Assembly: GCA_002071385.1 (NCBI GenBank) | Contig: MWFB01000001.1 | Span: 1 to 64,000 of the forward strand | DNA from: Bacteroidetes bacterium ADurb.Bin013 | GTDB lineage: Bacteria > Bacteroidota > Bacteroidia > Bacteroidales > UBA932 | Length of the DNA: 64,000 nt | Direction: 5' to 3' | Notes under the pieces: generated by a model | Databases searched by the model: none | Told to the model about the DNA's origin: nothing | Seen by the model: the letters and a program-made list of their open reading frames with translations, nothing else | Position numbers and translations under genes: made by a program | In this document: piece by piece, positions 1 through 64,000 of the stretch | Numbering within the stretch: the stretch's first letter is position 1 | Layout of the letters: every line of letters begins with the position of its first letter

Positions 1-2
1 CC

Positions 3-3000
3 ATGCTGGAAGATAATGAAGGGAATGTATGGATGGGAACCTTTTACGGAGGATTGAATCTTTGGCATAACAGAAGAAACAATTTCTCCCAATTATTCTA
101 TACGGGAAAAGAAGGGACCCTTTACGGAAAGCTGGTTCATGCCCTGGTCTCCGATGACCGTGGCAATCTGTGGGTAGGGACAGAAGACGGCAATCTGAAC
201 AAATTGATTATCAAGGAAAGGCGGGTGATATGTGTTTCAAAGAATGAAGAATTCCCTGCGGGACTCAATATCCACGGTTTGCTCCAGGAAGGAAAAATGC
301 TTTGGATTGCCACATTCAATGACGGTCTTTATTTATTTGACCTTGACACTGAAAAAATATCCGGGAAAGTGGAACTTCCTTCAAACCAATGTGTTTGCAT
401 TATCAAGACCGGCGATGATACTATCTTGCTTGGTACCATATATGGCTTGTACCGGTATGACAGGTCCACAGAAACCTTTGTTTTTGTTGATGGCCCCGGT
501 CACCGTTTCATTCATACCCTGTATCAGGACAGTTTTGGTACCATATGGGTCGGAACTTATGGTGCCGGCATTTTTTTCAGTAAAGACGGCCTGAAAACTT
601 TTGCAACAATCAATAAGGCAACTCCTGGTTTTGGGCTTGAATCAAATTACATCACACATTTCTTTGAAGATTCCACACATATGTTATGGGTGGCTACCGA
701 AGGCGGAGGTTTATGCAGGACATCTCTGGAAGGCACGATATCCTTTAAACATATCACCCGCCAGGATGGTCTTCCTTCCAATATCGCCTGTGCCATTACC
801 CAGGATCAAAAAGGTTTGTTATGGGTTTCCACGACCAAAGGTCTTGCCACCGTCGATCCCGTGACGGGCACTGTGTTGAAGATCTATTTGGATAACAACG
901 ACTTTGTTGGCAACCAATTCTCCTACGGCTCCTGTAATCAGTTTCCCTCCGGCCAGATCTTCCTTGGCACCATCAATGGTATGATAACTTTCAATCCTGC
1001 CAACCTTTGGGATCCTATTACTTCTTCTCCTCTTTACATCCAGAATATCCACACCGGAATTGATGAAACACTTAGTGATACCAGGTTTGACGGTAAATCT
1101 GCCATTATCTCCGACAGGATCCGGATCAGGCAAGCCGATGCCGCTTATCTTTCCATTTCATTTTCTACTCTTAGCTTCTCAAACATCAGTGCCCCCCAGT
1201 ACGAGTATGTCCTATCAAGCGGAAGCCGCAAATCCATCAGGAAAGTCACTTCTGATAACACGGTCGTATTAACGGACATGAATCCCGGACGCTACAGCTT
1301 TGATGTACGAGTCATTGGCAATGATTCTCCGGAATCGTACAAAAGCCTGTCCATCATTGTCATTCCTCCTTTCCACAAGTCAGTATTTGCCTATATAGTA
1401 TATGTGCTATTAGTTGCATCCGCTGCCGCCTATGTTCTTTTCCTTATATTCAAGAAAAGAAAAATCGAGGAAACAAGTAAGCTTGAGCAGATGGAAGCGT
1501 TGAAACAAAAAGAGATATACGATGCGAAAATCAATTTTTTTACCAATATCACTCATGAAATCCGCACACCACTGTCACTTATCAAGATGCCTATTGAGAA
1601 AATCATTCTTAATAATGAATATACCGAGGCATCAAAAGATGACATAATGACCATCAAGTCCAACACAAACAGGCTTTTGGAACTTACCAACCAACTTTTG
1701 GACATAAGAAAGATGGAGAAAAACCAGCTCTCTCTCCAATTTTTCAAAGAAGATATTTGTACTATCGTGCGTAAGACTTGGGAATACTTTGCCAAAGCCG
1801 CAAAAGAACAACATATTTCCTACTCGGTCAATATCCCTGACCAGCCTGTCATGGTCATGTGCTCTGCCGATATGATCAAAAAGATCGTCAGCAACATGCT
1901 TTCAAATGCTGTCAAATATTGTAAGGACAGCATAGCATTGACCCTTAGTGTGTCTGAAATTGATCAGAAAGTGGTTATCCGCATTACCAACAACGGAGAC
2001 CTCATCCAGGGCGATGACAGAGAGAAGATTTTCAGTCCGTTTTATCAGATCAAGACTGTATCAGCCCAGCTAAAAGGAAGCAACGGTACAGGATTGGGTC
2101 TTCCATATGCCAGAACACTCACCAACCTTCACAAAGGCACCCTGATACTGGACCCTGAAGTGAAAGATAAGAACTCATTTGTTCTGGCTCTGCCACTGGT
2201 TCAACCCTCTCTCATTCAGAATCAAGATGATGCCCAGGATGAAGCAGGGGCTTATCTTTCCGACACCGACAACGATTCGGATAGCAGCAGACATACAATT
2301 TTAATAGTGGAAGACGCGGCAGAAATGAGACGTTACCTTTCCAAAGAACTCTCAACTGAATACAATGTCTATACAGCTTCAAACGGTGAGGAAGGAATGA
2401 AAATCATAAAGGAACAGAAGATAGACCTGGTGGTCACTGACCTTATGATGCCTGTAATGAATGGTTGCCAGTTTTGCAACTTCATAAAGAAAAACATGGA
2501 GTACAGCCACATTCCGGTAATACTTCTGACAGCAGCCGTTGGCGTAGAAACGCATATTGAAACCCTTGAAGTGGGTGCAGACGGATACATAGAAAAGCCT
2601 TTCTCTATTGAGCTTTTGTTGGCAAACATCTCAAATCTCTTCAAGAATAAGGAAATAGCTTACAGACAATTCGCCAATTCCCCTCTTTCCCATTTCAACA
2701 GTCTTTCCTTTAGCACCACCGAGAAAGTATTCATGGAAAAACTACATAATACTATCATGAAGCATATGGCAGAACAAGATCTGGGAATTGATACGCTCAC
2801 CACATTGCTCGGAACAAGTAAGTCAACGCTTTATCGCAAGATCAAGGCCAATACCGGGTTGAACACCAATGAGTATATTCGCCTGTGCAGATTGAAAAAA
2901 GCGGCAGAAATGTTATCGACCCAGGAATACAGGATCAATGAAGTAGCTTACCTGGTTGGTTTTTCTTCTCCTTCGTATTTCACGACCTGTTTCCAGAAGC

Positions 3001-3062
3001 AGTTCAATATTTCTCCTTCCTCCTTTGTAAAGGATCTGAGAGCAGAAGAACATACTACCTGA
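3..3062 (+). CDS. Hybrid two-component system regulator (HTCS), 5'-truncated by window edge
   Basis: One-protein signalling system of the kind that controls Bacteroidota polysaccharide loci. A periplasmic sensor binds a glycan fragment and the cytoplasmic AraC domain activates the locus. The visible 1019 residues contain two-bladed-propeller repeats (repeated NxWxGT-like motifs, about 1-340), a Y_Y_Y-like domain (about 380-455), one membrane helix (about 462-483), a histidine kinase with phospho-acceptor H518 in THEIRTPLS, an ATPase with GTGLGLPYA near 695, a receiver domain with phospho-acceptor D813 (VVTDLMMP) and a C-terminal AraC helix-turn-helix (about 905-1015). Full-length relatives are usually about 1300-1400 residues, so some 300 N-terminal residues lie outside the window and the first ATG here is internal. 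Its neighbours make it the probable xylan-locus regulator. The ligand is inferred only. Confidence 0.95.
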   Translation: MLEDNEGNVWMGTFYGGLNLWHNRRNNFSQLFYTGKEGTLYGKLVHALVSDDRGNLWVGTEDGNLNKLIIKERRVICVSKNEEFPAGLNIHGLLQEGKMLWIATFNDGLYLFDLDTEKISGKVELPSNQCVCIIKTGDDTILLGTIYGLYRYDRSTETFVFVDGPGHRFIHTLYQDSFGTIWVGTYGAGIFFSKDGLKTFATINKATPGFGLESNYITHFFEDSTHMLWVATEGGGLCRTSLEGTISFKHITRQDGLPSNIACAITQDQKGLLWVSTTKGLATVDPVTGTVLKIYLDNNDFVGNQFSYGSCNQFPSGQIFLGTINGMITFNPANLWDPITSSPLYIQNIHTGIDETLSDTRFDGKSAIISDRIRIRQADAAYLSISFSTLSFSNISAPQYEYVLSSGSRKSIRKVTSDNTVVLTDMNPGRYSFDVRVIGNDSPESYKSLSIIVIPPFHKSVFAYIVYVLLVASAAAYVLFLIFKKRKIEETSKLEQMEALKQKEIYDAKINFFTNITHEIRTPLSLIKMPIEKIILNNEYTEASKDDIMTIKSNTNRLLELTNQLLDIRKMEKNQLSLQFFKEDICTIVRKTWEYFAKAAKEQHISYSVNIPDQPVMVMCSADMIKKIVSNMLSNAVKYCKDSIALTLSVSEIDQKVVIRITNNGDLIQGDDREKIFSPFYQIKTVSAQLKGSNGTGLGLPYARTLTNLHKGTLILDPEVKDKNSFVLALPLVQPSLIQNQDDAQDEAGAYLSDTDNDSDSSRHTILIVEDAAEMRRYLSKELSTEYNVYTASNGEEGMKIIKEQKIDLVVTDLMMPVMNGCQFCNFIKKNMEYSHIPVILLTAAVGVETHIETLEVGADGYIEKPFSIELLLANISNLFKNKEIAYRQFANSPLSHFNSLSFSTTEKVFMEKLHNTIMKHMAEQDLGIDTLTTLLGTSKSTLYRKIKANTGLNTNEYIRLCRLKKAAEMLSTQEYRINEVAYLVGFSSPSYFTTCFQKQFNISPSSFVKDLRAEEHTT

Positions 3063-3086
3063 TTAATCCGGTCCATTTCATTCAGA

Positions 3087-4201
<1,115 letters not shown>

Positions 4202-4374
4202 TTCCACACGATTTGGATTATTGGCTTCTACAAAAAAATAATAACGCAATCCCAAACCATTGACGTATTCTGCCAAAATGTTGCAGAATCAATTCACACG
4301 ACAAATACTAGGTTGTAATTGCATGATCTCATATTTAAAAAACAGACCATTTCTTCTGATAAGAGTTCATCTTA

Positions 4375-4405
4375 TTGCGAACAGCCTCTTTTTATTCTAT
4401 GTTTG
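4375..4405 (+). promoter_or_regulatory. Promoter for DUF1573/GH3 operon
   Basis: A TTG at 4375-4377, a 20-base spacer and TATGTTTG at 4398-4405 match the Bacteroidota -33/-7 promoter pattern (TTG, then TAnnTTTG). The -7 box ends five bases before the ATG at 4411, so the transcript would begin at or next to the start codon. The rest of 4202-4410 shows no gene; I found no matching -7 box for the esterase on the other strand. Confidence 0.6.
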
Positions 4406-4410
4406 TTTAA

Positions 4411-5469
4411 ATGTATAGGATCGTTTATTGCCTGCTTTCATATATGCTTATAAGTCCACTCCTGTTCGGACATGATAAGGGAATTTCATCCCCGCTCAGG
4501 TTCGATTCGGTTTCCAGTGATCTGGGCAGCATAAAGGAGTCCGACGGCACGGTTTTTCATACCTTCCATTTTGTCAACACATCTTCGCGGACGTTGAAAT
4601 TCGGACGCATTGCTCCCAGCTGCAGCTGTATTAACGCTCTATTTACCGCGGATTCATATGAAAGCGGGGAAACGGGAGAAATAATCATCGGGTTCAACCC
4701 TGCCGGAACTATGGGTAAAGTTTACAGATATGTGGACATCTATGAATTTGAGGGAGCATTGCTGGTTTCACTCAGCCTGACAGCAGATGTGATCCCGGAA
4801 GTCCGAAGCCGGGATGAACAGTTCAGGTACAGGATCACTGACCACGTATATGCCACCACGGACAAAATCAATATGGGATACATAACGATTGGAGGACATG
4901 CTACGCAAAGCTTGTCCGTAATCAATACATCGTCCGATACGGTAGCATTACATCTTAACCCGATTGAACAGTCTTTCCATGCAGTTTTTGATTGCCCGCC
5001 ATCACTTGCTCCCGGCACAACAGCAATGATTGGCATTGACTTTTCAATTCCCGATAGTCCCGATGCCTATGGGATAAAAAAGGATATAGTTGAAATATGG
5101 GTGGATGGGGCTAGGAATTCCTTTACGTTATCTACTTCTTTCATAGGCATTGATCATTTTAATGCTTCGTGCCGGGAGACCCCTGATATGGTGATCTCTC
5201 CTTCCATGGTCGCACTTGACAGGAACATGATCACCCGCCGCTTTGAAGGAAGTTTCATAATCCTTAACAGAGGCAATGCAGATCTCCATATTCGTTCGGT
5301 GGAGACTGAAAGCTCTGCATGTGCCAATATCAATAATGGAAAAGTGATTCCTCCGGGTCAACGCAAGAAAATCAAGGCAAAATCACGTGCGGCTCAGTTC
5401 AGCGTTTTCCTTGTAACAAACGATCCTGCACGGCCCATGAGAGAAATCCAATTTAAATATAATGATTGA
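4411..5469 (+). CDS. DUF1573-like secreted protein
   Basis: 352 residues with an N-terminal hydrophobic segment (about 3-20) that looks like a signal peptide. The N-terminal half resembles DUF1573: FDSVSSDLGSIKESDGTVFHTF, then FVNTSSRTLKF and the cysteine-containing PSCSCI, a fold related to Ig-like ASH domains. A second Ig-like segment with INTSSDTVALHLNP follows, and a third near the C-terminus (ILNRGNADLHIRSV). The role of these proteins is not established. It is the first gene after a good promoter and lies 24 bases before the GH3 gene, so it is probably co-transcribed with the xylan enzymes. Family assignment is by motif recognition only. Confidence 0.75.
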   Translation: MYRIVYCLLSYMLISPLLFGHDKGISSPLRFDSVSSDLGSIKESDGTVFHTFHFVNTSSRTLKFGRIAPSCSCINALFTADSYESGETGEIIIGFNPAGTMGKVYRYVDIYEFEGALLVSLSLTADVIPEVRSRDEQFRYRITDHVYATTDKINMGYITIGGHATQSLSVINTSSDTVALHLNPIEQSFHAVFDCPPSLAPGTTAMIGIDFSIPDSPDAYGIKKDIVEIWVDGARNSFTLSTSFIGIDHFNASCRETPDMVISPSMVALDRNMITRRFEGSFIILNRGNADLHIRSVETESSACANINNGKVIPPGQRKKIKAKSRAAQFSVFLVTNDPARPMREIQFKYND

Positions 5470-5493
5470 CATATTAACTTAATTTTCTGATAA

Positions 5494-8124
5494 ATGAAAC
5501 ATTTTAAAGTACTTGCAGTCGCAGCTGCGCTGAGCATTCTTGTTTCATGCAACAACAAGAGCTACGAGTATCCATTTTTAAATCCGCGTCTTTCAGTAGA
5601 CAAACGTGTGGAGAATCTCATCACCCTGTTGACTCCGGAAGAAAAAGTCGGACTCATGATGAACGGTTCCATCTCTGTGGACCGGCTCGGGATCCCCGCC
5701 TACAACTGGTGGAACGAGGCCTGCCATGGAATCTGCTATGATAATGTCACCGTATTTCCCCAGTCCATTGCACTGGCTGCAACATTCGATGCCGCACAAC
5801 AGTATGAAATATACTCTGCCGTATCAGATGAGGCGCGTGCCGTATGGAACACTACCGATCACAACGAGTTCGGAAAGACTAAGGCAACCGGAGGCATATG
5901 GCATCAGGGTCTCTCGTTTTGGTGTCCGAATATCAACATCTTCCGTGATCCAAGATGGGGCCGCGGCCAGGAAACGAGTGGAGAAGACCCGTATCTGGCG
6001 GGCGTGATGGGCACAGCCACAGTACAGGGAATGCAGGGTGATCATAAGGATTATTTCAAGACGCATGCCTGCGTAAAGCACTATGCTGTGCACAGCGGAC
6101 CGGAACCTCTCAGGCACAGCTTTGACGCAACAGTCTCCATGAGAGACCTTTGGGAAACCTATCTTCCTGCATTCAAAGAAATTGTACAGGTAGGGAACGT
6201 TCAGGAGGTAATGTGCGCTTACAACAGGTATGAAGGTGAACCCTGTTGTGGCAGCGACAGACTTCTCCAGGACATTCTCCGCGACAAGTGGGGCTACAAA
6301 TCACTGGTCCTTTCTGACTGCAGTGCCATTAACAATTTCTATACCAAGGGACAGCACGAAACCCACCCCGACGCTGCAACGGCCAGTGCTGCGGCTGTTC
6401 TTGCCGGAACCGACCTGGAGTGCGGTACCAGCTATGAAGCGCTGATCGAAAGCCTCAACAAAGGACTTATCAATGAAACAGACCTTGATATAGCACTCAG
6501 GCGCATCCTGCGTTCACGTATTGAGCTTGGCATGTTCGATCCTGAAGACATGATTCCGTGGAAGGATCTTGATGAAAGCGTCCTGAGCAGCCCTGCCAAT
6601 ACCCGGCTCGCCCTGGAAGCTGCCAGGGAATCCATGGTACTGCTGAAAAATGACGGAGTACTCCCACTTTCCAAAGATATCAGGACAATCGCAGTTGTCG
6701 GACCTAACGCAAACGACGTATCCATGCATAACGGCAATTATAACGGCATTCCAACAGCAGAGAACACAATCTCCATAGTGGACGCAATCAGAAAGGCTGT
6801 ACCTGGGACCGAGATCATTTACGACAAGGCCTGCGAACTCGTTGACATATACCTGACCACAGACCATATGGGAGACATCAACGAAGGCCAGGGTTTGTAT
6901 GCCGAGTTTTTCAACAACCAGGAATTCGAAGGGACACCGGCCAATTCTGGTTATTACAAGACAGTGAACATGCGTACCTTCGGCGATTATCGCTTTGCAG
7001 ACAATGTCAACCAGACTGACATTTCTGCCCGACTGACAGGTAAATTCGTTGCCGGTTTTACCGGGAATATGTACTATTCCCTGCTTGGAAGCGACACATA
7101 CAAGTTCACAGTGAACGGCAGGACTGTTGCTCAACAGAAAGAACCTGCCAGGGGATTCGGTTGGTTCAGATCAACAGTTCCTTCCACCACCTTCCCTGTG
7201 GTCAAGGGGCAGACTTACAATATCCAGGTGGATTTCACCAAGGGTGGACAGGGCTTTGCATTCCTTAGCTTCAGCCTTACAGAAAGGAATCTGGCCGAGT
7301 TTAGCGCTCTTGCCCAAAGGGTGAAGAATGCGGACGCCATCATTGTGGTAGGAGGAATTTCTGCCAGGCTGGAAGGTGAACAAATGCCCGTTTCCCTGGA
7401 TGGATTCAACGGCGGGGACCGCACCAGGATCGAGCTTCCTGACGTGCAGAAGGAACTTCTTGCAGCCATGCACAAAACCGGCAAGCCGGTCATCCTGGTG
7501 AATTGCTCGGGGAGTGCTATCGGTTTCGGGGATGTTGAAACCCAATACAATGCATTGCTGCAGGCATGGTACGGAGGACAGGCTACAGGACTTGCTGTTG
7601 CCGACGTGCTCTTTGGTGACTACAACCCTGCCGGCAGACTACCGGTGACTTTTTACAAGTCCACAGACCAACTGCCTGATTTTGAAAATTATGACATGGA
7701 AGGACGCACCTACAGGTACTTTCGCGGAGAACCTTTGTATGCTTTCGGCTACGGTCTTTCATACACCACTTTCGACTATGGGAACGCCACCCTCTCCAGG
7801 AAAAGCGTCAAGGCCGGCAATGGCGTTAAGATATCCATCCCGGTGACCAACAGCGGCACGTACGATGGAGACGAAGTTGTCCAGGTATATGTCAAAAGTC
7901 TGGACAACCCCGAAGCACCCATCAAGTCTCTCAAGGGATTCAAACGGGTCAATATAGCTGCAGGAACAACTGCCACTGTTTCCATAGAGCTGGACTCCAA
8001 AGCCTTTGAATTCTATGATGAATCGGCTGATGAACTGGCTCCCCGTGCAGGAAAATATCAGATCCTCTATGGTTCTTCTTCCAAAGGCTCAGATCTCAAG
8101 GCGCTGGATTTTGAAGTAATCTAA
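5494..8124 (+). CDS. GH3 glycosidase lipoprotein with PA14 insert (probable beta-xylosidase/beta-glucosidase)
   Basis: 876 residues. Lipobox LSILVSC places the mature N-terminus at Cys19, so it is a membrane-anchored exo-glycosidase. The GH3 N-terminal barrel includes NWWNEACHG, the KHYAVHSGPE signature and catalytic nucleophile D275 in LVLSDCSA. The second GH3 domain starts near 380 (ESMVLLKNDGVLPL). A PA14-like insert lies at about 455-600 (GLYAEFFNNQEF), and a C-terminal fibronectin-III-like domain begins near 770. The sequence resembles xylan 1,4-beta-xylosidases of Bacteroidota. It would release monosaccharide from xylo-oligosaccharides made by the adjacent GH10. The substrate is inferred from neighbours; beta-glucosidase activity is possible. 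No key residue is obviously missing. Confidence 0.93.
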   Translation: MKHFKVLAVAAALSILVSCNNKSYEYPFLNPRLSVDKRVENLITLLTPEEKVGLMMNGSISVDRLGIPAYNWWNEACHGICYDNVTVFPQSIALAATFDAAQQYEIYSAVSDEARAVWNTTDHNEFGKTKATGGIWHQGLSFWCPNINIFRDPRWGRGQETSGEDPYLAGVMGTATVQGMQGDHKDYFKTHACVKHYAVHSGPEPLRHSFDATVSMRDLWETYLPAFKEIVQVGNVQEVMCAYNRYEGEPCCGSDRLLQDILRDKWGYKSLVLSDCSAINNFYTKGQHETHPDAATASAAAVLAGTDLECGTSYEALIESLNKGLINETDLDIALRRILRSRIELGMFDPEDMIPWKDLDESVLSSPANTRLALEAARESMVLLKNDGVLPLSKDIRTIAVVGPNANDVSMHNGNYNGIPTAENTISIVDAIRKAVPGTEIIYDKACELVDIYLTTDHMGDINEGQGLYAEFFNNQEFEGTPANSGYYKTVNMRTFGDYRFADNVNQTDISARLTGKFVAGFTGNMYYSLLGSDTYKFTVNGRTVAQQKEPARGFGWFRSTVPSTTFPVVKGQTYNIQVDFTKGGQGFAFLSFSLTERNLAEFSALAQRVKNADAIIVVGGISARLEGEQMPVSLDGFNGGDRTRIELPDVQKELLAAMHKTGKPVILVNCSGSAIGFGDVETQYNALLQAWYGGQATGLAVADVLFGDYNPAGRLPVTFYKSTDQLPDFENYDMEGRTYRYFRGEPLYAFGYGLSYTTFDYGNATLSRKSVKAGNGVKISIPVTNSGTYDGDEVVQVYVKSLDNPEAPIKSLKGFKRVNIAAGTTATVSIELDSKAFEFYDESADELAPRAGKYQILYGSSSKGSDLKALDFEVI

Positions 8125-8140
8125 ACCTTAATTATTGATT

Positions 8141-9577
8141 ATGAGCAATTCTACACAAAAGATCTCCGTCATAGAAAAAATAGGATACAGTTTGGGTGAT
8201 CTGTCGGCTAACCTGATTTTCCAAACCCTTATGACGTTTCTCGCCTTTTTTTATACCGATGTATACAAAATTCCCCCAGGCACCGCTTCATTCATCATTT
8301 TCTTCGGTGGTATGTTCGGAGCTTTCTTCAATCCCATCATGGGCATTATTGCAGACCGAACCACTACACGCTGGGGTAAATTCCGCCCCTGGATACTTTG
8401 GACGGCCGTGCCTTTTGGTGCCATGGCCATACTGGCCTTCAGTACGCCCGATTTCAGTCCTTCCGGAAAAGTTGTTTACGCTTTCGTCACTTACTTGTTG
8501 CTGGTTGTTGTTTACTCGGCAAACAACCTTCCCTACGCATCACTGAGCGGGGTGATAACAGGTAACATGTCCGAACGGAACAGTCTCTCCTCTTACCGGT
8601 TCGTGGCCGTAACCATTGCCCAGCTGATTGTTCAGAGCTTTTTGCTTCCGCTGGCACTTCTCCTTGGCGACGGAGACAGGACCAAAGGATTCGAGAATAC
8701 GATGATGCTTTTTGCAGCCATTGGTGTAGTATTCTTTATCATCACTTTCCTGACCACAAAAGAAAGGATCATTCCCAAACCTGAACAAAAATCAAGCATA
8801 AAAGAAGACCTGCATGACCTGATAAGGAACAAACCCTGGATAATCATGCTCATAGTGACTGTTTTCATTTTCATTACCCTGTCGCTTAAAGGCGGCATGT
8901 ACGTGTACTATTTTGAAAACTACCTGAGTCAGGAGCATCTGGCGAATTTCCTTGAAAAGGTGGGCATAAGCAAACTGTCCGGTCTGGGATGGCCTTCCGA
9001 TCCGGCCACATCGGGATTCAGCCTGTTCAATGCCATGGGAATTGTAATGACACTTGTTGGAATAGCCATTTCCAAGCCCCTGGCGGACCGGTATGGCAAA
9101 CGCGATGTGTTCGGGACCAGTCTCTTTCTCTCCGCCCTGTGTCTGCTTATGTTCTACTTTTACAGCCCCCGTGCCATCGTGCCCGTTTTTGCCACGCAAA
9201 TGTTACACGGATTCTTCTACGGCATTTCCACTCCTTTACTTTGGGCCATGATTGCCGATGTGGCCGATTATTCCGAATGGAAGAATTCACGCAGAGCCAC
9301 AGCCATCATATTCTCGGCCATGATATTTGGTCTGAAAGCCGGCCTGAGCATTGGCGGAGCCCTTGTTGCCGGTATCCTGGCAAGTTATGGTTACAACGAA
9401 CAACTTGCCGTTCAGTCTGCAGAGACTGTAAACGGGATCAAGCTGTCACTGAGCATTTACCCTACCCTCACATTTTTTGTAAGCGTTGCCTGTCTGTTCT
9501 TTTATGAGATCAATAAAAAAATGGAACTACGGATTCAGGAAGATCTGGCCGCACGCCGTTCAGATAACGAAAATTAA
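8141..9577 (+). CDS. GPH-family (MelB-like) sugar:cation symporter
   Basis: 478 residues from ATG 8141; a TTG six bases upstream in frame is less likely. About twelve hydrophobic helices are visible. The MFS/GPH signature follows helix 2 (GIIADRTTTRWGKFRPWILW), and a matching half-repeat lies near KPLADRYGKRDVFG. The family imports mono- or oligosaccharides with Na+ or H+ across the inner membrane. The gene sits between GH3 and GH10, 16 bases after GH3. The pairing of a GPH transporter with GH10 and GH43 is typical of small xylan operons in Bacteroides and Prevotella, so xylobiose or xylo-oligosaccharide uptake is the likely job, by inference. Confidence 0.92.
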   Translation: MSNSTQKISVIEKIGYSLGDLSANLIFQTLMTFLAFFYTDVYKIPPGTASFIIFFGGMFGAFFNPIMGIIADRTTTRWGKFRPWILWTAVPFGAMAILAFSTPDFSPSGKVVYAFVTYLLLVVVYSANNLPYASLSGVITGNMSERNSLSSYRFVAVTIAQLIVQSFLLPLALLLGDGDRTKGFENTMMLFAAIGVVFFIITFLTTKERIIPKPEQKSSIKEDLHDLIRNKPWIIMLIVTVFIFITLSLKGGMYVYYFENYLSQEHLANFLEKVGISKLSGLGWPSDPATSGFSLFNAMGIVMTLVGIAISKPLADRYGKRDVFGTSLFLSALCLLMFYFYSPRAIVPVFATQMLHGFFYGISTPLLWAMIADVADYSEWKNSRRATAIIFSAMIFGLKAGLSIGGALVAGILASYGYNEQLAVQSAETVNGIKLSLSIYPTLTFFVSVACLFFYEINKKMELRIQEDLAARRSDNEN

Positions 9578-9599
9578 GAAATAACCAGAGGACCGATTT

Positions 9600-10733
9600 A
9601 TGAATATATCTTTCAAAACCATGCTCCTTGGGCTGGCCACGTTGTCGGCGGGCGCGTACACTCAGGCACATCAGGAAACACAGCCTTCGCTTAAAGAGGC
9701 TTTTTCCGGTAAATTTCTGATAGGTACGGCCATGAAAGCCGCTCAGATTAATGAAACAGATACTGCCTCTGTCAGGGTGATCAAAGAGCATTTCAATGCC
9801 ATTGTGGCTGAAAATTGTATGAAAAGCATGTGGCTTCAGCCAAAGGAAGGCGTATTTGATTTTACTCTGGCCGATAAATTTGTCGAATTCGGCGAAAGGA
9901 ATAATATGATCATGTACGGTCATGTTCTTATATGGCATTCCCAGGCACCTGCGTGGTTCTTCACCGACAGCAAGGGAAACGACGTGACCCGGGAAGTCAT
10001 GATAGAGCGTATGAAAACACACATTCAGACGGTAATGGAACATTATAAAGGCCGGGTAAAAGAATGGGAAGTGGTGAATGAGGCCATTATGGATGACGGA
10101 ACCTTCCGCAAAACCAAATTCTACGAAATTATTGGCGAGGATTATATTCGACTGGCGTTTCAGTTTGCCCGGGAGGCCGATCCCGATTCCGAACTCTACT
10201 ACAACGATTATTCCATGGCCCTTCCCGGCAGACGCGAAGGCGTGGTGGCTATGGTGAAAAAGCTTCAGGCAGCGGGGCTCAGGATAGACGGTATCGGCAT
10301 GCAAACCCACGTGGGCATGGATTACCCGGACCTGGCCGAATACGAAAAAAGCATGGAAGTTTTTGCGGCCCTGGGCGTTAAGATAATGATCACGGAAATG
10401 GATATTACTTTATTACCGTTCCCTGATCAGACCGCAGGAGCCGATATGAACGTCTCGTTCGAATACCAGCGGGAAATGAATCCGTACGCACAGGGATTGC
10501 CCGATTCTGTGAATACTTTGTTTGAAAAAAGGTACTTAGATTTCTTTTCCATTTTCTTAAGGCATAAAGATATGATTTCCAGGGTAACACTCTGGGGCGT
10601 CAGCGATCAGCAGTCATGGAGGAATAACTGGCCCATTCCGGGAAGAACCGACTATCCTCTGTTATTCGACCGCCAGAACAAACCCAAACCGGTTGTATCA
10701 AAAATCATTGAAGAAGCATTGAAAACAAAATAA
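9600..10733 (+). CDS. GH10 endo-1,4-beta-xylanase
   Basis: 377 residues with a signal peptide of about 23 residues (cleavage near TQAHQ). It is a single GH10 barrel without extra modules. Acid/base E161 lies in WEVVNEA and nucleophile E266 in IMITEMDI; WHSQAPAW and the conserved NDYSM are present. It hydrolyses internal xylan linkages. The signal peptide puts it in the periplasm, or at the surface if further processed, but there is no lipobox. It lies 22 bases after the transporter and 2 bases before the GH43 gene, in one operon. The short spacing and compact length match the xylanase of the small GH10-GPH-GH43 xylan clusters. Confidence 0.96.
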   Translation: MNISFKTMLLGLATLSAGAYTQAHQETQPSLKEAFSGKFLIGTAMKAAQINETDTASVRVIKEHFNAIVAENCMKSMWLQPKEGVFDFTLADKFVEFGERNNMIMYGHVLIWHSQAPAWFFTDSKGNDVTREVMIERMKTHIQTVMEHYKGRVKEWEVVNEAIMDDGTFRKTKFYEIIGEDYIRLAFQFAREADPDSELYYNDYSMALPGRREGVVAMVKKLQAAGLRIDGIGMQTHVGMDYPDLAEYEKSMEVFAALGVKIMITEMDITLLPFPDQTAGADMNVSFEYQREMNPYAQGLPDSVNTLFEKRYLDFFSIFLRHKDMISRVTLWGVSDQQSWRNNWPIPGRTDYPLLFDRQNKPKPVVSKIIEEALKTK

Positions 10734-10735
10734 TC

Positions 10736-11707
10736 ATGAAAAAACCAAGATACCTTATACCCCATTTATTTACGGCAGATCCTTCCGTTCACCTCTTTGA
10801 CGGAAGGCTCTATATTTATCCCTCGCACGATATCGAATCGGGCATTCCCGAAAACGATAACGGGGATCACTTTGACATGCGCGATTATCATGTATTCTCC
10901 ATGGAATCTCCTGAAAGCGAAGTGACCGACCACGGTGTGGCCCTGGACGTGAAAGATATACCCTGGGCCGGACGCCAGTTATGGGATTGTGACGTTGCTT
11001 CCAGGAACGGTGTCTATTACCTGTATTTCCCTCTGAAAGATAAAACCGACATTTTTCGCATAGGAGTGGCGGTAAGCCGTAAGCCTGAAGGACCTTTCAA
11101 ACCCATGGATGCTCCCATCAACGGAAGCTATTCCATTGACCCTTGTGTCTTCCGGGACGATGACGGATCACATTATATGTACTTCGGAGGACTCTGGGGC
11201 GGACAGTTGCAGCGTTACCGCAATAACAAGGCTATTGAGTGTGGTCACGAGCCTGATGATGACCAGCAGGCACTTCCCTCAAGGGTGGCCCGGCTGGGTG
11301 ACGACATGCTTAGGTTTGCCGAGGACCCCAAAGAAGTGGTCCTGTTGGACAGGAACGGGGATGTGCTGAAAGCGGGTGATCACGACAGGCGTTTTTTCGA
11401 AGCTTCCTGGATGCACAAATACAAGGGAAACTACTATTTTTCCTATTCAACCGGCAATACGCACAAACTTTGTTATGCCACAGGTGATAACCCGTACGGG
11501 CCATTCATCTACCAGGGAGTGATACTTACTCCTGTTGTAGGCTGGACGACACACCATTGCATCATAGAATTCAAAAACCGCTGGTACCTGTTCTTTCACG
11601 ACAGCGTTCCTTCAGGAGGAAAGACATGGTTGCGAAGTCTGAAAGTGACAGGGCTGGATTACAACCAGGACGGCAGCATTATAACCATTGACGGGGGAAG
11701 CGTTTAA
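10736..11707 (+). CDS. GH43 beta-xylosidase/alpha-L-arabinofuranosidase
   Basis: 323 residues forming one five-bladed GH43 domain. The catalytic triad is visible: base D15 (TADPSV), pKa-modulating D135 (YSIDPC) and acid E222 (FFEASW). There is no signal peptide, so it should be cytoplasmic and act on oligosaccharides imported by the GPH transporter encoded upstream. It begins two bases after the GH10 stop, so translation is probably coupled. The family covers both xylosidase and arabinofuranosidase activities, and the sequence alone does not settle which. Confidence 0.93.
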   Translation: MKKPRYLIPHLFTADPSVHLFDGRLYIYPSHDIESGIPENDNGDHFDMRDYHVFSMESPESEVTDHGVALDVKDIPWAGRQLWDCDVASRNGVYYLYFPLKDKTDIFRIGVAVSRKPEGPFKPMDAPINGSYSIDPCVFRDDDGSHYMYFGGLWGGQLQRYRNNKAIECGHEPDDDQQALPSRVARLGDDMLRFAEDPKEVVLLDRNGDVLKAGDHDRRFFEASWMHKYKGNYYFSYSTGNTHKLCYATGDNPYGPFIYQGVILTPVVGWTTHHCIIEFKNRWYLFFHDSVPSGGKTWLRSLKVTGLDYNQDGSIITIDGGSV

Positions 11708-11719
11708 TAGGGGCGCAGG

Positions 11720-12886
11720 TCAGATTTGACTGTTCCTGTTTATGATATCGTTGATAACACCAACTGATGCGGCGCTGGTCATACCGTCCGGCGCCGTATT
11801 GAAACAGTAATCAAGCAGTATATCCTCACTTGTGGAGGCCACATGCGTGCGTGAATCGCTAGATGCATAATAGATCAATACAGTCCCGTCTTCCTTTCGG
11901 ATCCAGCCGTTGGAAAAGAGCACATTGGAAACATCCCCGATGCGTTCTTCACCTTGCGGGGCCATGAAGTAACCGGCAGGCTCCGCGATTACACGCCAGG
12001 GCTCATCCAGGGAGGTCATATAAAGGTATAACACATAACGTAGACCTGCGGCACAGTTCCTGACGCCGTGCGCCAGGTGCAGCCAGCCTTTTGAGGTTTT
12101 CAGGGGCGCAGGGCCTTCCCCGTTCTTCAATTCTTTAATGGTATGGTAATGCCTTTTGTTGGCAATGGTTTCCCGGGAAACACGCGCATGTGTGATATCA
12201 TCTACCAGCGCCCATCCTATACCCCCGCCGTTCCCGGCTTCAATGAATCCGTCCTGGGGCCTTGTGTACAAGGCATATTTCCCGTCTATGAACTCGGGGT
12301 GCAACACCACATTCCGCTGCTGACTTACTGATTCCAGGTCCGGAAGCCTTTCCCAGTTTACCAGATCCCTGGTCCTGGCAATCCCCGCCGAGGCAATGGC
12401 CGATGACAGGTCACCGGGGAGGGCTGCGGGATCTTTCCTTTCGGCGCAGAAAATCCCGTAAATCCACCCGTCCTGATGCGCTACCAGGCGCATGTCATAA
12501 ACATTGGTGGTCGGTTCACCCCATTCGGGCATGAAAACAGGTCTTTCCCAAAACCGGAAGTTATCGGTGCCATTGGGGCTCTCGGCTATGGCAAAGAACG
12601 ATTTCCTGTCAAAGCCTTCCACCCTGGCAACCAGCAGGTAACGTCCCTCCCAAAGGATGGCCCCCGCATTGAAAACCGCGTTGATGCCGTATCGTAGCAA
12701 CAAACGTGGATTCGTCCCGGGATTCAGATCGTAACGCCAGTTAAGGGGTATATGGTCCGGAGTGAGGACAGGATACTGATAGCGGTTATACCAGCCTGAA
12801 GGATCTTCAGCCGGAACATTTGCGTGTAACAGCAGTGTTTCATGCTTTTTTTTGAGAATGCGCAACTTATCTTCAAAAACGACCAT
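11720..12886 (-). CDS. GH130 4-O-beta-D-mannosyl-D-glucose phosphorylase
   Basis: 388 residues, no signal peptide, so cytoplasmic. The length and motifs match GH130 subfamily 1 (mannosylglucose phosphorylase, about 390 residues). The conserved NVYDMRLV places the catalytic acid at D131, the same number as in the characterised Bacteroides fragilis enzyme. It converts mannosyl-glucose plus phosphate to mannose-1-phosphate and glucose, normally after an epimerase acts on mannobiose. No epimerase or GH26 mannanase is present in the window. It is transcribed toward the xylan operon, with only 12 bases between the two stops and no obvious terminator. Its presence suggests the locus also serves mannan-containing hemicellulose, or that it is a neighbouring single-gene unit. 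Confidence 0.93.
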
Positions 12887-13005
12887 AATTACTATTACCA
12901 GAAAGAGTCGCCATGCAACGATTTCTTAACCATGCACCTGACGACTCTCCTGACCCACCTAACCTAATTTTAAACCTAAATACAACAAGTCTTACTTTTA
13001 CTTGA

Positions 13006-13036
13006 CAAAAGTAATTCCACAAAAAGAGGTAATCAA
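13006..13036 (-). promoter_or_regulatory. Promoter for GH130 gene
   Basis: Read on the minus strand, TTG at 13036-13034 is followed after 20 bases by TACTTTTG (13013-13006), a good match to the Bacteroidota TTG/TAnnTTTG promoter. Transcription would start near 13000, giving a leader of about 110 bases before the ATG at 12886. Confidence 0.55.
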
Positions 13037-13176
13037 GTATTATTTTATCAAAAATTGTACCTTTTTTGAAATCCATTCGGGACAAATGAATGAAAATTTT
13101 ATTATCTTGTAACTCTTTTGTTAGTTGGTTTTGTTACCTTGGTTTTTCGTACCCAGTGTACTTTACTTGTTGATTT

Positions 13177-13194
13177 ATGACAAAAAAGTGTCAT
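13177..13194. promoter_or_regulatory. Candidate operator palindrome upstream of SusC
   Basis: ATGACA, six bases, then TGTCAT: a perfect 6+6 palindrome about 42 bases upstream of the SusC -7 box, a position suited to an activator site. No second copy was seen upstream of the GH3 operon, so assignment to the HTCS is speculative. Confidence 0.35.
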
Positions 13195-13235
13195 TTTCAG
13201 ATAAAATAATACTTATTTTTTCTCCGTATAGCTAG

Positions 13236-13243
13236 TATATTTG
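13236..13243 (+). promoter_or_regulatory. -7 box for susC operon
   Basis: TATATTTG matches TAnnTTTG. No clear TTG lies about 20 bases upstream, only a T-rich run, which is usual for activator-dependent promoters. The predicted leader to the ATG at 13329 is about 80 bases. Confidence 0.5.
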
Positions 13244-13328
13244 AAAGTTGAATAAACGGTATTCAAAAAAACTAAACCAAATTCATAAACTATATTTATA
13301 ACTATCTATTAACCAAAAAACTTAACGT

Positions 13329-16300
13329 ATGAAAAACTATCTTTGGAAACGTCTGTTTGCGGGGATTTTCCTGCTGCTTTTAGCATCAGGTACATCCTTT
13401 GCTGCATACGGTGATCTGCAGCAGTCAGGTCGTACGGTTACATGCGTGGTTTCTGACAATGCGGGCCCGGTGATTGGTGCCTATGTCGTTATCAGGGGAA
13501 CCATGAACGGAGGCAGTACTGACGCAGATGGACGTGTTGTTCTGAACAATGTGCCGGACAACACTACTCTAGTAGTTACATTCCTTGGCTACGTTACCCA
13601 GGAGATTGCTCTCATGAACAATCAGACCTATGTGGAAATCCTGCTTCAGGAAGACGCACAGGCTCTGGAAGAAGTAGTGGTTGTGGGTTACGGCGTTCAG
13701 AAAAAGAAACTCGTAACCGGGGCTACGGTCCAGGTAAGGGGTGACGACATTGCCAAGCTGAACACCATCAGCCCGTTCACAGCACTGCAAAGCCAGGCAC
13801 CCGGTGTAACTATTGTACAAAACAACGGTCAGCCGGGCTCTGGATTCAAGGTCACAATCCGCGGGCTGGGTACGATTGGAGCATCTTCTCCCTTGTATGT
13901 TATTGACGGTGTGGTCGGGGGTAACCTGGATAACATCAATCCAAATGACATCGAATCTATTGACGTGCTTAAAGACGCAGCTTCGGCTGCCATTTATGGT
14001 GCCCGTGCCGCCAACGGCGTTATCATGGTTACCACCAAGCAGGGAAAACTGGGAAAAACAACGGTTACCTACGACGGTTTCTACGGACAGCAATACCTGG
14101 CCAAGACTCCTGATCTGCTCACGGCACAGGAGTATATGGTCTTGCAGGATGAGATTCGTTTTAACGAAGGAAATCCCTCTTACGACTGGGCAAACCTTCT
14201 TCCTGCCGACCTCTACCAGTCCGTGATGAACGGATCCTGGAAGGGAACCAACTGGTTCAAGGAAGCCTACAACGAAGGAGCTCCCACCCAGAATCACGCC
14301 GTTGGGATTACCGGCGGCAGCGAGCTGTCCAGATTCTCAATCGGATTCTCCTATTCCGGGACAGAGGGTATCCTCGGGAAACCCGTTCAATCCCAATTTG
14401 AGCGCTACACCGCCAGGATCAACTCGGAACACGTGATCCTCAAAGGCCGCGATTTTGACATCATCAAATTTGGCGAAACCTTATACTACAACTACATCAG
14501 CAACAACGGTGTAGCTACCGGTAACATTTACTCGAACGCAATCCACAACCTGTTGGTGGCCAACCCGCTTCTTCCTATTTATAATGAGGAAGGCGACTGG
14601 TTCAATTATTACGACAAACAATCCACTGGTTGGAAGTTTGATGGTAATACCGGCAACCCCATAGGGGCATTCTCCAACAACGGCCAGGGACTCAATCAAA
14701 GCAAGAGTTATTCGCTTCGCACAACCGCTTACCTGGAAATCCAGCCCATCAAGAACCTGGTTTTCCGTTCGCAGTTCGGCTATAATATGAGCGCAAACAC
14801 TTATCGTTCCTACACAGCCATTTCTGCCTGGTCGAATAACGCCAGGACGACTCTTGACAATGTCAGTCAGAGTGGCAGTATGGGACACGATTGGAAAATT
14901 GACAACACCTTGTCCTATTCTTTCAACTTGAATGACAATCAGTTTGATATTCTTATAGGTCAATCGGCTGAAAAATGGGGTATGGGACAGAGTCTGAATG
15001 CATCGGGTGCAAACTCCATATTCCCGGGCTATATCTCTCCCAACACCAATATTAATGATGTGATGGACTACGCCTGGGTGGACAACACCAAACCCACCGA
15101 ATTGTCTCAACGCGGAGCCGGCGGCTCTGTCTGGGGCGAAGGCGGGATAGCTTCGTTCTTTGGCCGTATCAACTACAACTATAAGGAAAAGTACATGGCT
15201 ACGGTGATCTTCCGCGCTGATGGCTCTTCCAACTTTGCCCGCGGTAAACGCTGGGGATACTTCCCCTCGGCTTCGATTGGATGGACTATCTCTAACGAAG
15301 ATTTCATGGCCGGTGCCGCTGATATCATCGACTTCCTTAAGATACGCGCCAGCTGGGGACAAAACGGGAACTGCAGCATTGGCAACTTCCAGTACCTGTC
15401 CACCATAGCCTTTGACGTAAGCAACGGTTATTATTTTGCTGCCGACAAGAAGACCCAGACCGTGGGAGGTTATGCAGACATTCTGGCTAACCCCGATGTT
15501 ACATGGGAAACTTCCGAACAGCTGAACATCGGTCTGGATGCACGCTTTGCCAGGGGCCGTCTTGGACTGGCATTTGACTGGTATCAGAAGATGACCCGCG
15601 ACTGGCTGCTTACCGCCCCGATTCCAGGCGTTTACGGCCTTAACGCCCCTGCTGTTAACGGTGGAGACGTAAAGAACTCCGGTGTGGAACTATCCCTCAC
15701 ATGGGACGATTTTGTAGGTGACTTCCGCTATGGCATTTCACTAAACGGTTCTTACAACAAGAACGAAGTTACCCGTATTGCCAATACAGAAGGCATCATA
15801 CACGGGGCTGCCAACGTGCTGAGCCAGGGTACCACGGAAATGTACCGTGCCCAGGTCGGCTATCCCCTGGGATATTTCTTCGGATACAAAACTGCCGGCG
15901 TCTTCCAGAACTGGGATCAGGTAAACAACACGGCTGCCAAATACGACGGAGCCAAACCCGGAGACCTGATCTTTGTTGACACCAACAAAGACGGCAAGAT
16001 CACCGAAGATGACCGCACCATGATCGGTAGCGGACATCCTGACTTCCTGATGGGATTCAATCTTTATTTTGCCTGGAAAGGACTGGACTTCAGTATAACC
16101 GGTGCTGGTGCCTTTGGACAGGAGATCGCAAAATCATACCGTTCATTTGCTGACTCTCCCCTGCAAAACTTCACAACCGACATTTTCGGACGCTGGACCG
16201 GTGAAGGCACTTCCAACAAGCTGCCACGCCTGACTACAGGCAGTAACCTGAACTGGCAGAATATCTCTGACATTTATATTGAAAAAGGAGACTACGTAAA

Positions 16301-16529
16301 GATCCAGAATGTACAGATCGGATACGATTTCAAACAAGCTTTCCGCAAATTGCCTTTCGGACAGGTCCGTTTGTATGTTTCTGCACAGAACCTTTATACC
16401 TTCACCAAATATTCCGGACTTGATCCCGAGATCGGATACGGATATGATCAGGGCTGGGTACAGGGAATCGACCTTGGTTACTACCCAGCACCACGTACGT
16501 ATATGGTAGGTTTAAATCTTAAATTTTAA
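13329..16529 (+). CDS. SusC/RagA-family TonB-dependent outer-membrane glycan transporter
   Basis: 1066 residues. A signal peptide (about 1-25) is followed by a carboxypeptidase-like regulatory domain (about 35-115, GAYVVIRGTMNGGSTDADG), the SusC hallmark EEVVVVGYGVQKKK near 112, and a plug domain (about 130-240) with PLYVIDGVVG and AAIYGARAANGVIMVTT. The remaining 800 residues form the 22-stranded barrel, ending in an aromatic-terminated strand (GLNLKF). It imports oligosaccharides across the outer membrane using TonB energy, with the SusD encoded next as its lid. It is the first gene of a SusC-SusD-lipoprotein operon that ends at the terminator near 19.2 kb. Xylan-derived substrate is inferred from the enzymes nearby. 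Confidence 0.97.
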   Translation: MKNYLWKRLFAGIFLLLLASGTSFAAYGDLQQSGRTVTCVVSDNAGPVIGAYVVIRGTMNGGSTDADGRVVLNNVPDNTTLVVTFLGYVTQEIALMNNQTYVEILLQEDAQALEEVVVVGYGVQKKKLVTGATVQVRGDDIAKLNTISPFTALQSQAPGVTIVQNNGQPGSGFKVTIRGLGTIGASSPLYVIDGVVGGNLDNINPNDIESIDVLKDAASAAIYGARAANGVIMVTTKQGKLGKTTVTYDGFYGQQYLAKTPDLLTAQEYMVLQDEIRFNEGNPSYDWANLLPADLYQSVMNGSWKGTNWFKEAYNEGAPTQNHAVGITGGSELSRFSIGFSYSGTEGILGKPVQSQFERYTARINSEHVILKGRDFDIIKFGETLYYNYISNNGVATGNIYSNAIHNLLVANPLLPIYNEEGDWFNYYDKQSTGWKFDGNTGNPIGAFSNNGQGLNQSKSYSLRTTAYLEIQPIKNLVFRSQFGYNMSANTYRSYTAISAWSNNARTTLDNVSQSGSMGHDWKIDNTLSYSFNLNDNQFDILIGQSAEKWGMGQSLNASGANSIFPGYISPNTNINDVMDYAWVDNTKPTELSQRGAGGSVWGEGGIASFFGRINYNYKEKYMATVIFRADGSSNFARGKRWGYFPSASIGWTISNEDFMAGAADIIDFLKIRASWGQNGNCSIGNFQYLSTIAFDVSNGYYFAADKKTQTVGGYADILANPDVTWETSEQLNIGLDARFARGRLGLAFDWYQKMTRDWLLTAPIPGVYGLNAPAVNGGDVKNSGVELSLTWDDFVGDFRYGISLNGSYNKNEVTRIANTEGIIHGAANVLSQGTTEMYRAQVGYPLGYFFGYKTAGVFQNWDQVNNTAAKYDGAKPGDLIFVDTNKDGKITEDDRTMIGSGHPDFLMGFNLYFAWKGLDFSITGAGAFGQEIAKSYRSFADSPLQNFTTDIFGRWTGEGTSNKLPRLTTGSNLNWQNISDIYIEKGDYVKIQNVQIGYDFKQAFRKLPFGQVRLYVSAQNLYTFTKYSGLDPEIGYGYDQGWVQGIDLGYYPAPRTYMVGLNLKF

Positions 16530-16541
16530 TTGATTTACAGT

Positions 16542-18314
16542 ATGAAAAAGATATTATTCATAGCACTAGCTGCCCTGCTGTTTTCGAGTTGTGAAGCTTT
16601 CCTTGACACAGAGAGCTACACCAAGAAAAACACCGGTAACTATCCTAAGACGGCAGACGATGCCATCCAGATGGTCACCGGGGTGTACGCCACCCTCAAC
16701 AGGGTGCTTGCAAACTGTGGAAACTCCTACTATTTTGCAGCCCAGCTCCTGTCTGACGACATGTTCGCAGGTGGCGGAGAGAACGACAAGCACTGGACCA
16801 GTCTGGAGCACCTGATGTATGTTGACCTGAACCAATACAATAGTTTCTGGTCTGACAGGTATTCAGGTATCAGCCGCGCCAACATGGCCATTGCAAACCT
16901 GGATAAAGTGGAAGACGAAAAACTCCGTAACCAGCTGATGGGAGAAACCCTGTTCCTGCGTGCCCTGTTCTATTTTGAACTGGTGCAGATGTTCGGGGAT
17001 GTTCCCCTGATCACCCAGGTTCCCCAGAGTGTATCGGAAGTTGCAGAATATCCTGCACAGTCTACACAGGAAGAGATCTACGCCTTCATTGCAGCCGACC
17101 TCAAGAAAGCTTCCGATATCATGCCTAACGACAAATGGAATGCCACCGTTTCCGGGGAAGGCCATGCCACACGCTGGGCTGCACAGGCCCTGCTGGCCCG
17201 TGTCTTCCTGTTCTACACCGGATTCTACGGCAAGACTGAACTTCCCATGATGGACGAGGAATTCAATATAACCGGTAAGGTTACAAAAGCCGAGGTTATC
17301 GCCGGCCTGGAAGATTGTATCAATAACAGCGGTCACACGCTGGCCAACGATTTCCGCAGGTTGTGGCCCTACAGCAATTCCCTGAGTGCCAAAGACTACT
17401 ACTATGTAGAAGATCTCAAGAACAAGGGTGAGTACTGGCTCAAGGACGGGACCAACCCGGAAACAGTTTTTGCCATCAAGTGTTCACACCTGGCAAGCTG
17501 GAGTACGACAACCGGATATTCAAACCAGTACCTGCTGTTCTTTGCCATCCGTAATGCTGGAACCGGTGACCAGTACAAGAACGTGTTTCCTTTCGGACAA
17601 GGTTGGGGCGCAGGGCCGGTCAATCCAAAACTTTGGGAAGACTGGGCAACCCAGGAACCTACCGACAAGCGCCGCAAGGGCTCCATTCTGGCTGCTGCTG
17701 ACAGACCCAACTATGTCTATGGCGCAGACGCCCTGATGGAAGAAACCACACTGTGGCAAAAGAAAGTGATTGCCATCACTGGTGCCAAGGAATACGAAGC
17801 AGACGGAAGCATCAAAACGCTCTACAACAGCTTTACCTCTTCTACCGAATACTACGGTGACGGAGAATCAGACGACTTCCAGCTGGGACACGAGACCGAT
17901 GTCATCCTTATCCGTTTTGCCGATGTATTGCTCATGCATTCCGAGCTGACCGAAACAGCCACTGGTATGAACCAGGTACGTGCCCGAGTGGGTCTGCCTG
18001 CTGTAAGCTATTCATTCCCGGCCCTGCAAAAGGAGCGCCGTTTTGAACTTGCCTTTGAAGGTCTTCGCTGGGGAGATATGCGCCGCTGGGGTGACAACTA
18101 TGCCATCAGCGCCCTTACCGGACAACTTGGTCATACGATCTGGAACCGTGGCGTACAAACTATAATGAAAGACCAGGGAGCTGGCTATTCCGCACGTTAC
18201 CAGGCAACCCGCGGATTCCTGCCCATTCCTTCTTCCGAAGTGGATCTTTCCGATGGTGTATTGAAACAGAATCCTGGCTGGGGTCCGGAAGCCGTTTTTG
18301 GAAGCTGGAACTAG
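16542..18314 (+). CDS. SusD/RagB-family surface glycan-binding lipoprotein
   Basis: 590 residues from ATG 16542, 12 bases after susC; an in-frame TTG at 16530 is rejected because the ATG gives a clean signal peptide. The lipobox LLFSSC anchors the protein at Cys17. Family features include an N-terminal TPR-like helical region (RALFYFELVQMFGDVPL) and the C-terminal RRFELAFEGLRWGDMRRWG and GFLPIPSSEVDLS motifs typical of SusD proteins. It caps the SusC barrel and binds the polysaccharide at the cell surface. Cognate partner of the gene before it. Confidence 0.96.
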   Translation: MKKILFIALAALLFSSCEAFLDTESYTKKNTGNYPKTADDAIQMVTGVYATLNRVLANCGNSYYFAAQLLSDDMFAGGGENDKHWTSLEHLMYVDLNQYNSFWSDRYSGISRANMAIANLDKVEDEKLRNQLMGETLFLRALFYFELVQMFGDVPLITQVPQSVSEVAEYPAQSTQEEIYAFIAADLKKASDIMPNDKWNATVSGEGHATRWAAQALLARVFLFYTGFYGKTELPMMDEEFNITGKVTKAEVIAGLEDCINNSGHTLANDFRRLWPYSNSLSAKDYYYVEDLKNKGEYWLKDGTNPETVFAIKCSHLASWSTTTGYSNQYLLFFAIRNAGTGDQYKNVFPFGQGWGAGPVNPKLWEDWATQEPTDKRRKGSILAAADRPNYVYGADALMEETTLWQKKVIAITGAKEYEADGSIKTLYNSFTSSTEYYGDGESDDFQLGHETDVILIRFADVLLMHSELTETATGMNQVRARVGLPAVSYSFPALQKERRFELAFEGLRWGDMRRWGDNYAISALTGQLGHTIWNRGVQTIMKDQGAGYSARYQATRGFLPIPSSEVDLSDGVLKQNPGWGPEAVFGSWN

Positions 18315-18342
18315 TATTTTAAACGATTAAAAAACTCACGAT

Positions 18343-19179
18343 ATGAAAAAAAGTTTAATCCTTGCGATTTTTGCCGTTTTTGTACTTCTTTCCGCTTGTC
18401 AGCCCGTCGAGATCAGACAGGATCTCAAGGGAGGAATAACGGAAAGCGAGCTCAATATCTCTGCGGTTCCGCAAATCAGGGACGGTAAGAACTCCAATTA
18501 TATTGACCTGAACAGCGACGGCAACGCCTGCCTCTCTTCCTGGGATTTCGGCGTTGGCTTGTTCGTGGGAACCAAGGGTACTGTCAAGGTAATGATGAAA
18601 GGACCCAACGACATTATTTTCACCGGACTGAACGCAGATGGCACAAAGATTACCAAAACACTGACCGTGCAGGTTGATGCCTTGTATGACGTGGAACCTG
18701 AATGGGCTCTTTTCTGCGGTGCAACCGGGGAAAAGACCTGGGTATGGGACAATGTTACCGGACCCGGTGTCTGGGGTAACGGCGGTTTCAAAGGTTGTGC
18801 TGCTCCCTGCTGGTGGGTTGTCTCTCTTGGTGACATCAACGGACAGGCTCCCGGTGAAGGTGCCGGTGCCAGCATGACATTTACCATTGCGGGTGCGCGT
18901 CTGATCAAGAACTACAACGATGGTACTTCTGTTCAGGGATCTTTCACATTTGACATGTCCAAGATCATCCTGGATGACGGTGGCAACGTATGGGCCAAGG
19001 GAAAATTGAACACAAAGAATGTCACCGTGCTTTGTGGAAAATCCCCCAACGAAGGCGGAGCACCTGTTAACAGCTATGACATCCTGAAACTTACAGAAAA
19101 CAACATGGTATTGTCCTATCCCGAGCCGGGTGTCGGCTCATGGGGCACTGCCTGGTTCTGGATGTTCAAAAAGCAGTAA
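18343..19179 (+). CDS. Surface lipoprotein in SusE/SGBP position
   Basis: 278 residues with a lipobox (LLSAC, Cys19). I do not recognise a named family. It is rich in Trp and Gly, with several aromatic clusters (WVWDNVTGPGVWGNGG, CWWVVSLGD, GSWGTAWFWMF) that suggest beta-sheet carbohydrate binding. It follows susD by 28 bases and is the last gene before the terminator, the position usually taken by SusE-type surface glycan-binding proteins. Function is inferred from position and composition only. Confidence 0.75.
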   Translation: MKKSLILAIFAVFVLLSACQPVEIRQDLKGGITESELNISAVPQIRDGKNSNYIDLNSDGNACLSSWDFGVGLFVGTKGTVKVMMKGPNDIIFTGLNADGTKITKTLTVQVDALYDVEPEWALFCGATGEKTWVWDNVTGPGVWGNGGFKGCAAPCWWVVSLGDINGQAPGEGAGASMTFTIAGARLIKNYNDGTSVQGSFTFDMSKIILDDGGNVWAKGKLNTKNVTVLCGKSPNEGGAPVNSYDILKLTENNMVLSYPEPGVGSWGTAWFWMFKKQ

Positions 19180-19193
19180 ACTATCTGAGCATG

Positions 19194-19227
19194 AAAAAAG
19201 GGTGACTCGCACGAGCCACCCTTTTTT
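19194..19227 (+). terminator. Intrinsic terminator of susC operon
   Basis: GGGTG-A-CTCG and CGAG-C-CACCC form a stem with one mismatch and a two-base loop, flanked by A6 and T6. The symmetrical A and T runs would also allow it to work in reverse. It begins 14 bases after the stop of the last SusCD-operon gene. Confidence 0.9.
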
Positions 19228-19229
19228 GC

Positions 19230-19237
19230 TATATTTG
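19230..19237 (+). promoter_or_regulatory. -7 box abutting the DUF4369-like gene
   Basis: TATATTTG starts two bases after the terminator T-run and ends five bases before the ATG at 19243, so the second operon would have an essentially leaderless first gene. No clear -33 TTG is present; that position lies within the terminator stem. Confidence 0.5.
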
Positions 19238-19242
19238 CAAGC

Positions 19243-19812
19243 ATGAAAAGAATCTTATCATTATCCCTTGTATGCATGATGATCTTATCGTGCTCGGAAA
19301 ACAAGAACTATGTGATCGAGGGCACCTTTGAGAATGAAAAATACGATGGTGAATACGTGTTTCTCTTGCCTTTGGACGGTGTAATGCCCCGTATCATAGA
19401 CTCCGTGCAGGTTAAGGACCGGTCATTCGTCTTTACCGGTAAAGCCGACTCGGCACAGATGAAGATCATACGTATGCGACACTTGTTACGGCTGGATATC
19501 CAGGAACTCCTGGTGGTGGTTGAACCCGGGAACATATGGGTCAGGCTGGATACGGTAAGTGCAGCGGGAGGTACTCCGCAAAATGAGAAATTGCAAGCCT
19601 GGAAAGAAGTGAAAATGCAATCCGATGAGACCATGAACCTGCTCAAGAGAATGAGCCAGATAGACGTGGATCAGGAAACCGCCGGGCGTATCTCGGAACA
19701 GTGGGAAAAAATTCAGGCCGACTTTAAAAAATACAGCCTTCAATTCATTGAAGAGAACCGGGGAACTGCCGTGGGCCGCTTTGTCAGCGACATGACCGGT
19801 GGCTCGCAGTAA
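19243..19812 (+). CDS. DUF4369-like lipoprotein
   Basis: 189 residues, lipobox MILSC (Cys17). The first 110 residues look like DUF4369 (YVIEGTFENEKYDGEYVFLLP, then IDSVQVKDRSFVFTG), the domain commonly found in front of a thioredoxin fold in Bacteroidota TlpA-like proteins. Here the C-terminus is a short charged helical region ending near SDMTGGSQ, with no CxxC thioredoxin domain. It heads a packed run of genes of unknown function. An association with periplasmic redox or cytochrome maturation is only suggested by the downstream CxxCH proteins. Confidence 0.7.
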   Translation: MKRILSLSLVCMMILSCSENKNYVIEGTFENEKYDGEYVFLLPLDGVMPRIIDSVQVKDRSFVFTGKADSAQMKIIRMRHLLRLDIQELLVVVEPGNIWVRLDTVSAAGGTPQNEKLQAWKEVKMQSDETMNLLKRMSQIDVDQETAGRISEQWEKIQADFKKYSLQFIEENRGTAVGRFVSDMTGGSQ

Positions 19813-19833
19813 CACCATCCGCTGGTATTCATC

Positions 19834-21414
19834 ATGCGCAAAGGAACAAGCATAACCACACTGATCGCCGGCATCATTGCTGCAGGATGCTTCCTGTTCT
19901 TTTGGCTGCTCTATCCTTACCACAACCTGCTGAAGGAACAAATGACCCTCTTCCTTCATTCTGCTGAACATTTTCTATCTTACCTTACCAAACCGGCCTG
20001 GCTGTCATCAGCTGCAGGAGACCTGCTCACGCAGTTTTACATATACCCGGCAGGTGGTGCTTTACTGGTGACTGTATCATTACTGGCAGAGTGGTTTTTA
20101 TTCAGGCGGGTTTTCCGGAAATCCGGCATGCGTTCCCTTTATTCCTCTCTGTCAGCATTAGTACCTGTAATCATAGAGTTTCTGCTCCATTGCGGACTGC
20201 ATTATCCTTTGAGCAGCACTTTCTCTACCCTGATTGCCCTGGTCACTCTGATCGCCTTTATGCGGTTGCGCTCCAATTCCCTTTATTTTTGGCTGGCTTT
20301 TCCCGCAGCCGCCATGATGTACCTGCTGGCCGGACACGGGATCATCCTGTTTATAGCTGGCTGGATGATAATCGGGATACTTGGCAGACGCAGGCGCTGG
20401 TACTCCATGGCTCTGCCTGCTCTCTGCTCACTGGCACTTCCCTTGCTTCTCCGTGCAACGTTTCTCTTATCCCCAGTTCAGGCATACAGGTACCCTGTCA
20501 GGGAACCCCTTACCCTTAGTGTGGACATGACCTGGAAAAAGATCCTTGAACTGGATTATGAAAGCCAGCAACAGAACTGGCCCAGGGTATTGGTCCTTTC
20601 CCGGGATTACGCCCTGCAGAACAGGATTGCTTCATATTACACCAACCTGGCCCTATCTCAGACCGGTCTGATGGGAGAATGGCTGTTTCATTTTTACCAG
20701 CCCGGTCCTGCAGGACTTTTCCTGCCTGCAACGCAGTATTCCACCCCGTTGATGATAACCTTCAGCAACGAGGCGTTTTTTTACCTGGGAGACCTGAACA
20801 TGGCACAACATGCCGCCATGCTGGGAATGATCTTCTCACCATACCACAGGAGCGCGCGTCTTGTGAAAAGACTGGCCGAGATACATATCGCCATTGGCGA
20901 CGGACCGGCAGCAGAAAAATACCTGGGGCTTCTGGATAAAACCCTGTTTTACAGGAAATGGGCCCGGCAGGCACGTGCATTGACCGCCGGGGAAGATATG
21001 CCACTACGCAAAAAAATCCCATCCATAGATACCGTGCGGCTGGCGGATGATTATCTGACCTCCCTGGAAATACTCCTGCAGAGCAATCCGGAGAACAAGA
21101 CGGCCCTGGATTACCTGCTATGTTACCATCTCTTGAACAAGGATATTCCCTCCTTTCGCGATGCGTACAACACGTGGGGTTACTCTGCCGGTGAAAGAAT
21201 GCCTGGAGTGTACGCCCAGGCGCTTATTGTATCTCTATATCAGGAAGGAGCCGACAATGAAACACTAAAAGAATACAACATTCCTGTACCTGTGATCAGT
21301 GAGTTCATGGATTACACCCGGGCATATGAACAAGCCAAAGGCCTGTCTGCCCCCCTGCAGGAACGTTTCGGGAACACATTCTGGTTTTATTATCATTTTG
21401 CGATGCTTGAATAG
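19834..21414 (+). CDS. Multi-spanning membrane protein with helical-repeat C-terminus (DUF6057-like), copy 1
   Basis: 526 residues. The N-terminal half (about 1-220) has roughly six to eight hydrophobic helices, beginning FLFFWLLYPYHNLLKEQMTL. The C-terminal half is soluble and alpha-helical with TPR-like spacing (RLVKRLAEIHIAIGDGPAAE, YLGLLDKTLFYRKWA), ending FWFYYHFAMLE. It closely parallels the protein encoded at 22883-24652: both share LLYPYH/LVYPHH near the start, EQF or EQM, and the YYHF/YYLHF end. I believe this is a Bacteroidota DUF6057-type family of unknown function. It abuts the following CxxCH propeller gene with no gap, so the two are probably made together. Confidence 0.7.
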   Translation: MRKGTSITTLIAGIIAAGCFLFFWLLYPYHNLLKEQMTLFLHSAEHFLSYLTKPAWLSSAAGDLLTQFYIYPAGGALLVTVSLLAEWFLFRRVFRKSGMRSLYSSLSALVPVIIEFLLHCGLHYPLSSTFSTLIALVTLIAFMRLRSNSLYFWLAFPAAAMMYLLAGHGIILFIAGWMIIGILGRRRRWYSMALPALCSLALPLLLRATFLLSPVQAYRYPVREPLTLSVDMTWKKILELDYESQQQNWPRVLVLSRDYALQNRIASYYTNLALSQTGLMGEWLFHFYQPGPAGLFLPATQYSTPLMITFSNEAFFYLGDLNMAQHAAMLGMIFSPYHRSARLVKRLAEIHIAIGDGPAAEKYLGLLDKTLFYRKWARQARALTAGEDMPLRKKIPSIDTVRLADDYLTSLEILLQSNPENKTALDYLLCYHLLNKDIPSFRDAYNTWGYSAGERMPGVYAQALIVSLYQEGADNETLKEYNIPVPVISEFMDYTRAYEQAKGLSAPLQERFGNTFWFYYHFAMLE

Positions 21415-22890
21415 ATGAAGAAGCTGCTTGACATAAGAATCCTGTTGGCACTGTTCATCCTTGGCGCGTGCCGTGGTCCTGGGGAACCTGTCAAAGAACA
21501 GGTCCCGCCACCCATCTATCCGGATTACACGGGAGTTACCATCCCTGTGAACATAGCCCCCCTAAACTTCATGGTTGACGGAGCCACCCGGCTGAGGGTC
21601 AACCTGTCGGTTGGTGATATGAACCTGTACCTGGCGGGACCCGGAAGGATTCGAATACCTCTGCGCAGGTGGCACAGCCTGCTGGCCAGTGCTGCTTCCC
21701 TGGGAGAAGACATAACGGTTACCGTACTGGTTAAAATGCAAGGACAGTGGCACCAATACCTCCCCTTCCCGTGGCATGTTACCCCGGACACCCCCGATCC
21801 CTACCTGAGCTACCGCCTGATCGAGCCGGGATACGAAGTTTGGAATACCATACAACTGGCAGAAAGACATATCGGGACTTTTCGTGAAAGGATCATAGCA
21901 GACAACCAGCTTACAGAGAACAGTTGCATGAATTGCCACACTTATGGCAACCAGGATCAAGGTCTGTCGTTTTTCCACCTGCGTGGCCCCGGTGGTGGTA
22001 CAATCCTCAACAGGAACGGTGAACTCAGGAAAATTGACCTGTTTGCACCGGGAATGCTGTCGGGTGTGGTTTACGGCAATTTTCACCCATCGGGACGTTA
22101 TGCCGTGTATTCCACCAACCTGGTCTTGCCCGGTTTCCATACGCAGAAGGGAGAACGGCTGGAGGTTTATGACAGCGATTCCGACCTGGTGATAGTGGAT
22201 CTTGAACAGAACCAGGTGATACCGTTTCCTGAAGGCTTTCCCCCTGAATTCCGGACATTTCCAGTATTCTCGGCTACAGGGGACGCCGTTTACTATTGCA
22301 ATGCGCCAAAAATGACAGTTCCCGACAGTATTTACCACCTGCGGTATGATTTGCTGAAGATCTCCTTTGATGCTGAAACAGGGACCTGGGGAAACAAAGT
22401 CGATACAGTGGTAAGGGCCTCGGCCATGGGGTTGTCTGTCTGCCATCCCAAAACATCCCCCGACGGCCGGTATATACTCTATTCAATGGCCCATTACGGG
22501 ACCTTTCCCATCTGGCACCAGGAAACAGATCTCTGGCTGCTGGACCTGGATACCGGAACAACTGACAGACTGGAAGAAGTCAACTCTCCTTACTCCGATA
22601 CCTACCACAGCTGGTCTTCCAACAGCCGCTGGTTTGTCTTTGCCAGTAAACGGGATGACGGACTATACGGCAAACCGTATTACTGTTATGTGGATTTTCA
22701 GGGAAATGCACACAAACCTTTTGTGCTCCCTCAGAGGAATCCGCAAAAATATCACAACACCCTCAAATCGTATAATATCCCCGAAATATCCCGGGGAAAA
22801 CTGCCCTTTGGAGCATCAGACATAGAGCGCCTCTATTTCAAAGTGCCGGCAGAAAAGGTCAGTATCAAACAAAGCGTAGATCATGAATAA
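21415..22890 (+). CDS. Lipoprotein with CxxCH heme motif and TolB-like beta-propeller, copy 1
   Basis: 491 residues, lipobox LGAC (Cys19). An N-terminal beta domain (about 35-130) is followed by a single heme-attachment motif C171-M-N-C-H175 and then a TolB/PD40-type propeller (about 195-460), with repeats such as FHPSGRYAVYSTN, TSPDGRYILYSM and YHSWSSNSRWFVFAS. The combination predicts a mono-heme c-type cytochrome displayed on a lipoprotein propeller in the periplasm or at the outer membrane. Heme attachment would need a cytochrome c maturation system not present here. It starts directly at the stop of membrane protein copy 1 and overlaps copy 2 by 8 bases. Function unknown. Confidence 0.75.
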   Translation: MKKLLDIRILLALFILGACRGPGEPVKEQVPPPIYPDYTGVTIPVNIAPLNFMVDGATRLRVNLSVGDMNLYLAGPGRIRIPLRRWHSLLASAASLGEDITVTVLVKMQGQWHQYLPFPWHVTPDTPDPYLSYRLIEPGYEVWNTIQLAERHIGTFRERIIADNQLTENSCMNCHTYGNQDQGLSFFHLRGPGGGTILNRNGELRKIDLFAPGMLSGVVYGNFHPSGRYAVYSTNLVLPGFHTQKGERLEVYDSDSDLVIVDLEQNQVIPFPEGFPPEFRTFPVFSATGDAVYYCNAPKMTVPDSIYHLRYDLLKISFDAETGTWGNKVDTVVRASAMGLSVCHPKTSPDGRYILYSMAHYGTFPIWHQETDLWLLDLDTGTTDRLEEVNSPYSDTYHSWSSNSRWFVFASKRDDGLYGKPYYCYVDFQGNAHKPFVLPQRNPQKYHNTLKSYNIPEISRGKLPFGASDIERLYFKVPAEKVSIKQSVDHE

Positions 22891-24652
22891 AATTTTTAAT
22901 ATCCTTGAGAAGTCGCTGCCCTTTGTTTTTGGATTTTGCGTTTTACTGTTTTTTGGCCTGGTATACCCGCACCATATGCACTACCATGAACAATTCCAGC
23001 TATTTCTGACCACGCCTGACTTTTTTCTGGAGATAGCGGCAAAACCAGGAGGCATATCGGATTACCTGGGTATGTTCCTGACGCAATTCTTCCTGTTTTC
23101 CTGGGCCGGAGCGGCTATAACAGCCCTGCTTATCATGTCCCTGCAATGGCTTATACATACAATTGCCCATAAAATCCGCCCTGCCCGGGCATGGTTTGCC
23201 CTCTCCTTCATTCCTCCAATCTTTTACTGGATCCTGCTGTGCAATGAGAATTTTCTTACAGGGGGTATCGTTTCCATTCTTGTGGCGCTGGGTGCATGGC
23301 TGGCATATTTTTATCTCAAAAATACCACCACACGGAGGCTGTACGTCATGTTAGCCATTCCCGTAATATATTGGTTAGCAGGGGGTTCGGCCTTTATTTT
23401 CACATTTGGATGCCTGGCTGTGGAATGGTTAAGGGATGAATCCTCCAGAGGTCGTATTATGACAACAGGGCTCTCCATCCTTATCATGGGATTATGCCTG
23501 TTTACGGCCAAAGTAATCCTGCCCCAATATCCGTTTGCCCGCCTGATTTATGGAGCAGACTTTTTCCGCTTTCCAAAAACCTATCCTTCCGGCGTCTGGG
23601 TCATGTGGCTTTTCTGCCTGGTCGTTCCCCTGTCGCATCTCATGTTGCCGGCCGTTTTCAAAAAAACAAGAAACCTGGCTTTGGCAGGGATCGTCACATT
23701 GATTGCCGTGGCTGGCCCGGGTGCTTATATGATATCCATCAACACCGACACGGCTAAAGAAGATATTATGGCCTACGACCATTATGTGAGGATGCAGCAA
23801 TGGGACAAGGCGATAGCCAGGGCAGACCGGAAAGCCCCTTCTTCACCGCTGTCAGTTGCCTGTCTAAACCTTTCCCTGTGCAAGAGCGGCATGATGTCCG
23901 ATTACATGTTCCGGTATTACCAGAACGGTCCGGAAGGGCTGATACCCACCTTTGCCAGGGATTTCACCTTACCTATGGTTACAGGCGAGGTCTATTACCA
24001 CTTGGGATTCATCAATACAGCCCAAAGGTTTGCCTTTGAAGCCATGGAATCATTGCCCAATTACTGGAAAAGCGGGCGCGCCCTCAAAAGGCTGGCTGAA
24101 ACCAACCTGATCAACGGTCAGTACGCGGTAGCCCGCAAATACCTGGAAATCCTCCAGCATACGTTGTTCTACAAGGCCTGGGCCAATCATGTGATACCAT
24201 ACCTGGAAGATGAAGCGCTCATAGGCGGGCATCCGGAATGGGGGAATCTTAGAAAACATCGTACCAAGACCGATTTCTTTGATTCGGAACAGGAAAAAGA
24301 CATGATGCTGGGAATCCTGCTTCAGCAAGACCTTACGCATTACATGGCATACGAATACCTGCTCGCTTATTGCCTCCTGACAAAAGATCTGGAACGTTTC
24401 GTACAGTATTTCCCACTGGGCTCCGAACTGCGTTATGAACGCCTGCCATACAGTTACCAGGAAGCCTTGCTCTACCACTGGTCCTTGAGCCATGAGGATC
24501 CATTCCGTACCGTGCCTTATCCTATAAGTGAAGATGTCATGCGCAATATGGCAACCTACCAGAACCTGTATTTGAACTCATCCAATCCGGAAGAAGTACT
24601 TAAAAAGAATCATTCGGGCACCTATTGGTATTACTTACACTTTAGAAAATGA
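22883..24652 (+). CDS. Multi-spanning membrane protein with helical-repeat C-terminus (DUF6057-like), copy 2
   Basis: 589 residues, a paralogue of the protein at 19834-21414 with a longer membrane half (about ten helices to residue 290). Shared features are LVYPHHMHYHEQFQLFL at the N-terminus, the SNxGLMxxxLFxFYQxGPxGL-like segment (here LSLCKSGMMSDYMFRYYQNG), FALEAMESLPNYWKSGRALKRLAETN-type helical repeats, and the end GTYWYYLHFRK. It overlaps the upstream propeller gene by 8 bases and the downstream one by 4 (ATGA), so the four genes are translationally linked. Function unknown. Confidence 0.7.
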   Translation: MNKIFNILEKSLPFVFGFCVLLFFGLVYPHHMHYHEQFQLFLTTPDFFLEIAAKPGGISDYLGMFLTQFFLFSWAGAAITALLIMSLQWLIHTIAHKIRPARAWFALSFIPPIFYWILLCNENFLTGGIVSILVALGAWLAYFYLKNTTTRRLYVMLAIPVIYWLAGGSAFIFTFGCLAVEWLRDESSRGRIMTTGLSILIMGLCLFTAKVILPQYPFARLIYGADFFRFPKTYPSGVWVMWLFCLVVPLSHLMLPAVFKKTRNLALAGIVTLIAVAGPGAYMISINTDTAKEDIMAYDHYVRMQQWDKAIARADRKAPSSPLSVACLNLSLCKSGMMSDYMFRYYQNGPEGLIPTFARDFTLPMVTGEVYYHLGFINTAQRFAFEAMESLPNYWKSGRALKRLAETNLINGQYAVARKYLEILQHTLFYKAWANHVIPYLEDEALIGGHPEWGNLRKHRTKTDFFDSEQEKDMMLGILLQQDLTHYMAYEYLLAYCLLTKDLERFVQYFPLGSELRYERLPYSYQEALLYHWSLSHEDPFRTVPYPISEDVMRNMATYQNLYLNSSNPEEVLKKNHSGTYWYYLHFRK

Positions 24653-26115
24653 GAAAGATACTGATCATACCAGCATTAGCCGCTATCCTGTGGAGCGGAT
24701 GTACCGCAGATATTTCCAAGGCGGAGCTCAGGACAGCCCCCCCTCAAATTTTCCCTGATTATTGCGAGGTGACCGTTCCCTGCAATATTGCCCCCATGCA
24801 TTTCCAGATGAGCGACAATGCCATCCAAATGCTGGTGACGGCAGAAGGTGCAGACGGCTGTGTTATACAGGTAAAGACCAAAAAAGTAGTGACTTTTGGG
24901 CAATCAGCCTGGAAGGATCTGGTCGCCTCCAGTGCCGGGTCAGGTATCAAGGTCACAGTCCATGCAAAATACAGGGAAGAGGGCTGGGTCCGCTACGAGC
25001 CATTTACCATTCATGTCAGTCCAGTACCCATAAACGATTACCTGGTATACCGTCTGATCGCGCCCGGGTATGAGGTGTACAGCAAGATGGGCGTCTACCA
25101 GCGCGACCTTACTTCTTTCCGGGAGACACCCCTGCTGGAAAACACGCTTATTCCGGGCAATTGCATGAATTGTCATTCTTTTTCCGGAAATCATCCTGAG
25201 AAGATGAGCATCCATGTCCGTGGCGAACTGGGAGGAACAATTCTCAAAACAGGTGACAAGATAGAAATGTTGAATACCAAGACAGATGAAACCGGAGGTA
25301 ATTGCGTATATCCATACTGGCATCCTTCTGGAGAGTATGTCGTTTATTCGGTCAACCAGACCATCCAGGCATTTCATTCCATCAGGGAACGTCGTATAGA
25401 AGTCATCGATTTGGCCTCAGATATTGTAGTTTACCACCCGCAAAGCAAACAAATCCTGACTCCTGATCTGCTCCGGACAGATGCCTTTGAAACTTTCCCA
25501 TCCTTTTCTCCTGACGGCAGAACCTTGTATTTCAGCTCCTCACAATTTCAGAACATTCCCGAGGCTTACGAGAAGATCCGCTATGACCTGTGTTCCATCG
25601 CCTTCGATCCCCAAACCGGAGCGTTTGGTGATCATGTCGATACCCTGATACATGCCGCTGCTATGGGCAAAAGCATTTCCTTCGCCAGGCCATCTCCGGA
25701 TGGCAAATACATCATGTTTACGCTGTCTGATTATGGCAACTTCTCCATTTGGCACAAAGAAGCTGATTTATGGCTCTATGACCTGAAAGACGGATCGTTA
25801 CGGGAAATGAAAGAGGTGAACAGCGACGATGTGGAAAGTTACCACAGCTGGTCCTCGGAAGGCACCTGGTTTGTCTTCAGCAGCCGGCGTCTTGACGGGC
25901 TCTATACAAGACCTTTCTTTGCAAGCATTGACAAAGAGGGAAATATTACCAAACCTTTCCTGCTGCCACAGTGCAAACCCCTGGAATTCTACAATATGAA
26001 CCTGTACTCATACAATGTCCCCGAATTCATTACCGAAAAGGTGGACTGGGATCTGAAAAAAGTTGAAAAAGCCCTGAATACAGGCCAAAGGGACAAGGTG
26101 GAGGTCCGCAGGTAA
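24649..26115 (+). CDS. Lipoprotein with CxxCH heme motif and TolB-like beta-propeller, copy 2
   Basis: 488 residues, lipobox LWSGC (Cys18). Domain order is the same as the protein at 21415-22890, and the heme motif falls at almost the same residue: C172-M-N-C-H176 in GNCMNCHSFSG. Conserved blocks are PDYCEVTVPCNIAPMHF, YRLIAPGYEVY, HVRGELGGTI, YWHPSGEYVVYS and YHSWSSEGTWFVFSSRRLDG. The pair is thus an ancient duplication, with several blocks kept and the remainder diverged. Predicted anchored, periplasm-facing mono-heme protein of unknown function. Confidence 0.75.
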   Translation: MRKILIIPALAAILWSGCTADISKAELRTAPPQIFPDYCEVTVPCNIAPMHFQMSDNAIQMLVTAEGADGCVIQVKTKKVVTFGQSAWKDLVASSAGSGIKVTVHAKYREEGWVRYEPFTIHVSPVPINDYLVYRLIAPGYEVYSKMGVYQRDLTSFRETPLLENTLIPGNCMNCHSFSGNHPEKMSIHVRGELGGTILKTGDKIEMLNTKTDETGGNCVYPYWHPSGEYVVYSVNQTIQAFHSIRERRIEVIDLASDIVVYHPQSKQILTPDLLRTDAFETFPSFSPDGRTLYFSSSQFQNIPEAYEKIRYDLCSIAFDPQTGAFGDHVDTLIHAAAMGKSISFARPSPDGKYIMFTLSDYGNFSIWHKEADLWLYDLKDGSLREMKEVNSDDVESYHSWSSEGTWFVFSSRRLDGLYTRPFFASIDKEGNITKPFLLPQCKPLEFYNMNLYSYNVPEFITEKVDWDLKKVEKALNTGQRDKVEVRR

Positions 26116-26142
26116 TAAATAACAAATCAATACACTTTTGCT

Positions 26143-27858
26143 ATGAAGAAAATCATACTGTCATTGTTGTGCCTGTTGTTTTTTTGTCATGCCGGGGCGC
26201 AACAATACAAGAATTTTAAGGTTTCGGTCTATACACGTGCCTACGAAGTCGAGAAAATGAAAGACAGCCACTGGCTGGATTCCACCTGGAGGATCATTGC
26301 TGCCCAGGTACAGCCCGACAAGATCTACCTGGAGACCCACCGGGACCTGCTGATTGTTCCGGATGCCACCCTGCGTAAAGCCATTCGCTTTTTCAGGGAA
26401 AAAGGACTGGAAGTCGGCGGCGGTATAACCTATACCATAGATGAATCCAACAGTTTCGAGACTTTTTGTTATACCAACCCGGAACACCGTAAAAAAGTAC
26501 AGGAAATTGCTGAACACACAGCCCGTTACTTTGATGATTTTATCCTGGACGATTTCTTTTTTACCAGCTGCAAATGTCCTCTTTGCATAGAGGCCAAAGG
26601 CAGCATGAGCTGGACAGAATACCGCCTCCGGCTCATGACAGAAGCCGGAAAAAGCCTGGTTCTGGACCCGGCCCGCAAGGTGAATCCCAACGTACGCGTT
26701 ATCATAAAGTATCCCAACTGGTACGATCATTTCCAGGGTCTTGGATTTGACCTGGAACACGGCCCTTCTTTATTTGACGGGGTGTGGACAGGAACAGAGA
26801 CCAGGGACCCTTCCTTTGCGCAGCACCTGCAAAACTATTTAAGTTATAACGTTTTCAGGTACCTTGACAACCTGCGACCGGGATACAACTTGGGCGGCTG
26901 GGTGGATAGTGGCGGTTCCCATATGGGAATGTACCGTTACGCAGAACAGCTATGGCTGACTCTGTTTGCCAAAGCGCCTGAAATCACCCTTTTTGCCTAT
27001 AACCAGCTGATCCGGCAGCCAGAACTGGGTAAGACAGCTACAGAAACCTTCCTGCTGACAGATCAGTTTTTGGGAGAACTGGGAAAACCGCAGGGTATTG
27101 CTTCCTATAAACCTTTCCATGCAACCGGAGAAGATTTCCTGCAGAATTACCTGGGTATGATAGGCCTGCCTATGGACATGCTCCCCTATTTCCCTACCGA
27201 CAAGAAGGTGGTCCTGCTGACCGAACAGGCAAAATCTGATCCCGCCATAGCCGACAAGATCCGGCAGCAACTGATGCGTGGGGGCGATGTAGTCGTTACC
27301 ACTGGCCTTTTGAAAGCCATCCCGGACCAGATCGCCTCTGTTGCAGAAGTAAGGTGCTCAGACCTGAAAGCACTTATAGACGATTTTGGTTGGAATGGGA
27401 AGGCTTCCAAAGACATGCTCATTCCACAGGTACATTACCTGACCAATGATGCATGGGAGATTGTTTCTGCCGGCAAGCCCCTGACACAAGGTGTCATAGG
27501 TTATCCCATCCTGCTCAGGTGCCCTTTTGCCAAAGGGAACATGTACATACTCACCATCCCGGACAATGTTGCCGACCTTTATGCATTTCCGGACAACGCC
27601 CTGAACATGATCCGGTTTTTCATGAGCAGGGACCTGGATGTACGCATTGAAGGCCCTTCCATGGTGGGTTTATTCGTCTACGATAACGGAACTTTCATTG
27701 TGGAATCTTTCCGGGACGAACCGGTATCTGTCCATGTGGTTCTTTCCGGGGAACAGGAAAAAGTAACGGAATTGACAGAGAATAAAGCGTATTCCGTTGA
27801 ATCCGACAAATTTTCAATCACCCTGGAACCCCATACTTTTAAGGTTTTTAAAAAATAA
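26143..27858 (+). CDS. Secreted protein, probable TIM-barrel glycosidase of unrecognised family
   Basis: 571 residues with a signal peptide (about 1-19, ending GAQQ). I cannot assign a family. The first 350 residues alternate predicted strands and helices like a TIM barrel: FKVSVYTRAYEV, PDKIYLETHRD, VGGGITYTIDE, DDFILDDFFFTSCKCPLC, RVIIKYPNWYD, DGVWTGTETRD, GYNLGGWVDSGG and ITLFAYNQL. DDFFF and GTETRD supply acidic residues at strand ends, as in glycosidases. The cysteine cluster C-K-C-P-L-C is unusual. Residues about 360-570 look like a glutamine-amidotransferase-like trimerisation domain (VVLLTEQAK, GGDVVVTTG) plus a beta-sandwich end. It lies 27 bases after propeller copy 2 and 4 bases before the GH30-like gene, so it probably belongs to the same operon. 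Confidence 0.6.
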   Translation: MKKIILSLLCLLFFCHAGAQQYKNFKVSVYTRAYEVEKMKDSHWLDSTWRIIAAQVQPDKIYLETHRDLLIVPDATLRKAIRFFREKGLEVGGGITYTIDESNSFETFCYTNPEHRKKVQEIAEHTARYFDDFILDDFFFTSCKCPLCIEAKGSMSWTEYRLRLMTEAGKSLVLDPARKVNPNVRVIIKYPNWYDHFQGLGFDLEHGPSLFDGVWTGTETRDPSFAQHLQNYLSYNVFRYLDNLRPGYNLGGWVDSGGSHMGMYRYAEQLWLTLFAKAPEITLFAYNQLIRQPELGKTATETFLLTDQFLGELGKPQGIASYKPFHATGEDFLQNYLGMIGLPMDMLPYFPTDKKVVLLTEQAKSDPAIADKIRQQLMRGGDVVVTTGLLKAIPDQIASVAEVRCSDLKALIDDFGWNGKASKDMLIPQVHYLTNDAWEIVSAGKPLTQGVIGYPILLRCPFAKGNMYILTIPDNVADLYAFPDNALNMIRFFMSRDLDVRIEGPSMVGLFVYDNGTFIVESFRDEPVSVHVVLSGEQEKVTELTENKAYSVESDKFSITLEPHTFKVFKK

Positions 27859-27862
27859 GCAC

Positions 27863-29695
27863 ATGAACAGATATACTTCCCTGCTTCTATTATTCTTAAG
27901 TATGATCCCCCTTTCGCTCAGGGCCCAGACAGAAGTGATGGCTTGGGGAAACATTACCGGCATCCGCGTTGACGGGCACCTGATGGCATTCGAATCATTC
28001 CTGACTGTCGGAGATAAGAACATGGATAAGACTTCTTTTTCCGGAAAAGAAAAACAGCCACATCCGTTATACCACAGGGAAGGTCTTAAGCAGATTGTTA
28101 CCACCGATCTACGCGGGGTGAATTTTAAACAGGAAGTAACCGATACGGGACCGGGCACAGTTCAAGTCAGGATAACGTCCACCTGTGACACGGCCACTCC
28201 TTCCCATAATGCATGGTTGGCTATTAAACTGGATAATTGCAGTTACCACATTTCAGGAAGAAACCTGGTCCTGAAAAATCAGGAAGTAACCCTGACTCTT
28301 TCCTTTACCCGTAGACCAACGTTGGTAAGCAAAGGGGATCTTATCTTCATACTCTTGCTTTCAGAGCTAAAAAAAGGAAGATCAGCCACCCTGGAATTCA
28401 ACCTTTGTGCCAGGGGTCTCATAGACAAGGACCCGGTAACAATACGTGCCGATTTCACCTCTCCGGGCAGGCGTTTTGACGGATTCGGAGGCAATTTCAG
28501 GCTACAGAATCCGCAAATGGATCCAAAAGTGATACAATACTGTCTGGATAACATGCGTGTCGCATGGGGCCGGGTTGAAATGCCGTGGGCCAACTGGCAA
28601 CCGTTCGAAGACAAGGCCCCTGCTCCTGACCAGCGTGTGCAGGATGCTATGGAAATGGCACGACGTCTGTCAGCCCGGGGCATGCCAGTGATCGTCAGCG
28701 CCTGGTTCCCTCCCGCATGGGCTGTTCAGGGAGACATTAGTGAATACTGGCGCCGGGGAGGAGGCGTGAGAGCCTATCGCCTGGATCCTGAAAAAAAGGA
28801 AGCCATTTACAATTCACTAGCCGATTACCTGGATTACCTGAAAAAGTGGTATGGCGTAGAAGCCTATGCTTTTTCATTCAACGAATCGGACATAGGGATT
28901 GACGTGTTCCATACCCCCCGGGAACATGCCGTCTTCATACGGGAACTGGGGCAGGTTCTTGCATCACGGGGATTGGCAACAAAAATTCTACTGGGAGACA
29001 ATTCAGATGCCACCACCTTTGATTTTATTCTGCCTGCTATGGAAGACCTTTCTACACATAAGTATATAGCTGCGGTATCATTTCACTCCTGGAGGGGATG
29101 CGACCAGGCAACCCTTGAAAAATGGGCTGGTGCAGCACGCAGGCTAAACGTTCCGCTGATCATAGGTGAAGGCAGTACCGATGCAGCTGCCCACCGATAC
29201 CCGGCAATATTTGCGGAGTCCACATTCGCATTCTATGAAATCAATCTCTATATAAGGATTTGTGCCATATGCCAGCCATTATCCATACTACAATGGCAAC
29301 TCACTTCTGATTATTCCATTCTATGGGGAGACGGAATATATGGTTCTTCCGGGCTTTTACGCCCCACACAACGTTTCTGGAACTTGAAGCAGCTGGCTTC
29401 CACACCTGAAAACGTTTTTTCTATGCCCGTTCAAAGTGACAGGGATCTGATCAACTGTGCCGCCTTTGGAAATCCCGGCACCGGGGACTATGCTATACAC
29501 ATAGTGAACAACGGGGCTGTAAGGGAGGCAACCCTTGAAGGAATCCCGGCCGGTAAGGCTGTAGTTTATGTTACAAATGAAAATGACGGAATGAAAGAGA
29601 TAGAAAAGATAACCACAACAGGAGAAGCATTTATGCTGACCTTGCCTGCATTATCCTTTATATCGTTGATTTGCTCTTCCGGTAATGGGCCCTGA
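27863..29695 (+). CDS. GH30-like secreted glycosidase (clan GH-A)
   Basis: 610 residues from ATG 27863, four bases after the previous stop; this start gives a clear signal peptide ending LRAQ. After an N-terminal beta region (about 22-195) the catalytic barrel begins at DGFGGNFRLQNP. Candidate acid/base E341 lies in FSFNESD and candidate nucleophile E436 in LIIGEGST, the strand-4 and strand-7 positions of clan GH-A. A C-terminal beta-sandwich follows. It resembles GH30 enzymes (glucosylceramidase/xylanase group), but the exact family is not certain. Its last 38 bases overlap the convergent AraC gene. Xylan or glucuronoxylan is a plausible substrate given the locus. Confidence 0.75.
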   Translation: MNRYTSLLLLFLSMIPLSLRAQTEVMAWGNITGIRVDGHLMAFESFLTVGDKNMDKTSFSGKEKQPHPLYHREGLKQIVTTDLRGVNFKQEVTDTGPGTVQVRITSTCDTATPSHNAWLAIKLDNCSYHISGRNLVLKNQEVTLTLSFTRRPTLVSKGDLIFILLLSELKKGRSATLEFNLCARGLIDKDPVTIRADFTSPGRRFDGFGGNFRLQNPQMDPKVIQYCLDNMRVAWGRVEMPWANWQPFEDKAPAPDQRVQDAMEMARRLSARGMPVIVSAWFPPAWAVQGDISEYWRRGGGVRAYRLDPEKKEAIYNSLADYLDYLKKWYGVEAYAFSFNESDIGIDVFHTPREHAVFIRELGQVLASRGLATKILLGDNSDATTFDFILPAMEDLSTHKYIAAVSFHSWRGCDQATLEKWAGAARRLNVPLIIGEGSTDAAAHRYPAIFAESTFAFYEINLYIRICAICQPLSILQWQLTSDYSILWGDGIYGSSGLLRPTQRFWNLKQLASTPENVFSMPVQSDRDLINCAAFGNPGTGDYAIHIVNNGAVREATLEGIPAGKAVVYVTNENDGMKEIEKITTTGEAFMLTLPALSFISLICSSGNGP

Positions 29696-30539
29696 ACAGC
29701 TTGGGGGTCATATGCTTCTTTTTCTTGAAAATCCTGTTGAAGTTGGAAAGGTTGTTGAAACCACATTCAAAACAGATCTCAGAAATCGTCCTATTGGAAT
29801 CAACCAGCATACGTGAGGCGTATCCCAGGCGGATATCAATGATATAATCCGAAAGCGTCTTCCCGGTTCGTAATTTGAAAAAACGGCTGAATGCGACCGG
29901 CGACATTCCCACCATTTCCGAAAGAAGATCCAGGCTGAGTTTCTTTGTGTAGTTCTGGTTGATGTAATCTTTCACCTTGCTGACCCGCCGGCTTTCCATA
30001 TTTCTCTCGGCATGCGCAAAAGAACTGCTGGCCAGGCTCCTGCTGTTAACGCACAGGGAAAGCTCGTTCAGCAGTTTGAGCAACCTCAGGAATTGCTCAA
30101 ATCCTTTTCCTTCCCTGGCAATGGTATCAATAAGATTATAGACCTTCATGATGGTTTCCAGGGGGAAGGCGAGCCCATGCTCGGCCTTGATCAGCATTTT
30201 GCGGATGGAATTGAACTGGTTCTTTTCCAGCAAACAGGTTGGCAGCAGATCGGGAGAAAACTGGATGGTGATCTCACGGATCACCGGTGATTTGCAATTA
30301 CCCTGGTCCCATACATGTTCCAGGCTGTCTCCCGAAATAAGTATCAGGTCGTAATCATCTGTGTATTCAATGTTATCACCTACTATCCTTTTCAGACCCT
30401 TGCCGTGTTCAATGAAATTGATCTCGTATTCCCTGTGCTGGTGGAGTGGAAAAGTGAACTCAGATTTATAACGTTCCACCACGTGAAAACAATCCTTATC
30501 GGACAAGGGAGGAATTTCGTTCAGAACAACGTTACTCAT
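29658..30539 (-). CDS. AraC-family transcription regulator with cupin sensor domain
   Basis: 293 residues. The N-terminal cupin (about 15-110) has FPLHQHREYEINFIEHGKG. The C-terminal AraC DNA-binding domain (about 190-290) has both helix-turn-helices (LSLDLLSEMVGMSPVAFSRF; ISEICFECGFNNLSNFNRIF) and ends in the usual TPKLFRAHYR. Probable sugar-responsive activator of the neighbouring carbohydrate genes. The stop lies inside the 3' end of the GH30-like gene. It is the last of four same-strand genes but also has its own -7 box. Confidence 0.92.
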   Translation of the reverse strand: MSNVVLNEIPPLSDKDCFHVVERYKSEFTFPLHQHREYEINFIEHGKGLKRIVGDNIEYTDDYDLILISGDSLEHVWDQGNCKSPVIREITIQFSPDLLPTCLLEKNQFNSIRKMLIKAEHGLAFPLETIMKVYNLIDTIAREGKGFEQFLRLLKLLNELSLCVNSRSLASSSFAHAERNMESRRVSKVKDYINQNYTKKLSLDLLSEMVGMSPVAFSRFFKLRTGKTLSDYIIDIRLGYASRMLVDSNRTISEICFECGFNNLSNFNRIFKKKKHMTPKLFRAHYRKSKSTI

Positions 30540-30544
30540 AATTG

Positions 30545-30552
30545 CAAAGCTA
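30545..30552 (-). promoter_or_regulatory. -7 box abutting araC-type gene
   Basis: On the minus strand TAGCTTTG ends five bases before the ATG at 30539, so the regulator could be transcribed on its own as a leaderless message. The box lies in the 20-base gap after the ZIP gene. Confidence 0.45.
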
Positions 30553-30559
30553 CTAAAAA

Positions 30560-31333
30560 TCAGATCAGCAGCAAGCTTGACGCCATGATGGCCATGCCAC
30601 CGATAAAACCGAGGATCGACAGATGGTGCTTGCCGAAGCGTTCTGCTCCCGGCAGCAGTTCATCAATGGAAATGTATACCATGATCCCGGAAACGGCTGT
30701 CATGACTATCCCCTCAAGCAAAGGACCCCAGAATTGAAACAAGATGAGTATGGCCACCAGGGCTCCAAAAGGTTCAGCCAGGCCAGACAGTAAAGAGTAC
30801 CAGAAGGCCTTTTTCCGGTTTCCTGTAGCATAGAAGATGGGCACCGACACGGCAATCCCTTCGGGTATGTTATGTATGGCTATGGCCAACGCAATGGGTA
30901 TGCCTACATCAAGGCTTTTCATACCTGCTATGAAAGCCGCTATACCTTCCGGAAAATTATGGATTGCAATGCCCAGTGCTATCATTATGCCCATTCTCTT
31001 CAGGCGGCTCTTCTTGTCCATATCCTCTGTCAGATGCAACTCGTGTGGATTTTCATCCTTGGGTATCAGAAAGTCAATGATGGCGATCAGGGCAATCCCT
31101 CCAAAGAAAGACAACACCACTTGCAGCGGTGTCAATATTTGCCTGGCCCCGGGTATTAGCTCCATAAAGGATATGTATACCATTACCCCTGCCGAAAATC
31201 CCAAGGTGACGGAAAGAAAGCTGGTATTTGTCCTTTTAGCCAGTAAAGCGGCCAGTGATCCGATCCCTGTGGACAGGCCGGCAAAAAGAGTCAGAACGAA
31301 TGCAATCAGCAGCTGAGAAGGCTCAATCTCCAT
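30560..31333 (-). CDS. ZIP-family divalent metal transporter
   Basis: 257 residues with eight predicted helices. The metal-binding signatures HNFPEGIA and HNIPEGIA in helices 4 and 5 match ZupT-type zinc (or iron and other divalent cation) importers of the inner membrane. The central loop has few histidines, as in bacterial members. The start overlaps the end of the AI-2E family gene by 11 bases, so the two are co-translated. Confidence 0.94.
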   Translation of the reverse strand: MEIEPSQLLIAFVLTLFAGLSTGIGSLAALLAKRTNTSFLSVTLGFSAGVMVYISFMELIPGARQILTPLQVVLSFFGGIALIAIIDFLIPKDENPHELHLTEDMDKKSRLKRMGIMIALGIAIHNFPEGIAAFIAGMKSLDVGIPIALAIAIHNIPEGIAVSVPIFYATGNRKKAFWYSLLSGLAEPFGALVAILILFQFWGPLLEGIVMTAVSGIMVYISIDELLPGAERFGKHHLSILGFIGGMAIMASSLLLI

Positions 31334-32444
31334 GATCCGGAAGTTTGGCTGTCAATTTCTGGACAACTTTAAAGCGCGATAGAAACTCGCTGGCAAATAC
31401 CCTGATCACGGTGTAGGCAGGAATGGCCACCAGCATTCCCACAGCGCCTCCCATGTATCCTGAAATGAGGATTACCAGGAAGATCTCCAGGGGGTGTGCC
31501 TTGATACTGCTGGAATAGATCACCGGCTGAATAAGATATGTATCCAGCATGTTGATACCGGCATAGACGGCAACCATGGCAACCACAAACCACAAGATAC
31601 TTGAATAACCGGATGTTGCATAAGAAGTTAAAATACCGATAACCGTTCCAATACTGCCTGCAATGAGCGGACCGGCATACGGTACGATATTGAGGATGCC
31701 AAAGATAAGTCCCAGGACAAGCGCCAGCTTGTATTCTATACGTACCACGAAATGCAGTCCTGCAGAAATGAGAATGGTCATGATAAGGACTTCTATGAAA
31801 ATCCCTATGAAATACCTGAGAAGGAGTTCATTCACCGATTTCATGGCGTTGGAGAACCTCTCTTCGTATTTAACGGGCACTATGGCCATCAGCATATTTG
31901 AAAACATGTTCTCTTCCCGGAGAAAGAAAAAGGTAATGAAGACCACAGAGAATAAACCCACGCCAAAATTCACAAAAAATGAAGCCAGCGAGTCAAATAG
32001 CCTGGTAAAGAATTCAGGATGCAAGAATTTTTCTATCTCATTCCAGATCAGGGATTCAATAGTCATAGAAGGGGCAAGTGAAGGAAAAAGGCCATGGATC
32101 AATTTGTTTGCCTGTGCCAATGAGCCGGATAGCATGGCCGGCACATCCTCCAGCCCAATGGTATCAATACGTGAAGCTATGCCTATGACCAGGGGTGCCA
32201 TATAGTAAAAGAAGAGGAATATCAGTCCAAACATGGCACAAATGACCAAAATGGAAGATACCGACTTGGGAATGTGCCATTTCTTTATCCTTATGCGGGA
32301 CAATAATCTTACAAGCGGGCTTCCTACAAGGGAGAGCAGTGCCGCTATCAGGATATAGGTGATGATGCTGCGGAAATACCAAACTATGAAAACTATGATG
32401 GCCAGTGCAGCAACGGCAATGATATATTTCGCCAGTTTGTTCAT
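31323..32444 (-). CDS. AI-2E family (PerM/YdiK-like) membrane protein
   Basis: 373 residues with about eight hydrophobic helices in the order typical of the family: two near the N-terminus, a long amphipathic stretch (about 100-160), then the conserved C-terminal block GILNIVPYAGPLIAGSIG and INMLDTYLIQPVIYSSSIKAHPLEIF-type sequence. Members are inner-membrane exporters or ion antiporters; the autoinducer role is established for few of them. It is 23 bases after the GH29 gene on the minus strand. Confidence 0.93.
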   Translation of the reverse strand: MNKLAKYIIAVAALAIIVFIVWYFRSIITYILIAALLSLVGSPLVRLLSRIRIKKWHIPKSVSSILVICAMFGLIFLFFYYMAPLVIGIASRIDTIGLEDVPAMLSGSLAQANKLIHGLFPSLAPSMTIESLIWNEIEKFLHPEFFTRLFDSLASFFVNFGVGLFSVVFITFFFLREENMFSNMLMAIVPVKYEERFSNAMKSVNELLLRYFIGIFIEVLIMTILISAGLHFVVRIEYKLALVLGLIFGILNIVPYAGPLIAGSIGTVIGILTSYATSGYSSILWFVVAMVAVYAGINMLDTYLIQPVIYSSSIKAHPLEIFLVILISGYMGGAVGMLVAIPAYTVIRVFASEFLSRFKVVQKLTAKLPDHGD

Positions 32445-32467
32445 TTTGTATCAAAAATACGATTTTT

Positions 32468-33892
32468 TCAGTAGATGGCAATCGCATTCAGCAGCGGTGG
32501 GGCATCGGCTTCCAGGATGCTGATCCTGATCTTGTCCGAGGTGACGGCCGGGAACCGGAACAGGCGCTTGTACCCTATGGTGGTGCCCTGAGCCAGCAAC
32601 AGCCACCGGTCTTCCTCCGGATCGGCATATTCGACGATAAAACGTGCGATCCGCTGGCCCAGCGGTATATATTCCTGTAACATGAGTGCCGAGAAATTTT
32701 CTTCCTTCCCCAAATCAATGGTCAGTGCTGCGGTGGTTATTCCCTCCTCCGGGATCCAGTAGGTATCATAGTCAGCGTCTGTAACGTTATCCGGACGGAA
32801 TTTCCTTGAACCATCATTCCTGACAGAAGTGGCGAAAGCAGCGTCACCCCGCGCAAGATCCCTGGAAAAGACTTCGTCCCGTCTCTGCCTGAATTCCATA
32901 AGACGGAGGGAATCCCCGGCAGGAATGCGACCCCGGGTGTCAGGGGGAACATTCAGTAAGAGGTTGGCATTCCTGCCCACCGAGCCGAAATAGATGTCCA
33001 TCAGTTCCTCAACGCTCTTGAGGGAATTATCGGTATCGGGGTTGTAAAACCATCCTGGCCGGAGGGAGACATCGGCCTCGACGGGTATCCAGTACGGGGC
33101 TCCCCGCTGTCCGGAGTTGAGAATGATGGTGGACGGCGCTCCCCTTCCCGGTGTGAAACCTGAAGTGTCCAGGGTGGACCAATTTGTTTCACCGGCGAAG
33201 CCCCTTTCATTGCCCACCCATCGGCAACCTGGCCCCACATCGCTGAATATCAACGCTCCGGGCTGATGCTCCTGCACTGTGCTGTTGAACAGGGACCAGT
33301 CATAGGGTGAAGAAACCAGGTCCCCGCAGGCTCCGTCAAACCATTGCTCGAATACGGGTCCGTATGAAGTGAGCACTTCCGTGAGTGTATTTGCAAACAA
33401 CCGGTTGTATTCCGGCGTGCCGTAGGCGGGATTGTTCCTGTCCCAGGGAGACAGGTAAACCCCGAATTTCAGGCCGTATTCCCTGCAAGCAGCGGATAAT
33501 TCCGCCAGCACATCGCCCTGGCCCGAGCGCCAGGGACTGTTCCGGACGGTATGATCGCTGTAGCGGCTGGGCCAGAGGCAAAAGCCGTCGTGGTGCTTAG
33601 CGGTGATGATGATACCCTGCATGCCGGCATTTTTAGCGGTCCTGGCCCACTGCCTGCAATCCAGTGCCCTGGGATTGAAAACGGCCGGATCCTCTGCCCC
33701 GTTGCCCCATTCCACCCCCGTAAAAGTGTTGGGACCGAAGTGAACAAACATATAATACTCCATTTTTTGCCACTCCAATTGTTCCGGTGTGGGAACCGGT
33801 CCATGGGCCTTCACGGGGGCAGATTGTCTGCAGCCGGATATGAAAATTGAAAAAAAGATACAAAAAAAGGGGTAAAGAATTTTATTTTCCAT
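32468..33892 (-). CDS. GH29 alpha-L-fucosidase lipoprotein
   Basis: 474 residues. The lipobox FISGC anchors Cys21. The GH29 barrel includes MFVHFGPNTFTG, GIIITAKHHDGFCLWPS, KFGVYLSPWDRNNPAYG and the nucleophile aspartate in FEQWFDGACG. A C-terminal F5/8-type or beta-sandwich domain follows (DVTDADYDTYWIPEEG, IDLGKEENFSALMLQEYI). It would remove fucose from xyloglucan side chains or host glycans; the substrate is not resolved. It is the first gene of a minus-strand run with the AI-2E and ZIP genes. Confidence 0.93.
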   Translation of the reverse strand: MENKILYPFFCIFFSIFISGCRQSAPVKAHGPVPTPEQLEWQKMEYYMFVHFGPNTFTGVEWGNGAEDPAVFNPRALDCRQWARTAKNAGMQGIIITAKHHDGFCLWPSRYSDHTVRNSPWRSGQGDVLAELSAACREYGLKFGVYLSPWDRNNPAYGTPEYNRLFANTLTEVLTSYGPVFEQWFDGACGDLVSSPYDWSLFNSTVQEHQPGALIFSDVGPGCRWVGNERGFAGETNWSTLDTSGFTPGRGAPSTIILNSGQRGAPYWIPVEADVSLRPGWFYNPDTDNSLKSVEELMDIYFGSVGRNANLLLNVPPDTRGRIPAGDSLRLMEFRQRRDEVFSRDLARGDAAFATSVRNDGSRKFRPDNVTDADYDTYWIPEEGITTAALTIDLGKEENFSALMLQEYIPLGQRIARFIVEYADPEEDRWLLLAQGTTIGYKRLFRFPAVTSDKIRISILEADAPPLLNAIAIY

Positions 33893-33902
33893 GGGAAATA
33901 TT

Positions 33903-33910
33903 TACCTTTG
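33903..33910 (+). promoter_or_regulatory. -7 box for CoA-disulfide-reductase-like gene
   Basis: TACCTTTG matches TAnnTTTG. It predicts a leader of about 48 bases before the ATG at 33965. A T-rich tract takes the -33 position. Confidence 0.4.
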
Positions 33911-33964
33911 TCAAATATTTACGATAATCATTAATTTCTTTTCTAAATTACAAAATATTTACGT

Positions 33965-36460
33965 ATGAAACATGTTATCATTGGCGGTGTGGCCGGAGGA
34001 GCTACAACTGCAGCCCGCATCAGGAGAAATGATGAAAATGCAGAAATCATCATGTTTGAAAAAGGGAAGTACATTTCCTATGCAAACTGTGGTTTGCCTT
34101 ATTACATAGGTGATGTGATCAAAGACCGGGCTAAACTTTTTGTTCAGACACCAGAAAGTTTTGGGAAACGTTTCAATGTGGACGTCAGGGTGAACTCGGA
34201 AGTGATAGGCATCGATACTGAAAAACAACTTGTTACGGTCAGGAATGCAAAAGGAGACGAATACAGGGAAAGTTATGACAAACTTCTTCTTTCACCCGGG
34301 GCCAATCCCGTGAAACCTCCGCTGCCGGGCATAGATTCGGAAGGTATCTTTACCCTCAGGAACGTGGATGACACGGATCGTATCAAGGAATATATGCGTT
34401 CCCACCCCATCCGCAGGGCCGTGGTCGTAGGAGCTGGTTTCATTGGTCTGGAAATGGCAGAAAACCTGCATGCAACAGGCGCTCATGTGGCCATTGTGGA
34501 AATGGCCGAACAGGTTATGACTCCTATAGATTTTTCCATGGCCGGCCTGGTGCACCAGCATCTTTACCAGAAACATGTAGATCTGCATTTGAACCAGGCA
34601 GTGCAAGGATTCATCCCTGTTTCCGGGCCGGATCCTTCCATTAAGATCAATCTTAAAAACGGGAACGAACTTGAGGCCGATATTGTCATTCTTTCCATCG
34701 GGGTCAGACCAGATACGACCCTTGCAAAACAGGCCGGAATCACGCTGGGCCGTACTGGAGGTATACAAGTGAACGAATACCTGCGGACCTCGGCAGAAAA
34801 TGTTTATGCCATTGGGGACGCCATAGAATTTCCCCACCCTGTAAGCGGCGAACCCTGGCTCAATTACCTGGCGGGACCGGCCAACAGACAGGCCAGGATT
34901 GTAGCAGACAATATGGTATCCGGGGACCGTATAAAGTACGAAGGTTCCATCGGCACTTCAATAGCCAGGGTATTTGACCTGACTGTGGCTTCTACCGGGC
35001 TTCCGGGCAAAAAACTCAAACAGCTCAATATTCCCTATCTTACTTCCACTACACATTCTAATTCTCATGCAGGATACTATCCCAATGCCCTGCAGATGAG
35101 TACCAAAATTACTTTCGATCCGGAAACGGGACGACTGTACGGAGGGCAGATAGTAGGCTATGACGGAGTAGACAAGCGTATTGATCTGTTGGCACATGTA
35201 GTTAAAAAACAAGGAAGCATATACGATCTGATTACCATGGAACACGCCTATGCCCCGCCTTTCTCATCGGCAAAAGATCCTGTTGCCATTGCCGGCTATG
35301 TGGCATCCAATATTTTAAGCGGCAAAATGAAACCGGTTTACTGGAGAAAAATGCAAAAAACCGGACCCGGAGAAGTAACCAAACTCGATGTGCGTACGGC
35401 TGCTGAAAATAGTCTGGGAACCATTTCCGGATCCGTAAATATTCCCGTAGATGAACTCAGGAACAGGCTGGACGAGGTTCCCCGTGACAAACCTGTATAT
35501 GTATTCTGTGCTGTGGGACTGAGAGGGTATCTTGCATCCAATATATTGATACAGAATGGATTCAATAACGTTTATAACCTTAGTGGAGGATATAAGACTT
35601 ACGAAGCCGCAGCTGAATCGGAAAAGAAATCCATTCCCATCACTCCGGCTTTCTCTGCACCTTATTCAGACTCGGGGGATCCACTGGCAAAGAACAAAGC
35701 CGCTGCCTCTTCAAAAGCAGCCACCATTGAGGTGAATACCCTGAAAATTGATGCAACAGGACTGCAATGTCCCGGTCCCATCATGAAAATAAAGAGCAGC
35801 ATTGATTCCATAGTTCCTGGGCAGAGGGTGGAAATCCAGGCTACCGACCCGGGTTTTGCACGTGATATACAGGCATGGTGTCAGACTACAGGGAATGTGC
35901 TGGTTCAACAGTCAGACAGCAAAGGAGTGTTCACTGCTGTTGTAGAAAAGAAAGAGCGTGGGATTCAAGCTCCTGCAGCCCCTGAAGGAGGCAAAGGGAA
36001 AACCCTGATCATGTTCAGTGATGACCTGGACAAAGCTCTGGCAACCTTTGTGCTGGCAAACGGAGCAGCCGCCACCGGGGAAAAAGTCAGCATATTCTTT
36101 ACTTTCTGGGGACTTAATGTCATCAAGAAAATCAAGAAACCTGCCGTCAAGAAAGATATTTTCGGGAAAATGTTCGGGATGATGTTGCCTTCGCACAGCG
36201 GCGCACTGAAATTGTCCAAGATGAACATGTTCGGCATGGGACGGATCATGATGCGTCATATCATGAAAATCAGGGGTATCGATTCCCTGGAGGACCTTCG
36301 CCGCCAGGCCATTGAAAACGGGGTGGAATTCATTGCCTGCCAGATGTCCATGGATGTGATGGGAGTGAAAGCGGAAGAACTGATGGACAATGTGATCATA
36401 GGAGGAGTTGCCACCTATATGAACAGGGCCGTACAATCAAATGTTAACCTGTTTATCTGA
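33965..36460 (+). CDS. FAD-dependent CoA-disulfide-reductase-like protein fused to rhodanese, TusA and DsrE-type domains
   Basis: 831 residues, cytoplasmic, four domains in order. The pyridine nucleotide-disulfide oxidoreductase (1-450) has FAD motif GGVAGGATTAARIRR, active Cys in ANCGLPYYIG and the second Rossmann motif VVGAGFIGLEMAENL. The rhodanese domain (about 450-550) carries catalytic Cys in VFCAVGLRGY. The TusA-like domain (about 585-660) has TGLQCPGPIM. The DsrE/DsrF-like domain (about 675-830) begins KTLIMFSDDLDKALATF. The fusion should pass persulfide sulfur between domains and reduce CoA disulfides or polysulfide. This architecture is known in anaerobes including Bacteroidota. It is followed after 8 bases by a MarR-type gene, a candidate redox-sensing regulator. 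Confidence 0.93.
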   Translation: MKHVIIGGVAGGATTAARIRRNDENAEIIMFEKGKYISYANCGLPYYIGDVIKDRAKLFVQTPESFGKRFNVDVRVNSEVIGIDTEKQLVTVRNAKGDEYRESYDKLLLSPGANPVKPPLPGIDSEGIFTLRNVDDTDRIKEYMRSHPIRRAVVVGAGFIGLEMAENLHATGAHVAIVEMAEQVMTPIDFSMAGLVHQHLYQKHVDLHLNQAVQGFIPVSGPDPSIKINLKNGNELEADIVILSIGVRPDTTLAKQAGITLGRTGGIQVNEYLRTSAENVYAIGDAIEFPHPVSGEPWLNYLAGPANRQARIVADNMVSGDRIKYEGSIGTSIARVFDLTVASTGLPGKKLKQLNIPYLTSTTHSNSHAGYYPNALQMSTKITFDPETGRLYGGQIVGYDGVDKRIDLLAHVVKKQGSIYDLITMEHAYAPPFSSAKDPVAIAGYVASNILSGKMKPVYWRKMQKTGPGEVTKLDVRTAAENSLGTISGSVNIPVDELRNRLDEVPRDKPVYVFCAVGLRGYLASNILIQNGFNNVYNLSGGYKTYEAAAESEKKSIPITPAFSAPYSDSGDPLAKNKAAASSKAATIEVNTLKIDATGLQCPGPIMKIKSSIDSIVPGQRVEIQATDPGFARDIQAWCQTTGNVLVQQSDSKGVFTAVVEKKERGIQAPAAPEGGKGKTLIMFSDDLDKALATFVLANGAAATGEKVSIFFTFWGLNVIKKIKKPAVKKDIFGKMFGMMLPSHSGALKLSKMNMFGMGRIMMRHIMKIRGIDSLEDLRRQAIENGVEFIACQMSMDVMGVKAEELMDNVIIGGVATYMNRAVQSNVNLFI

Positions 36461-36468
36461 TCCGGGGC

Positions 36469-36831
36469 ATGAAGGATTCAATATGCATGATGAAAGACGT
36501 CCTGATGGCTTTCAATGAATTTGAAAAAAGCCTGATCCAGGCTCATTCTCTCTCGCTCAACGAAGCCATGGTGCTCTGTTTGCTCGGAGAATGCGAAAAG
36601 GAACCCGGACGTCTTTCTGCCTCGGCTATTGCTGAAAAAACAGGCTTTTCTGCCTCACACACTTCCAAAGTGCTCAGATCGGCAGAATCCAGGAAATGGA
36701 TTATACGTTCCCTGTGCTCGGAGGACCGGAGAAAGATGTACTTTGAGCTCACCCCGGAAGGACAGAAAAAGCTCTGGCAAATAAAAAATACCCCGGTGGA
36801 AATCCCTGCTCTGTTGAAAAAGCTGTTTTAG
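36469..36831 (+). CDS. MarR-family winged-helix regulator
   Basis: 120 residues. The wing and recognition helix are visible in ASAIAEKTGFSASHTSKVLR followed by KWIIRSLCSEDRRKMYFELT and LTPEGQKKL, the MarR pattern. The N-terminus (MKDSICMMKDVLMAFNEFEK) carries one cysteine and has an alternative start at Met7. It is 8 bases downstream of the CoA-disulfide-reductase-like gene, so control of that gene in response to thiol or sulfur stress is plausible but not shown. Confidence 0.88.
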   Translation: MKDSICMMKDVLMAFNEFEKSLIQAHSLSLNEAMVLCLLGECEKEPGRLSASAIAEKTGFSASHTSKVLRSAESRKWIIRSLCSEDRRKMYFELTPEGQKKLWQIKNTPVEIPALLKKLF

Positions 36832-36856
36832 TTTTTTTTTGTACTTTCGGCGAATA

Positions 36857-38089
36857 ATGAGTCAAAAAGGTATTCGCAATTATTCTAAGATAGTCGTTTT
36901 TGCACTTGCATCTTCCATTTTCCCTGTACTGGCTTCCTGTGAAAGGAACATGGACATGCCTGAACGGGAACCGGTGCATTTCAGGGAAGTGTTGGCGCAA
37001 GACACCTTTGCTTTCAAAGACCTGCTCTCTTCCCTGGTGAGCATTTATCCCAACTTCAGCAATCAGTACGGCGGACAACTCGAACAACTCATGAGCCTGC
37101 TGGATACAACGGGAAAAGTACATAGTACCGCCATATCCTACCTGACCAAAGATCCTAACGGCAATGAAATCCTGGCATCGGGGATCGTTCTCAGGCCCCT
37201 GGACAGAGAGTCCAGGGGCCTGCTCCATTTCTTTCCCTCGGCTAAAATTGACAAAACCACGACCGGCAGTGAGTTGATGATAACCTTTGAAGGCATCCTG
37301 AGCTTTTTCGGTTATACTGTGATAGTACCGGACATGATAGGATACGGTGTAAGCAGCGACAGGGAATATCCTTTTCTCTTTGCCGACAATACGGGACAGG
37401 TGGCTTACGACATGCACCTGGCTGCAGCCGAGTACTTTCAATCCATTGGGCTTCCCTTTCCCAGGAAAGTAACCATAGGAGGTTATTCCATGGGGGGCAT
37501 GGGTGTTGTAGCCCTGCACCGGCACATTGAGCAATACGGTACAGATGGATTTGTAGTAGAGAAGTCCTATCCAGGAGGGGGTGTATATGACCTTGGCATG
37601 GCCGTGGATATTCTTACCAAGACACGCTACAGTACATTCCTGTTCATCCCATACATGTATGTCGCCATGAACTATTGGTATGGACTGAACATCGACTACA
37701 GCGAGGTTTTCATAGACCCGTTGCTTTCAAACATGGATGACTGGCTGTCGCGGAAATACCTGGCCGTTGAAATGGCTCAATTCTTATCTCCCGACATTAC
37801 AACATACATGCATCCCGACATGTTCACCCCGGAGAAAAATGCTTCGTTCAACAAGGTGGATTCCTGTCTCAGGCTCCACTCGGTGATCGAAAAATGGGCT
37901 CCCAGGGCCCCCATGACCATAATCCACACGGTGAATGATAATATGGCTCCCTTTGAAATCGCAGAGAAGATGTACAACAACTTCCTGGAAAAGGGAGGCA
38001 ACGTGAACCTGATCAGGGCCGACGATAATCATTTTGACAGCGGGATTGCCTATTACATTTCCATGATGCTCTACATGCTTATCAAATAG
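36857..38089 (+). CDS. Alpha/beta-hydrolase lipoprotein (secreted lipase-like)
   Basis: 410 residues from ATG 36857; an upstream in-frame TTG is less likely. The lipobox FPVLASC gives an anchored protein. The hydrolase core has the TVIVPDMIGYG strand, nucleophile S211 in GGYSMGG, the acid region TIIHTVNDNMAPF and a late histidine (DDNHFDSG). It resembles the secretory-lipase or prolyl-peptidase-like hydrolases of Bacteroidota. It is the last plus-strand gene before the palindrome-rich gap. Substrate unknown. Confidence 0.85.
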   Translation: MSQKGIRNYSKIVVFALASSIFPVLASCERNMDMPEREPVHFREVLAQDTFAFKDLLSSLVSIYPNFSNQYGGQLEQLMSLLDTTGKVHSTAISYLTKDPNGNEILASGIVLRPLDRESRGLLHFFPSAKIDKTTTGSELMITFEGILSFFGYTVIVPDMIGYGVSSDREYPFLFADNTGQVAYDMHLAAAEYFQSIGLPFPRKVTIGGYSMGGMGVVALHRHIEQYGTDGFVVEKSYPGGGVYDLGMAVDILTKTRYSTFLFIPYMYVAMNYWYGLNIDYSEVFIDPLLSNMDDWLSRKYLAVEMAQFLSPDITTYMHPDMFTPEKNASFNKVDSCLRLHSVIEKWAPRAPMTIIHTVNDNMAPFEIAEKMYNNFLEKGGNVNLIRADDNHFDSGIAYYISMMLYMLIK

Positions 38090-38124
38090 GCGTGCCCTAT
38101 AAGGCGCTGCACCACAAACCCGGG

Positions 38125-38149
38125 AAGCTTTTTCTTTAAGCCGAGGCTT
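38125..38149 (-). repeat. Degenerate hairpin copy 1 of the loop-conserved family
   Basis: A 4-bp core stem (AAGC/GCTT) closes a 17-base loop that on the minus strand reads CTCGGCTTAAAGAAAAA, nearly identical to the loop of the hairpin at 38162-38233. The outer arms no longer pair well, but 38103-38118 resembles an arm of the copy at 38708-38779. Confidence 0.6.
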
Positions 38150-38161
38150 TTGCTCTGTTTA

Positions 38162-38233
38162 GTCGCTACGCCATAAAGAACGGAGAGCTTTTTTCCTTAA
38201 GCCGAGGCTCTCCGTTCTTTATAACGTAGCGAC
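38162..38233 (-). repeat. 72-bp hairpin, copy 2 (27-base arms, 18-base loop)
   Basis: Arms 38162-38188 and 38207-38233 pair at 25 of 27 positions; the two mismatches are CC against AA. The 18-base loop on the minus strand reads CTCGGCTTAAGGAAAAAA. The inner stem AACGGAGAGC is shared with the copy at 38708-38779, while the outer stem differs but stays complementary. Confidence 0.9.
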
Positions 38234-38284
38234 CCTGCCATTGAATAGTATTCCTGCTCAAACAACCGCACGGTGATCTTCAAG

Positions 38285-38336
38285 GTGGTGCGCCAAAGAC
38301 TTTTGGCGCTGATAAAAGGCTGCTTCGCAGCACCAC
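38285..38336. repeat. Overlapping palindromes forming a possible branched structure
   Basis: GTGGTGC (38285-38291) pairs with GCACCAC (38330-38336). Inside, GCGCCAAA (38290-38297) pairs with TTTGGCGC (38302-38309), and GCTGC (38319-38323) pairs with GCAGC (38327-38331). The stems share bases at their edges, so they are alternatives or a tight three-way junction. Confidence 0.6.
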
Positions 38337-38357
38337 TAATTTTTCAGTATATTTTGC

Positions 38358-38456
38358 GGGAGGTGGTAAGTAACAACTATGTTACAAAAACGCATAACAG
38401 TCCGTTAATGTGTAAAATAGAGGCATATTCGCACTTTTCGCAACTTACTACCTCCC
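38358..38456. repeat. 99-bp inverted-end element A
   Basis: The ends GGGAGGTGGTAAGT (38358-38371) and ACTTACTACCTCCC (38443-38456) are inverted repeats, 13 of 14, with the mismatch able to form G-U in RNA. The interior is AT-rich without an open frame of note. Same length as element B and about half identical to it inside without gaps. Confidence 0.85.
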
Positions 38457-38486
38457 CCGGTTTTTGCGATTTTTCGTTATTTTGGG

Positions 38487-38585
38487 GGGAGGTGGTAAGT
38501 AGCGGTTTTGTCATGAAGTCTTGTAACATGCTGTTATTAAATGTTTTATTGTCATGAACGCAATTATCGCTACTTACCACCTCCC
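38487..38585. repeat. 99-bp inverted-end element B
   Basis: Perfect 18-base inverted ends (38487-38504 and 38568-38585), sharing the first 14 bases with element A. The interior carries a 10-bp direct repeat TTGTCATGAA at 38508-38517 and 38549-38558, each containing the palindrome TCATGA. A 30-bp spacer separates it from element A. Confidence 0.88.
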
Positions 38586-38610
38586 TGTCAACCACAATCC
38601 CAAAAGATCA

Positions 38611-38629
38611 AAGGAGGTGGAACCTCCTT
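38611..38629. repeat. Short hairpin
   Basis: AAGGAGGT, three bases, ACCTCCTT: an 8-bp perfect stem that reuses the GGAGGTGG sequence of the 99-bp element ends; CTTACCACC follows at 38630-38637. It may be a remnant of a third element. Confidence 0.6.
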
Positions 38630-38707
38630 CTTACCACCGGGGGTACGCATTACATAACACATTGAATAACAGTTTAAAGAGCAATGTATGAGAGGCGCCC
38701 GCCTCAG

Positions 38708-38779
38708 TCGCTGACACCACAAGGAACGGAGAGCCTCGGCGTACCCCAAAAAGCTCTTCGTTCCTTGTGGTGTCAGCGA
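38708..38779 (+). repeat. 72-bp hairpin, copy 3 (27-base arms, 18-base loop)
   Basis: Arms 38708-38734 and 38753-38779 pair at 26 of 27 positions; the exception is G opposite T, which pairs as G-U in RNA. The loop CTCGGCGTACCCCAAAAA is 18 bases. Arm length, loop length, inner stem and loop ends equal those of the minus-strand hairpin at 38162-38233. Confidence 0.9.
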
Positions 38780-38798
38780 TAACAGGCAGCAAAAGCAA

Positions 38799-38826
38799 GG
38801 GGAGCCCTGGCGTACCAAAGCTCCCC
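38799..38826 (+). repeat. Hairpin copy 4 of the loop-conserved family
   Basis: GGGGAGC (38799-38805) and GCTCCCC (38820-38826) close a 14-base loop CCTGGCGTACCAAA that resembles the loop at 38735-38752. Outer arms pair only partly. Confidence 0.65.
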
Positions 38827-38858
38827 TGTTCTTTACTGTCAGCTACCTGACCGTTGAA

Positions 38859-39293
38859 TTACCTGATCTCGATCGTGTATTCTTTGGGCACTGCAGGCGT
38901 CTCCAGGTCTTTTGGGATGGATATTCTCAACACCCCGTTTTCCATGGAAGCTGCTATCTTGTCCTTGATAATGTCATCGGGCAACAGGAATGCCTGTTCG
39001 TAGTGCGAGTAAGAAAATTCACGCCTGAGGTATTTGCCGTTCTTATCCTTTTGGGAATCATCATTCTTCTTTTCCAGGCATATGGTCAAACGATTTTCCT
39101 GGTCCAGACGGATGCAGAAATCCTCTTTGGACATGCCGGGAGCGGCTACCTCGACCTGGTAATCCTTTTCGTTTTCAATTACGTTGATGGCAGGAGAAGT
39201 CGTTCCTACAAACCTCACCAATCCTTCATTGTCAAAAAACTCGTTGAACAATGAGGGCCACCAGTTCTGTGTGTGTCTTAATGCTGGTAACAT
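38859..39293 (-). CDS. Hsp20/alpha-crystallin small heat-shock protein
   Basis: 144 residues. The alpha-crystallin domain (about 35-135) shows PAINVIENEKDYQVEVAAPGM, SKEDFCIRLDQENRLTI and the terminal AASMENGVLRISIPK motif. The N-terminal arm is short (LPALRHTQNWWPSLFNEFFD) and the C-terminus ends without a clear IxI motif. It holds unfolding proteins as an ATP-independent chaperone. Unlike every other gene here it has a consensus Shine-Dalgarno sequence, AAGGAGG at 39302-39308, eight bases before the ATG. Confidence 0.95.
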   Translation of the reverse strand: MLPALRHTQNWWPSLFNEFFDNEGLVRFVGTTSPAINVIENEKDYQVEVAAPGMSKEDFCIRLDQENRLTICLEKKNDDSQKDKNGKYLRREFSYSHYEQAFLLPDDIIKDKIAASMENGVLRISIPKDLETPAVPKEYTIEIR

Positions 39294-39301
39294 AGCTGTA
39301 T

Positions 39302-39308
39302 CCTCCTT
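39302..39308 (-). promoter_or_regulatory. Strong Shine-Dalgarno site of hsp20
   Basis: AAGGAGG on the minus strand, 8-base spacer to the ATG at 39293. It stands out because the other genes of the window lack a recognisable site, as is normal in Bacteroidota. Confidence 0.7.
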
Positions 39309-39395
39309 GAGTAATTAATTGTTAAACTTCAATTGTAATTTCAACAATCAATTATTCAAATACCGTACCTCTTGGAAAAAACGTGATTGGAACGG

Positions 39396-39800
39396 TCAAA
39401 ATGACAGATTATCAGTCATTTTGGCAACTAATTCCAACTCTGCGAAGGCACCTTTCTTGGGAAGGGCCGATACCTCAAAAACCGACCGTGCAGGATATGG
39501 TAACTGGAAATACCTGGAATAAACCTTGTTGAACAAGGGAAAATCATCCATGTCGGTCAAAAAACCGGTACACTTCACCACGTCCTTGAATCCGCATCCT
39601 GCCGCTTCCAGTATATGACCCGCATTCTTGAAGATTTGCTCGAATTGTTCTTCCCTGCCCGATTCAACCATGGCTCCTGTGGCAGGATCTATGCCCAGCT
39701 GGCCTGACATATAAAGAAAGCCCTGGGCAATGACAGCTTGTGAATAAGGGCCTATAGCAGGCGGGGCCAGGGTCGTTTCTACAATTTTCCTTTGGTTCAT
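39396..39800 (-). CDS. ridA: RidA/YjgF-family reactive enamine/imine deaminase
   Basis: 134 residues, cytoplasmic trimer-forming family. Typical blocks are PPAIGPYSQAV, LYMSGQLGIDPATG, the NAGHILEAAGCGFKDVVKCTGFLTDM-like segment and the end PARSVFEVSALPKKGAFAELEL, whose arginine and glutamate line the active site. It hydrolyses 2-aminoacrylate and related imines made by PLP enzymes. It begins five bases after the stop of the SIMPL gene, in the same minus-strand unit. Confidence 0.95.
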   Translation of the reverse strand: MNQRKIVETTLAPPAIGPYSQAVIAQGFLYMSGQLGIDPATGAMVESGREEQFEQIFKNAGHILEAAGCGFKDVVKCTGFLTDMDDFPLFNKVYSRYFQLPYPARSVFEVSALPKKGAFAELELVAKMTDNLSF

Positions 39801-39804
39801 AGTA

Positions 39805-40506
39805 TTAATCTTTCAAATAATAATTCACGGTGGTCACCACACGCACATTCTTGATGTACGGCGTATTTTCATCCCTGTCGCTTATGGTAAACTGACCTTG
39901 GGATGCATTCTTGATCTTGCCGAGTTTACTTCCCGAGTCCTGGGCGAATTTCATGGCAGCAGCGCGGGCGTTGCGCGTTGCCTCCTCAATCATCTGTGGC
40001 TTGATATCGTTCAGCCCGGTAAAGGAGTACACTGTATTGTAGCGGTATTCACCCCCTGTGATGGCAATACCCTGCTTGAGCAATTCGCCCTGGTCTGCTA
40101 TCAGTTTTCTAACCAGGTCAACCTTTGTGGAACTGACAGTGATGACCGAGGTAACGTTGTACCGGTAAGGCGCGGGTGTGGTACTGTAGCGTTCCGCGCT
40201 CATATCAATGATCTCTGGAGCATTGATCCCGATTTCCTCTTCTGATATCCCGTTGGATATGAGGTAGTCAACCAGTGTTTTGTTGTTCCTGTTGATCCTC
40301 ACATAGAGGTCCTGCAGGTTGTTGCCGATCTCCTTGTATACAAGCGGCCAGGTCACCTTGTCTGCCGGCACTTCCATTTCGGATAAACCTTTCACGTTGA
40401 CGGTCCTGTCCCTTCCTGAAAAACCATCTATGCCATGTTTAAGCAGCAAGCCCATTATAACTAAAGCTATTGCTATTATCAGGGCTTCAATACGGTAAGT
40501 TTTCAT
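39805..40506 (-). CDS. SIMPL-domain (DUF541) membrane-anchored protein
   Basis: 233 residues. A single N-terminal helix (about 7-23, ALIIAIALVIMGLLL) acts as an uncleaved anchor or signal. The SIMPL domain covers the rest: VNVKGLSEMEVPADKVTW, the NNLQDLYVRINRNNKTLVDYL-type helix and SVITVSSTKVDLVRKLI. The family is periplasmic with poorly defined function, linked in some bacteria to outer-membrane or oxidative-stress phenotypes. Upstream of and probably co-transcribed with ridA. Confidence 0.88.
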   Translation of the reverse strand: MKTYRIEALIIAIALVIMGLLLKHGIDGFSGRDRTVNVKGLSEMEVPADKVTWPLVYKEIGNNLQDLYVRINRNNKTLVDYLISNGISEEEIGINAPEIIDMSAERYSTTPAPYRYNVTSVITVSSTKVDLVRKLIADQGELLKQGIAITGGEYRYNTVYSFTGLNDIKPQMIEEATRNARAAAMKFAQDSGSKLGKIKNASQGQFTISDRDENTPYIKNVRVVTTVNYYLKD

Positions 40507-40533
40507 AATGCCGCTAATTTACGAATTATATTA

Positions 40534-40541
40534 TAAATTTG
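40534..40541 (+). promoter_or_regulatory. -7 box for rpiB
   Basis: TAAATTTG, 12 bases before the ATG at 40554; the predicted leader is only about 7 bases. Confidence 0.4.
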
Positions 40542-40553
40542 TAAGATAAACTA

Positions 40554-41012
40554 ATGGACATGGAAGTTATTGCTCTTGGAAGCGACCACGCTGGTTTCCA
40601 CCTGAAAGAGAATATCAAGGAATACCTGGCCGGACTTGGCTACAAGGTCAGGGATTTTGGTACCGGGAGCCCGGACAGGGTGGATTATCCCGATTTTGGC
40701 ATTGCTGTGGGAGAAGCCGTTGCACGTGGTGAATGCGATAAAGGCATTGTCGTGTGTGGCACCGGGATAGGGATCTCCATAAGCGCCAACAAGGTCAAGG
40801 GTATCCGGGCTGCTGCGTGCAGCGATCCCTTTTCTGCGCGACTGTCCCGTGAACACAACAACGCCAATATATTGGCTCTCGGATCCAGAATCGTAGCCCC
40901 GGAATATGCCCGGTATATTGTAAAGGAATGGCTTGAAGCAAAGTTCCAGGAAGGCCGTCATGCGGAAAGAGCCCTGAAAATCGCTCAATATGAATTGGGC
41001 AATCCCGGGTAA
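40554..41012 (+). CDS. rpiB: Ribose-5-phosphate isomerase B
   Basis: 152 residues. RpiB/LacAB family motifs are GSDHAGFHLKENI, VDYPDFGIAVGEAVARGECDKGIVVCGTGIGISISANK and the EHNNANILALGSR segment; the Cys in VVCGTG and Asp/His near the N-terminus are catalytic. It interconverts ribose-5-phosphate and ribulose-5-phosphate in the pentose phosphate pathway. Met3 is an equally good start. The gene's last 23 bases overlap the ECF sigma factor gene. Confidence 0.95.
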   Translation: MDMEVIALGSDHAGFHLKENIKEYLAGLGYKVRDFGTGSPDRVDYPDFGIAVGEAVARGECDKGIVVCGTGIGISISANKVKGIRAAACSDPFSARLSREHNNANILALGSRIVAPEYARYIVKEWLEAKFQEGRHAERALKIAQYELGNPG

Positions 41013-41529
41013 AGAGGTGGAGATCAGCATTACGCGAGAGCGTTTTGACGGGATCTACATTGCCTATTTTTCCCGCCTGTGTCGTTTTGCGCGCACGTAT
41101 GTCCTCTCGGACGAGGCTGCTGAAAACATTGTCCAGAATGTTTTCATGTTCCTATGGGAAAAACACCGCATCATACAGATCCGTACCAACCTGTCTGCCT
41201 ATCTTTATACATTGGTAAAGAACAAATGCATCGATTACCTGCGACATAAGAAAGTAGACAAGGATTACAGGGCCGAACAGGCGTTGAATCTTGCAGCCCT
41301 GGAACAACTCGATACCGGTCTGATCCCCGGCGAAGATATTGAGGAGACCGTCATGGAAGCCATAAACAATCTTCCCCCGAAATGCCGGGAAATTTTCATA
41401 CTGAGCCGGGTAGAGGGTAAAAAATACAGCAAGATCTCACAAATTCTGGGAATCTCTGTCAATACTGTTGAAAACCAAATGGGAATCGCGCTCAGAAAAC
41501 TGAGGAAAGATCTGGAACATCTTATCTGA
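40990..41529 (+). CDS. ECF sigma factor (RpoE/FecI-like)
   Basis: 179 residues. Region 2 is FDGIYIAYFSRLCRFARTYV...AENIVQNVFMFLWE; region 4 is LPPKCREIFILSRVEGKKYS followed by ISQILGISVNTVENQM. It directs RNA polymerase to its own promoters and is held by the anti-sigma factor encoded next. The chosen ATG lies inside rpiB; a start further downstream, after GKEVEISITRE, would also leave regions 2 and 4 intact. A 69-base gap separates it from the FecR gene. Confidence 0.93.
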   Translation: MNWAIPGKEVEISITRERFDGIYIAYFSRLCRFARTYVLSDEAAENIVQNVFMFLWEKHRIIQIRTNLSAYLYTLVKNKCIDYLRHKKVDKDYRAEQALNLAALEQLDTGLIPGEDIEETVMEAINNLPPKCREIFILSRVEGKKYSKISQILGISVNTVENQMGIALRKLRKDLEHLI

Positions 41530-41598
41530 TTTTTTTCAAATCCGTTTGGTGGTATTTATCAAGTTAAACGTTCTATAGTCAGAAAAGGAGAATCAATC

Positions 41599-42561
41599 AT
41601 GGAAGAAATGCTTCACAAATATTTTGCCGATGAGCTCACTCCCCTGGAAAAGAGGGCACTGCTTGAAGTTGTGGAGAAAGATCCTGAGCTCAGAAAAGAA
41701 TTCTGCCGGATACAGAATCTGAAGGCTGTCTCTTCCCTTTTCCCTGCCTCTTCGGATGCCGAAACAGCTACCCGCAAGCTGGCAGCATTGAAAAGAATTA
41801 ATCACCGCTCCATCTACAGACAGGTCGCTGTATATGCCGCTGCCATGCTTGTAGTGGGTTTCGCCCTGTGGGGGCTGCTACAGCCACTCACCAGGTCACT
41901 GCCCGAAGAACCATCGGCCTATATGATCGAGGTCACTCCGCCCGGAAACAGGACCAAATCCTTTCGTCTGAGCGACGGAACTGTCGTATGGCTCAATGCA
42001 CAATCGGTATTGAGATATCCAAACAAGTTTACAGGTAATGAGCGCCGTGTTGAACTCACAGGCGAGGCTTTTTTTGAAGTGGCAGAAAATCAGGAAATGC
42101 CCTTCATAGTCACCACGGGCCAATACGATATCCGTGTACTGGGAACAAAATTCAACGTTTTTGCTTACAAGGACCACAATGTCAAGACATCCCTGGTGGA
42201 AGGTTCCCTGGAAGTAGTCAATCCTGAACAAGAAGCACCGCCTGTCCGTATCCGTCCCTACGAAAGTATCGTCTGGGAACAGGACGGCTGGCAGCGTTCT
42301 GTTTTTGAAGACAGCGAATTCCTTCTCTGGAGAGACGGCATATATGTATTCAATGATGTGCCATTCATTGAAATAGTGAACAAGCTGGAACTTTATTACA
42401 ATACGAACATCATTGTCAACAATGAGACGCTGGCACAGTATCGTTTCAACGCAAAATTCAGGCAGGATGACGGGCTGGAGAGCATCCTCAAAACCATGAA
42501 AAAGATTTTCCGTTTCAAAATAGATGAAGACAGGGAAACCAATACTATAAAAATTGAATAA
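41599..42561 (+). CDS. FecR-family anti-sigma factor
   Basis: 320 residues. A short cytoplasmic N-terminal domain (1-70) binds sigma, a single helix (about 75-95, VAVYAAAMLVVGFALWGLL) crosses the inner membrane, and the periplasmic FecR domain (about 105-215) has TPPGNRTKSFRLSDGTVVWL and LTGEAFFEVAENQEMPFIV. The C-terminal DUF4974-like region (NDVPFIEIVNKLELYYNTNI) normally receives a signal from an STN domain. The only STN protein nearby is the next gene. Confidence 0.93.
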   Translation: MEEMLHKYFADELTPLEKRALLEVVEKDPELRKEFCRIQNLKAVSSLFPASSDAETATRKLAALKRINHRSIYRQVAVYAAAMLVVGFALWGLLQPLTRSLPEEPSAYMIEVTPPGNRTKSFRLSDGTVVWLNAQSVLRYPNKFTGNERRVELTGEAFFEVAENQEMPFIVTTGQYDIRVLGTKFNVFAYKDHNVKTSLVEGSLEVVNPEQEAPPVRIRPYESIVWEQDGWQRSVFEDSEFLLWRDGIYVFNDVPFIEIVNKLELYYNTNIIVNNETLAQYRFNAKFRQDDGLESILKTMKKIFRFKIDEDRETNTIKIE

Positions 42562-42641
42562 AAAAAGCCGGCAGACGCTGCAACATCCACCGGCTGAACC
42601 GCTAACACAATAAATGTATTAACTTCTAATTTTACAAAGTT

Positions 42642-44156
42642 ATGAAAAAAATCTTTTTATCAATCATTCTGTGTTCCATAAGTGCTTTTTTGCTTTCGGC
42701 CGCAGAACCCGATATTCCGGTTCCGCAGGATGCCGTCATAACCATATCGGGAAACCGCATAACACTGGAATCGTTCATCAGCCAGGTGGAAAAACAAACC
42801 GAGTACTTGTTTGTATACAGCAAACAGGATGTGAACGTGAACTCTGTTCTTCCTATCCGCGAAGGGAAAAAGACAGTCGCTGCATTTCTTTCAGAGGCTT
42901 TTGGCAACAGCAATCTGAATTACGTATTTGAGAACCAATACATTGTATTAACATACAAAGCACCTGAGTACCTGAGTGTGTCCGGAACCGTTATAGATGC
43001 CCAAACCCGTAAACCGCTGGTTTTTGCGTCGCTTTACATAGTCGGCAGGGGTATAAGCAATGTAACCAACGGGGAAGGATACTTTTCCCTGAAATTTCCA
43101 CCAGCTTTTGCCAACGATTCTCTTCGGATCTCCTTCCTTGGTTACCACCCGCAGACACTTGCCCTGAAGGATTTGATAAACAAGGGTGATAAACTGGTGG
43201 TTCCCCTGAATTTCGTGGCCACCAAACTACCCGCAATCCTGGTAACCCCGATCAATGCTGCCGGGCTTGTTGCCCGGGCCATTGAAAAAATTCCCGACAA
43301 CTACCCACAGGAGACCATGCAGATGACTGGTTTCTACAGGGAAATGATCCGCAAAGGCAGTAATTACGTTACCCTCACAGAAGCTGTGCTGGATATCAAC
43401 AAATCTTCCTATTCCAGGATGTACGGCATAGACCAGGTAGGGGTTTTCAAAGGAAGGGGCAGTGTGGACTGGGCCCGTATTGATACGGTCTTCGTCAAGT
43501 TCCGCGGAGGTATCAACTCGGCATTACAAATTGACGTGGCCAAATATCCTTTCCTGGGAACAAATGTTCCTGAAATCAACCAGATATATGATTTCACCAT
43601 GGAAGAGCCCGTTCAGATAGACGGAAAGATAAACCACGTTGTAGCATTTCAACAAAAAGACAATGTGGATGATATCTGGTTCCGCGGGAAGATATACATA
43701 GACATGAAGTCAGAGGCCATAAGCCGTATTGAATTCAATATGAACGTTGAAGGCCGTTCCGATGCCACCAATATCTTCATATCGCGCAGGCCCTTGGGTT
43801 TCAAGGCCGAAGTGCTTTATGCAGCCTATATGGTTCAATATAAGGAAATTGCTGGTGACTGGACTTTTGACTATTCCCGTACCGAGATCAAGTTTGATTC
43901 AAAATGGGACAGGAAACTTTTCAAGAACACGTATACCATAACATCTGAACTGGCTATTACCGAAAGGAGTGACAAATCCATAAAGATTCCCTCCGAGCAA
44001 CGGGTGCGCTCTACCGATATCACCCTGGATAAAGTAACCGATTTTCAGGACGAGGGATTTTGGGATGATTACAACGTTATTGAACCCGAGTCCGGTATTG
44101 AACAGGTTATAGCACGTATAACCAGGCAATTGAAACGCAGGGCACAGGAACAATAA
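42642..44156 (+). CDS. STN-domain plus carboxypeptidase-like-domain protein, no TonB receptor barrel
   Basis: 504 residues with a signal peptide (about 1-20). STN domain at about 28-105 (ITLESFISQVEKQTEYLFVYSK), then a carboxypeptidase-regulatory-like domain (about 110-195, VSGTVIDAQTRKPLVFASLY), then about 300 residues of mostly beta structure (MTGFYREMIRKGSNYVTLTEAVLDI; SRIEFNMNVEG) like Bacteroidota DUF5686-related or outer-membrane-associated proteins. There is no plug and no 22-stranded barrel. It follows the sigma/FecR pair by 80 bases and is followed by a terminator, so the three form a unit. It probably signals to FecR through STN, by inference. Confidence 0.8.
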   Translation: MKKIFLSIILCSISAFLLSAAEPDIPVPQDAVITISGNRITLESFISQVEKQTEYLFVYSKQDVNVNSVLPIREGKKTVAAFLSEAFGNSNLNYVFENQYIVLTYKAPEYLSVSGTVIDAQTRKPLVFASLYIVGRGISNVTNGEGYFSLKFPPAFANDSLRISFLGYHPQTLALKDLINKGDKLVVPLNFVATKLPAILVTPINAAGLVARAIEKIPDNYPQETMQMTGFYREMIRKGSNYVTLTEAVLDINKSSYSRMYGIDQVGVFKGRGSVDWARIDTVFVKFRGGINSALQIDVAKYPFLGTNVPEINQIYDFTMEEPVQIDGKINHVVAFQQKDNVDDIWFRGKIYIDMKSEAISRIEFNMNVEGRSDATNIFISRRPLGFKAEVLYAAYMVQYKEIAGDWTFDYSRTEIKFDSKWDRKLFKNTYTITSELAITERSDKSIKIPSEQRVRSTDITLDKVTDFQDEGFWDDYNVIEPESGIEQVIARITRQLKRRAQEQ

Positions 44157-44172
44157 AACTTACAGGCCATGC

Positions 44173-44212
44173 AACGGGCAGCAAATGACACGGGTTATTG
44201 CTGCCCGTTTTT
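44173..44212 (+). terminator. Intrinsic terminator after STN-domain gene
   Basis: AACGGGCAGCAA (44173-44184) pairs perfectly with TTGCTGCCCGTT (44198-44209), 12 bp, followed by TTT. It begins 16 bases after the upstream stop. Confidence 0.9.
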
Positions 44213-44214
44213 CT

Positions 44215-44222
44215 TATATTTG
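44215..44222 (+). promoter_or_regulatory. -7 box abutting the acyl-ACP thioesterase gene
   Basis: TATATTTG lies two bases after the terminator and three bases before the ATG at 44226. Either initiation is unusually close to the box or the used start is downstream. Confidence 0.4.
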
Positions 44223-44225
44223 CAT

Positions 44226-44960
44226 ATGATCAAAGAATCCAGAACTATTGCCTGTTACGAAACAGATGCGGCCAGGAACCTGAAACCTTATGCTTTCATG
44301 AACCTGGCCCAGGAAATGGCCAATCAGGATGCCCTTGGATTGGGATTTGGATATGAACAGCTCATAGAAAAGCAGACTATCTGGGTGTTGTCCCGTGTGG
44401 AGGTCAGGTTCGTGCGGCCTCCTGTATGGAAAGAGCCTGTTGTCATGGAGACCTGGCACAAAGGGGAAGACGGCATTTTCTGGCTCAGGGATTTTCTTAT
44501 CCGTAACCGGGATGAAACAGAGGACCTGGTCCGGGCAACAAGCTCCTGGTTGATCATCCATGTCAATACCCGCCGTATCCAGCGTCCTCAGCATATCCTA
44601 CATGCCTCATTGCTACAGGAAAAAGCCACCCGGCATGCCATTGCCACCCCCTGTGAGAAAATACCTGTCCCTAAAAATGAACTGTGCTACGTAGAAAGTA
44701 AAAAGGTTTGTTTCTCCGATATAGATTTCAACCAACATACCAACAACGCCAGGTATATCGAATGGGCCGTGGACTGCCTGGATACGGAGCTTGTCACAAA
44801 ACATAGTGTGGAAATGTTTCGTATAAATTTCAATGCAGAATCCAGGCTATCAGAAACTCTGGATCTTTTTGTGGCGGAAACAGCCCCCCTGGGTCGCTAT
44901 ATTGAAGGCAGGACGGGCGACAAAAATGTTTTCCAGGTTCAGGTCAGCTTCACATCCTGA
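44226..44960 (+). CDS. Acyl-ACP thioesterase (Fat-type, double hotdog)
   Basis: 244 residues from ATG 44226; an in-frame ATG at 44169 lies before the terminator and is rejected. Two hotdog repeats: the first with YETDAARNLKPYAFMNLAQEMAN and WVLSRVEVRFVRPPVWKEPV, the second with SKKVCFSDIDFNQHTNNARYIEWAVDCL, where the Asn/His pattern is the catalytic region of FatA/FatB-like thioesterases. It releases free fatty acid from acyl carrier protein. The convergent neighbour is an acyl-CoA ligase, which could re-activate such acids, with two bases between the stops. Confidence 0.93.
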   Translation: MIKESRTIACYETDAARNLKPYAFMNLAQEMANQDALGLGFGYEQLIEKQTIWVLSRVEVRFVRPPVWKEPVVMETWHKGEDGIFWLRDFLIRNRDETEDLVRATSSWLIIHVNTRRIQRPQHILHASLLQEKATRHAIATPCEKIPVPKNELCYVESKKVCFSDIDFNQHTNNARYIEWAVDCLDTELVTKHSVEMFRINFNAESRLSETLDLFVAETAPLGRYIEGRTGDKNVFQVQVSFTS

Positions 44961-44962
44961 AA

Positions 44963-46582
44963 TCAGACAGCCTGTTTCTTGTCTTTACGGGTTCTCATCT
45001 CCGAATAAAGGTATCTTTTTATCTTGAGAGTCGGTGTTTTTTCGAATCCGTTCTCCTGTTCCAGTATGCGGGTAATGCGGGACATCTTGCCCACCTTGCT
45101 GTTGACAAAGTTCATGATATCTGCATGCACCTCAGTAATCTGGTCCCTGAGTTTCTGGCTCAGGTCCTGCATGTAAACAAGAGCCACCAGTTTCCCGTCC
45201 CTTTGCACCACCAGGGATTCAGTCACCAATTCATGCTGGTTGATAATGCTTTCGATCTCTTCCGGGTATATGTTTTCCCCTGAAGAGCCCACTATCATAT
45301 TGCTCAGGCGGCCTTTGATAAAGATACGTCCCCGGTTGTCCATAATGGCAAGGTCTTTTGTCCGGAACCAGCCATCGTCTGTAAAGGCCTCTTTGTCGGT
45401 TTCAGGATTTTTATAATACCCCTCCATGATACAGGGTGTTTTAACCTGGATCTCTCCTACACCGGTATCGGGATCCTTGTCGCCCAGACGGATACTGATA
45501 CCCTCCATGACCTTACCTATGGATTGGAGGCAAGTATTGGGATGGACTGCTCCGGCAATAAGCGGTGCCGTTTCTGTCAGACCATATCCAATTGAATAGG
45601 GAAAACGGGCATCCAGCAGGAATTTTTCTGTGGCTGTATTGATCTTTGAACCCCCTATGCCAAAGAAACGCAGCCTTCCTCCGAAAGTTTCATACAGGCG
45701 TTTTCCTGCAATTCTATGAAGCTTACGACGGATAAAACGCACCTTGTAGAGAGTCTTCATTGCCTTGTTCCCGGTAAAACGGGCAAAAATCTGCCTTGTA
45801 TAGATTTTTTCCATGATAAGGGGAACCGTCAGCATGATCGTAGGCCGTACCTCTTTCAGGGCAGGCAGCAGGCTGGTAGGTGTCGGCGGGGTCCCCAGAT
45901 ACACTACGGAAGCTCCCTGCATAAAGGGATACAACATCCCCAGGGAACATTCATACGTATGTGAAAGAGGCAGTATCGAAAGGAATACATCCTGGGGAAG
46001 CACTTCAATCATGGAAATCAGCATATGCAACTGGTTGCACAGCGCACGATGTGTCAGCATCACCCCTTTGGGAGAAGAAGTGGTCCCCGAGGTGTATATA
46101 ATCGTGGCCAGGTCTTCAGGACCGGGTTCTGGAATTGCTTCCGGCATGGGCGTTGTACCTGCTTTTTGGCCGTCTATGACCTTTATGTTGACCGCCCTGA
46201 TGATGACATCAAGACGTTCTTTGGCCTGAACTGGGATTTTTGCAAAAAGCTTGTCCGATACAAAGAGTGCTTTTGATTCAGAATGTTCCAGTATGGCAAC
46301 TATCGCATCGGGGGAAAAATCCGGCAGTATGGGAACAGCCACCATTCCCGATATCACAGTGGCAAAATAGCATGCATTCCAATTGGGCATGCTGGTGGAA
46401 AGCAGGGCCACTTTGTCCCCTTTCTGTAATCCCGCCGTGAGCAGATGCGTCCTTGCCTTTTCTACTCTTTGGGCAAAATCTGCATAGGTTACCGGTGCTT
46501 CCCCTAAAAGGGAAAAAGAGGGACGGTCCGCGTAACTTGCTATGCTATTTGAATATAGGTGTTTTAATGTCGGATAAATCAT
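44963..46582 (-). CDS. Long-chain fatty acid-CoA ligase (AMP-forming)
   Basis: 539 residues. The adenylate-forming superfamily motifs are complete: A3 IIYTSGTTSSPKGVMLTH, A5 YGLTETAPLI, A7/A8 GWFRTKDLAIMDNRGRIFIKGR and the C-terminal domain lysine in EKTPTLKIKRYLY. It activates fatty acids with ATP and CoA at the membrane. The length is slightly below the 560-600 usual for FadD-type enzymes. It is divergent from the plug-domain protein gene at 46661, with 78 bases between start codons. Confidence 0.93.
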   Translation of the reverse strand: MIYPTLKHLYSNSIASYADRPSFSLLGEAPVTYADFAQRVEKARTHLLTAGLQKGDKVALLSTSMPNWNACYFATVISGMVAVPILPDFSPDAIVAILEHSESKALFVSDKLFAKIPVQAKERLDVIIRAVNIKVIDGQKAGTTPMPEAIPEPGPEDLATIIYTSGTTSSPKGVMLTHRALCNQLHMLISMIEVLPQDVFLSILPLSHTYECSLGMLYPFMQGASVVYLGTPPTPTSLLPALKEVRPTIMLTVPLIMEKIYTRQIFARFTGNKAMKTLYKVRFIRRKLHRIAGKRLYETFGGRLRFFGIGGSKINTATEKFLLDARFPYSIGYGLTETAPLIAGAVHPNTCLQSIGKVMEGISIRLGDKDPDTGVGEIQVKTPCIMEGYYKNPETDKEAFTDDGWFRTKDLAIMDNRGRIFIKGRLSNMIVGSSGENIYPEEIESIINQHELVTESLVVQRDGKLVALVYMQDLSQKLRDQITEVHADIMNFVNSKVGKMSRITRILEQENGFEKTPTLKIKRYLYSEMRTRKDKKQAV

Positions 46583-46647
46583 TCTGGTTTATCTATGAAT
46601 TCATTGCTTATGTGCAATAATAATGCCGACAAAGGTATAATTTTTGT

Positions 46648-46655
46648 TATATTTG
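46648..46655 (+). promoter_or_regulatory. -7 box abutting plug-domain gene 1
   Basis: TATATTTG ends five bases before the ATG at 46661, so the message would be leaderless. Confidence 0.5.
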
Positions 46656-46660
46656 AAATT

Positions 46661-47377
46661 ATGAAAAAAATAGTCCTCACCCTCATGCTATCATTTTTCC
46701 TGCTGCCGTTGTCGGCACAGGATCAGGTAAATGATCAAGACAAGGAAGCGATCCGCTCTTTCAGCGTCAAGATAGTGGACAGGAAAGGAAGGCCTATGCC
46801 CAACCTGGTGGTATCCACTGTCAGGGAAAAAGTGACTTTCCTCACAGACAGGAAAGGCATAGTCAGCCTGGAAGGAATTTCCGATATCGACTCCCTGGTG
46901 GTATTCCTGCCCAACATCGGAGAGACACACATCCCCTGTGCCGGTCTGGATTCTGTTCAGATAACGGTCAGGTCAAAAACAAAGTACCTGGTCCAGAACA
47001 GAAAAGAGCTGGCAGATCTGAAAACAAATCCTTCAAACAACATCGATAATGTTCCGGAATTGCTCAAGACGCGGCCTGCACGGGACCTGGCAGAACTGCT
47101 GACAGGAGTGGTACCGGGACTTCGCATAACCATGGGACCTACCGGGCTGACAGCCAGCATACGCGGGATCAACACCATTACAGGCAACACAGAGCCACTT
47201 ATTGTGGTTGACGGGATGACTTATGATACTTTGGCGGAAGTGAACGGATTCCTTGATGTTCACAGCATCCAGTCCATACAGGTACAGAAGGACGGAGGTA
47301 TGTACGGTATGCGTGGCTCCAATGGGGTTATCATTATTACCACCATTGGCGCCTCTTCTAATCCTCTATCATACTAA
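46661..47377 (+). CDS. Secreted carboxypeptidase-like plus TonB-receptor plug protein without barrel, copy 1
   Basis: 238 residues from ATG 46661, preferred over an in-frame upstream ATG because it gives a signal peptide (FFLLPLSAQ). An Ig-like regulatory domain (about 30-115, SFSVKIVDRKGRPMPNLVV) precedes a SusC-type plug (about 135-238): ELLTGVVPGLRITMGPTGL, ASIRGINTITGNTEPLIVVDG and MYGMRGSNGVIIITT. The reading frame ends cleanly 9 residues after the plug, where a receptor would start its barrel. It cannot be a transporter by itself. Function unknown; it could plug or regulate another receptor. Tandem paralogue downstream. Confidence 0.82.
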   Translation: MKKIVLTLMLSFFLLPLSAQDQVNDQDKEAIRSFSVKIVDRKGRPMPNLVVSTVREKVTFLTDRKGIVSLEGISDIDSLVVFLPNIGETHIPCAGLDSVQITVRSKTKYLVQNRKELADLKTNPSNNIDNVPELLKTRPARDLAELLTGVVPGLRITMGPTGLTASIRGINTITGNTEPLIVVDGMTYDTLAEVNGFLDVHSIQSIQVQKDGGMYGMRGSNGVIIITTIGASSNPLSY

Positions 47378-47389
47378 TATGAAATCGTC

Positions 47390-48175
47390 ATGAAATTATT
47401 GTTTACCATAACAACCCTGTTTTGTTTTATCATGACTTCTGTTGCACAGGAGAAACAGCCAGGATTGCAGCAGGACACCCTGCGCCCTTTCAGCGTCAAG
47501 GTAGTTGACAGGAGGGGCAAGCCCTTGCCCGGGCTTGTGGTTTCAGTCAAAAGACAGGAGAATGAGTTGATTACCGGCCAGAAAGGCAGATTGCAGTTTG
47601 GTTCGAGGCTCTCATTGAATAGACAGGAGAATGCTTTGATAACCGACCAGAAAGGTCTGGCAGAATTTGAAGGTGTTTCCGATTCAGATACCATCATAAT
47701 CTATTTGCCAAATATTGGTGAAACCCACGTTCCCTGCATGGGAACAGACTCCATCCAGATCATGGTGCGGTCTAAAAAACGTTTCCGCATTCAGGACAGG
47801 GAGGAACTGGCACACATTCGTGCCAATACCTCCAATACAATCGACAACGTTCCGGAATTTCTCAAACGTCATCCGGCAAGGAACCTGGCAGAGCTTCTAA
47901 ACGGCCAGATACCCGGCTTGTTCATTTCTACAGGTCCCCGGGGAATGACAGCCAACATCCGGGGCATCAATTCCATCAACAGCAGCACAGAACCTCTCAT
48001 AGTAATTGATGGAATGGCCTACGATTCTTTTGCCGTGGTCAACTCGTTCCTTGACGTTCACAGCATACAGTCAATCCAGGTACAAAAGGACGGAGCGCTG
48101 TACGGGGTCCGTGGAGCCAACGGGGTGATCATAATCACTACCATTGGCGCTGTCTCAAATCCCCTGGCCTACTGA
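47390..48175 (+). CDS. Secreted carboxypeptidase-like plus TonB-receptor plug protein without barrel, copy 2
   Basis: 261 residues, 12 bases after copy 1, with a signal peptide (about 1-18). Same order of domains and the same C-terminal ending (GVIIITTIGAVSNPLAY against GVIIITTIGASSNPLSY). It is longer because the Ig-like domain carries a 23-residue internal duplication (RQENELITGQKG repeated as RQENALITDQKG). The shared C-terminus across both copies shows that the missing barrel is a stable state rather than recent decay. Confidence 0.82.
   Translation: MKLLFTITTLFCFIMTSVAQEKQPGLQQDTLRPFSVKVVDRRGKPLPGLVVSVKRQENELITGQKGRLQFGSRLSLNRQENALITDQKGLAEFEGVSDSDTIIIYLPNIGETHVPCMGTDSIQIMVRSKKRFRIQDREELAHIRANTSNTIDNVPEFLKRHPARNLAELLNGQIPGLFISTGPRGMTANIRGINSINSSTEPLIVIDGMAYDSFAVVNSFLDVHSIQSIQVQKDGALYGVRGANGVIIITTIGAVSNPLAY
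47552..47656 (+). repeat. Internal 69-bp-period duplication in plug protein 2
   Basis: A 36-base segment at 47552-47587 recurs at 47621-47656 with a few substitutions, in frame and 69 bases apart. Copy 1 of the gene has only one such segment. Confidence 0.75.
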
Positions 48176-48178
48176 TAA

Positions 48179-49444
48179 TCATTCGAAAACAGATACCAGG
48201 CTTTCATGACCGCCGGGGCCAACGGCACAGACCCCGAAAAAATAATTGTCTTTGCTGTAGGGAATCCGGATCCGTGTGTCCTCTGTGAAAATTCTTTTTT
48301 GCCATACAGACTGGTCTGTTTCACGTATCATTACGTGGTATCCCCTAACCACACCGGGTCCGTAAGACGGTTCCCACTCCAGTTCCGTGTAATTGCTTAA
48401 CACCCTCGTGTTCATCTTCACGCCGGCAGGTGCCGCAGGAGCTTTGGCCAGGTTCATGATGACAGCTATACCAATGCCGGTGTTTTTACGAACGTACTCA
48501 TAATCAACACCTGCAGGAAGATCTCCATACAGGACCCCGTTTTCCTCCCGAACCAGCTGGTGCGTCCTGTCGTAATTCTCATGAAACTCACAAATCCTGA
48601 CAGCAGTATACCCGGCCTTAAGGAAAGGTGTGTGGTCACCACCCCGCCCATACCTGTCATTCCTGTAGACCAGCGCCACCTCCACATTGTCTGCGTATGT
48701 CAGCGCGGTTTCCTTGATATATCTTGCCAATTCCCTGTGAGTTCCTTCTGCCGAGAAAACCCTTGTCCTGGTGTTGTCACGATGACCGGTTTCCCCTGCC
48801 TGCGAATTGCCAATCATATCAAAATTTAGAACAGCCGTGACATTCCATCCCTGTGAACGGGCCATGTCGGCCATGCAGGCAGCTCCCAACAGGCCATGCT
48901 CCTCTCCTGAAAGGAACAAGAAACGCACAGTTGCCTGCAAGGGGATGCCGGCCATGACCCGGATACATTCCAGCAGGCAGGCTACCCCGCTCCCGTTGTC
49001 ATTCGCTCCCGGGGCAAAAGATGTGGAGTCGCTGTTGTCATCCACACGACTGTCATAATGCGCCAGGAGAAGGATCTCACGGCTGTCTGACCCCTTCAGC
49101 ACAGCCATGACATTGGTTAGCTCCACCTGCCTGTCCAGCCTTGTCCCGGGTCCCCCGGCCGTATAAGTAACATTTTCCACGGAAAGTCTTCCTCCGGCCA
49201 GAGGTATCCATCCGGCAACCTTTTGATACAACCACCGGGAAGCAGCACCAATTCCCTTTTCATCACCGGTCAGGGAACTCAGGTTGTGGCGCGTATGAAA
49301 ACCGGTGAGTGTCCCGATATAACCGGCTATGCTGTCTGCAGAAACTGCTTCAACACAACGCATGATTTCCTTGTCCGGCTGTGAGGCTGCAATCAACGGG
49401 TAAACAAGAAACACTAAAAAGAGTACGTTCTTTTTCATAACCAT
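48179..49444 (-). CDS. M28-family secreted zinc peptidase with fibronectin-III-like tail
   Basis: 421 residues with a signal peptide (about 5-21). The M28 metal and catalytic residues are seen in LLLAHYDSR, PGANDNGSGVA, LSGEEHGLLGA, NFDMIG and the late HTPFLKAGYTAVRICE region. The C-terminal 90 residues look like a fibronectin-III domain (APAAPAGVKMNTRVLSNYTELEWEP-like start). Its ATG overlaps the stop of the upstream M28 gene as TGATG, implying coupled translation; Met3 is an alternative start. Aminopeptidase or carboxypeptidase specificity is not determinable here. Confidence 0.9.
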   Translation of the reverse strand: MVMKKNVLFLVFLVYPLIAASQPDKEIMRCVEAVSADSIAGYIGTLTGFHTRHNLSSLTGDEKGIGAASRWLYQKVAGWIPLAGGRLSVENVTYTAGGPGTRLDRQVELTNVMAVLKGSDSREILLLAHYDSRVDDNSDSTSFAPGANDNGSGVACLLECIRVMAGIPLQATVRFLFLSGEEHGLLGAACMADMARSQGWNVTAVLNFDMIGNSQAGETGHRDNTRTRVFSAEGTHRELARYIKETALTYADNVEVALVYRNDRYGRGGDHTPFLKAGYTAVRICEFHENYDRTHQLVREENGVLYGDLPAGVDYEYVRKNTGIGIAVIMNLAKAPAAPAGVKMNTRVLSNYTELEWEPSYGPGVVRGYHVMIRETDQSVWQKRIFTEDTRIRIPYSKDNYFFGVCAVGPGGHESLVSVFE

Positions 49445-50973
49445 CAGAAGAAATAAGAGAACCGGATCGTTTGGGTGCTGTTTTTCACATTATATCCCTG
49501 AAGCACTCCGGGCCGGAAAAGGCCTGTCATCCCCCACCTGGTCTCGAATCCCACCTGGAACACAGAAGCACGTACCCCCAATCCCAGCCCAAGTCCCCAT
49601 TCGTGGCGTCTGAATACATCGGTAAAAACAAAACCGGGATCAAAGGTCTGTCCGGCCAGATAATATCTATAATACGTGGTTGCCCAGGCATAAACACCTA
49701 CAGGCAGTTTATTGAATTCGGGAAAATATACCCGCAGTGATAACGGTACGCCCAGGGCAAGCATATGCATCTGGTTCATATAAGACGACCCGGGATACGG
49801 TGCATGGCGTGCCCCCACATATTCCACCCCGATACCCGGATTCAGCTCCAGGAAACCTTTCCACAGGAATCTGAAATCCGCACCCAGTGATGCATAAAAG
49901 GCAGTCTTCCCTTCCAGTGCCCCCTTCGTATGTACAAAGCGGTTGGTACCCAGGGCCCATGCAGGTCCCCAACTGAACAGGCTCGAGGGAACATGGTGGA
50001 TCACCGCGTAATTACCTGACGGAGTCAGGGAAGTATGCTTTCCCAGGGCAGTAACCAGGTTTTGGACATAATTTGTAACGGCAGTAAGTCCCTCGTAATC
50101 AACTTTTTCAGACTCATCTTCCTCTTTGTGATAAGGAGAGCTGCTTCCCGTGGTAATGTGTAAGGTAGGGATTCCCGCGCTGGCAAAAGGTTTTGTATCT
50201 GTTGCTGAAAAGGGAGAAATTTCATAGGGAATGAAACGAACCCTCAGCGCTTTGGTTTTGGGCAATAAAGCACGCGCATCATCCAGCGTGCCAGTGCCCA
50301 GTATTTTCAGAACGCCTGATGTCCTGTAATATCCCACCATATCAAGGCTTATCATGATCCGTATACTTTCCCGCGGGAACAGGGAATCAATCAGGAATTG
50401 TTTCGAGCCGAGCAAGCCTTGTTCTTCTCCGTCAAAAGCTGCGAACACAACCGTCCTTGCCAATCCCCCCTTTTCCTGAAGCTTTCCGGCCAGTTCTATC
50501 AGGACAGCTGTTCCAGAAGCATTGTCGTCCGCTCCATTGTATATGGATTGCTTCTCCCCGGAACCCCTGGTCGCCTTTCCGAGGTGATCGTAGTGAGCCC
50601 CGATGACTATGAATTCGGCTTTCAGGACGGGATCCGTTCCCGGCAAGACCCCAATTACATTACACCCCTCTATGACAGCAAGCGGAATATCTGGAACGGC
50701 CGAGGGGAGTTTCACATCAAAATAATGAAAATAACCTGTGCCGTTGTATTCGTCAAGACCTGCATCTGCAAAACAGTCAGCTATGTATTCTCCTGCAATC
50801 AGATTGCCTTCTGTGCCAATCAGCCTTCCGGCAAGCGAATCGGAAGCCAGGAAGGAGACATGTGTTCGCAGTCTCATCCTGGACATGGTCCAGGCATCGG
50901 CTTCCTGCGCCCGGAGATGCATCACACCGCATGTGAGAAGAAAAAGTACAGAACAGATATAGTATTTTTTCAT
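49444..50973 (-). CDS. M28-family peptidase fused to outer-membrane-type beta-barrel
   Basis: 509 residues with a signal peptide (about 1-22). The M28 domain (about 25-320) has GAHYDHLGKATRG, NGADDNASGTAVLIELA, AAFDGEEQGLLGS, LDMVGYY and HITTGSSSPYHKEEDESEK. The remaining 185 residues are quite different: amphipathic, aromatic-rich strands (ASLGADFRFLWKGFLELNPG, ALGVPLSLRVYF, WGLGLGLGVRASVFQVGFE) ending TIRFSYFF, as in small outer-membrane barrels of about eight strands. The fusion would tether the peptidase to the outer membrane. A TATATTTG box lies 16 bases upstream of the ATG. Confidence 0.85.
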   Translation of the reverse strand: MKKYYICSVLFLLTCGVMHLRAQEADAWTMSRMRLRTHVSFLASDSLAGRLIGTEGNLIAGEYIADCFADAGLDEYNGTGYFHYFDVKLPSAVPDIPLAVIEGCNVIGVLPGTDPVLKAEFIVIGAHYDHLGKATRGSGEKQSIYNGADDNASGTAVLIELAGKLQEKGGLARTVVFAAFDGEEQGLLGSKQFLIDSLFPRESIRIMISLDMVGYYRTSGVLKILGTGTLDDARALLPKTKALRVRFIPYEISPFSATDTKPFASAGIPTLHITTGSSSPYHKEEDESEKVDYEGLTAVTNYVQNLVTALGKHTSLTPSGNYAVIHHVPSSLFSWGPAWALGTNRFVHTKGALEGKTAFYASLGADFRFLWKGFLELNPGIGVEYVGARHAPYPGSSYMNQMHMLALGVPLSLRVYFPEFNKLPVGVYAWATTYYRYYLAGQTFDPGFVFTDVFRRHEWGLGLGLGVRASVFQVGFETRWGMTGLFRPGVLQGYNVKNSTQTIRFSYFF

Positions 50974-50989
50974 AGTGCCTGAGTCAATG

Positions 50990-50997
50990 CAAATATA
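50990..50997 (-). promoter_or_regulatory. -7 box for M28 peptidase pair
   Basis: TATATTTG on the minus strand, 16 bases before the ATG at 50973; the predicted leader is about 10 bases. Confidence 0.45.
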
Positions 50998-51083
50998 AGT
51001 ATTTGTGATGAAAAGCTTTTCTACTTACAAAATGAAAGTGTATACGATTAAAAAAAAACTATTTGAAATAATTAATAAAAATC

Positions 51084-51115
51084 TTGTCCTAATTATGCAA
51101 ATTACATTACTTTTG
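51084..51115 (+). promoter_or_regulatory. Promoter of the arginine operon
   Basis: TTG at 51084-51086, a 21-base spacer and TACTTTTG at 51108-51115. Transcription would begin near 51121, directly before the leader-peptide ATG at 51123. Confidence 0.65.
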
Positions 51116-51122
51116 CCGCTGA

Positions 51123-51167
51123 ATGAAAAAGATCCTTCAGATTCTACGTATCCGACGACGGGCTTAG
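51123..51167 (+). CDS. Arginine-rich leader peptide (candidate attenuator peptide)
   Basis: A 14-codon frame reading MKKILQILRIRRRA. Four of the last six residues are Arg, encoded by CGT, CGA, CGA and CGG at 51147-51161, and the stop TAG is at 51165-51167. It lies between a good promoter and an intrinsic terminator whose left arm begins at 51160, ahead of an arginine biosynthesis operon. This is the arrangement of amino-acid attenuation. A ribosome stalled at the Arg codons when charged tRNA-Arg is scarce would cover the left arm of the terminator and allow read-through. The mechanism is inferred; the frame, codons and hairpin are read directly. Confidence 0.75.
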   Translation: MKKILQILRIRRRA

Positions 51168-51206
51168 GCTGCAGAATTCATTTCTGCATCCTGACGGGCC
51201 CTTTTT
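51160..51206 (+). terminator. Attenuator terminator in the arginine leader
   Basis: GGGC (51160-51163) pairs with GCCC (51198-51201). TTAGG pairs with CCTGA with one G-U, and TGCAGAA (51170-51176) pairs with TTCTGCA (51182-51188) around a 5-base loop. T5 follows at 51202-51206. The left arm overlaps the last Arg codon and the stop of the leader peptide. The first structural gene begins 42 bases further on. Confidence 0.82.
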
Positions 51207-51248
51207 AAATTTTCCAGAAACATTCCATAATCATTATTAAAAAAGACA

Positions 51249-51842
51249 ATGAATGTCCGCATTCTTGTTGCAAATGCCTCTCATATTGGCTATGCAGAAC
51301 GTATTTGTGAACTGATGTACATCTCCGCCCTGGAGCGCGGAACCGGTATTGCACGGCGTTCCCCGGAATACATTGGTGAGAAAATGAGCAGCAATAAAGC
51401 CGTGATCGCACTTGACGGCAAAAAAGTTGTAGGATTCTCCTATATAGAAACCTGGAGCCACAAATCATTCGTGGCCAATTCAGGTCTCATAGTGGATCAT
51501 GACTACAGGCACTTGGGCGTTGCCTCCAGAATCAAAAAAAGGATCTTCCATCTATCGCGTCAGCTGTATCCCCAGGCAAAGATTTTCGGGATCACAACAG
51601 GTGCTGCGGTCATGAGGATCAATTCAAAACTCGGATACCGGCCCGTCCCCTTCTCCGAGCTCACACACGATGAAGCATTCTGGAACGGATGCAGGGACTG
51701 CCGCAATTATGACATCCTCATGCGCAATGACAAACGCATGTGCCTCTGTACAGGGATGCTATACGATCCGGCAGAGCACCCGAAACGGCAAACAACCAGG
51801 AAAACACAACCAGAAAAAGAAGAGATTATCTATGAAAAGTAA
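51249..51842 (+). CDS. GNAT N-acyltransferase, first gene of the arginine operon (candidate N-acylglutamate synthase)
   Basis: 197 residues. The acyl-CoA binding motif A is VDHDYRHLGVASRIKKRIF; KVVGFSYIETW is the preceding strand and GYRPVPFSEL the end of the fold. A cysteine-rich tail (NGCRDCRNYD, RMCLCTGML) is distinctive. The first committed step of arginine synthesis is acylation of glutamate. No other acyltransferase is present in the operon, and the ornithine carbamoyltransferase here is of the N-succinyl type, so this enzyme is a candidate glutamate N-succinyl- or acetyltransferase. That role is inferred from position. It overlaps argG by 11 bases. Confidence 0.85.
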   Translation: MNVRILVANASHIGYAERICELMYISALERGTGIARRSPEYIGEKMSSNKAVIALDGKKVVGFSYIETWSHKSFVANSGLIVDHDYRHLGVASRIKKRIFHLSRQLYPQAKIFGITTGAAVMRINSKLGYRPVPFSELTHDEAFWNGCRDCRNYDILMRNDKRMCLCTGMLYDPAEHPKRQTTRKTQPEKEEIIYEK

Positions 51843-53028
51843 AGTAGTATTGGCTTACAGCGGCGGACTGGACACCTCTTTCTGTATTCCTTATCTGAAA
51901 CAGGAAAAAAAGATGGAGGTCCATACCCTGCTTGTGAATACGGGCGGTTTCAGCCCGAAAGAGGTCAGTGCATTGTCACAAAAAGCCCTTGACCTGGGAG
52001 CAGCATCCCACAAATCCATTGACATAAGAGAAACTTATTATACACGTTGTATTCGCTATCTGATCTTTGGAAATGTGTTGAAAAACAACACCTATCCCTT
52101 GTCGGTAAGTTCTGAGCGTGCATTCCAGGCCATGACGGTGGCAGACTACGCCCGCCGCATCGGAGCCCATGCCATTGCTCATGGCAGTACGGGTGCGGGC
52201 AACGACCAGGTTCGTTTTGATTATTTCATACACGTGATGGCACCGGAAATACAACTAATTGCCCCTATCAGGGAACTAAGGATCAGCAGGAAGGAAGAAA
52301 TGGATTACCTGAAGAACCTGGGTTTTGAGTTTAGCTGGGAAAAGTCGAGGTATTCTATCAACCAGGGAATATGGGGAACAAGCATCGGGGGCGCCGAAAC
52401 GCTCAGCTCCCTGGGTGAGTTGCCTGAAGAAGCCTACCCGGTGCAATGCACCAAAACTGGTACCGAAGTACTGACCATTGGATTTTCCGGAGGAGAACCC
52501 ATTTCACTGAACGGGATAGCCATGGATCCCCTCCAGGTCATTGAAAAAATACATGAAATAGCCGCTCCTTACGGGATTGGCAGGGACATCCACGTGGGAG
52601 ACACCATCATAGGCCTGAAGGGACGTGTGGGTTTTGAAGCGGCAGCACCCATGATCCTGATAAAGGCTCACCACCTGCTTGAAAAGCATGTCCTGGGAAA
52701 ATGGCAGTTGTACTGGAAAGAGCAACTTGCCAACTGGTACGGCATGATGCTGCACGAGGCCCAATACCTGGACCCCGTGATGCGAAACATAGAAGATTTC
52801 CTGGAAAACACCCAGAAACGTGTAACCGGGGAAGTATCGGTCCGCCTCCATCCCCGAACGTTTACCCTGGCAGGTTGCACAAGCCCGTTCGATCTGATGA
52901 ACCCGGCCTTCGGACAGTACGGAGAAGGAACCGCGGCATTCACCGGGGAAGATGTGGCAGGTTTTACACGCATTTATTCACTCCCGGTGAAAATTTATCA
53001 AAGTCTTGTTCATGAGCACAAAGATTAA
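51832..53028 (+). CDS. argG: Argininosuccinate synthase
   Basis: 398 residues from ATG 51832, which overlaps the GNAT stop; a longer in-frame extension upstream is rejected because the ATP pyrophosphatase motif AYSGGLDTSF must lie at the N-terminus. Other signatures include AHGSTGAGNDQVRFDYF (aspartate and citrulline binding) and GIWGTSIGGAE. It joins citrulline and aspartate with ATP hydrolysis. The last 17 bases overlap argC. Confidence 0.95.
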   Translation: MKSKVVLAYSGGLDTSFCIPYLKQEKKMEVHTLLVNTGGFSPKEVSALSQKALDLGAASHKSIDIRETYYTRCIRYLIFGNVLKNNTYPLSVSSERAFQAMTVADYARRIGAHAIAHGSTGAGNDQVRFDYFIHVMAPEIQLIAPIRELRISRKEEMDYLKNLGFEFSWEKSRYSINQGIWGTSIGGAETLSSLGELPEEAYPVQCTKTGTEVLTIGFSGGEPISLNGIAMDPLQVIEKIHEIAAPYGIGRDIHVGDTIIGLKGRVGFEAAAPMILIKAHHLLEKHVLGKWQLYWKEQLANWYGMMLHEAQYLDPVMRNIEDFLENTQKRVTGEVSVRLHPRTFTLAGCTSPFDLMNPAFGQYGEGTAAFTGEDVAGFTRIYSLPVKIYQSLVHEHKD

Positions 53029-54019
53029 CGTAGCCATAGCCGGAGGCGCCGGATACACCGGCGGGGAACTCATCCGTTTGCTGTTGCATCACCCTTCGGC
53101 GCATCTTGTTTCTATAGTAAGCCAATCCGGGGCAGGAATGCCCCTGGGCTCGGTACACCATGACCTGGAAGAAGAAACGGATCTCACCTTTGAGGAGGAG
53201 CTTCCCCACAAGGACATTGATGTGTTGTTCCTGTGCCTGGGACACGGACGTTCCAGGGATTACCTAGGTCGGCACAACACTGAATCTATCGGTCATATCA
53301 TTGACCTGAGCCAGGATTTCAGGCATACGGGGAACCAGGTGGCAGGCAACCGTCGTTTCATCTACGGATTGCCAGAATCCTGGCAGTCTCCCGGGCAATA
53401 TGCCACCAACCTCAGGAATGCAGGCAATGTGGCTAACCCGGGGTGTTTTGCCGCCTGTATCGAGCTTGCCCTGTTACCTCTGGCAGCAGGAAAACTGCTG
53501 GAAGAGGCGATTCATGTGCACGCTATAACAGGGGCAACAGGAGCCGGAGGGCGGCCTGCCGAAACGTCACATTTTCCATACAGGGATAACAACCTGGCCG
53601 TTTATAAGGTTTTCACCCACCAGCATGTCACGGAAATTTGCCAGACGCTATCTGCGTCCTGCCAGGGTGAGATACCGCCCCTGCATTTTGTTCCCATCCG
53701 GGGTGACTTTCCCCGGGGGATCCTTGCCAGTGTCTATACGCCCTGCCGCCTGAAACAGGAGCAGGCAGTGCAATGGTACAGGGAATATTACCGGGAACAC
53801 CCGTTCGTCCATGTCTCTGACCGGGAGATCAGCATGAAAGAAGTGGTCAATACCAATAAATGCACACTGCACATCCAAAAACACGGAAACATGCTGCACA
53901 TAACCTCCATTCTGGACAACCTGCTAAAAGGGGCATCGGGAACGGCAGTACATAACATGAACCTGCTTGCGGGGTTGCCCGCGACAACAGGATTGCAGCT
54001 CAAATCAATCGTATTTTAA
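53012..54019 (+). CDS. argC: N-acyl-gamma-glutamyl-phosphate reductase
   Basis: 335 residues from ATG 53012. NADPH motif AIAGGAGYTGGELIRLL, active-site Cys in VANPGCFAAC and the HFVPIRGDFPRGI segment with the catalytic histidine region identify ArgC. It reduces N-acylglutamyl phosphate to the semialdehyde; in this organism the acyl group is probably succinyl. It overlaps argG by 17 bases and precedes the carbamoyltransferase by 10. Confidence 0.94.
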   Translation: MSTKINVAIAGGAGYTGGELIRLLLHHPSAHLVSIVSQSGAGMPLGSVHHDLEEETDLTFEEELPHKDIDVLFLCLGHGRSRDYLGRHNTESIGHIIDLSQDFRHTGNQVAGNRRFIYGLPESWQSPGQYATNLRNAGNVANPGCFAACIELALLPLAAGKLLEEAIHVHAITGATGAGGRPAETSHFPYRDNNLAVYKVFTHQHVTEICQTLSASCQGEIPPLHFVPIRGDFPRGILASVYTPCRLKQEQAVQWYREYYREHPFVHVSDREISMKEVVNTNKCTLHIQKHGNMLHITSILDNLLKGASGTAVHNMNLLAGLPATTGLQLKSIVF

Positions 54020-54029
54020 AAAGACGGCC

Positions 54030-55007
54030 ATGAAACATTTCACCTCGGTCAAGGACATCGGTCCACTTGACAAAGCCATACAGGAAGCATTACGTATCAA
54101 AAAGGATAAATTCACAGAAAACGAACTGGGGAAAAACCTTACGGCCCTGTTGATTTTTTTCAATTCCAGCCTGCGTACCCGCCTGAGCACACAGAAAGCA
54201 GCCGAAAACCTGGGCATGCATGTCATTGTCCTGGACATACAGCAAGGCGCCTGGAACCTGGAAACACGCAAAGGTGTCATCATGGACGGGGACAAGCCGG
54301 AACACCTGCTGGAAGCCATTCCCGTCATGGGATGTTATGCAGATATCATAGGGGTACGTTCCTTTGCCCGTTTTGAAAGCAAAGAAGAGGATTACGGTGA
54401 GGTTATCCTGAACCAGTTCATCCAGTATTCCGGGAAACCGGTCATCAGCCTGGAATCCGCTACCCGCCATCCGCTGCAAAGCTTTGCAGACCACATTACC
54501 ATAGAGGAGTACAAGACGGTAGAGAAACCACGGGTGGTCCTGACCTGGGCACCGCATCCAAAGGCCCTCCCCCAGGCCGTACCCAACTCATTTGCCGAAT
54601 GGATGATAGCTGCCGGATATCCGCTGACCATAACCCATCCCAGGGGTTATGAGCTGGATGAGCGCTTTACACAGGGCGCAACAATCACATACGACCAGCA
54701 GGAGGCTTTCCGCGGGGCAGATTTCATCTACGCCAAGAACTGGGCTGCCTACAGGGACCCCGACTATGGCAGGATACTGAGCACAGACCCCTCCTGGATG
54801 GTGGACAGGAAGAAAATGGAACTCACCAGCAATGCTTTCTTCATGCATTGCCTTCCAGTTAGGCGCAACATGATTGTAACGGATGAGGTGCTGGACAGTC
54901 CGCGCTCCATTGTCATTTCCCAGGCAGCCAACCGTGAGATCGCCGCCCAGGTGGTACTTCGCAGTATATTGAAAACACTTCAAGTAGCAAATCCATCATG
55001 TACCTGA
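54030..55007 (+). CDS. argF': N-succinyl-L-ornithine carbamoyltransferase
   Basis: 325 residues from ATG 54030. Carbamoyl-phosphate motif is FFNSSLRTRLSTQKAA; others are ESATRHPLQSFADH and MHCLPVRRNMIVTDEV. The sequence follows the Bacteroides fragilis succinylornithine enzyme. Residue 90 is proline (GDKPEH), the residue published as switching specificity to N-succinylornithine; N-acetylornithine enzymes have glutamate there. It carbamoylates N-succinylornithine to N-succinylcitrulline, which ArgE then deacylates. It overlaps argB by 10 bases. Confidence 0.93.
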   Translation: MKHFTSVKDIGPLDKAIQEALRIKKDKFTENELGKNLTALLIFFNSSLRTRLSTQKAAENLGMHVIVLDIQQGAWNLETRKGVIMDGDKPEHLLEAIPVMGCYADIIGVRSFARFESKEEDYGEVILNQFIQYSGKPVISLESATRHPLQSFADHITIEEYKTVEKPRVVLTWAPHPKALPQAVPNSFAEWMIAAGYPLTITHPRGYELDERFTQGATITYDQQEAFRGADFIYAKNWAAYRDPDYGRILSTDPSWMVDRKKMELTSNAFFMHCLPVRRNMIVTDEVLDSPRSIVISQAANREIAAQVVLRSILKTLQVANPSCT

Positions 55008-55738
55008 ATATTTTCAAGATTGGAGGCAACATCGTAGATGACCCCAAAAGGCTGGATGTATTCCTGGACACTTTTTCCCATTGCCGGGAAAAAAAGATAC
55101 TTGTTCACGGCGGAGGCACCCTGGCCAGTGAACTGTGCCGGCAGCTGGGCATACCCGTTGAAATGAACCAGGGGCGGAGGATCACTGGTCCCATAACCCT
55201 GCGTGTTGCTGTCATGGTGTATGCCGGGTGGATAAACAAGAACCTGGTGGCCTCGTTACTTGCCAGGGGCTGCCGCGCGATGGGCCTGAGCGGGGCGGAC
55301 GCAGGCTGCATTCTGGCTGATAAAAGGAAACCGGAACCGCTGGATTATGGTTATGTGGGGGACCTGGGAAAAGAAAGCGTAAATGTGCATTACATACAAA
55401 GTATCCTGGAAAATGGCCTGGTACCGGTCTTTTCACCGATCACCTGCGACCATGCGGGACAACTGCTCAACACCAACGCCGATACCATAGCCTCGGCCCT
55501 GGCTGTTGCATTCAGAGGTTTCTATATGGTCAGGCTGCGGTATGTTTTCGACAGGGAAGGAGTTTGCTGTCCCGGTTCGGAAAAGCCGCTGTCCCTGCTG
55601 AGCCGTGCTCAATACGAAAAACTCCGCGATCAGGGTACCATCTCGGACGGGATGATCCCCAAGGTGGAAAATGCGCTATGCGCCCTGGAACAGGGTGTGG
55701 GTGAGGTTTTCATAGGTAATACCTGTATACGGTTATGA
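54998..55738 (+). CDS. argB: N-acylglutamate kinase
   Basis: 246 residues of the amino acid kinase fold. ATP-binding KIGGNIVDDP, the glycine loop VHGGGTLASEL, TGPITLRVAVMVYAGWINKNLVA, GLSGADAGCI and C-terminal DGMIPKVENAL correspond to the ArgB pattern. Length is at the short end of the family. It phosphorylates N-acetyl- or N-succinylglutamate. It starts in the last codons of the carbamoyltransferase and overlaps argE by 4 bases. Confidence 0.92.
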   Translation: MYLNIFKIGGNIVDDPKRLDVFLDTFSHCREKKILVHGGGTLASELCRQLGIPVEMNQGRRITGPITLRVAVMVYAGWINKNLVASLLARGCRAMGLSGADAGCILADKRKPEPLDYGYVGDLGKESVNVHYIQSILENGLVPVFSPITCDHAGQLLNTNADTIASALAVAFRGFYMVRLRYVFDREGVCCPGSEKPLSLLSRAQYEKLRDQGTISDGMIPKVENALCALEQGVGEVFIGNTCIRL

Positions 55739-56814
55739 AAGAAATGACTGATCTGCTCTGCAGGCTGATAGGAACGCCATCTGTTTCGGGCAGTGAGGAA
55801 AAAACAGCCGCGTTACTTGCAGATTATCTGCAGGCACAACCGGGCATCAGGGTAGAACGTATGGGCAATAATGTCATAGCCCGGAAAGATTCTTTTTCAG
55901 CCGGACTTCCCACGGTTCTGCTTTGTTCCCATCACGACACGGTCAGGCCGGCTGCCAGTTATTCCAGGGACCCTTTTGTCCCTGTGACTGAAAACGATCC
56001 TCAGGGCAGGACACGGCTGTACGGTCTGGGAAGCAACGATGCAGGGGGCGCGGTGGTAACCATGATCCGGGCTTTCTGTGGCCTGCAGGAGCTGCCCTTC
56101 AATCTTTTGCTGGTCCTTGCAGCAGGAGAGGAAACCTCGGACCCGGCGGGTATTACCCGGGTATTGCCAGCTCTTCCCGAAATCAGCTGCGCCATAGTGG
56201 GTGAGCCCACCGGGCTACAGGCCGCCGTGGGAGAAAAAGGACTGCTGGTGCTGGACGGACATACATGGGGACGCTCTTCCCATGCTGCCCGTAACGACGG
56301 GGTGAACGCGCTTTATGCAGCCCTGGATGACATTGCAGTCCTAAGAAATTTTCGTTTTGAGAAAGAATCCGAAATCATGGGTCCGATTCACCTGCAGGTG
56401 ACACAGATTGAAGCCGGGGAACAACACAACATCATTCCCGACTCATGTCATTATGTGGTGGATATAAGAACAACAGATGCTTATACCAGCAGCGGGATAG
56501 TGGAGTTGCTGGGCAAGGTTGTCTCGGGACAGCTCGTCCCACGGAATCTTTCATACAAAGCCTCCCTTACCCCATTGGGTAATCCGTTGCGCGATGCGGT
56601 GAAAAAAGCGGGACTCGGCACATATATATCCCCTACCTCGTCGGACTGGATGCGCCTGCCCTGCCCTGCCATAAAACTGGGTCCCGGAGACTCTCTCAGG
56701 TCCCATACGTCCGACGAATTCATTTACTTATCTGAACTGGAGCAGGGAGTGGAAACCTACACGAAAGTGCTCCGGTCACTAACATTGCAACATAATGGAA
56801 ACACTCTGGAATAA
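55735..56814 (+). CDS. argE: M20-family N-acylornithine/N-acylcitrulline deacylase
   Basis: 359 residues. Zinc ligands and catalytic residues are in LLCSHHDTVRP, YGLGSNDAGGAVV, LAAGEETSDPAGI and VGEPTGLQ; the lid or dimer domain begins near HTWGRSSHAARNDGVN. ArgE/DapE/ACY1 family. Given the succinyl-specific carbamoyltransferase upstream, the substrate is probably N-succinylcitrulline. The start overlaps the argB stop by 4 bases. Confidence 0.92.
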   Translation: MKEMTDLLCRLIGTPSVSGSEEKTAALLADYLQAQPGIRVERMGNNVIARKDSFSAGLPTVLLCSHHDTVRPAASYSRDPFVPVTENDPQGRTRLYGLGSNDAGGAVVTMIRAFCGLQELPFNLLLVLAAGEETSDPAGITRVLPALPEISCAIVGEPTGLQAAVGEKGLLVLDGHTWGRSSHAARNDGVNALYAALDDIAVLRNFRFEKESEIMGPIHLQVTQIEAGEQHNIIPDSCHYVVDIRTTDAYTSSGIVELLGKVVSGQLVPRNLSYKASLTPLGNPLRDAVKKAGLGTYISPTSSDWMRLPCPAIKLGPGDSLRSHTSDEFIYLSELEQGVETYTKVLRSLTLQHNGNTLE

Positions 56815-58099
56815 AGGAATTGAAACGCCCGGGGAAGTCACCCGGTTCACCGTGGGAAACGATCCTCATTGGGACATGCGGCTGGCTCCCTATGACATAA
56901 AAGGATCCATGGCACACGTCAGGATGCTGGGCAAGACCGGCCTGCTGACGCAACAGGAGACAGAAGTAATCATCACCGCCCTTGACAGGATCCTGGAGGA
57001 AATCCTGCAGGGAAGACTGGTCATCGGGCAGGAAGCCGAGGATATTCATTCCCTGGTCGAGCTTGCATTGACGCGAGAGTTGGGTGAGACGGGCAAAAAA
57101 ATACATGCGGGACGTTCCCGCAATGACCAGGTGATGACCGACATTCACCTGTACCTTAAGGATGTCTGCAGGGAAATTGCCCTTCTTACCGGGAATCTTT
57201 TCCGGTGTCTGCAGCAGAAAAGCGAGTCGTACAAAGATATCTTCATGCCCGGGTACACCCATGAAAGACCGGCCATGCCTTCTACTTTCGGCCTTTGGCT
57301 GGGAGCTTATGCCGAGGTGCTGGTAGACGACATGCACCAGCTGGGCGCGGCATGGGAGCAATGTGACCAGAATCCTCTGGGTTCAGCCGCCGGATACGGG
57401 AATTCATTCCCGCTGGACAGGGAGGAAACAACAAGGCTTTTGGGATTCAGCACCTTGAAATTCAACAGTATTGCAGCACAGATGAGCCGGGGAAGAACAG
57501 AGCGTTCCCTTTCTTATGCCATGGCTTCTCTTGCCGGAACCCTGAACAAGCTTGCTGCAGATTGTTGCCTGTTTTCAGGTCCTGACTATGGTTTTATAGA
57601 ATTTCCAGAATCACTGACCACGGGAAGCAGTATCATGCCGCACAAAAAGAATCTCGATGTCTGGGAACTGATCAGGGCGCATTGCAACAATATCCAGGGC
57701 CTGCCCAACCAGATCACCCTGGTGTGCACCAACCTGACCCATGGGTACCACAGGGATTACCAGCTGCTTAAAGACTTTCTTTTTCCGGCCATAGATTCGC
57801 TGCTCGATTGTATCCGGATGTCTCTCCTGATGGTGGACAACATGAAAGTCAACCCTGCGCTAGCAGAAGATGCCCGATATAATACGGTTTTTAGTGTAGA
57901 AACTGTAAACCGTCTGGTCATCAATGGCATGCCGTTCAGGGATGCCTACCGGCAGGTAGCCTCGTCTCTCCGTGACGGTTCCTACAAGCCGGAAAAGAAT
58001 ACACGTCATACCCATACGGGCAGCACGGGCAATCCTGCAAATGAAAAAATCCGGGACAAAATGGACAGGGCCCTCTCCCGGATATTGCAACAGGACTGA
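56795..58099 (+). CDS. argH: Argininosuccinate lyase
   Basis: 434 residues. The fumarase/aspartase-superfamily signature TTGSSIMPHKKNLDVWELIR holds the mobile catalytic serine loop. HAGRSRNDQVMTDIHLYL and GYTHERPAMPSTFG are the other conserved regions. It splits argininosuccinate to arginine and fumarate, the last step. It overlaps argE by 20 bases and ends the operon. No argD aminotransferase or carbamoyl-phosphate synthase lies in the window, so they must be elsewhere. Confidence 0.95.
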   Translation: METLWNKGIETPGEVTRFTVGNDPHWDMRLAPYDIKGSMAHVRMLGKTGLLTQQETEVIITALDRILEEILQGRLVIGQEAEDIHSLVELALTRELGETGKKIHAGRSRNDQVMTDIHLYLKDVCREIALLTGNLFRCLQQKSESYKDIFMPGYTHERPAMPSTFGLWLGAYAEVLVDDMHQLGAAWEQCDQNPLGSAAGYGNSFPLDREETTRLLGFSTLKFNSIAAQMSRGRTERSLSYAMASLAGTLNKLAADCCLFSGPDYGFIEFPESLTTGSSIMPHKKNLDVWELIRAHCNNIQGLPNQITLVCTNLTHGYHRDYQLLKDFLFPAIDSLLDCIRMSLLMVDNMKVNPALAEDARYNTVFSVETVNRLVINGMPFRDAYRQVASSLRDGSYKPEKNTRHTHTGSTGNPANEKIRDKMDRALSRILQQD

Positions 58100-58106
58100 A
58101 CAGGTA

Positions 58107-59456
58107 TCAGGACATGTTCCTGATGTACCAGATGATCTCGTTGATCCTTTTTATCTCCACGGGTATGTCAATTTCCTGGGGACAATGTTGTTTGCATGCA
58201 CCGCAAGCCGTACAGTTGTGTGGCTGGTTCTGGGCAGGAATGGAATCATTGAAATGTGACAGAAAAGCCTGTCCTTTGGCAGCAAATTCTTCATCTATAG
58301 GGCCATTGATATCGGGGACCATATGCTCTACCACCATCTGATTATAGGTTCTGAATACCAGCGGGATATCAACTCCATAGGGGCAGGGCATACAATAGGC
58401 ACAGGCCGTGCACGGGACATAGGATATTTTACGGTATGCTTCCAGTGCCCTGGCCAACACTTCATATTCTGCCTTGCTCAAAGGTTTGAATTTCCTGAAA
58501 GTATTGATGTTTTCCTCCAGGTGGGCCATGACATTCATCCCGCTCAAAATGGTCAATACGTTAGGATGTGATGCCACATACCTGAATGCCCACCTGGCAG
58601 GATTGCTGTCAGGATCAGCCTCTGCCAGGATGCCGGCTGCCTCTTTGTTCAGGGTTGCCAGTGCACCGCCGCGCAAGGGTTCCATCACCAGACACTGGAT
58701 GCCTTTTTTCTCTATCTGTTCATACATGTATTTGGCATTCTGCACTTCCCAGTCCAGGTAATTCATCTGGATCATCACAAAATCCCAATTGTGTTGTTCC
58801 AGCAAATAATCCATGGTTTCCTCGTTTCCGTGAAATGAAAAACCAAGCCGCCTGATGCGCCCGGCAGTCTTTTCTTCCTTCAGGTAATCCAGTACTCCCG
58901 TGTCGCGGTATGCCTTGTTGTACTCATCTATGGATGAAAGGGCGTGCAGCAGGTAAAAATCAAAGTATTCCACCTGACATTTATTCAATTGCTCACTGAA
59001 AAGCTCTTTGCCTTTTTCCAGACTTGTTACCAGCCAGGTAGGCATCTTGGTAGCCAGGCAGAATGAATCACGCGGGAAATCCTTCAGTATCTCTCCCGTG
59101 ACAATCTCGGATTCGCCGTTATGGTAATTGTAAGCAGTATCAAAGTAATTGATCCCGTTTTCATAGGCATGTTTCAGCAATTCACGGGACTTATCCCTGT
59201 CAATGACCGTGTTCCCTTCCTGGTTTCGCATGGTCGGCAGACGCATGCACCCATATGCCAGGAGGGATATGCTTTCACCATAAACTCTGTCTTTTCTGGT
59301 AGTGATGGGCCTTATGTCGCCTTTTTTCAATGACTCCCTGAGTGTGGCTTTCAAGGGAGTGTAACGTACAGCGGCATAGACACCGGCAACCCCCAGGACG
59401 CTGGCTCCAAAATACTTCAGGGCTTTTCTCCTGCTTATCTTTTTTAGTTCATCCAC
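58107..59456 (-). CDS. Aldo/keto reductase with Tat signal and C-terminal ferredoxin-type domain
   Basis: 449 residues from GTG 59456. The start is chosen because it sits just before a Tat signal (KKISRRKALKYFGASVLGV) and because a longer in-frame frame opening with TTG at 59492 would lie inside the predicted -7 box. The barrel (about 45-330) shows LLAYGCMRLPT, DTAYNYHNGESE and GFSFHGNEETMDYLL. The C-terminal part has two cysteine clusters (PCTACAYCMPCPYGVDIP and NCTACGACKQHCPQEIDIP) for 4Fe-4S centres. Exported redox enzyme of a family common in anaerobes; substrate unknown. Convergent with argH, 7 bases apart. Confidence 0.88.
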   Translation of the reverse strand: MDELKKISRRKALKYFGASVLGVAGVYAAVRYTPLKATLRESLKKGDIRPITTRKDRVYGESISLLAYGCMRLPTMRNQEGNTVIDRDKSRELLKHAYENGINYFDTAYNYHNGESEIVTGEILKDFPRDSFCLATKMPTWLVTSLEKGKELFSEQLNKCQVEYFDFYLLHALSSIDEYNKAYRDTGVLDYLKEEKTAGRIRRLGFSFHGNEETMDYLLEQHNWDFVMIQMNYLDWEVQNAKYMYEQIEKKGIQCLVMEPLRGGALATLNKEAAGILAEADPDSNPARWAFRYVASHPNVLTILSGMNVMAHLEENINTFRKFKPLSKAEYEVLARALEAYRKISYVPCTACAYCMPCPYGVDIPLVFRTYNQMVVEHMVPDINGPIDEEFAAKGQAFLSHFNDSIPAQNQPHNCTACGACKQHCPQEIDIPVEIKRINEIIWYIRNMS

Positions 59457-59489
59457 AGTAGTGATATTATTTGAATTCGTTAGAGATGC

Positions 59490-59497
59490 CAAAATTA
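59490..59497 (-). promoter_or_regulatory. -7 box for the aldo/keto reductase gene
   Basis: On the minus strand TAATTTTG, 33 bases before the GTG at 59456. It implies transcription starting near 59484, which rules out the TTG at 59492 as the translation start. Confidence 0.4.
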
Positions 59498-59508
59498 CTC
59501 ATTTTTTA

Positions 59509-59516
59509 TACCTTTG
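59509..59516 (+). promoter_or_regulatory. -7 box abutting the PlsC-like gene
   Basis: TACCTTTG ends five bases before the ATG at 59522, again predicting a leaderless message. It lies 11 bases from the divergent box of the aldo/keto reductase. Confidence 0.5.
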
Positions 59517-59521
59517 TTGCA

Positions 59522-60079
59522 ATGATCAAGCAAAAAATCTGCGCATTCATTGCCACACGAATCATGGGATGGAAACTTATAGGGAAACCCATTCCCGTGC
59601 CCAAATGCATAATCCTGGGCGTACCCCATACTTCCATGTGGGATTTTGTGATTTCTTTCCTGTTTTATACCGGAATCGGAGGGAACGCCAAAATACTGGT
59701 CAAGAGCGACGTTTTCGTATGGCCGCTCAGGGGTCTGTTGCGCTGGGCCGGAGCCATTCCGGTAGACCGTGGAAAAGGCGCCTCTTTTACCAGGCAAACG
59801 ATAGAAGCTATCCGTAACCAGGAAACCATCCACCTTGCCATAGCCCCCGAAGGCACCCGCAAAGCCACAAAAAAATGGAAAGCAGGTTTTCACACACTTT
59901 CCAGGGCACTTGACATTCCCGTGTATTACGGGTATTTTGACTGGGGACGCAAAGAAGTCGGGGTGGCTGAACAGATACTCATAACCGATGATGTTCAAGC
60001 CGATATGCGCCGTATCAAACAATGGTATATTGACAAAGGCGTTATCGGGAAGCACCCTGAACGGTTTGATCCCTATTAA
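59522..60079 (+). CDS. 1-acyl-sn-glycerol-3-phosphate acyltransferase-like (PlsC family)
   Basis: 185 residues from ATG 59522. The acyltransferase box is present in the variant PHTSMWDF (HxxxxD), and the second block is IAPEGTRKATKKWKAGFH. The length is short for PlsC proteins (about 240) and resembles the compact Bacteroidota group that acylates phospholipid or lipid A precursors. Membrane-associated by weak hydrophobic segments. Its last 38 bases overlap the convergent clpB gene. Confidence 0.88.
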   Translation: MIKQKICAFIATRIMGWKLIGKPIPVPKCIILGVPHTSMWDFVISFLFYTGIGGNAKILVKSDVFVWPLRGLLRWAGAIPVDRGKGASFTRQTIEAIRNQETIHLAIAPEGTRKATKKWKAGFHTLSRALDIPVYYGYFDWGRKEVGVAEQILITDDVQADMRRIKQWYIDKGVIGKHPERFDPY

Positions 60080-62657
60080 GGTTCCGCAGGTTCAATCCAT
60101 TCCCGTCGCTATCCACCAGAACAGTCAGGTTTCCATCCAAAGACCCGTCCAGTATTTTGATTGCCAGCTCGTTAACAAGCTCCTTCTGTAAAAGGCGCTT
60201 TAACGGTCTTGCTCCGTAAGACGGTTCGTACCCTTTGACCTGCAGGTAATCGAGTGCGCTATCAGTGAATTCGATGCCTATGCCTTTTGCCAGCAGGATG
60301 TCTGCAATGATTTTCAGTTGCAACCTGAGGATATCCCGTACATTTTCCGGTGTCAGGGCATGGAACATGATGATCTCGTCTATACGGTTCAGGAATTCCG
60401 GCCGTATGGTTTGACGAAGCAATTCCATCACCTGTCGCTTTACTTTTTCAAAAGCCATGGCATCGTCAGGGTCTTCCTGCAGGCTGTCCTGGATCAGATG
60501 AGACCCCATATTGGAGGTCATGATCAGGATGGTATTCTTAAAGTCGGCCACACGTCCCTTATTGTCCGTAAGCCTGCCGTCATCCAGGACCTGAAGCAGT
60601 ATGTTGAACACATCGGGGTGGGCCTTTTCAATTTCGTCCAGCAACACTACCGAATACGGTTTCCTGCGGACAGCTTCCGTAAGCTGCCCCCCCTCGTCGT
60701 ATCCTACATATCCCGGAGGCGCACCCACCAGGCGGCTGACAGAATGGCGTTCCTGGTATTCACTCATGTCAATCCTGGTGATCAGGTTCTCGTCGTCAAA
60801 GAGAAATTCTGCCAGTGCTTTGGCCAGCTCCGTCTTTCCGACCCCCGTCGTGCCAAGAAACAGGAAAGAACCGATGGGCTTGCGCGGATCCTGCAGACCC
60901 GCCCTGCTGCGACGCACGGCATCTGACACGGCTGTAATGGCTTCATCCTGCCCGATAACACGCTTGTGCAACTCTTCTTCCAGGTGAAGCAGTTTCTCAC
61001 GTTCTGCCGTGAGCATCCGCTGGACAGGTATCCCTGTCCATTTGGAAACCACCTCGGCAATGTCTTCTTCTGTAACCGACTCTTTGATAAGGGACTGGGT
61101 GAAAGAACCTTTTTGCTTGTTGAGTTCGTCAATGGCTTTCTCAAGTTCCACAATCTTTCCATAGCGTATCTCTGCCACCCGTCCGTAATCACCGCGTCGC
61201 TCCGCTTCTGCAGCTGCAAAGCGCAGCTCATCCATCTGCTTCTTCTTTTGCTGGATTTCCTCTAAAACCGCTTTTTCTTCCTGCCACCTGGCCCTTTGGA
61301 CATCACAGCGGGCCGATAATTCCTCAATTTCCCTGCTAAGTGTTTCAATCTTCTCCTTATCGTTTTCGCGTTTTATGGCTTCCCTTTCAATCTCCAGCTG
61401 GCGTATCTTCCTATCCAGCTCATCAATGCATTGGGGTACAGAGCTCATTTCAAGCCTTAACCTGGCCGCCGCTTCATCCATCAGGTCAATGGCCTTGTCG
61501 GGCAGGAACCGGTTGGTGATGTAACGGTGAGATAATTCCACGGCAGATATCAGGGCATCGTCCTTGATCTGCACCTTATGGTGCTGTTCGTATCTTTCTT
61601 TCAAACCCCTCAGTATGGAGATGGCTTCGGCAGGTGTGGGTTCATCCACCATGACCATTTGAAAACGCCTTTCCAAGGCTTTATCCTGCTCAAAATACTT
61701 CTGGTATTCACCCAGCGTGGTAGAACCTATGGCGCGCAACTCTCCCCTTGCCAGGGCGGGTTTCAGGATATTGGCGGCATCCATGGCTCCTTCACTTTTT
61801 CCGGCCCCCACCAGGGTATGGATCTCGTCAATGAAAAGGATGATCTCGCCCTCTGCCGTGATCACTTCCTTTACCACAGCCTTGAGGCGTTCTTCAAACT
61901 CACCCTTGTATTTTGCCCCGGCTATCAGGGCACCCATATCCAGGGAATAGATTTGTTTGCTTTTCAACATATCGGGGACGTCTCCGGTCACAATTCGCTG
62001 GGCGATGCCCTCGGCAATAGCGGTTTTGCCGACTCCCGGCTCGCCTACCAGTATGGGATTGTTTTTAGTGCGTCTGCTAAGGATCTGAAGCACCCTGCGT
62101 ATCTCGTCATCACGCCCAATCACGGGATCCACTTTCCCTTTGACAGACAATTCGTTAAGATTAATAGCGTATTTGTTCAGGGCATCAAATGTCTGTTCCT
62201 CTGTCCGGGAAGATATCTTTCTCCCCTGCCGTACTCCCTCTATGGCCTTATCAAGGAGTTTTTCATTCAGTCCGGCAGAGCGCAGTAATTTTGCCACGCT
62301 GTCCTTACCTGAGCTCACTCCAACCAGGATGTGTTCAACGGTAATGAACTGGTCCCCCATCCTGTTGGCAACATCCCTGGCCTTTTGCAGGGCTTCAGCA
62401 GATTCTCTTGACAGGTAAGAGTCTGTCGAACCTTGCTGCCTGGGGTATTTATTCAGTATTATATCAAGCTCATTTTCAAGATTTTCTGTGTTCACGCCTG
62501 CTTTTTGCATAAGGTATACCCCTATACCTTCCCTGTCGGAAAGCATCGCCTTCAATATATGTCCCGTTTCAATCACCTGGTTGGAACCGGACTGCGCTAT
62601 CTGAGCGGCTGACTGTAGCAGCTCCTGCGCCTGGATAGTATATTTCTGTTCATTCAT
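60042..62657 (-). CDS. clpB: ATP-dependent disaggregase ClpB
   Basis: 871 residues. N-terminal Clp repeat domain (1-150), first AAA module with Walker [14 protein letters not shown] and Walker [15 protein letters not shown], the long coiled-coil middle domain (about 405-530) that separates ClpB from ClpA/ClpC, second AAA module with Walker [15 protein letters not shown] and [26 protein letters not shown], and a C-terminal D2-small domain. It rescues aggregated proteins with DnaK. No ClpP-binding loop is apparent, consistent with ClpB. The upstream region carries a weak AAGATTTG-like box but no obvious heat-shock operator. Confidence 0.97.
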
Positions 62658-62723
62658 AGTACCGTATAAGGCTCAAATCTTGTTCCAAAGTGAATTTTCT
62701 GACAATTTGTCACAATATTTCTT

Positions 62724-62731
62724 TACATTTG
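62724..62731 (+). promoter_or_regulatory. -7 box abutting queE
   Basis: TACATTTG ends four bases before the ATG at 62736. Confidence 0.45.
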
Positions 62732-62735
62732 TGGA

Positions 62736-63356
62736 ATGAACTCGCTATTGGATGAAGGGCGCCTGCTACCGCTGGCCGAAGATTTTTATACCATTCAGGG
62801 AGAGGGTTTTCACGCAGGAAAAGCTGCCTATTTTATCAGGCTTGGCGGTTGTGACGTGGGATGTTCCTGGTGCGACTCCAAATTCACCTGGAATCCCAGG
62901 GTATTTCCTCCTGTTCCTGTTACAGAGATCATTGCCAGGGCAGCTAAATATCCTGCCCGGGCTGTGGTGATCACCGGGGGAGAACCCCTTACCTACCCCC
63001 TGGATATACTTTGTAATGGACTTAAAAAGGAGGGTATTGAAATATTCCTGGAGACATCCGGGTCCCGGCCCCTGAGCGGAAGCATGGATTGGATATGTCT
63101 TTCACCCAAACAAAACCACCCTCCCCTTCCGGAATTTTATCCGTTGGCCAATGAGCTTAAAGTGATCATTACCGGGCCGCTCGATATGGAGTGGGCCGAG
63201 TTCAACAGAAGGAAAGTCAACCCGCATTGCCACCTTTACCTGCAGCCGGAATGGAGCCGGAGGGAAGCTGTGGTGCCACACATTATTTCATACATCAAAG
63301 CCAATCCATCCTGGAAAATATCACTACAAACCCATAAATTCATTAACATTCCTTAA
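62736..63356 (+). CDS. queE: 7-carboxy-7-deazaguanine synthase (radical SAM)
   Basis: 206 residues. The radical SAM cluster motif is CDVGCSWC (C-x3-C-x2-C) in LGGCDVGCSWCDSKFTW, preceded by the QueE hallmark DFYTIQGEGFHAGKAAYFIRL; the SAM-binding GGEPL follows. It converts 6-carboxytetrahydropterin to CDG in queuosine (7-deazaguanine) synthesis. The compact size is normal for the QueE family. It is followed by a peptidase gene after 13 bases. Confidence 0.95.
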   Translation: MNSLLDEGRLLPLAEDFYTIQGEGFHAGKAAYFIRLGGCDVGCSWCDSKFTWNPRVFPPVPVTEIIARAAKYPARAVVITGGEPLTYPLDILCNGLKKEGIEIFLETSGSRPLSGSMDWICLSPKQNHPPLPEFYPLANELKVIITGPLDMEWAEFNRRKVNPHCHLYLQPEWSRREAVVPHIISYIKANPSWKISLQTHKFINIP

Positions 63357-63369
63357 ACTACACTTTTTT

Positions 63370-64000
63370 ATGAAACGAATCTTGATCTGCATAATCGCCC
63401 TTGCGGCAATCACCCTCCAGGCAACCGCACAGGAACAGGAAAAGAAAAACGAAGAAGGATTCCTGTTTACCGTTATAAAAGAGAATCCCATCACACCTGT
63501 AAAGAACCAGAGCAGTACTGGCACCTGCTGGAGCTTTTCTTCATTGGGTTTCATGGAATCTGAACTCCTTAGAATGGGAAAGAGCGAATACGATCTCTCA
63601 GAAATGTTTGTTGTATCAAGAACATATACAGACAAGGCCGACAAATACATACGTCTGGACGGAGCCCTGAACTTTGCCCAGGGGGGCGGATTTGATGATT
63701 ACCTGTATGTGTTGCGCAAATACGGGATGGTTCCCGATGAGGTAATGCCAGGGCTCAATTACGGTGAAGACGTTCACCGGCATGGCGAACTCACAGCCGT
63801 TCTTACAGGAATTGTTGAAGCAGTGAAAAAGAATCCCAACCGCAAACTCTCCACCGCCTGGAAAAATGCCTTCCAGGGGGCGCTGGATGCCTACCTTGGA
63901 AAAGTTCCGGAATCATTCGAATACAAAGGAACCACATACACACCCCTGTCTTTTGCCGCATCGCTGGGATTCAATCCCGACGATTACATCAGCATCACTT
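63370..64000 (+). CDS. C1-family (bleomycin hydrolase/aminopeptidase C-like) cysteine peptidase, 3'-truncated by window edge
   Basis: 210 residues are visible, open to the window end, starting at ATG 63370 with a signal peptide (RILICIIALAAITLQATAQ). The papain-type catalytic cysteine is in VKNQSSTGTCWSFSSLGFME, followed by ALNFAQGGGFDDYLYVLRKYGMVPDEV as in the C1B group. The His and Asn residues of the triad would lie beyond the edge. Exported, unlike cytoplasmic PepC of other bacteria; such secreted forms occur in Bacteroidota. Confidence 0.88.
   Translation, partial: MKRILICIIALAAITLQATAQEQEKKNEEGFLFTVIKENPITPVKNQSSTGTCWSFSSLGFMESELLRMGKSEYDLSEMFVVSRTYTDKADKYIRLDGALNFAQGGGFDDYLYVLRKYGMVPDEVMPGLNYGEDVHRHGELTAVLTGIVEAVKKNPNRKLSTAWKNAFQGALDAYLGKVPESFEYKGTTYTPLSFAASLGFNPDDYISIT

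Follow-up and report, generated by a model that had tools for sequence, protein, structure and literature searches.

The region under study (positions 51084-51248) lies in a window of 64,000 nt, the whole stretch of DNA that was analysed, from contig MWFB01000001.1 of Bacteroidetes bacterium ADurb.Bin013. It stands on the plus strand before an operon whose first gene encodes a GNAT-family acetyltransferase (51249-51842, plus strand), assigned by weak GNAT Pfam matches just below the cut-offs and by its linkage to argG, which is found across Bacteroidota. The following genes on the same strand, identified by Pfam and NCBIfam matches, are argG, argC, argF' (N-acetylornithine carbamoyltransferase), argB, an argE-like peptidase gene and argH (51832-58099), giving the order GNAT-argG-argC-argF'-argB-argE-argH. 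Divergent from this arginine operon, on the minus strand at 48179-50973, there are two adjacent genes which by sequence impression encode secreted M28-type peptidase-like proteins.

A Bacteroidota-type promoter can be read directly upstream of the operon: a -33-like TTG element (51084-51086, plus strand), weak when taken alone, is located 21 nt 5' of the -7 box TACTTTTG (51108-51115, plus strand), which follows the TAnnTTTG consensus. In flavobacteria TAnnTTTG has been described as the -7 box for sigma-A (PMC9723704). Seven nucleotides behind the box a 14-codon leader frame encoding MKKILQILRIRRRA begins on the plus strand (51123-51167, with the 42-nt coding part at 51123-51164 and TAG at 51165-51167); its codons are ATG AAA AAG ATC CTT CAG ATT CTA CGT ATC CGA CGA CGG GCT TAG, and the Arg run CGT-ATC-CGA-CGA-CGG, with the core ATC-CGA-CGA at 51150-51158, precedes the stop. 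The operon genes make arginine, the amino acid of these clustered codons. A 42-nt plus-strand hairpin (51160-51201, -21.6 kcal/mol), a putative terminator or pause, starts inside the last Arg codon (51159-51161) and takes in the stop codon with its left arm; it is followed by a T5 tail (51202-51206) and a G-poor spacer up to the first gene (51207-51248). The promoter, the Arg-codon leader, the T5-tailed hairpin overlapping its end and the arginine operon are thus all present as the initial annotation described them, and the promoter does directly precede the leader; the distance from box to ATG is 7 nt, and the gap of about two bases given there depends on a presumed start site.

Such near-leaderless arrangements are frequent in the genome. 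The pattern TANNTTTG-N5-11-ATGAA was found 60 times against 10 times in the reversed control (6-fold), and among these 60 sites only the one at 51123 opens a short frame with an Arg cluster before a gene. A sigma-70 scan misses this promoter type, and a simple terminator scan misses the long hairpin. The window gave no Rfam match at the gathering threshold, and eight related loci gave chance-level Rfam matches only.

Four Arg codons among 13 would occur by chance with p ~0.005 at the local Arg frequency. The GNAT gene was followed through 150 genomes of the family (106 matches), two genera in full, the order, named genomes and the phylum. At 71 of the 102 GNAT loci of the family a TAnnTTTG-like box is followed after 4-10 nt by a short Arg-rich frame. 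One further automatic call, the 72nd, was dropped because argG is not adjacent to GNAT in the genus concerned, and the automatic procedure lets in a few doubtful frames. All ten loci of the own genus with readable upstream sequence carry the leader in the form ILR[IV]RxRA (once LWA), and an HVRR-type leader is present in 21 of the 21 readable members of the sister genus, to which Bacteroidales bacterium CF belongs. In other genera of the family the leaders end in RRVRR or RVRR before the stop, or contain two Arg clusters. The N-termini diverge and the length ranges from 13 to 30 aa, the frame stays open, and the C-terminus keeps its Arg cluster on [V/I]-CGA; among 12 CF-genus leaders variation is greatest at third codon positions. 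Since it is conserved in relatives, both close and distant, the leader is not a chance frame, and the alignment upstream of GNAT-argG across Bacteroidales that had been proposed as a check bears out this part of the initial annotation.

Two extremes of leader architecture were also noticed: leaders of 28-30 codons in which a [V/I]-Arg cluster in the middle is joined by a second one immediately ahead of the stop (L040, L043 and L065 in genus g5; L068-L071 and L073 in genera g23 and g7), and minimal leaders of 11 codons with two Arg codons only, e.g. MNISRHILVRI, in Cryptobacteroides-like genomes (L236, L248, L263).

Outside the family, the operons of Proteiniphilum and Fermentimonas (Dysgonomonadaceae) are headed by leaders ending in LVRRCF or VRRRS, and Arg leaders occupy the same position in the Flavobacteriaceae, with examples in Maribacter (ending in TPVRRRP), Leeuwenhoekiella and Lutibacter, and in another class of the phylum. 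Under a loose rule, the phylum sample yielded Arg-rich frames at 29 of 40 same-class loci and at 12 of 20 loci from other classes, compared to 16 of 60 reversed controls, and the clearest of them (ending in PTRRRP or PIPRRR) recur within lineages. The arg leaders of Flavobacteriaceae (L282, L291, L293, L295, L300, L276, L273) are followed by a hairpin with a near-constant GGAAATAGGTGAGTCCATTTCC-like loop and a varying stem, in which AGGTGnGTCC is kept; this loop is a candidate RNA motif.

Control by the repressor ArgR has its textbook example in arginine operons. The window genome (about 95% complete) gave no match to PF02863 (ArgR). PF02863 is present in nine of the 150 family genomes, and in eight of these nine ArgR lies directly upstream of GNAT, the place taken elsewhere by the leader; elsewhere in Bacteroidales, outside the family, argR usually lies next to the GNAT locus. 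Among loci where argG follows GNAT, 75 have only the leader, 28 only ArgR, 32 neither and one both (Fisher p = 2e-11, a value which, like the counts, ignores shared ancestry). The single overlap was rejected upon inspection, as the frame is spurious and lies inside argR. The same avoidance was observed across the phylum: of 296 genomes sampled GNAT occurs in 130 and ArgR in 102, and both in at most four. As far as sequence comparison can tell, the leader element replaces the argR gene held at this spot in other Bacteroidales. The leader and the ArgR states both occur within single genera (g17, g23, g5), so the exchange has probably taken place more than once. Genus g17, for example, includes both loci with the leader and no ArgR and loci with ArgR and no leader (L032, L041, L061, L023 and L092, L096, L099, L100). 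The statement that an Arg leader heads the arginine operon is thereby supported in near and distant relatives, ArgR being absent where the leader is present. The 32 loci with neither leader nor adjacent ArgR, as well as the leaders with only two Arg codons, count against an attenuation reading. GNAT-argG loci with neither an adjacent ArgR nor a recognisable Arg leader were seen in Alistipes and Rikenellaceae (L223, L226, L229, L234, L237, L254 and others).

Arginine accounts for 19% of leader residues compared to 5.8% in the window genes, and the choice of codon is even more skewed: CGA makes up 122 of the 252 Arg codons (48%) in 68 distinct family leaders, whereas in eleven window genes, where it is the rarest Arg codon, it makes up 6 of 229 (2.6%; p = 1.7e-34). 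Both the Arg enrichment and the CGA bias are what would be expected if the codons had been selected for regulation; such bias in the leaders of attenuators is known and has been discussed (PMC1183508). Further Arg leaders, which the initial annotation proposed to look for before argD or carAB, did not turn up in the own genome, neither ahead of carA nor ahead of any of its three class-III aminotransferase genes. The same genome (about 95% complete) has no hisG match, so that it offers no his leader for comparison, and it probably lacks histidine synthesis.

The hairpin at the stop codon is well conserved within the genus. In the window RNAfold gave z = -2.97 for 51117-51210, with 4 of 200 shuffles as good; over the genus the mean is -20.5 kcal/mol compared to -7.5 kcal/mol for shuffles, and in the alignment of 10 sequences 93% of cells are paired, against 36-50% when the pairing is slid, two pairs showing compensatory change. 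The stop codon is in the left arm in 10 of 10 cases. The T-run is not shared: the 8 nt 3' of the hairpin contain five T in the window genome, the only one of the ten with a T5 tail, and one to four in the nine congeners. In one other genus half of the species have a T-run, while in the CF genus and two other genera folding at the stop codon does not exceed chance. Neither a conserved alternative (antiterminator) stem in the own genus nor a clear mutually exclusive one in the window was found, and a long-range pairing in the CF genus between the leader start and the RNA 3' of the stop, complementary by eye, was rejected because its register shifts between species. T-tailed hairpins do occur in the own genome, as a strong T6 terminator-like hairpin follows a near-leaderless 7-codon frame (MKPYFIC and stop; L162) near 36064 of G000:C16.

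The intrinsic terminator of the initial annotation therefore holds only in part and is not supported as a general mechanism: hairpin and T5 are present in the window, and congeners retain the hairpin as well, but the T-tailed form is not conserved in close relatives, where the leader frame is. Because the T-run is not kept and some genera have no hairpin above chance, this is not a conserved intrinsic terminator, and no single uniform terminator fits all the genera. Likewise, direct blocking of an intrinsic terminator by the stalled ribosome agrees with the overlap of the left arm with the last Arg codon and the stop, and with the hairpin kept in the genus, and less well with a T-run unique to the window genome.

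The tails of the congeners without T-runs are C/U-rich and G-poor, e.g. GCCCTATCTCCGACCTCCC, TATCTCCGACC, ACATCC and AACTTCC, which makes Rho-dependent or atypical termination possible. In such an attenuator the leader ribosome would decide on the action of Rho on the C-rich, G-poor RNA, the hairpin would be a pause or a spacer and the T5 would be incidental. This is a sub-case of attenuation and competes with the intrinsic-terminator step only. The composition is in its favour: C exceeds G in 57 of 64 post-leader regions and in all ten own-genus loci, where the post-leader spacer contains 23% C but 5% G (approximate values). Dysgonomonadaceae, and leaders of another class, likewise show a hairpin with C-rich, G-poor RNA behind it. 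However, only 12 regions served as the control for composition (p = 0.006), the window genome does carry a T5 tail, and a ribosome stalled before the tail would leave a wholly downstream rut site uncovered, so that an extra step, loss of the pause, would be needed. We regard Rho as a possible agent, with chances clearly below even. Equally tentative is the broader idea that a near-leaderless, CGA-tuned leader, swapping with ArgR, may act through Rho or T-run-independent termination in much of Bacteroidota.

Attenuation by decoding of the leader, whichever way transcription ends, must also be weighed against explanations that start from the core of the leader. GUC-CGA or AUC-CGA accounts for 72 of the 90 [V/I]-Arg dicodons of the family leaders, and so little variation in UCCGA points to a demand that goes further than the mere presence of an Arg codon, be it one of decoding, of codon context or of RNA structure. 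The core might be mainly an RNA element and the peptide of secondary importance: it could form the tip of a hairpin spanning the Arg codons, belong to a 1:2-type hairpin as in classical attenuators, or be a protein site. The nearly invariant nucleotides would fit, and so would local folding, in which native flanks (-7.9 kcal/mol) do better than flanks exchanged between genera (-6.8 kcal/mol, 0 of 40 swaps as good), but this gain is modest, the structures differ between genera, the variants GUC-AGG and AUC-CGG preserve the amino acids, and the frame is open everywhere; we consider such an element unlikely. An arrest peptide resembling the fungal arginine attenuator peptide, in which the nascent R-[V/I]-R would respond to arginine itself by stalling in the exit tunnel instead of codons sensing charged tRNA, seems slightly less likely still. 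The [V/I]-R core is kept while the flanking residues change, and minimal leaders with a single LVRI end exist; on the other hand the N-terminal parts diverge almost freely, the endings in Flavobacteriaceae are different (PVRRRP, PTRRRP), and the strong CGA bias favours decoding over peptide sequence. It is very improbable that the short frame has no regulatory role and arises incidentally from a strong near-leaderless promoter with an ordinary hairpin, in view of the Arg-rich frame conserved across genera, the CGA bias and the exclusion of ArgR.

The promoter, the leader, the conservation of its Arg codons, the CGA bias, the hairpin of the genus, the operon and the exclusion of ArgR are given by the comparison of sequences. 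From these we infer a mechanism which supplies the start site, the stalling, the termination with its machinery and the direction of the response. Transcription would probably start a few nucleotides 5' of the leader ATG, and because of this short distance the first ribosome would load almost at once. When arginyl-tRNA is plentiful, mainly the isoacceptor reading CGU/CGC/CGA, the ribosome would clear CGT-ATC-CGA-CGA-CGG, reach the stop and leave, the stop-codon hairpin would then form and transcription would end, at the T5 in the window genome and, in relatives, perhaps through Rho acting on the G-poor RNA. Under arginine shortage the ribosome would stall on the Arg codons and cover the left arm, so that the base of the hairpin could not close and transcription would run into GNAT-argG-argCF'BEH. 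Leader conservation, CGA bias, ArgR exclusion and recurrence in the phylum together support arginine-specific attenuation well, and the arginine operon is likely to be governed by a transcription attenuator that works through the ribosome and is specific for arginine; bacteria with the leader probably sense arginine by the speed of the ribosome on the leader gene. The swap of ArgR and an Arg-codon leader at one spot means that two unrelated sensors replace each other, and it extends across a phylum of central importance in gut and marine habitats. Transcription-translation coupling, which the leader requires, and termination, for which the terminator is apparently non-standard, thereby become directly testable in Bacteroidota.

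Leader-peptide attenuation itself is already known, and Lopatovskaya et al. reportedly treated it across bacteria in 2010 (as cited in PMC4833913). No arginine leader of this type in Bacteroidota, of which the initial annotation knew none either, was found in the literature searched, which covered freely readable papers and the main text of PMC9723704. The his, trp, leu, thr and ilv attenuators of Proteobacteria and Actinobacteria share with our model the short frame enriched in end-product codons, the structured RNA and the presumed stalling; the locus described here differs by its arginine operon, its occurrence in Bacteroidota, its near-leaderless start, a T-tailed terminator that is not conserved and, in the window, the lack of a clear mutually exclusive antiterminator stem. 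Another short upstream frame reporting arginine is the fungal arginine attenuator peptide, which, unlike the mechanism proposed here, affects translation and works by way of the peptide inside the ribosomal tunnel. In the same phylum, a 2021 study of Flavobacterium psychrophilum reported from transcript maps signs of the same kind of mechanism, leader-peptide attenuation, upstream of amino-acid operons (PMC9723704); its main text names no arginine operons and describes no leaders. In Pseudomonas aeruginosa a leader peptide precedes carAB, which serves arginine synthesis (PMC4997734), but carA is not an arg operon, pyrimidine control was proposed and the phylum is unrelated. Repression by ArgR acts on the same operon with presumably the same signal and, in leaderless relatives, from the same locus, but as a DNA-binding repressor.
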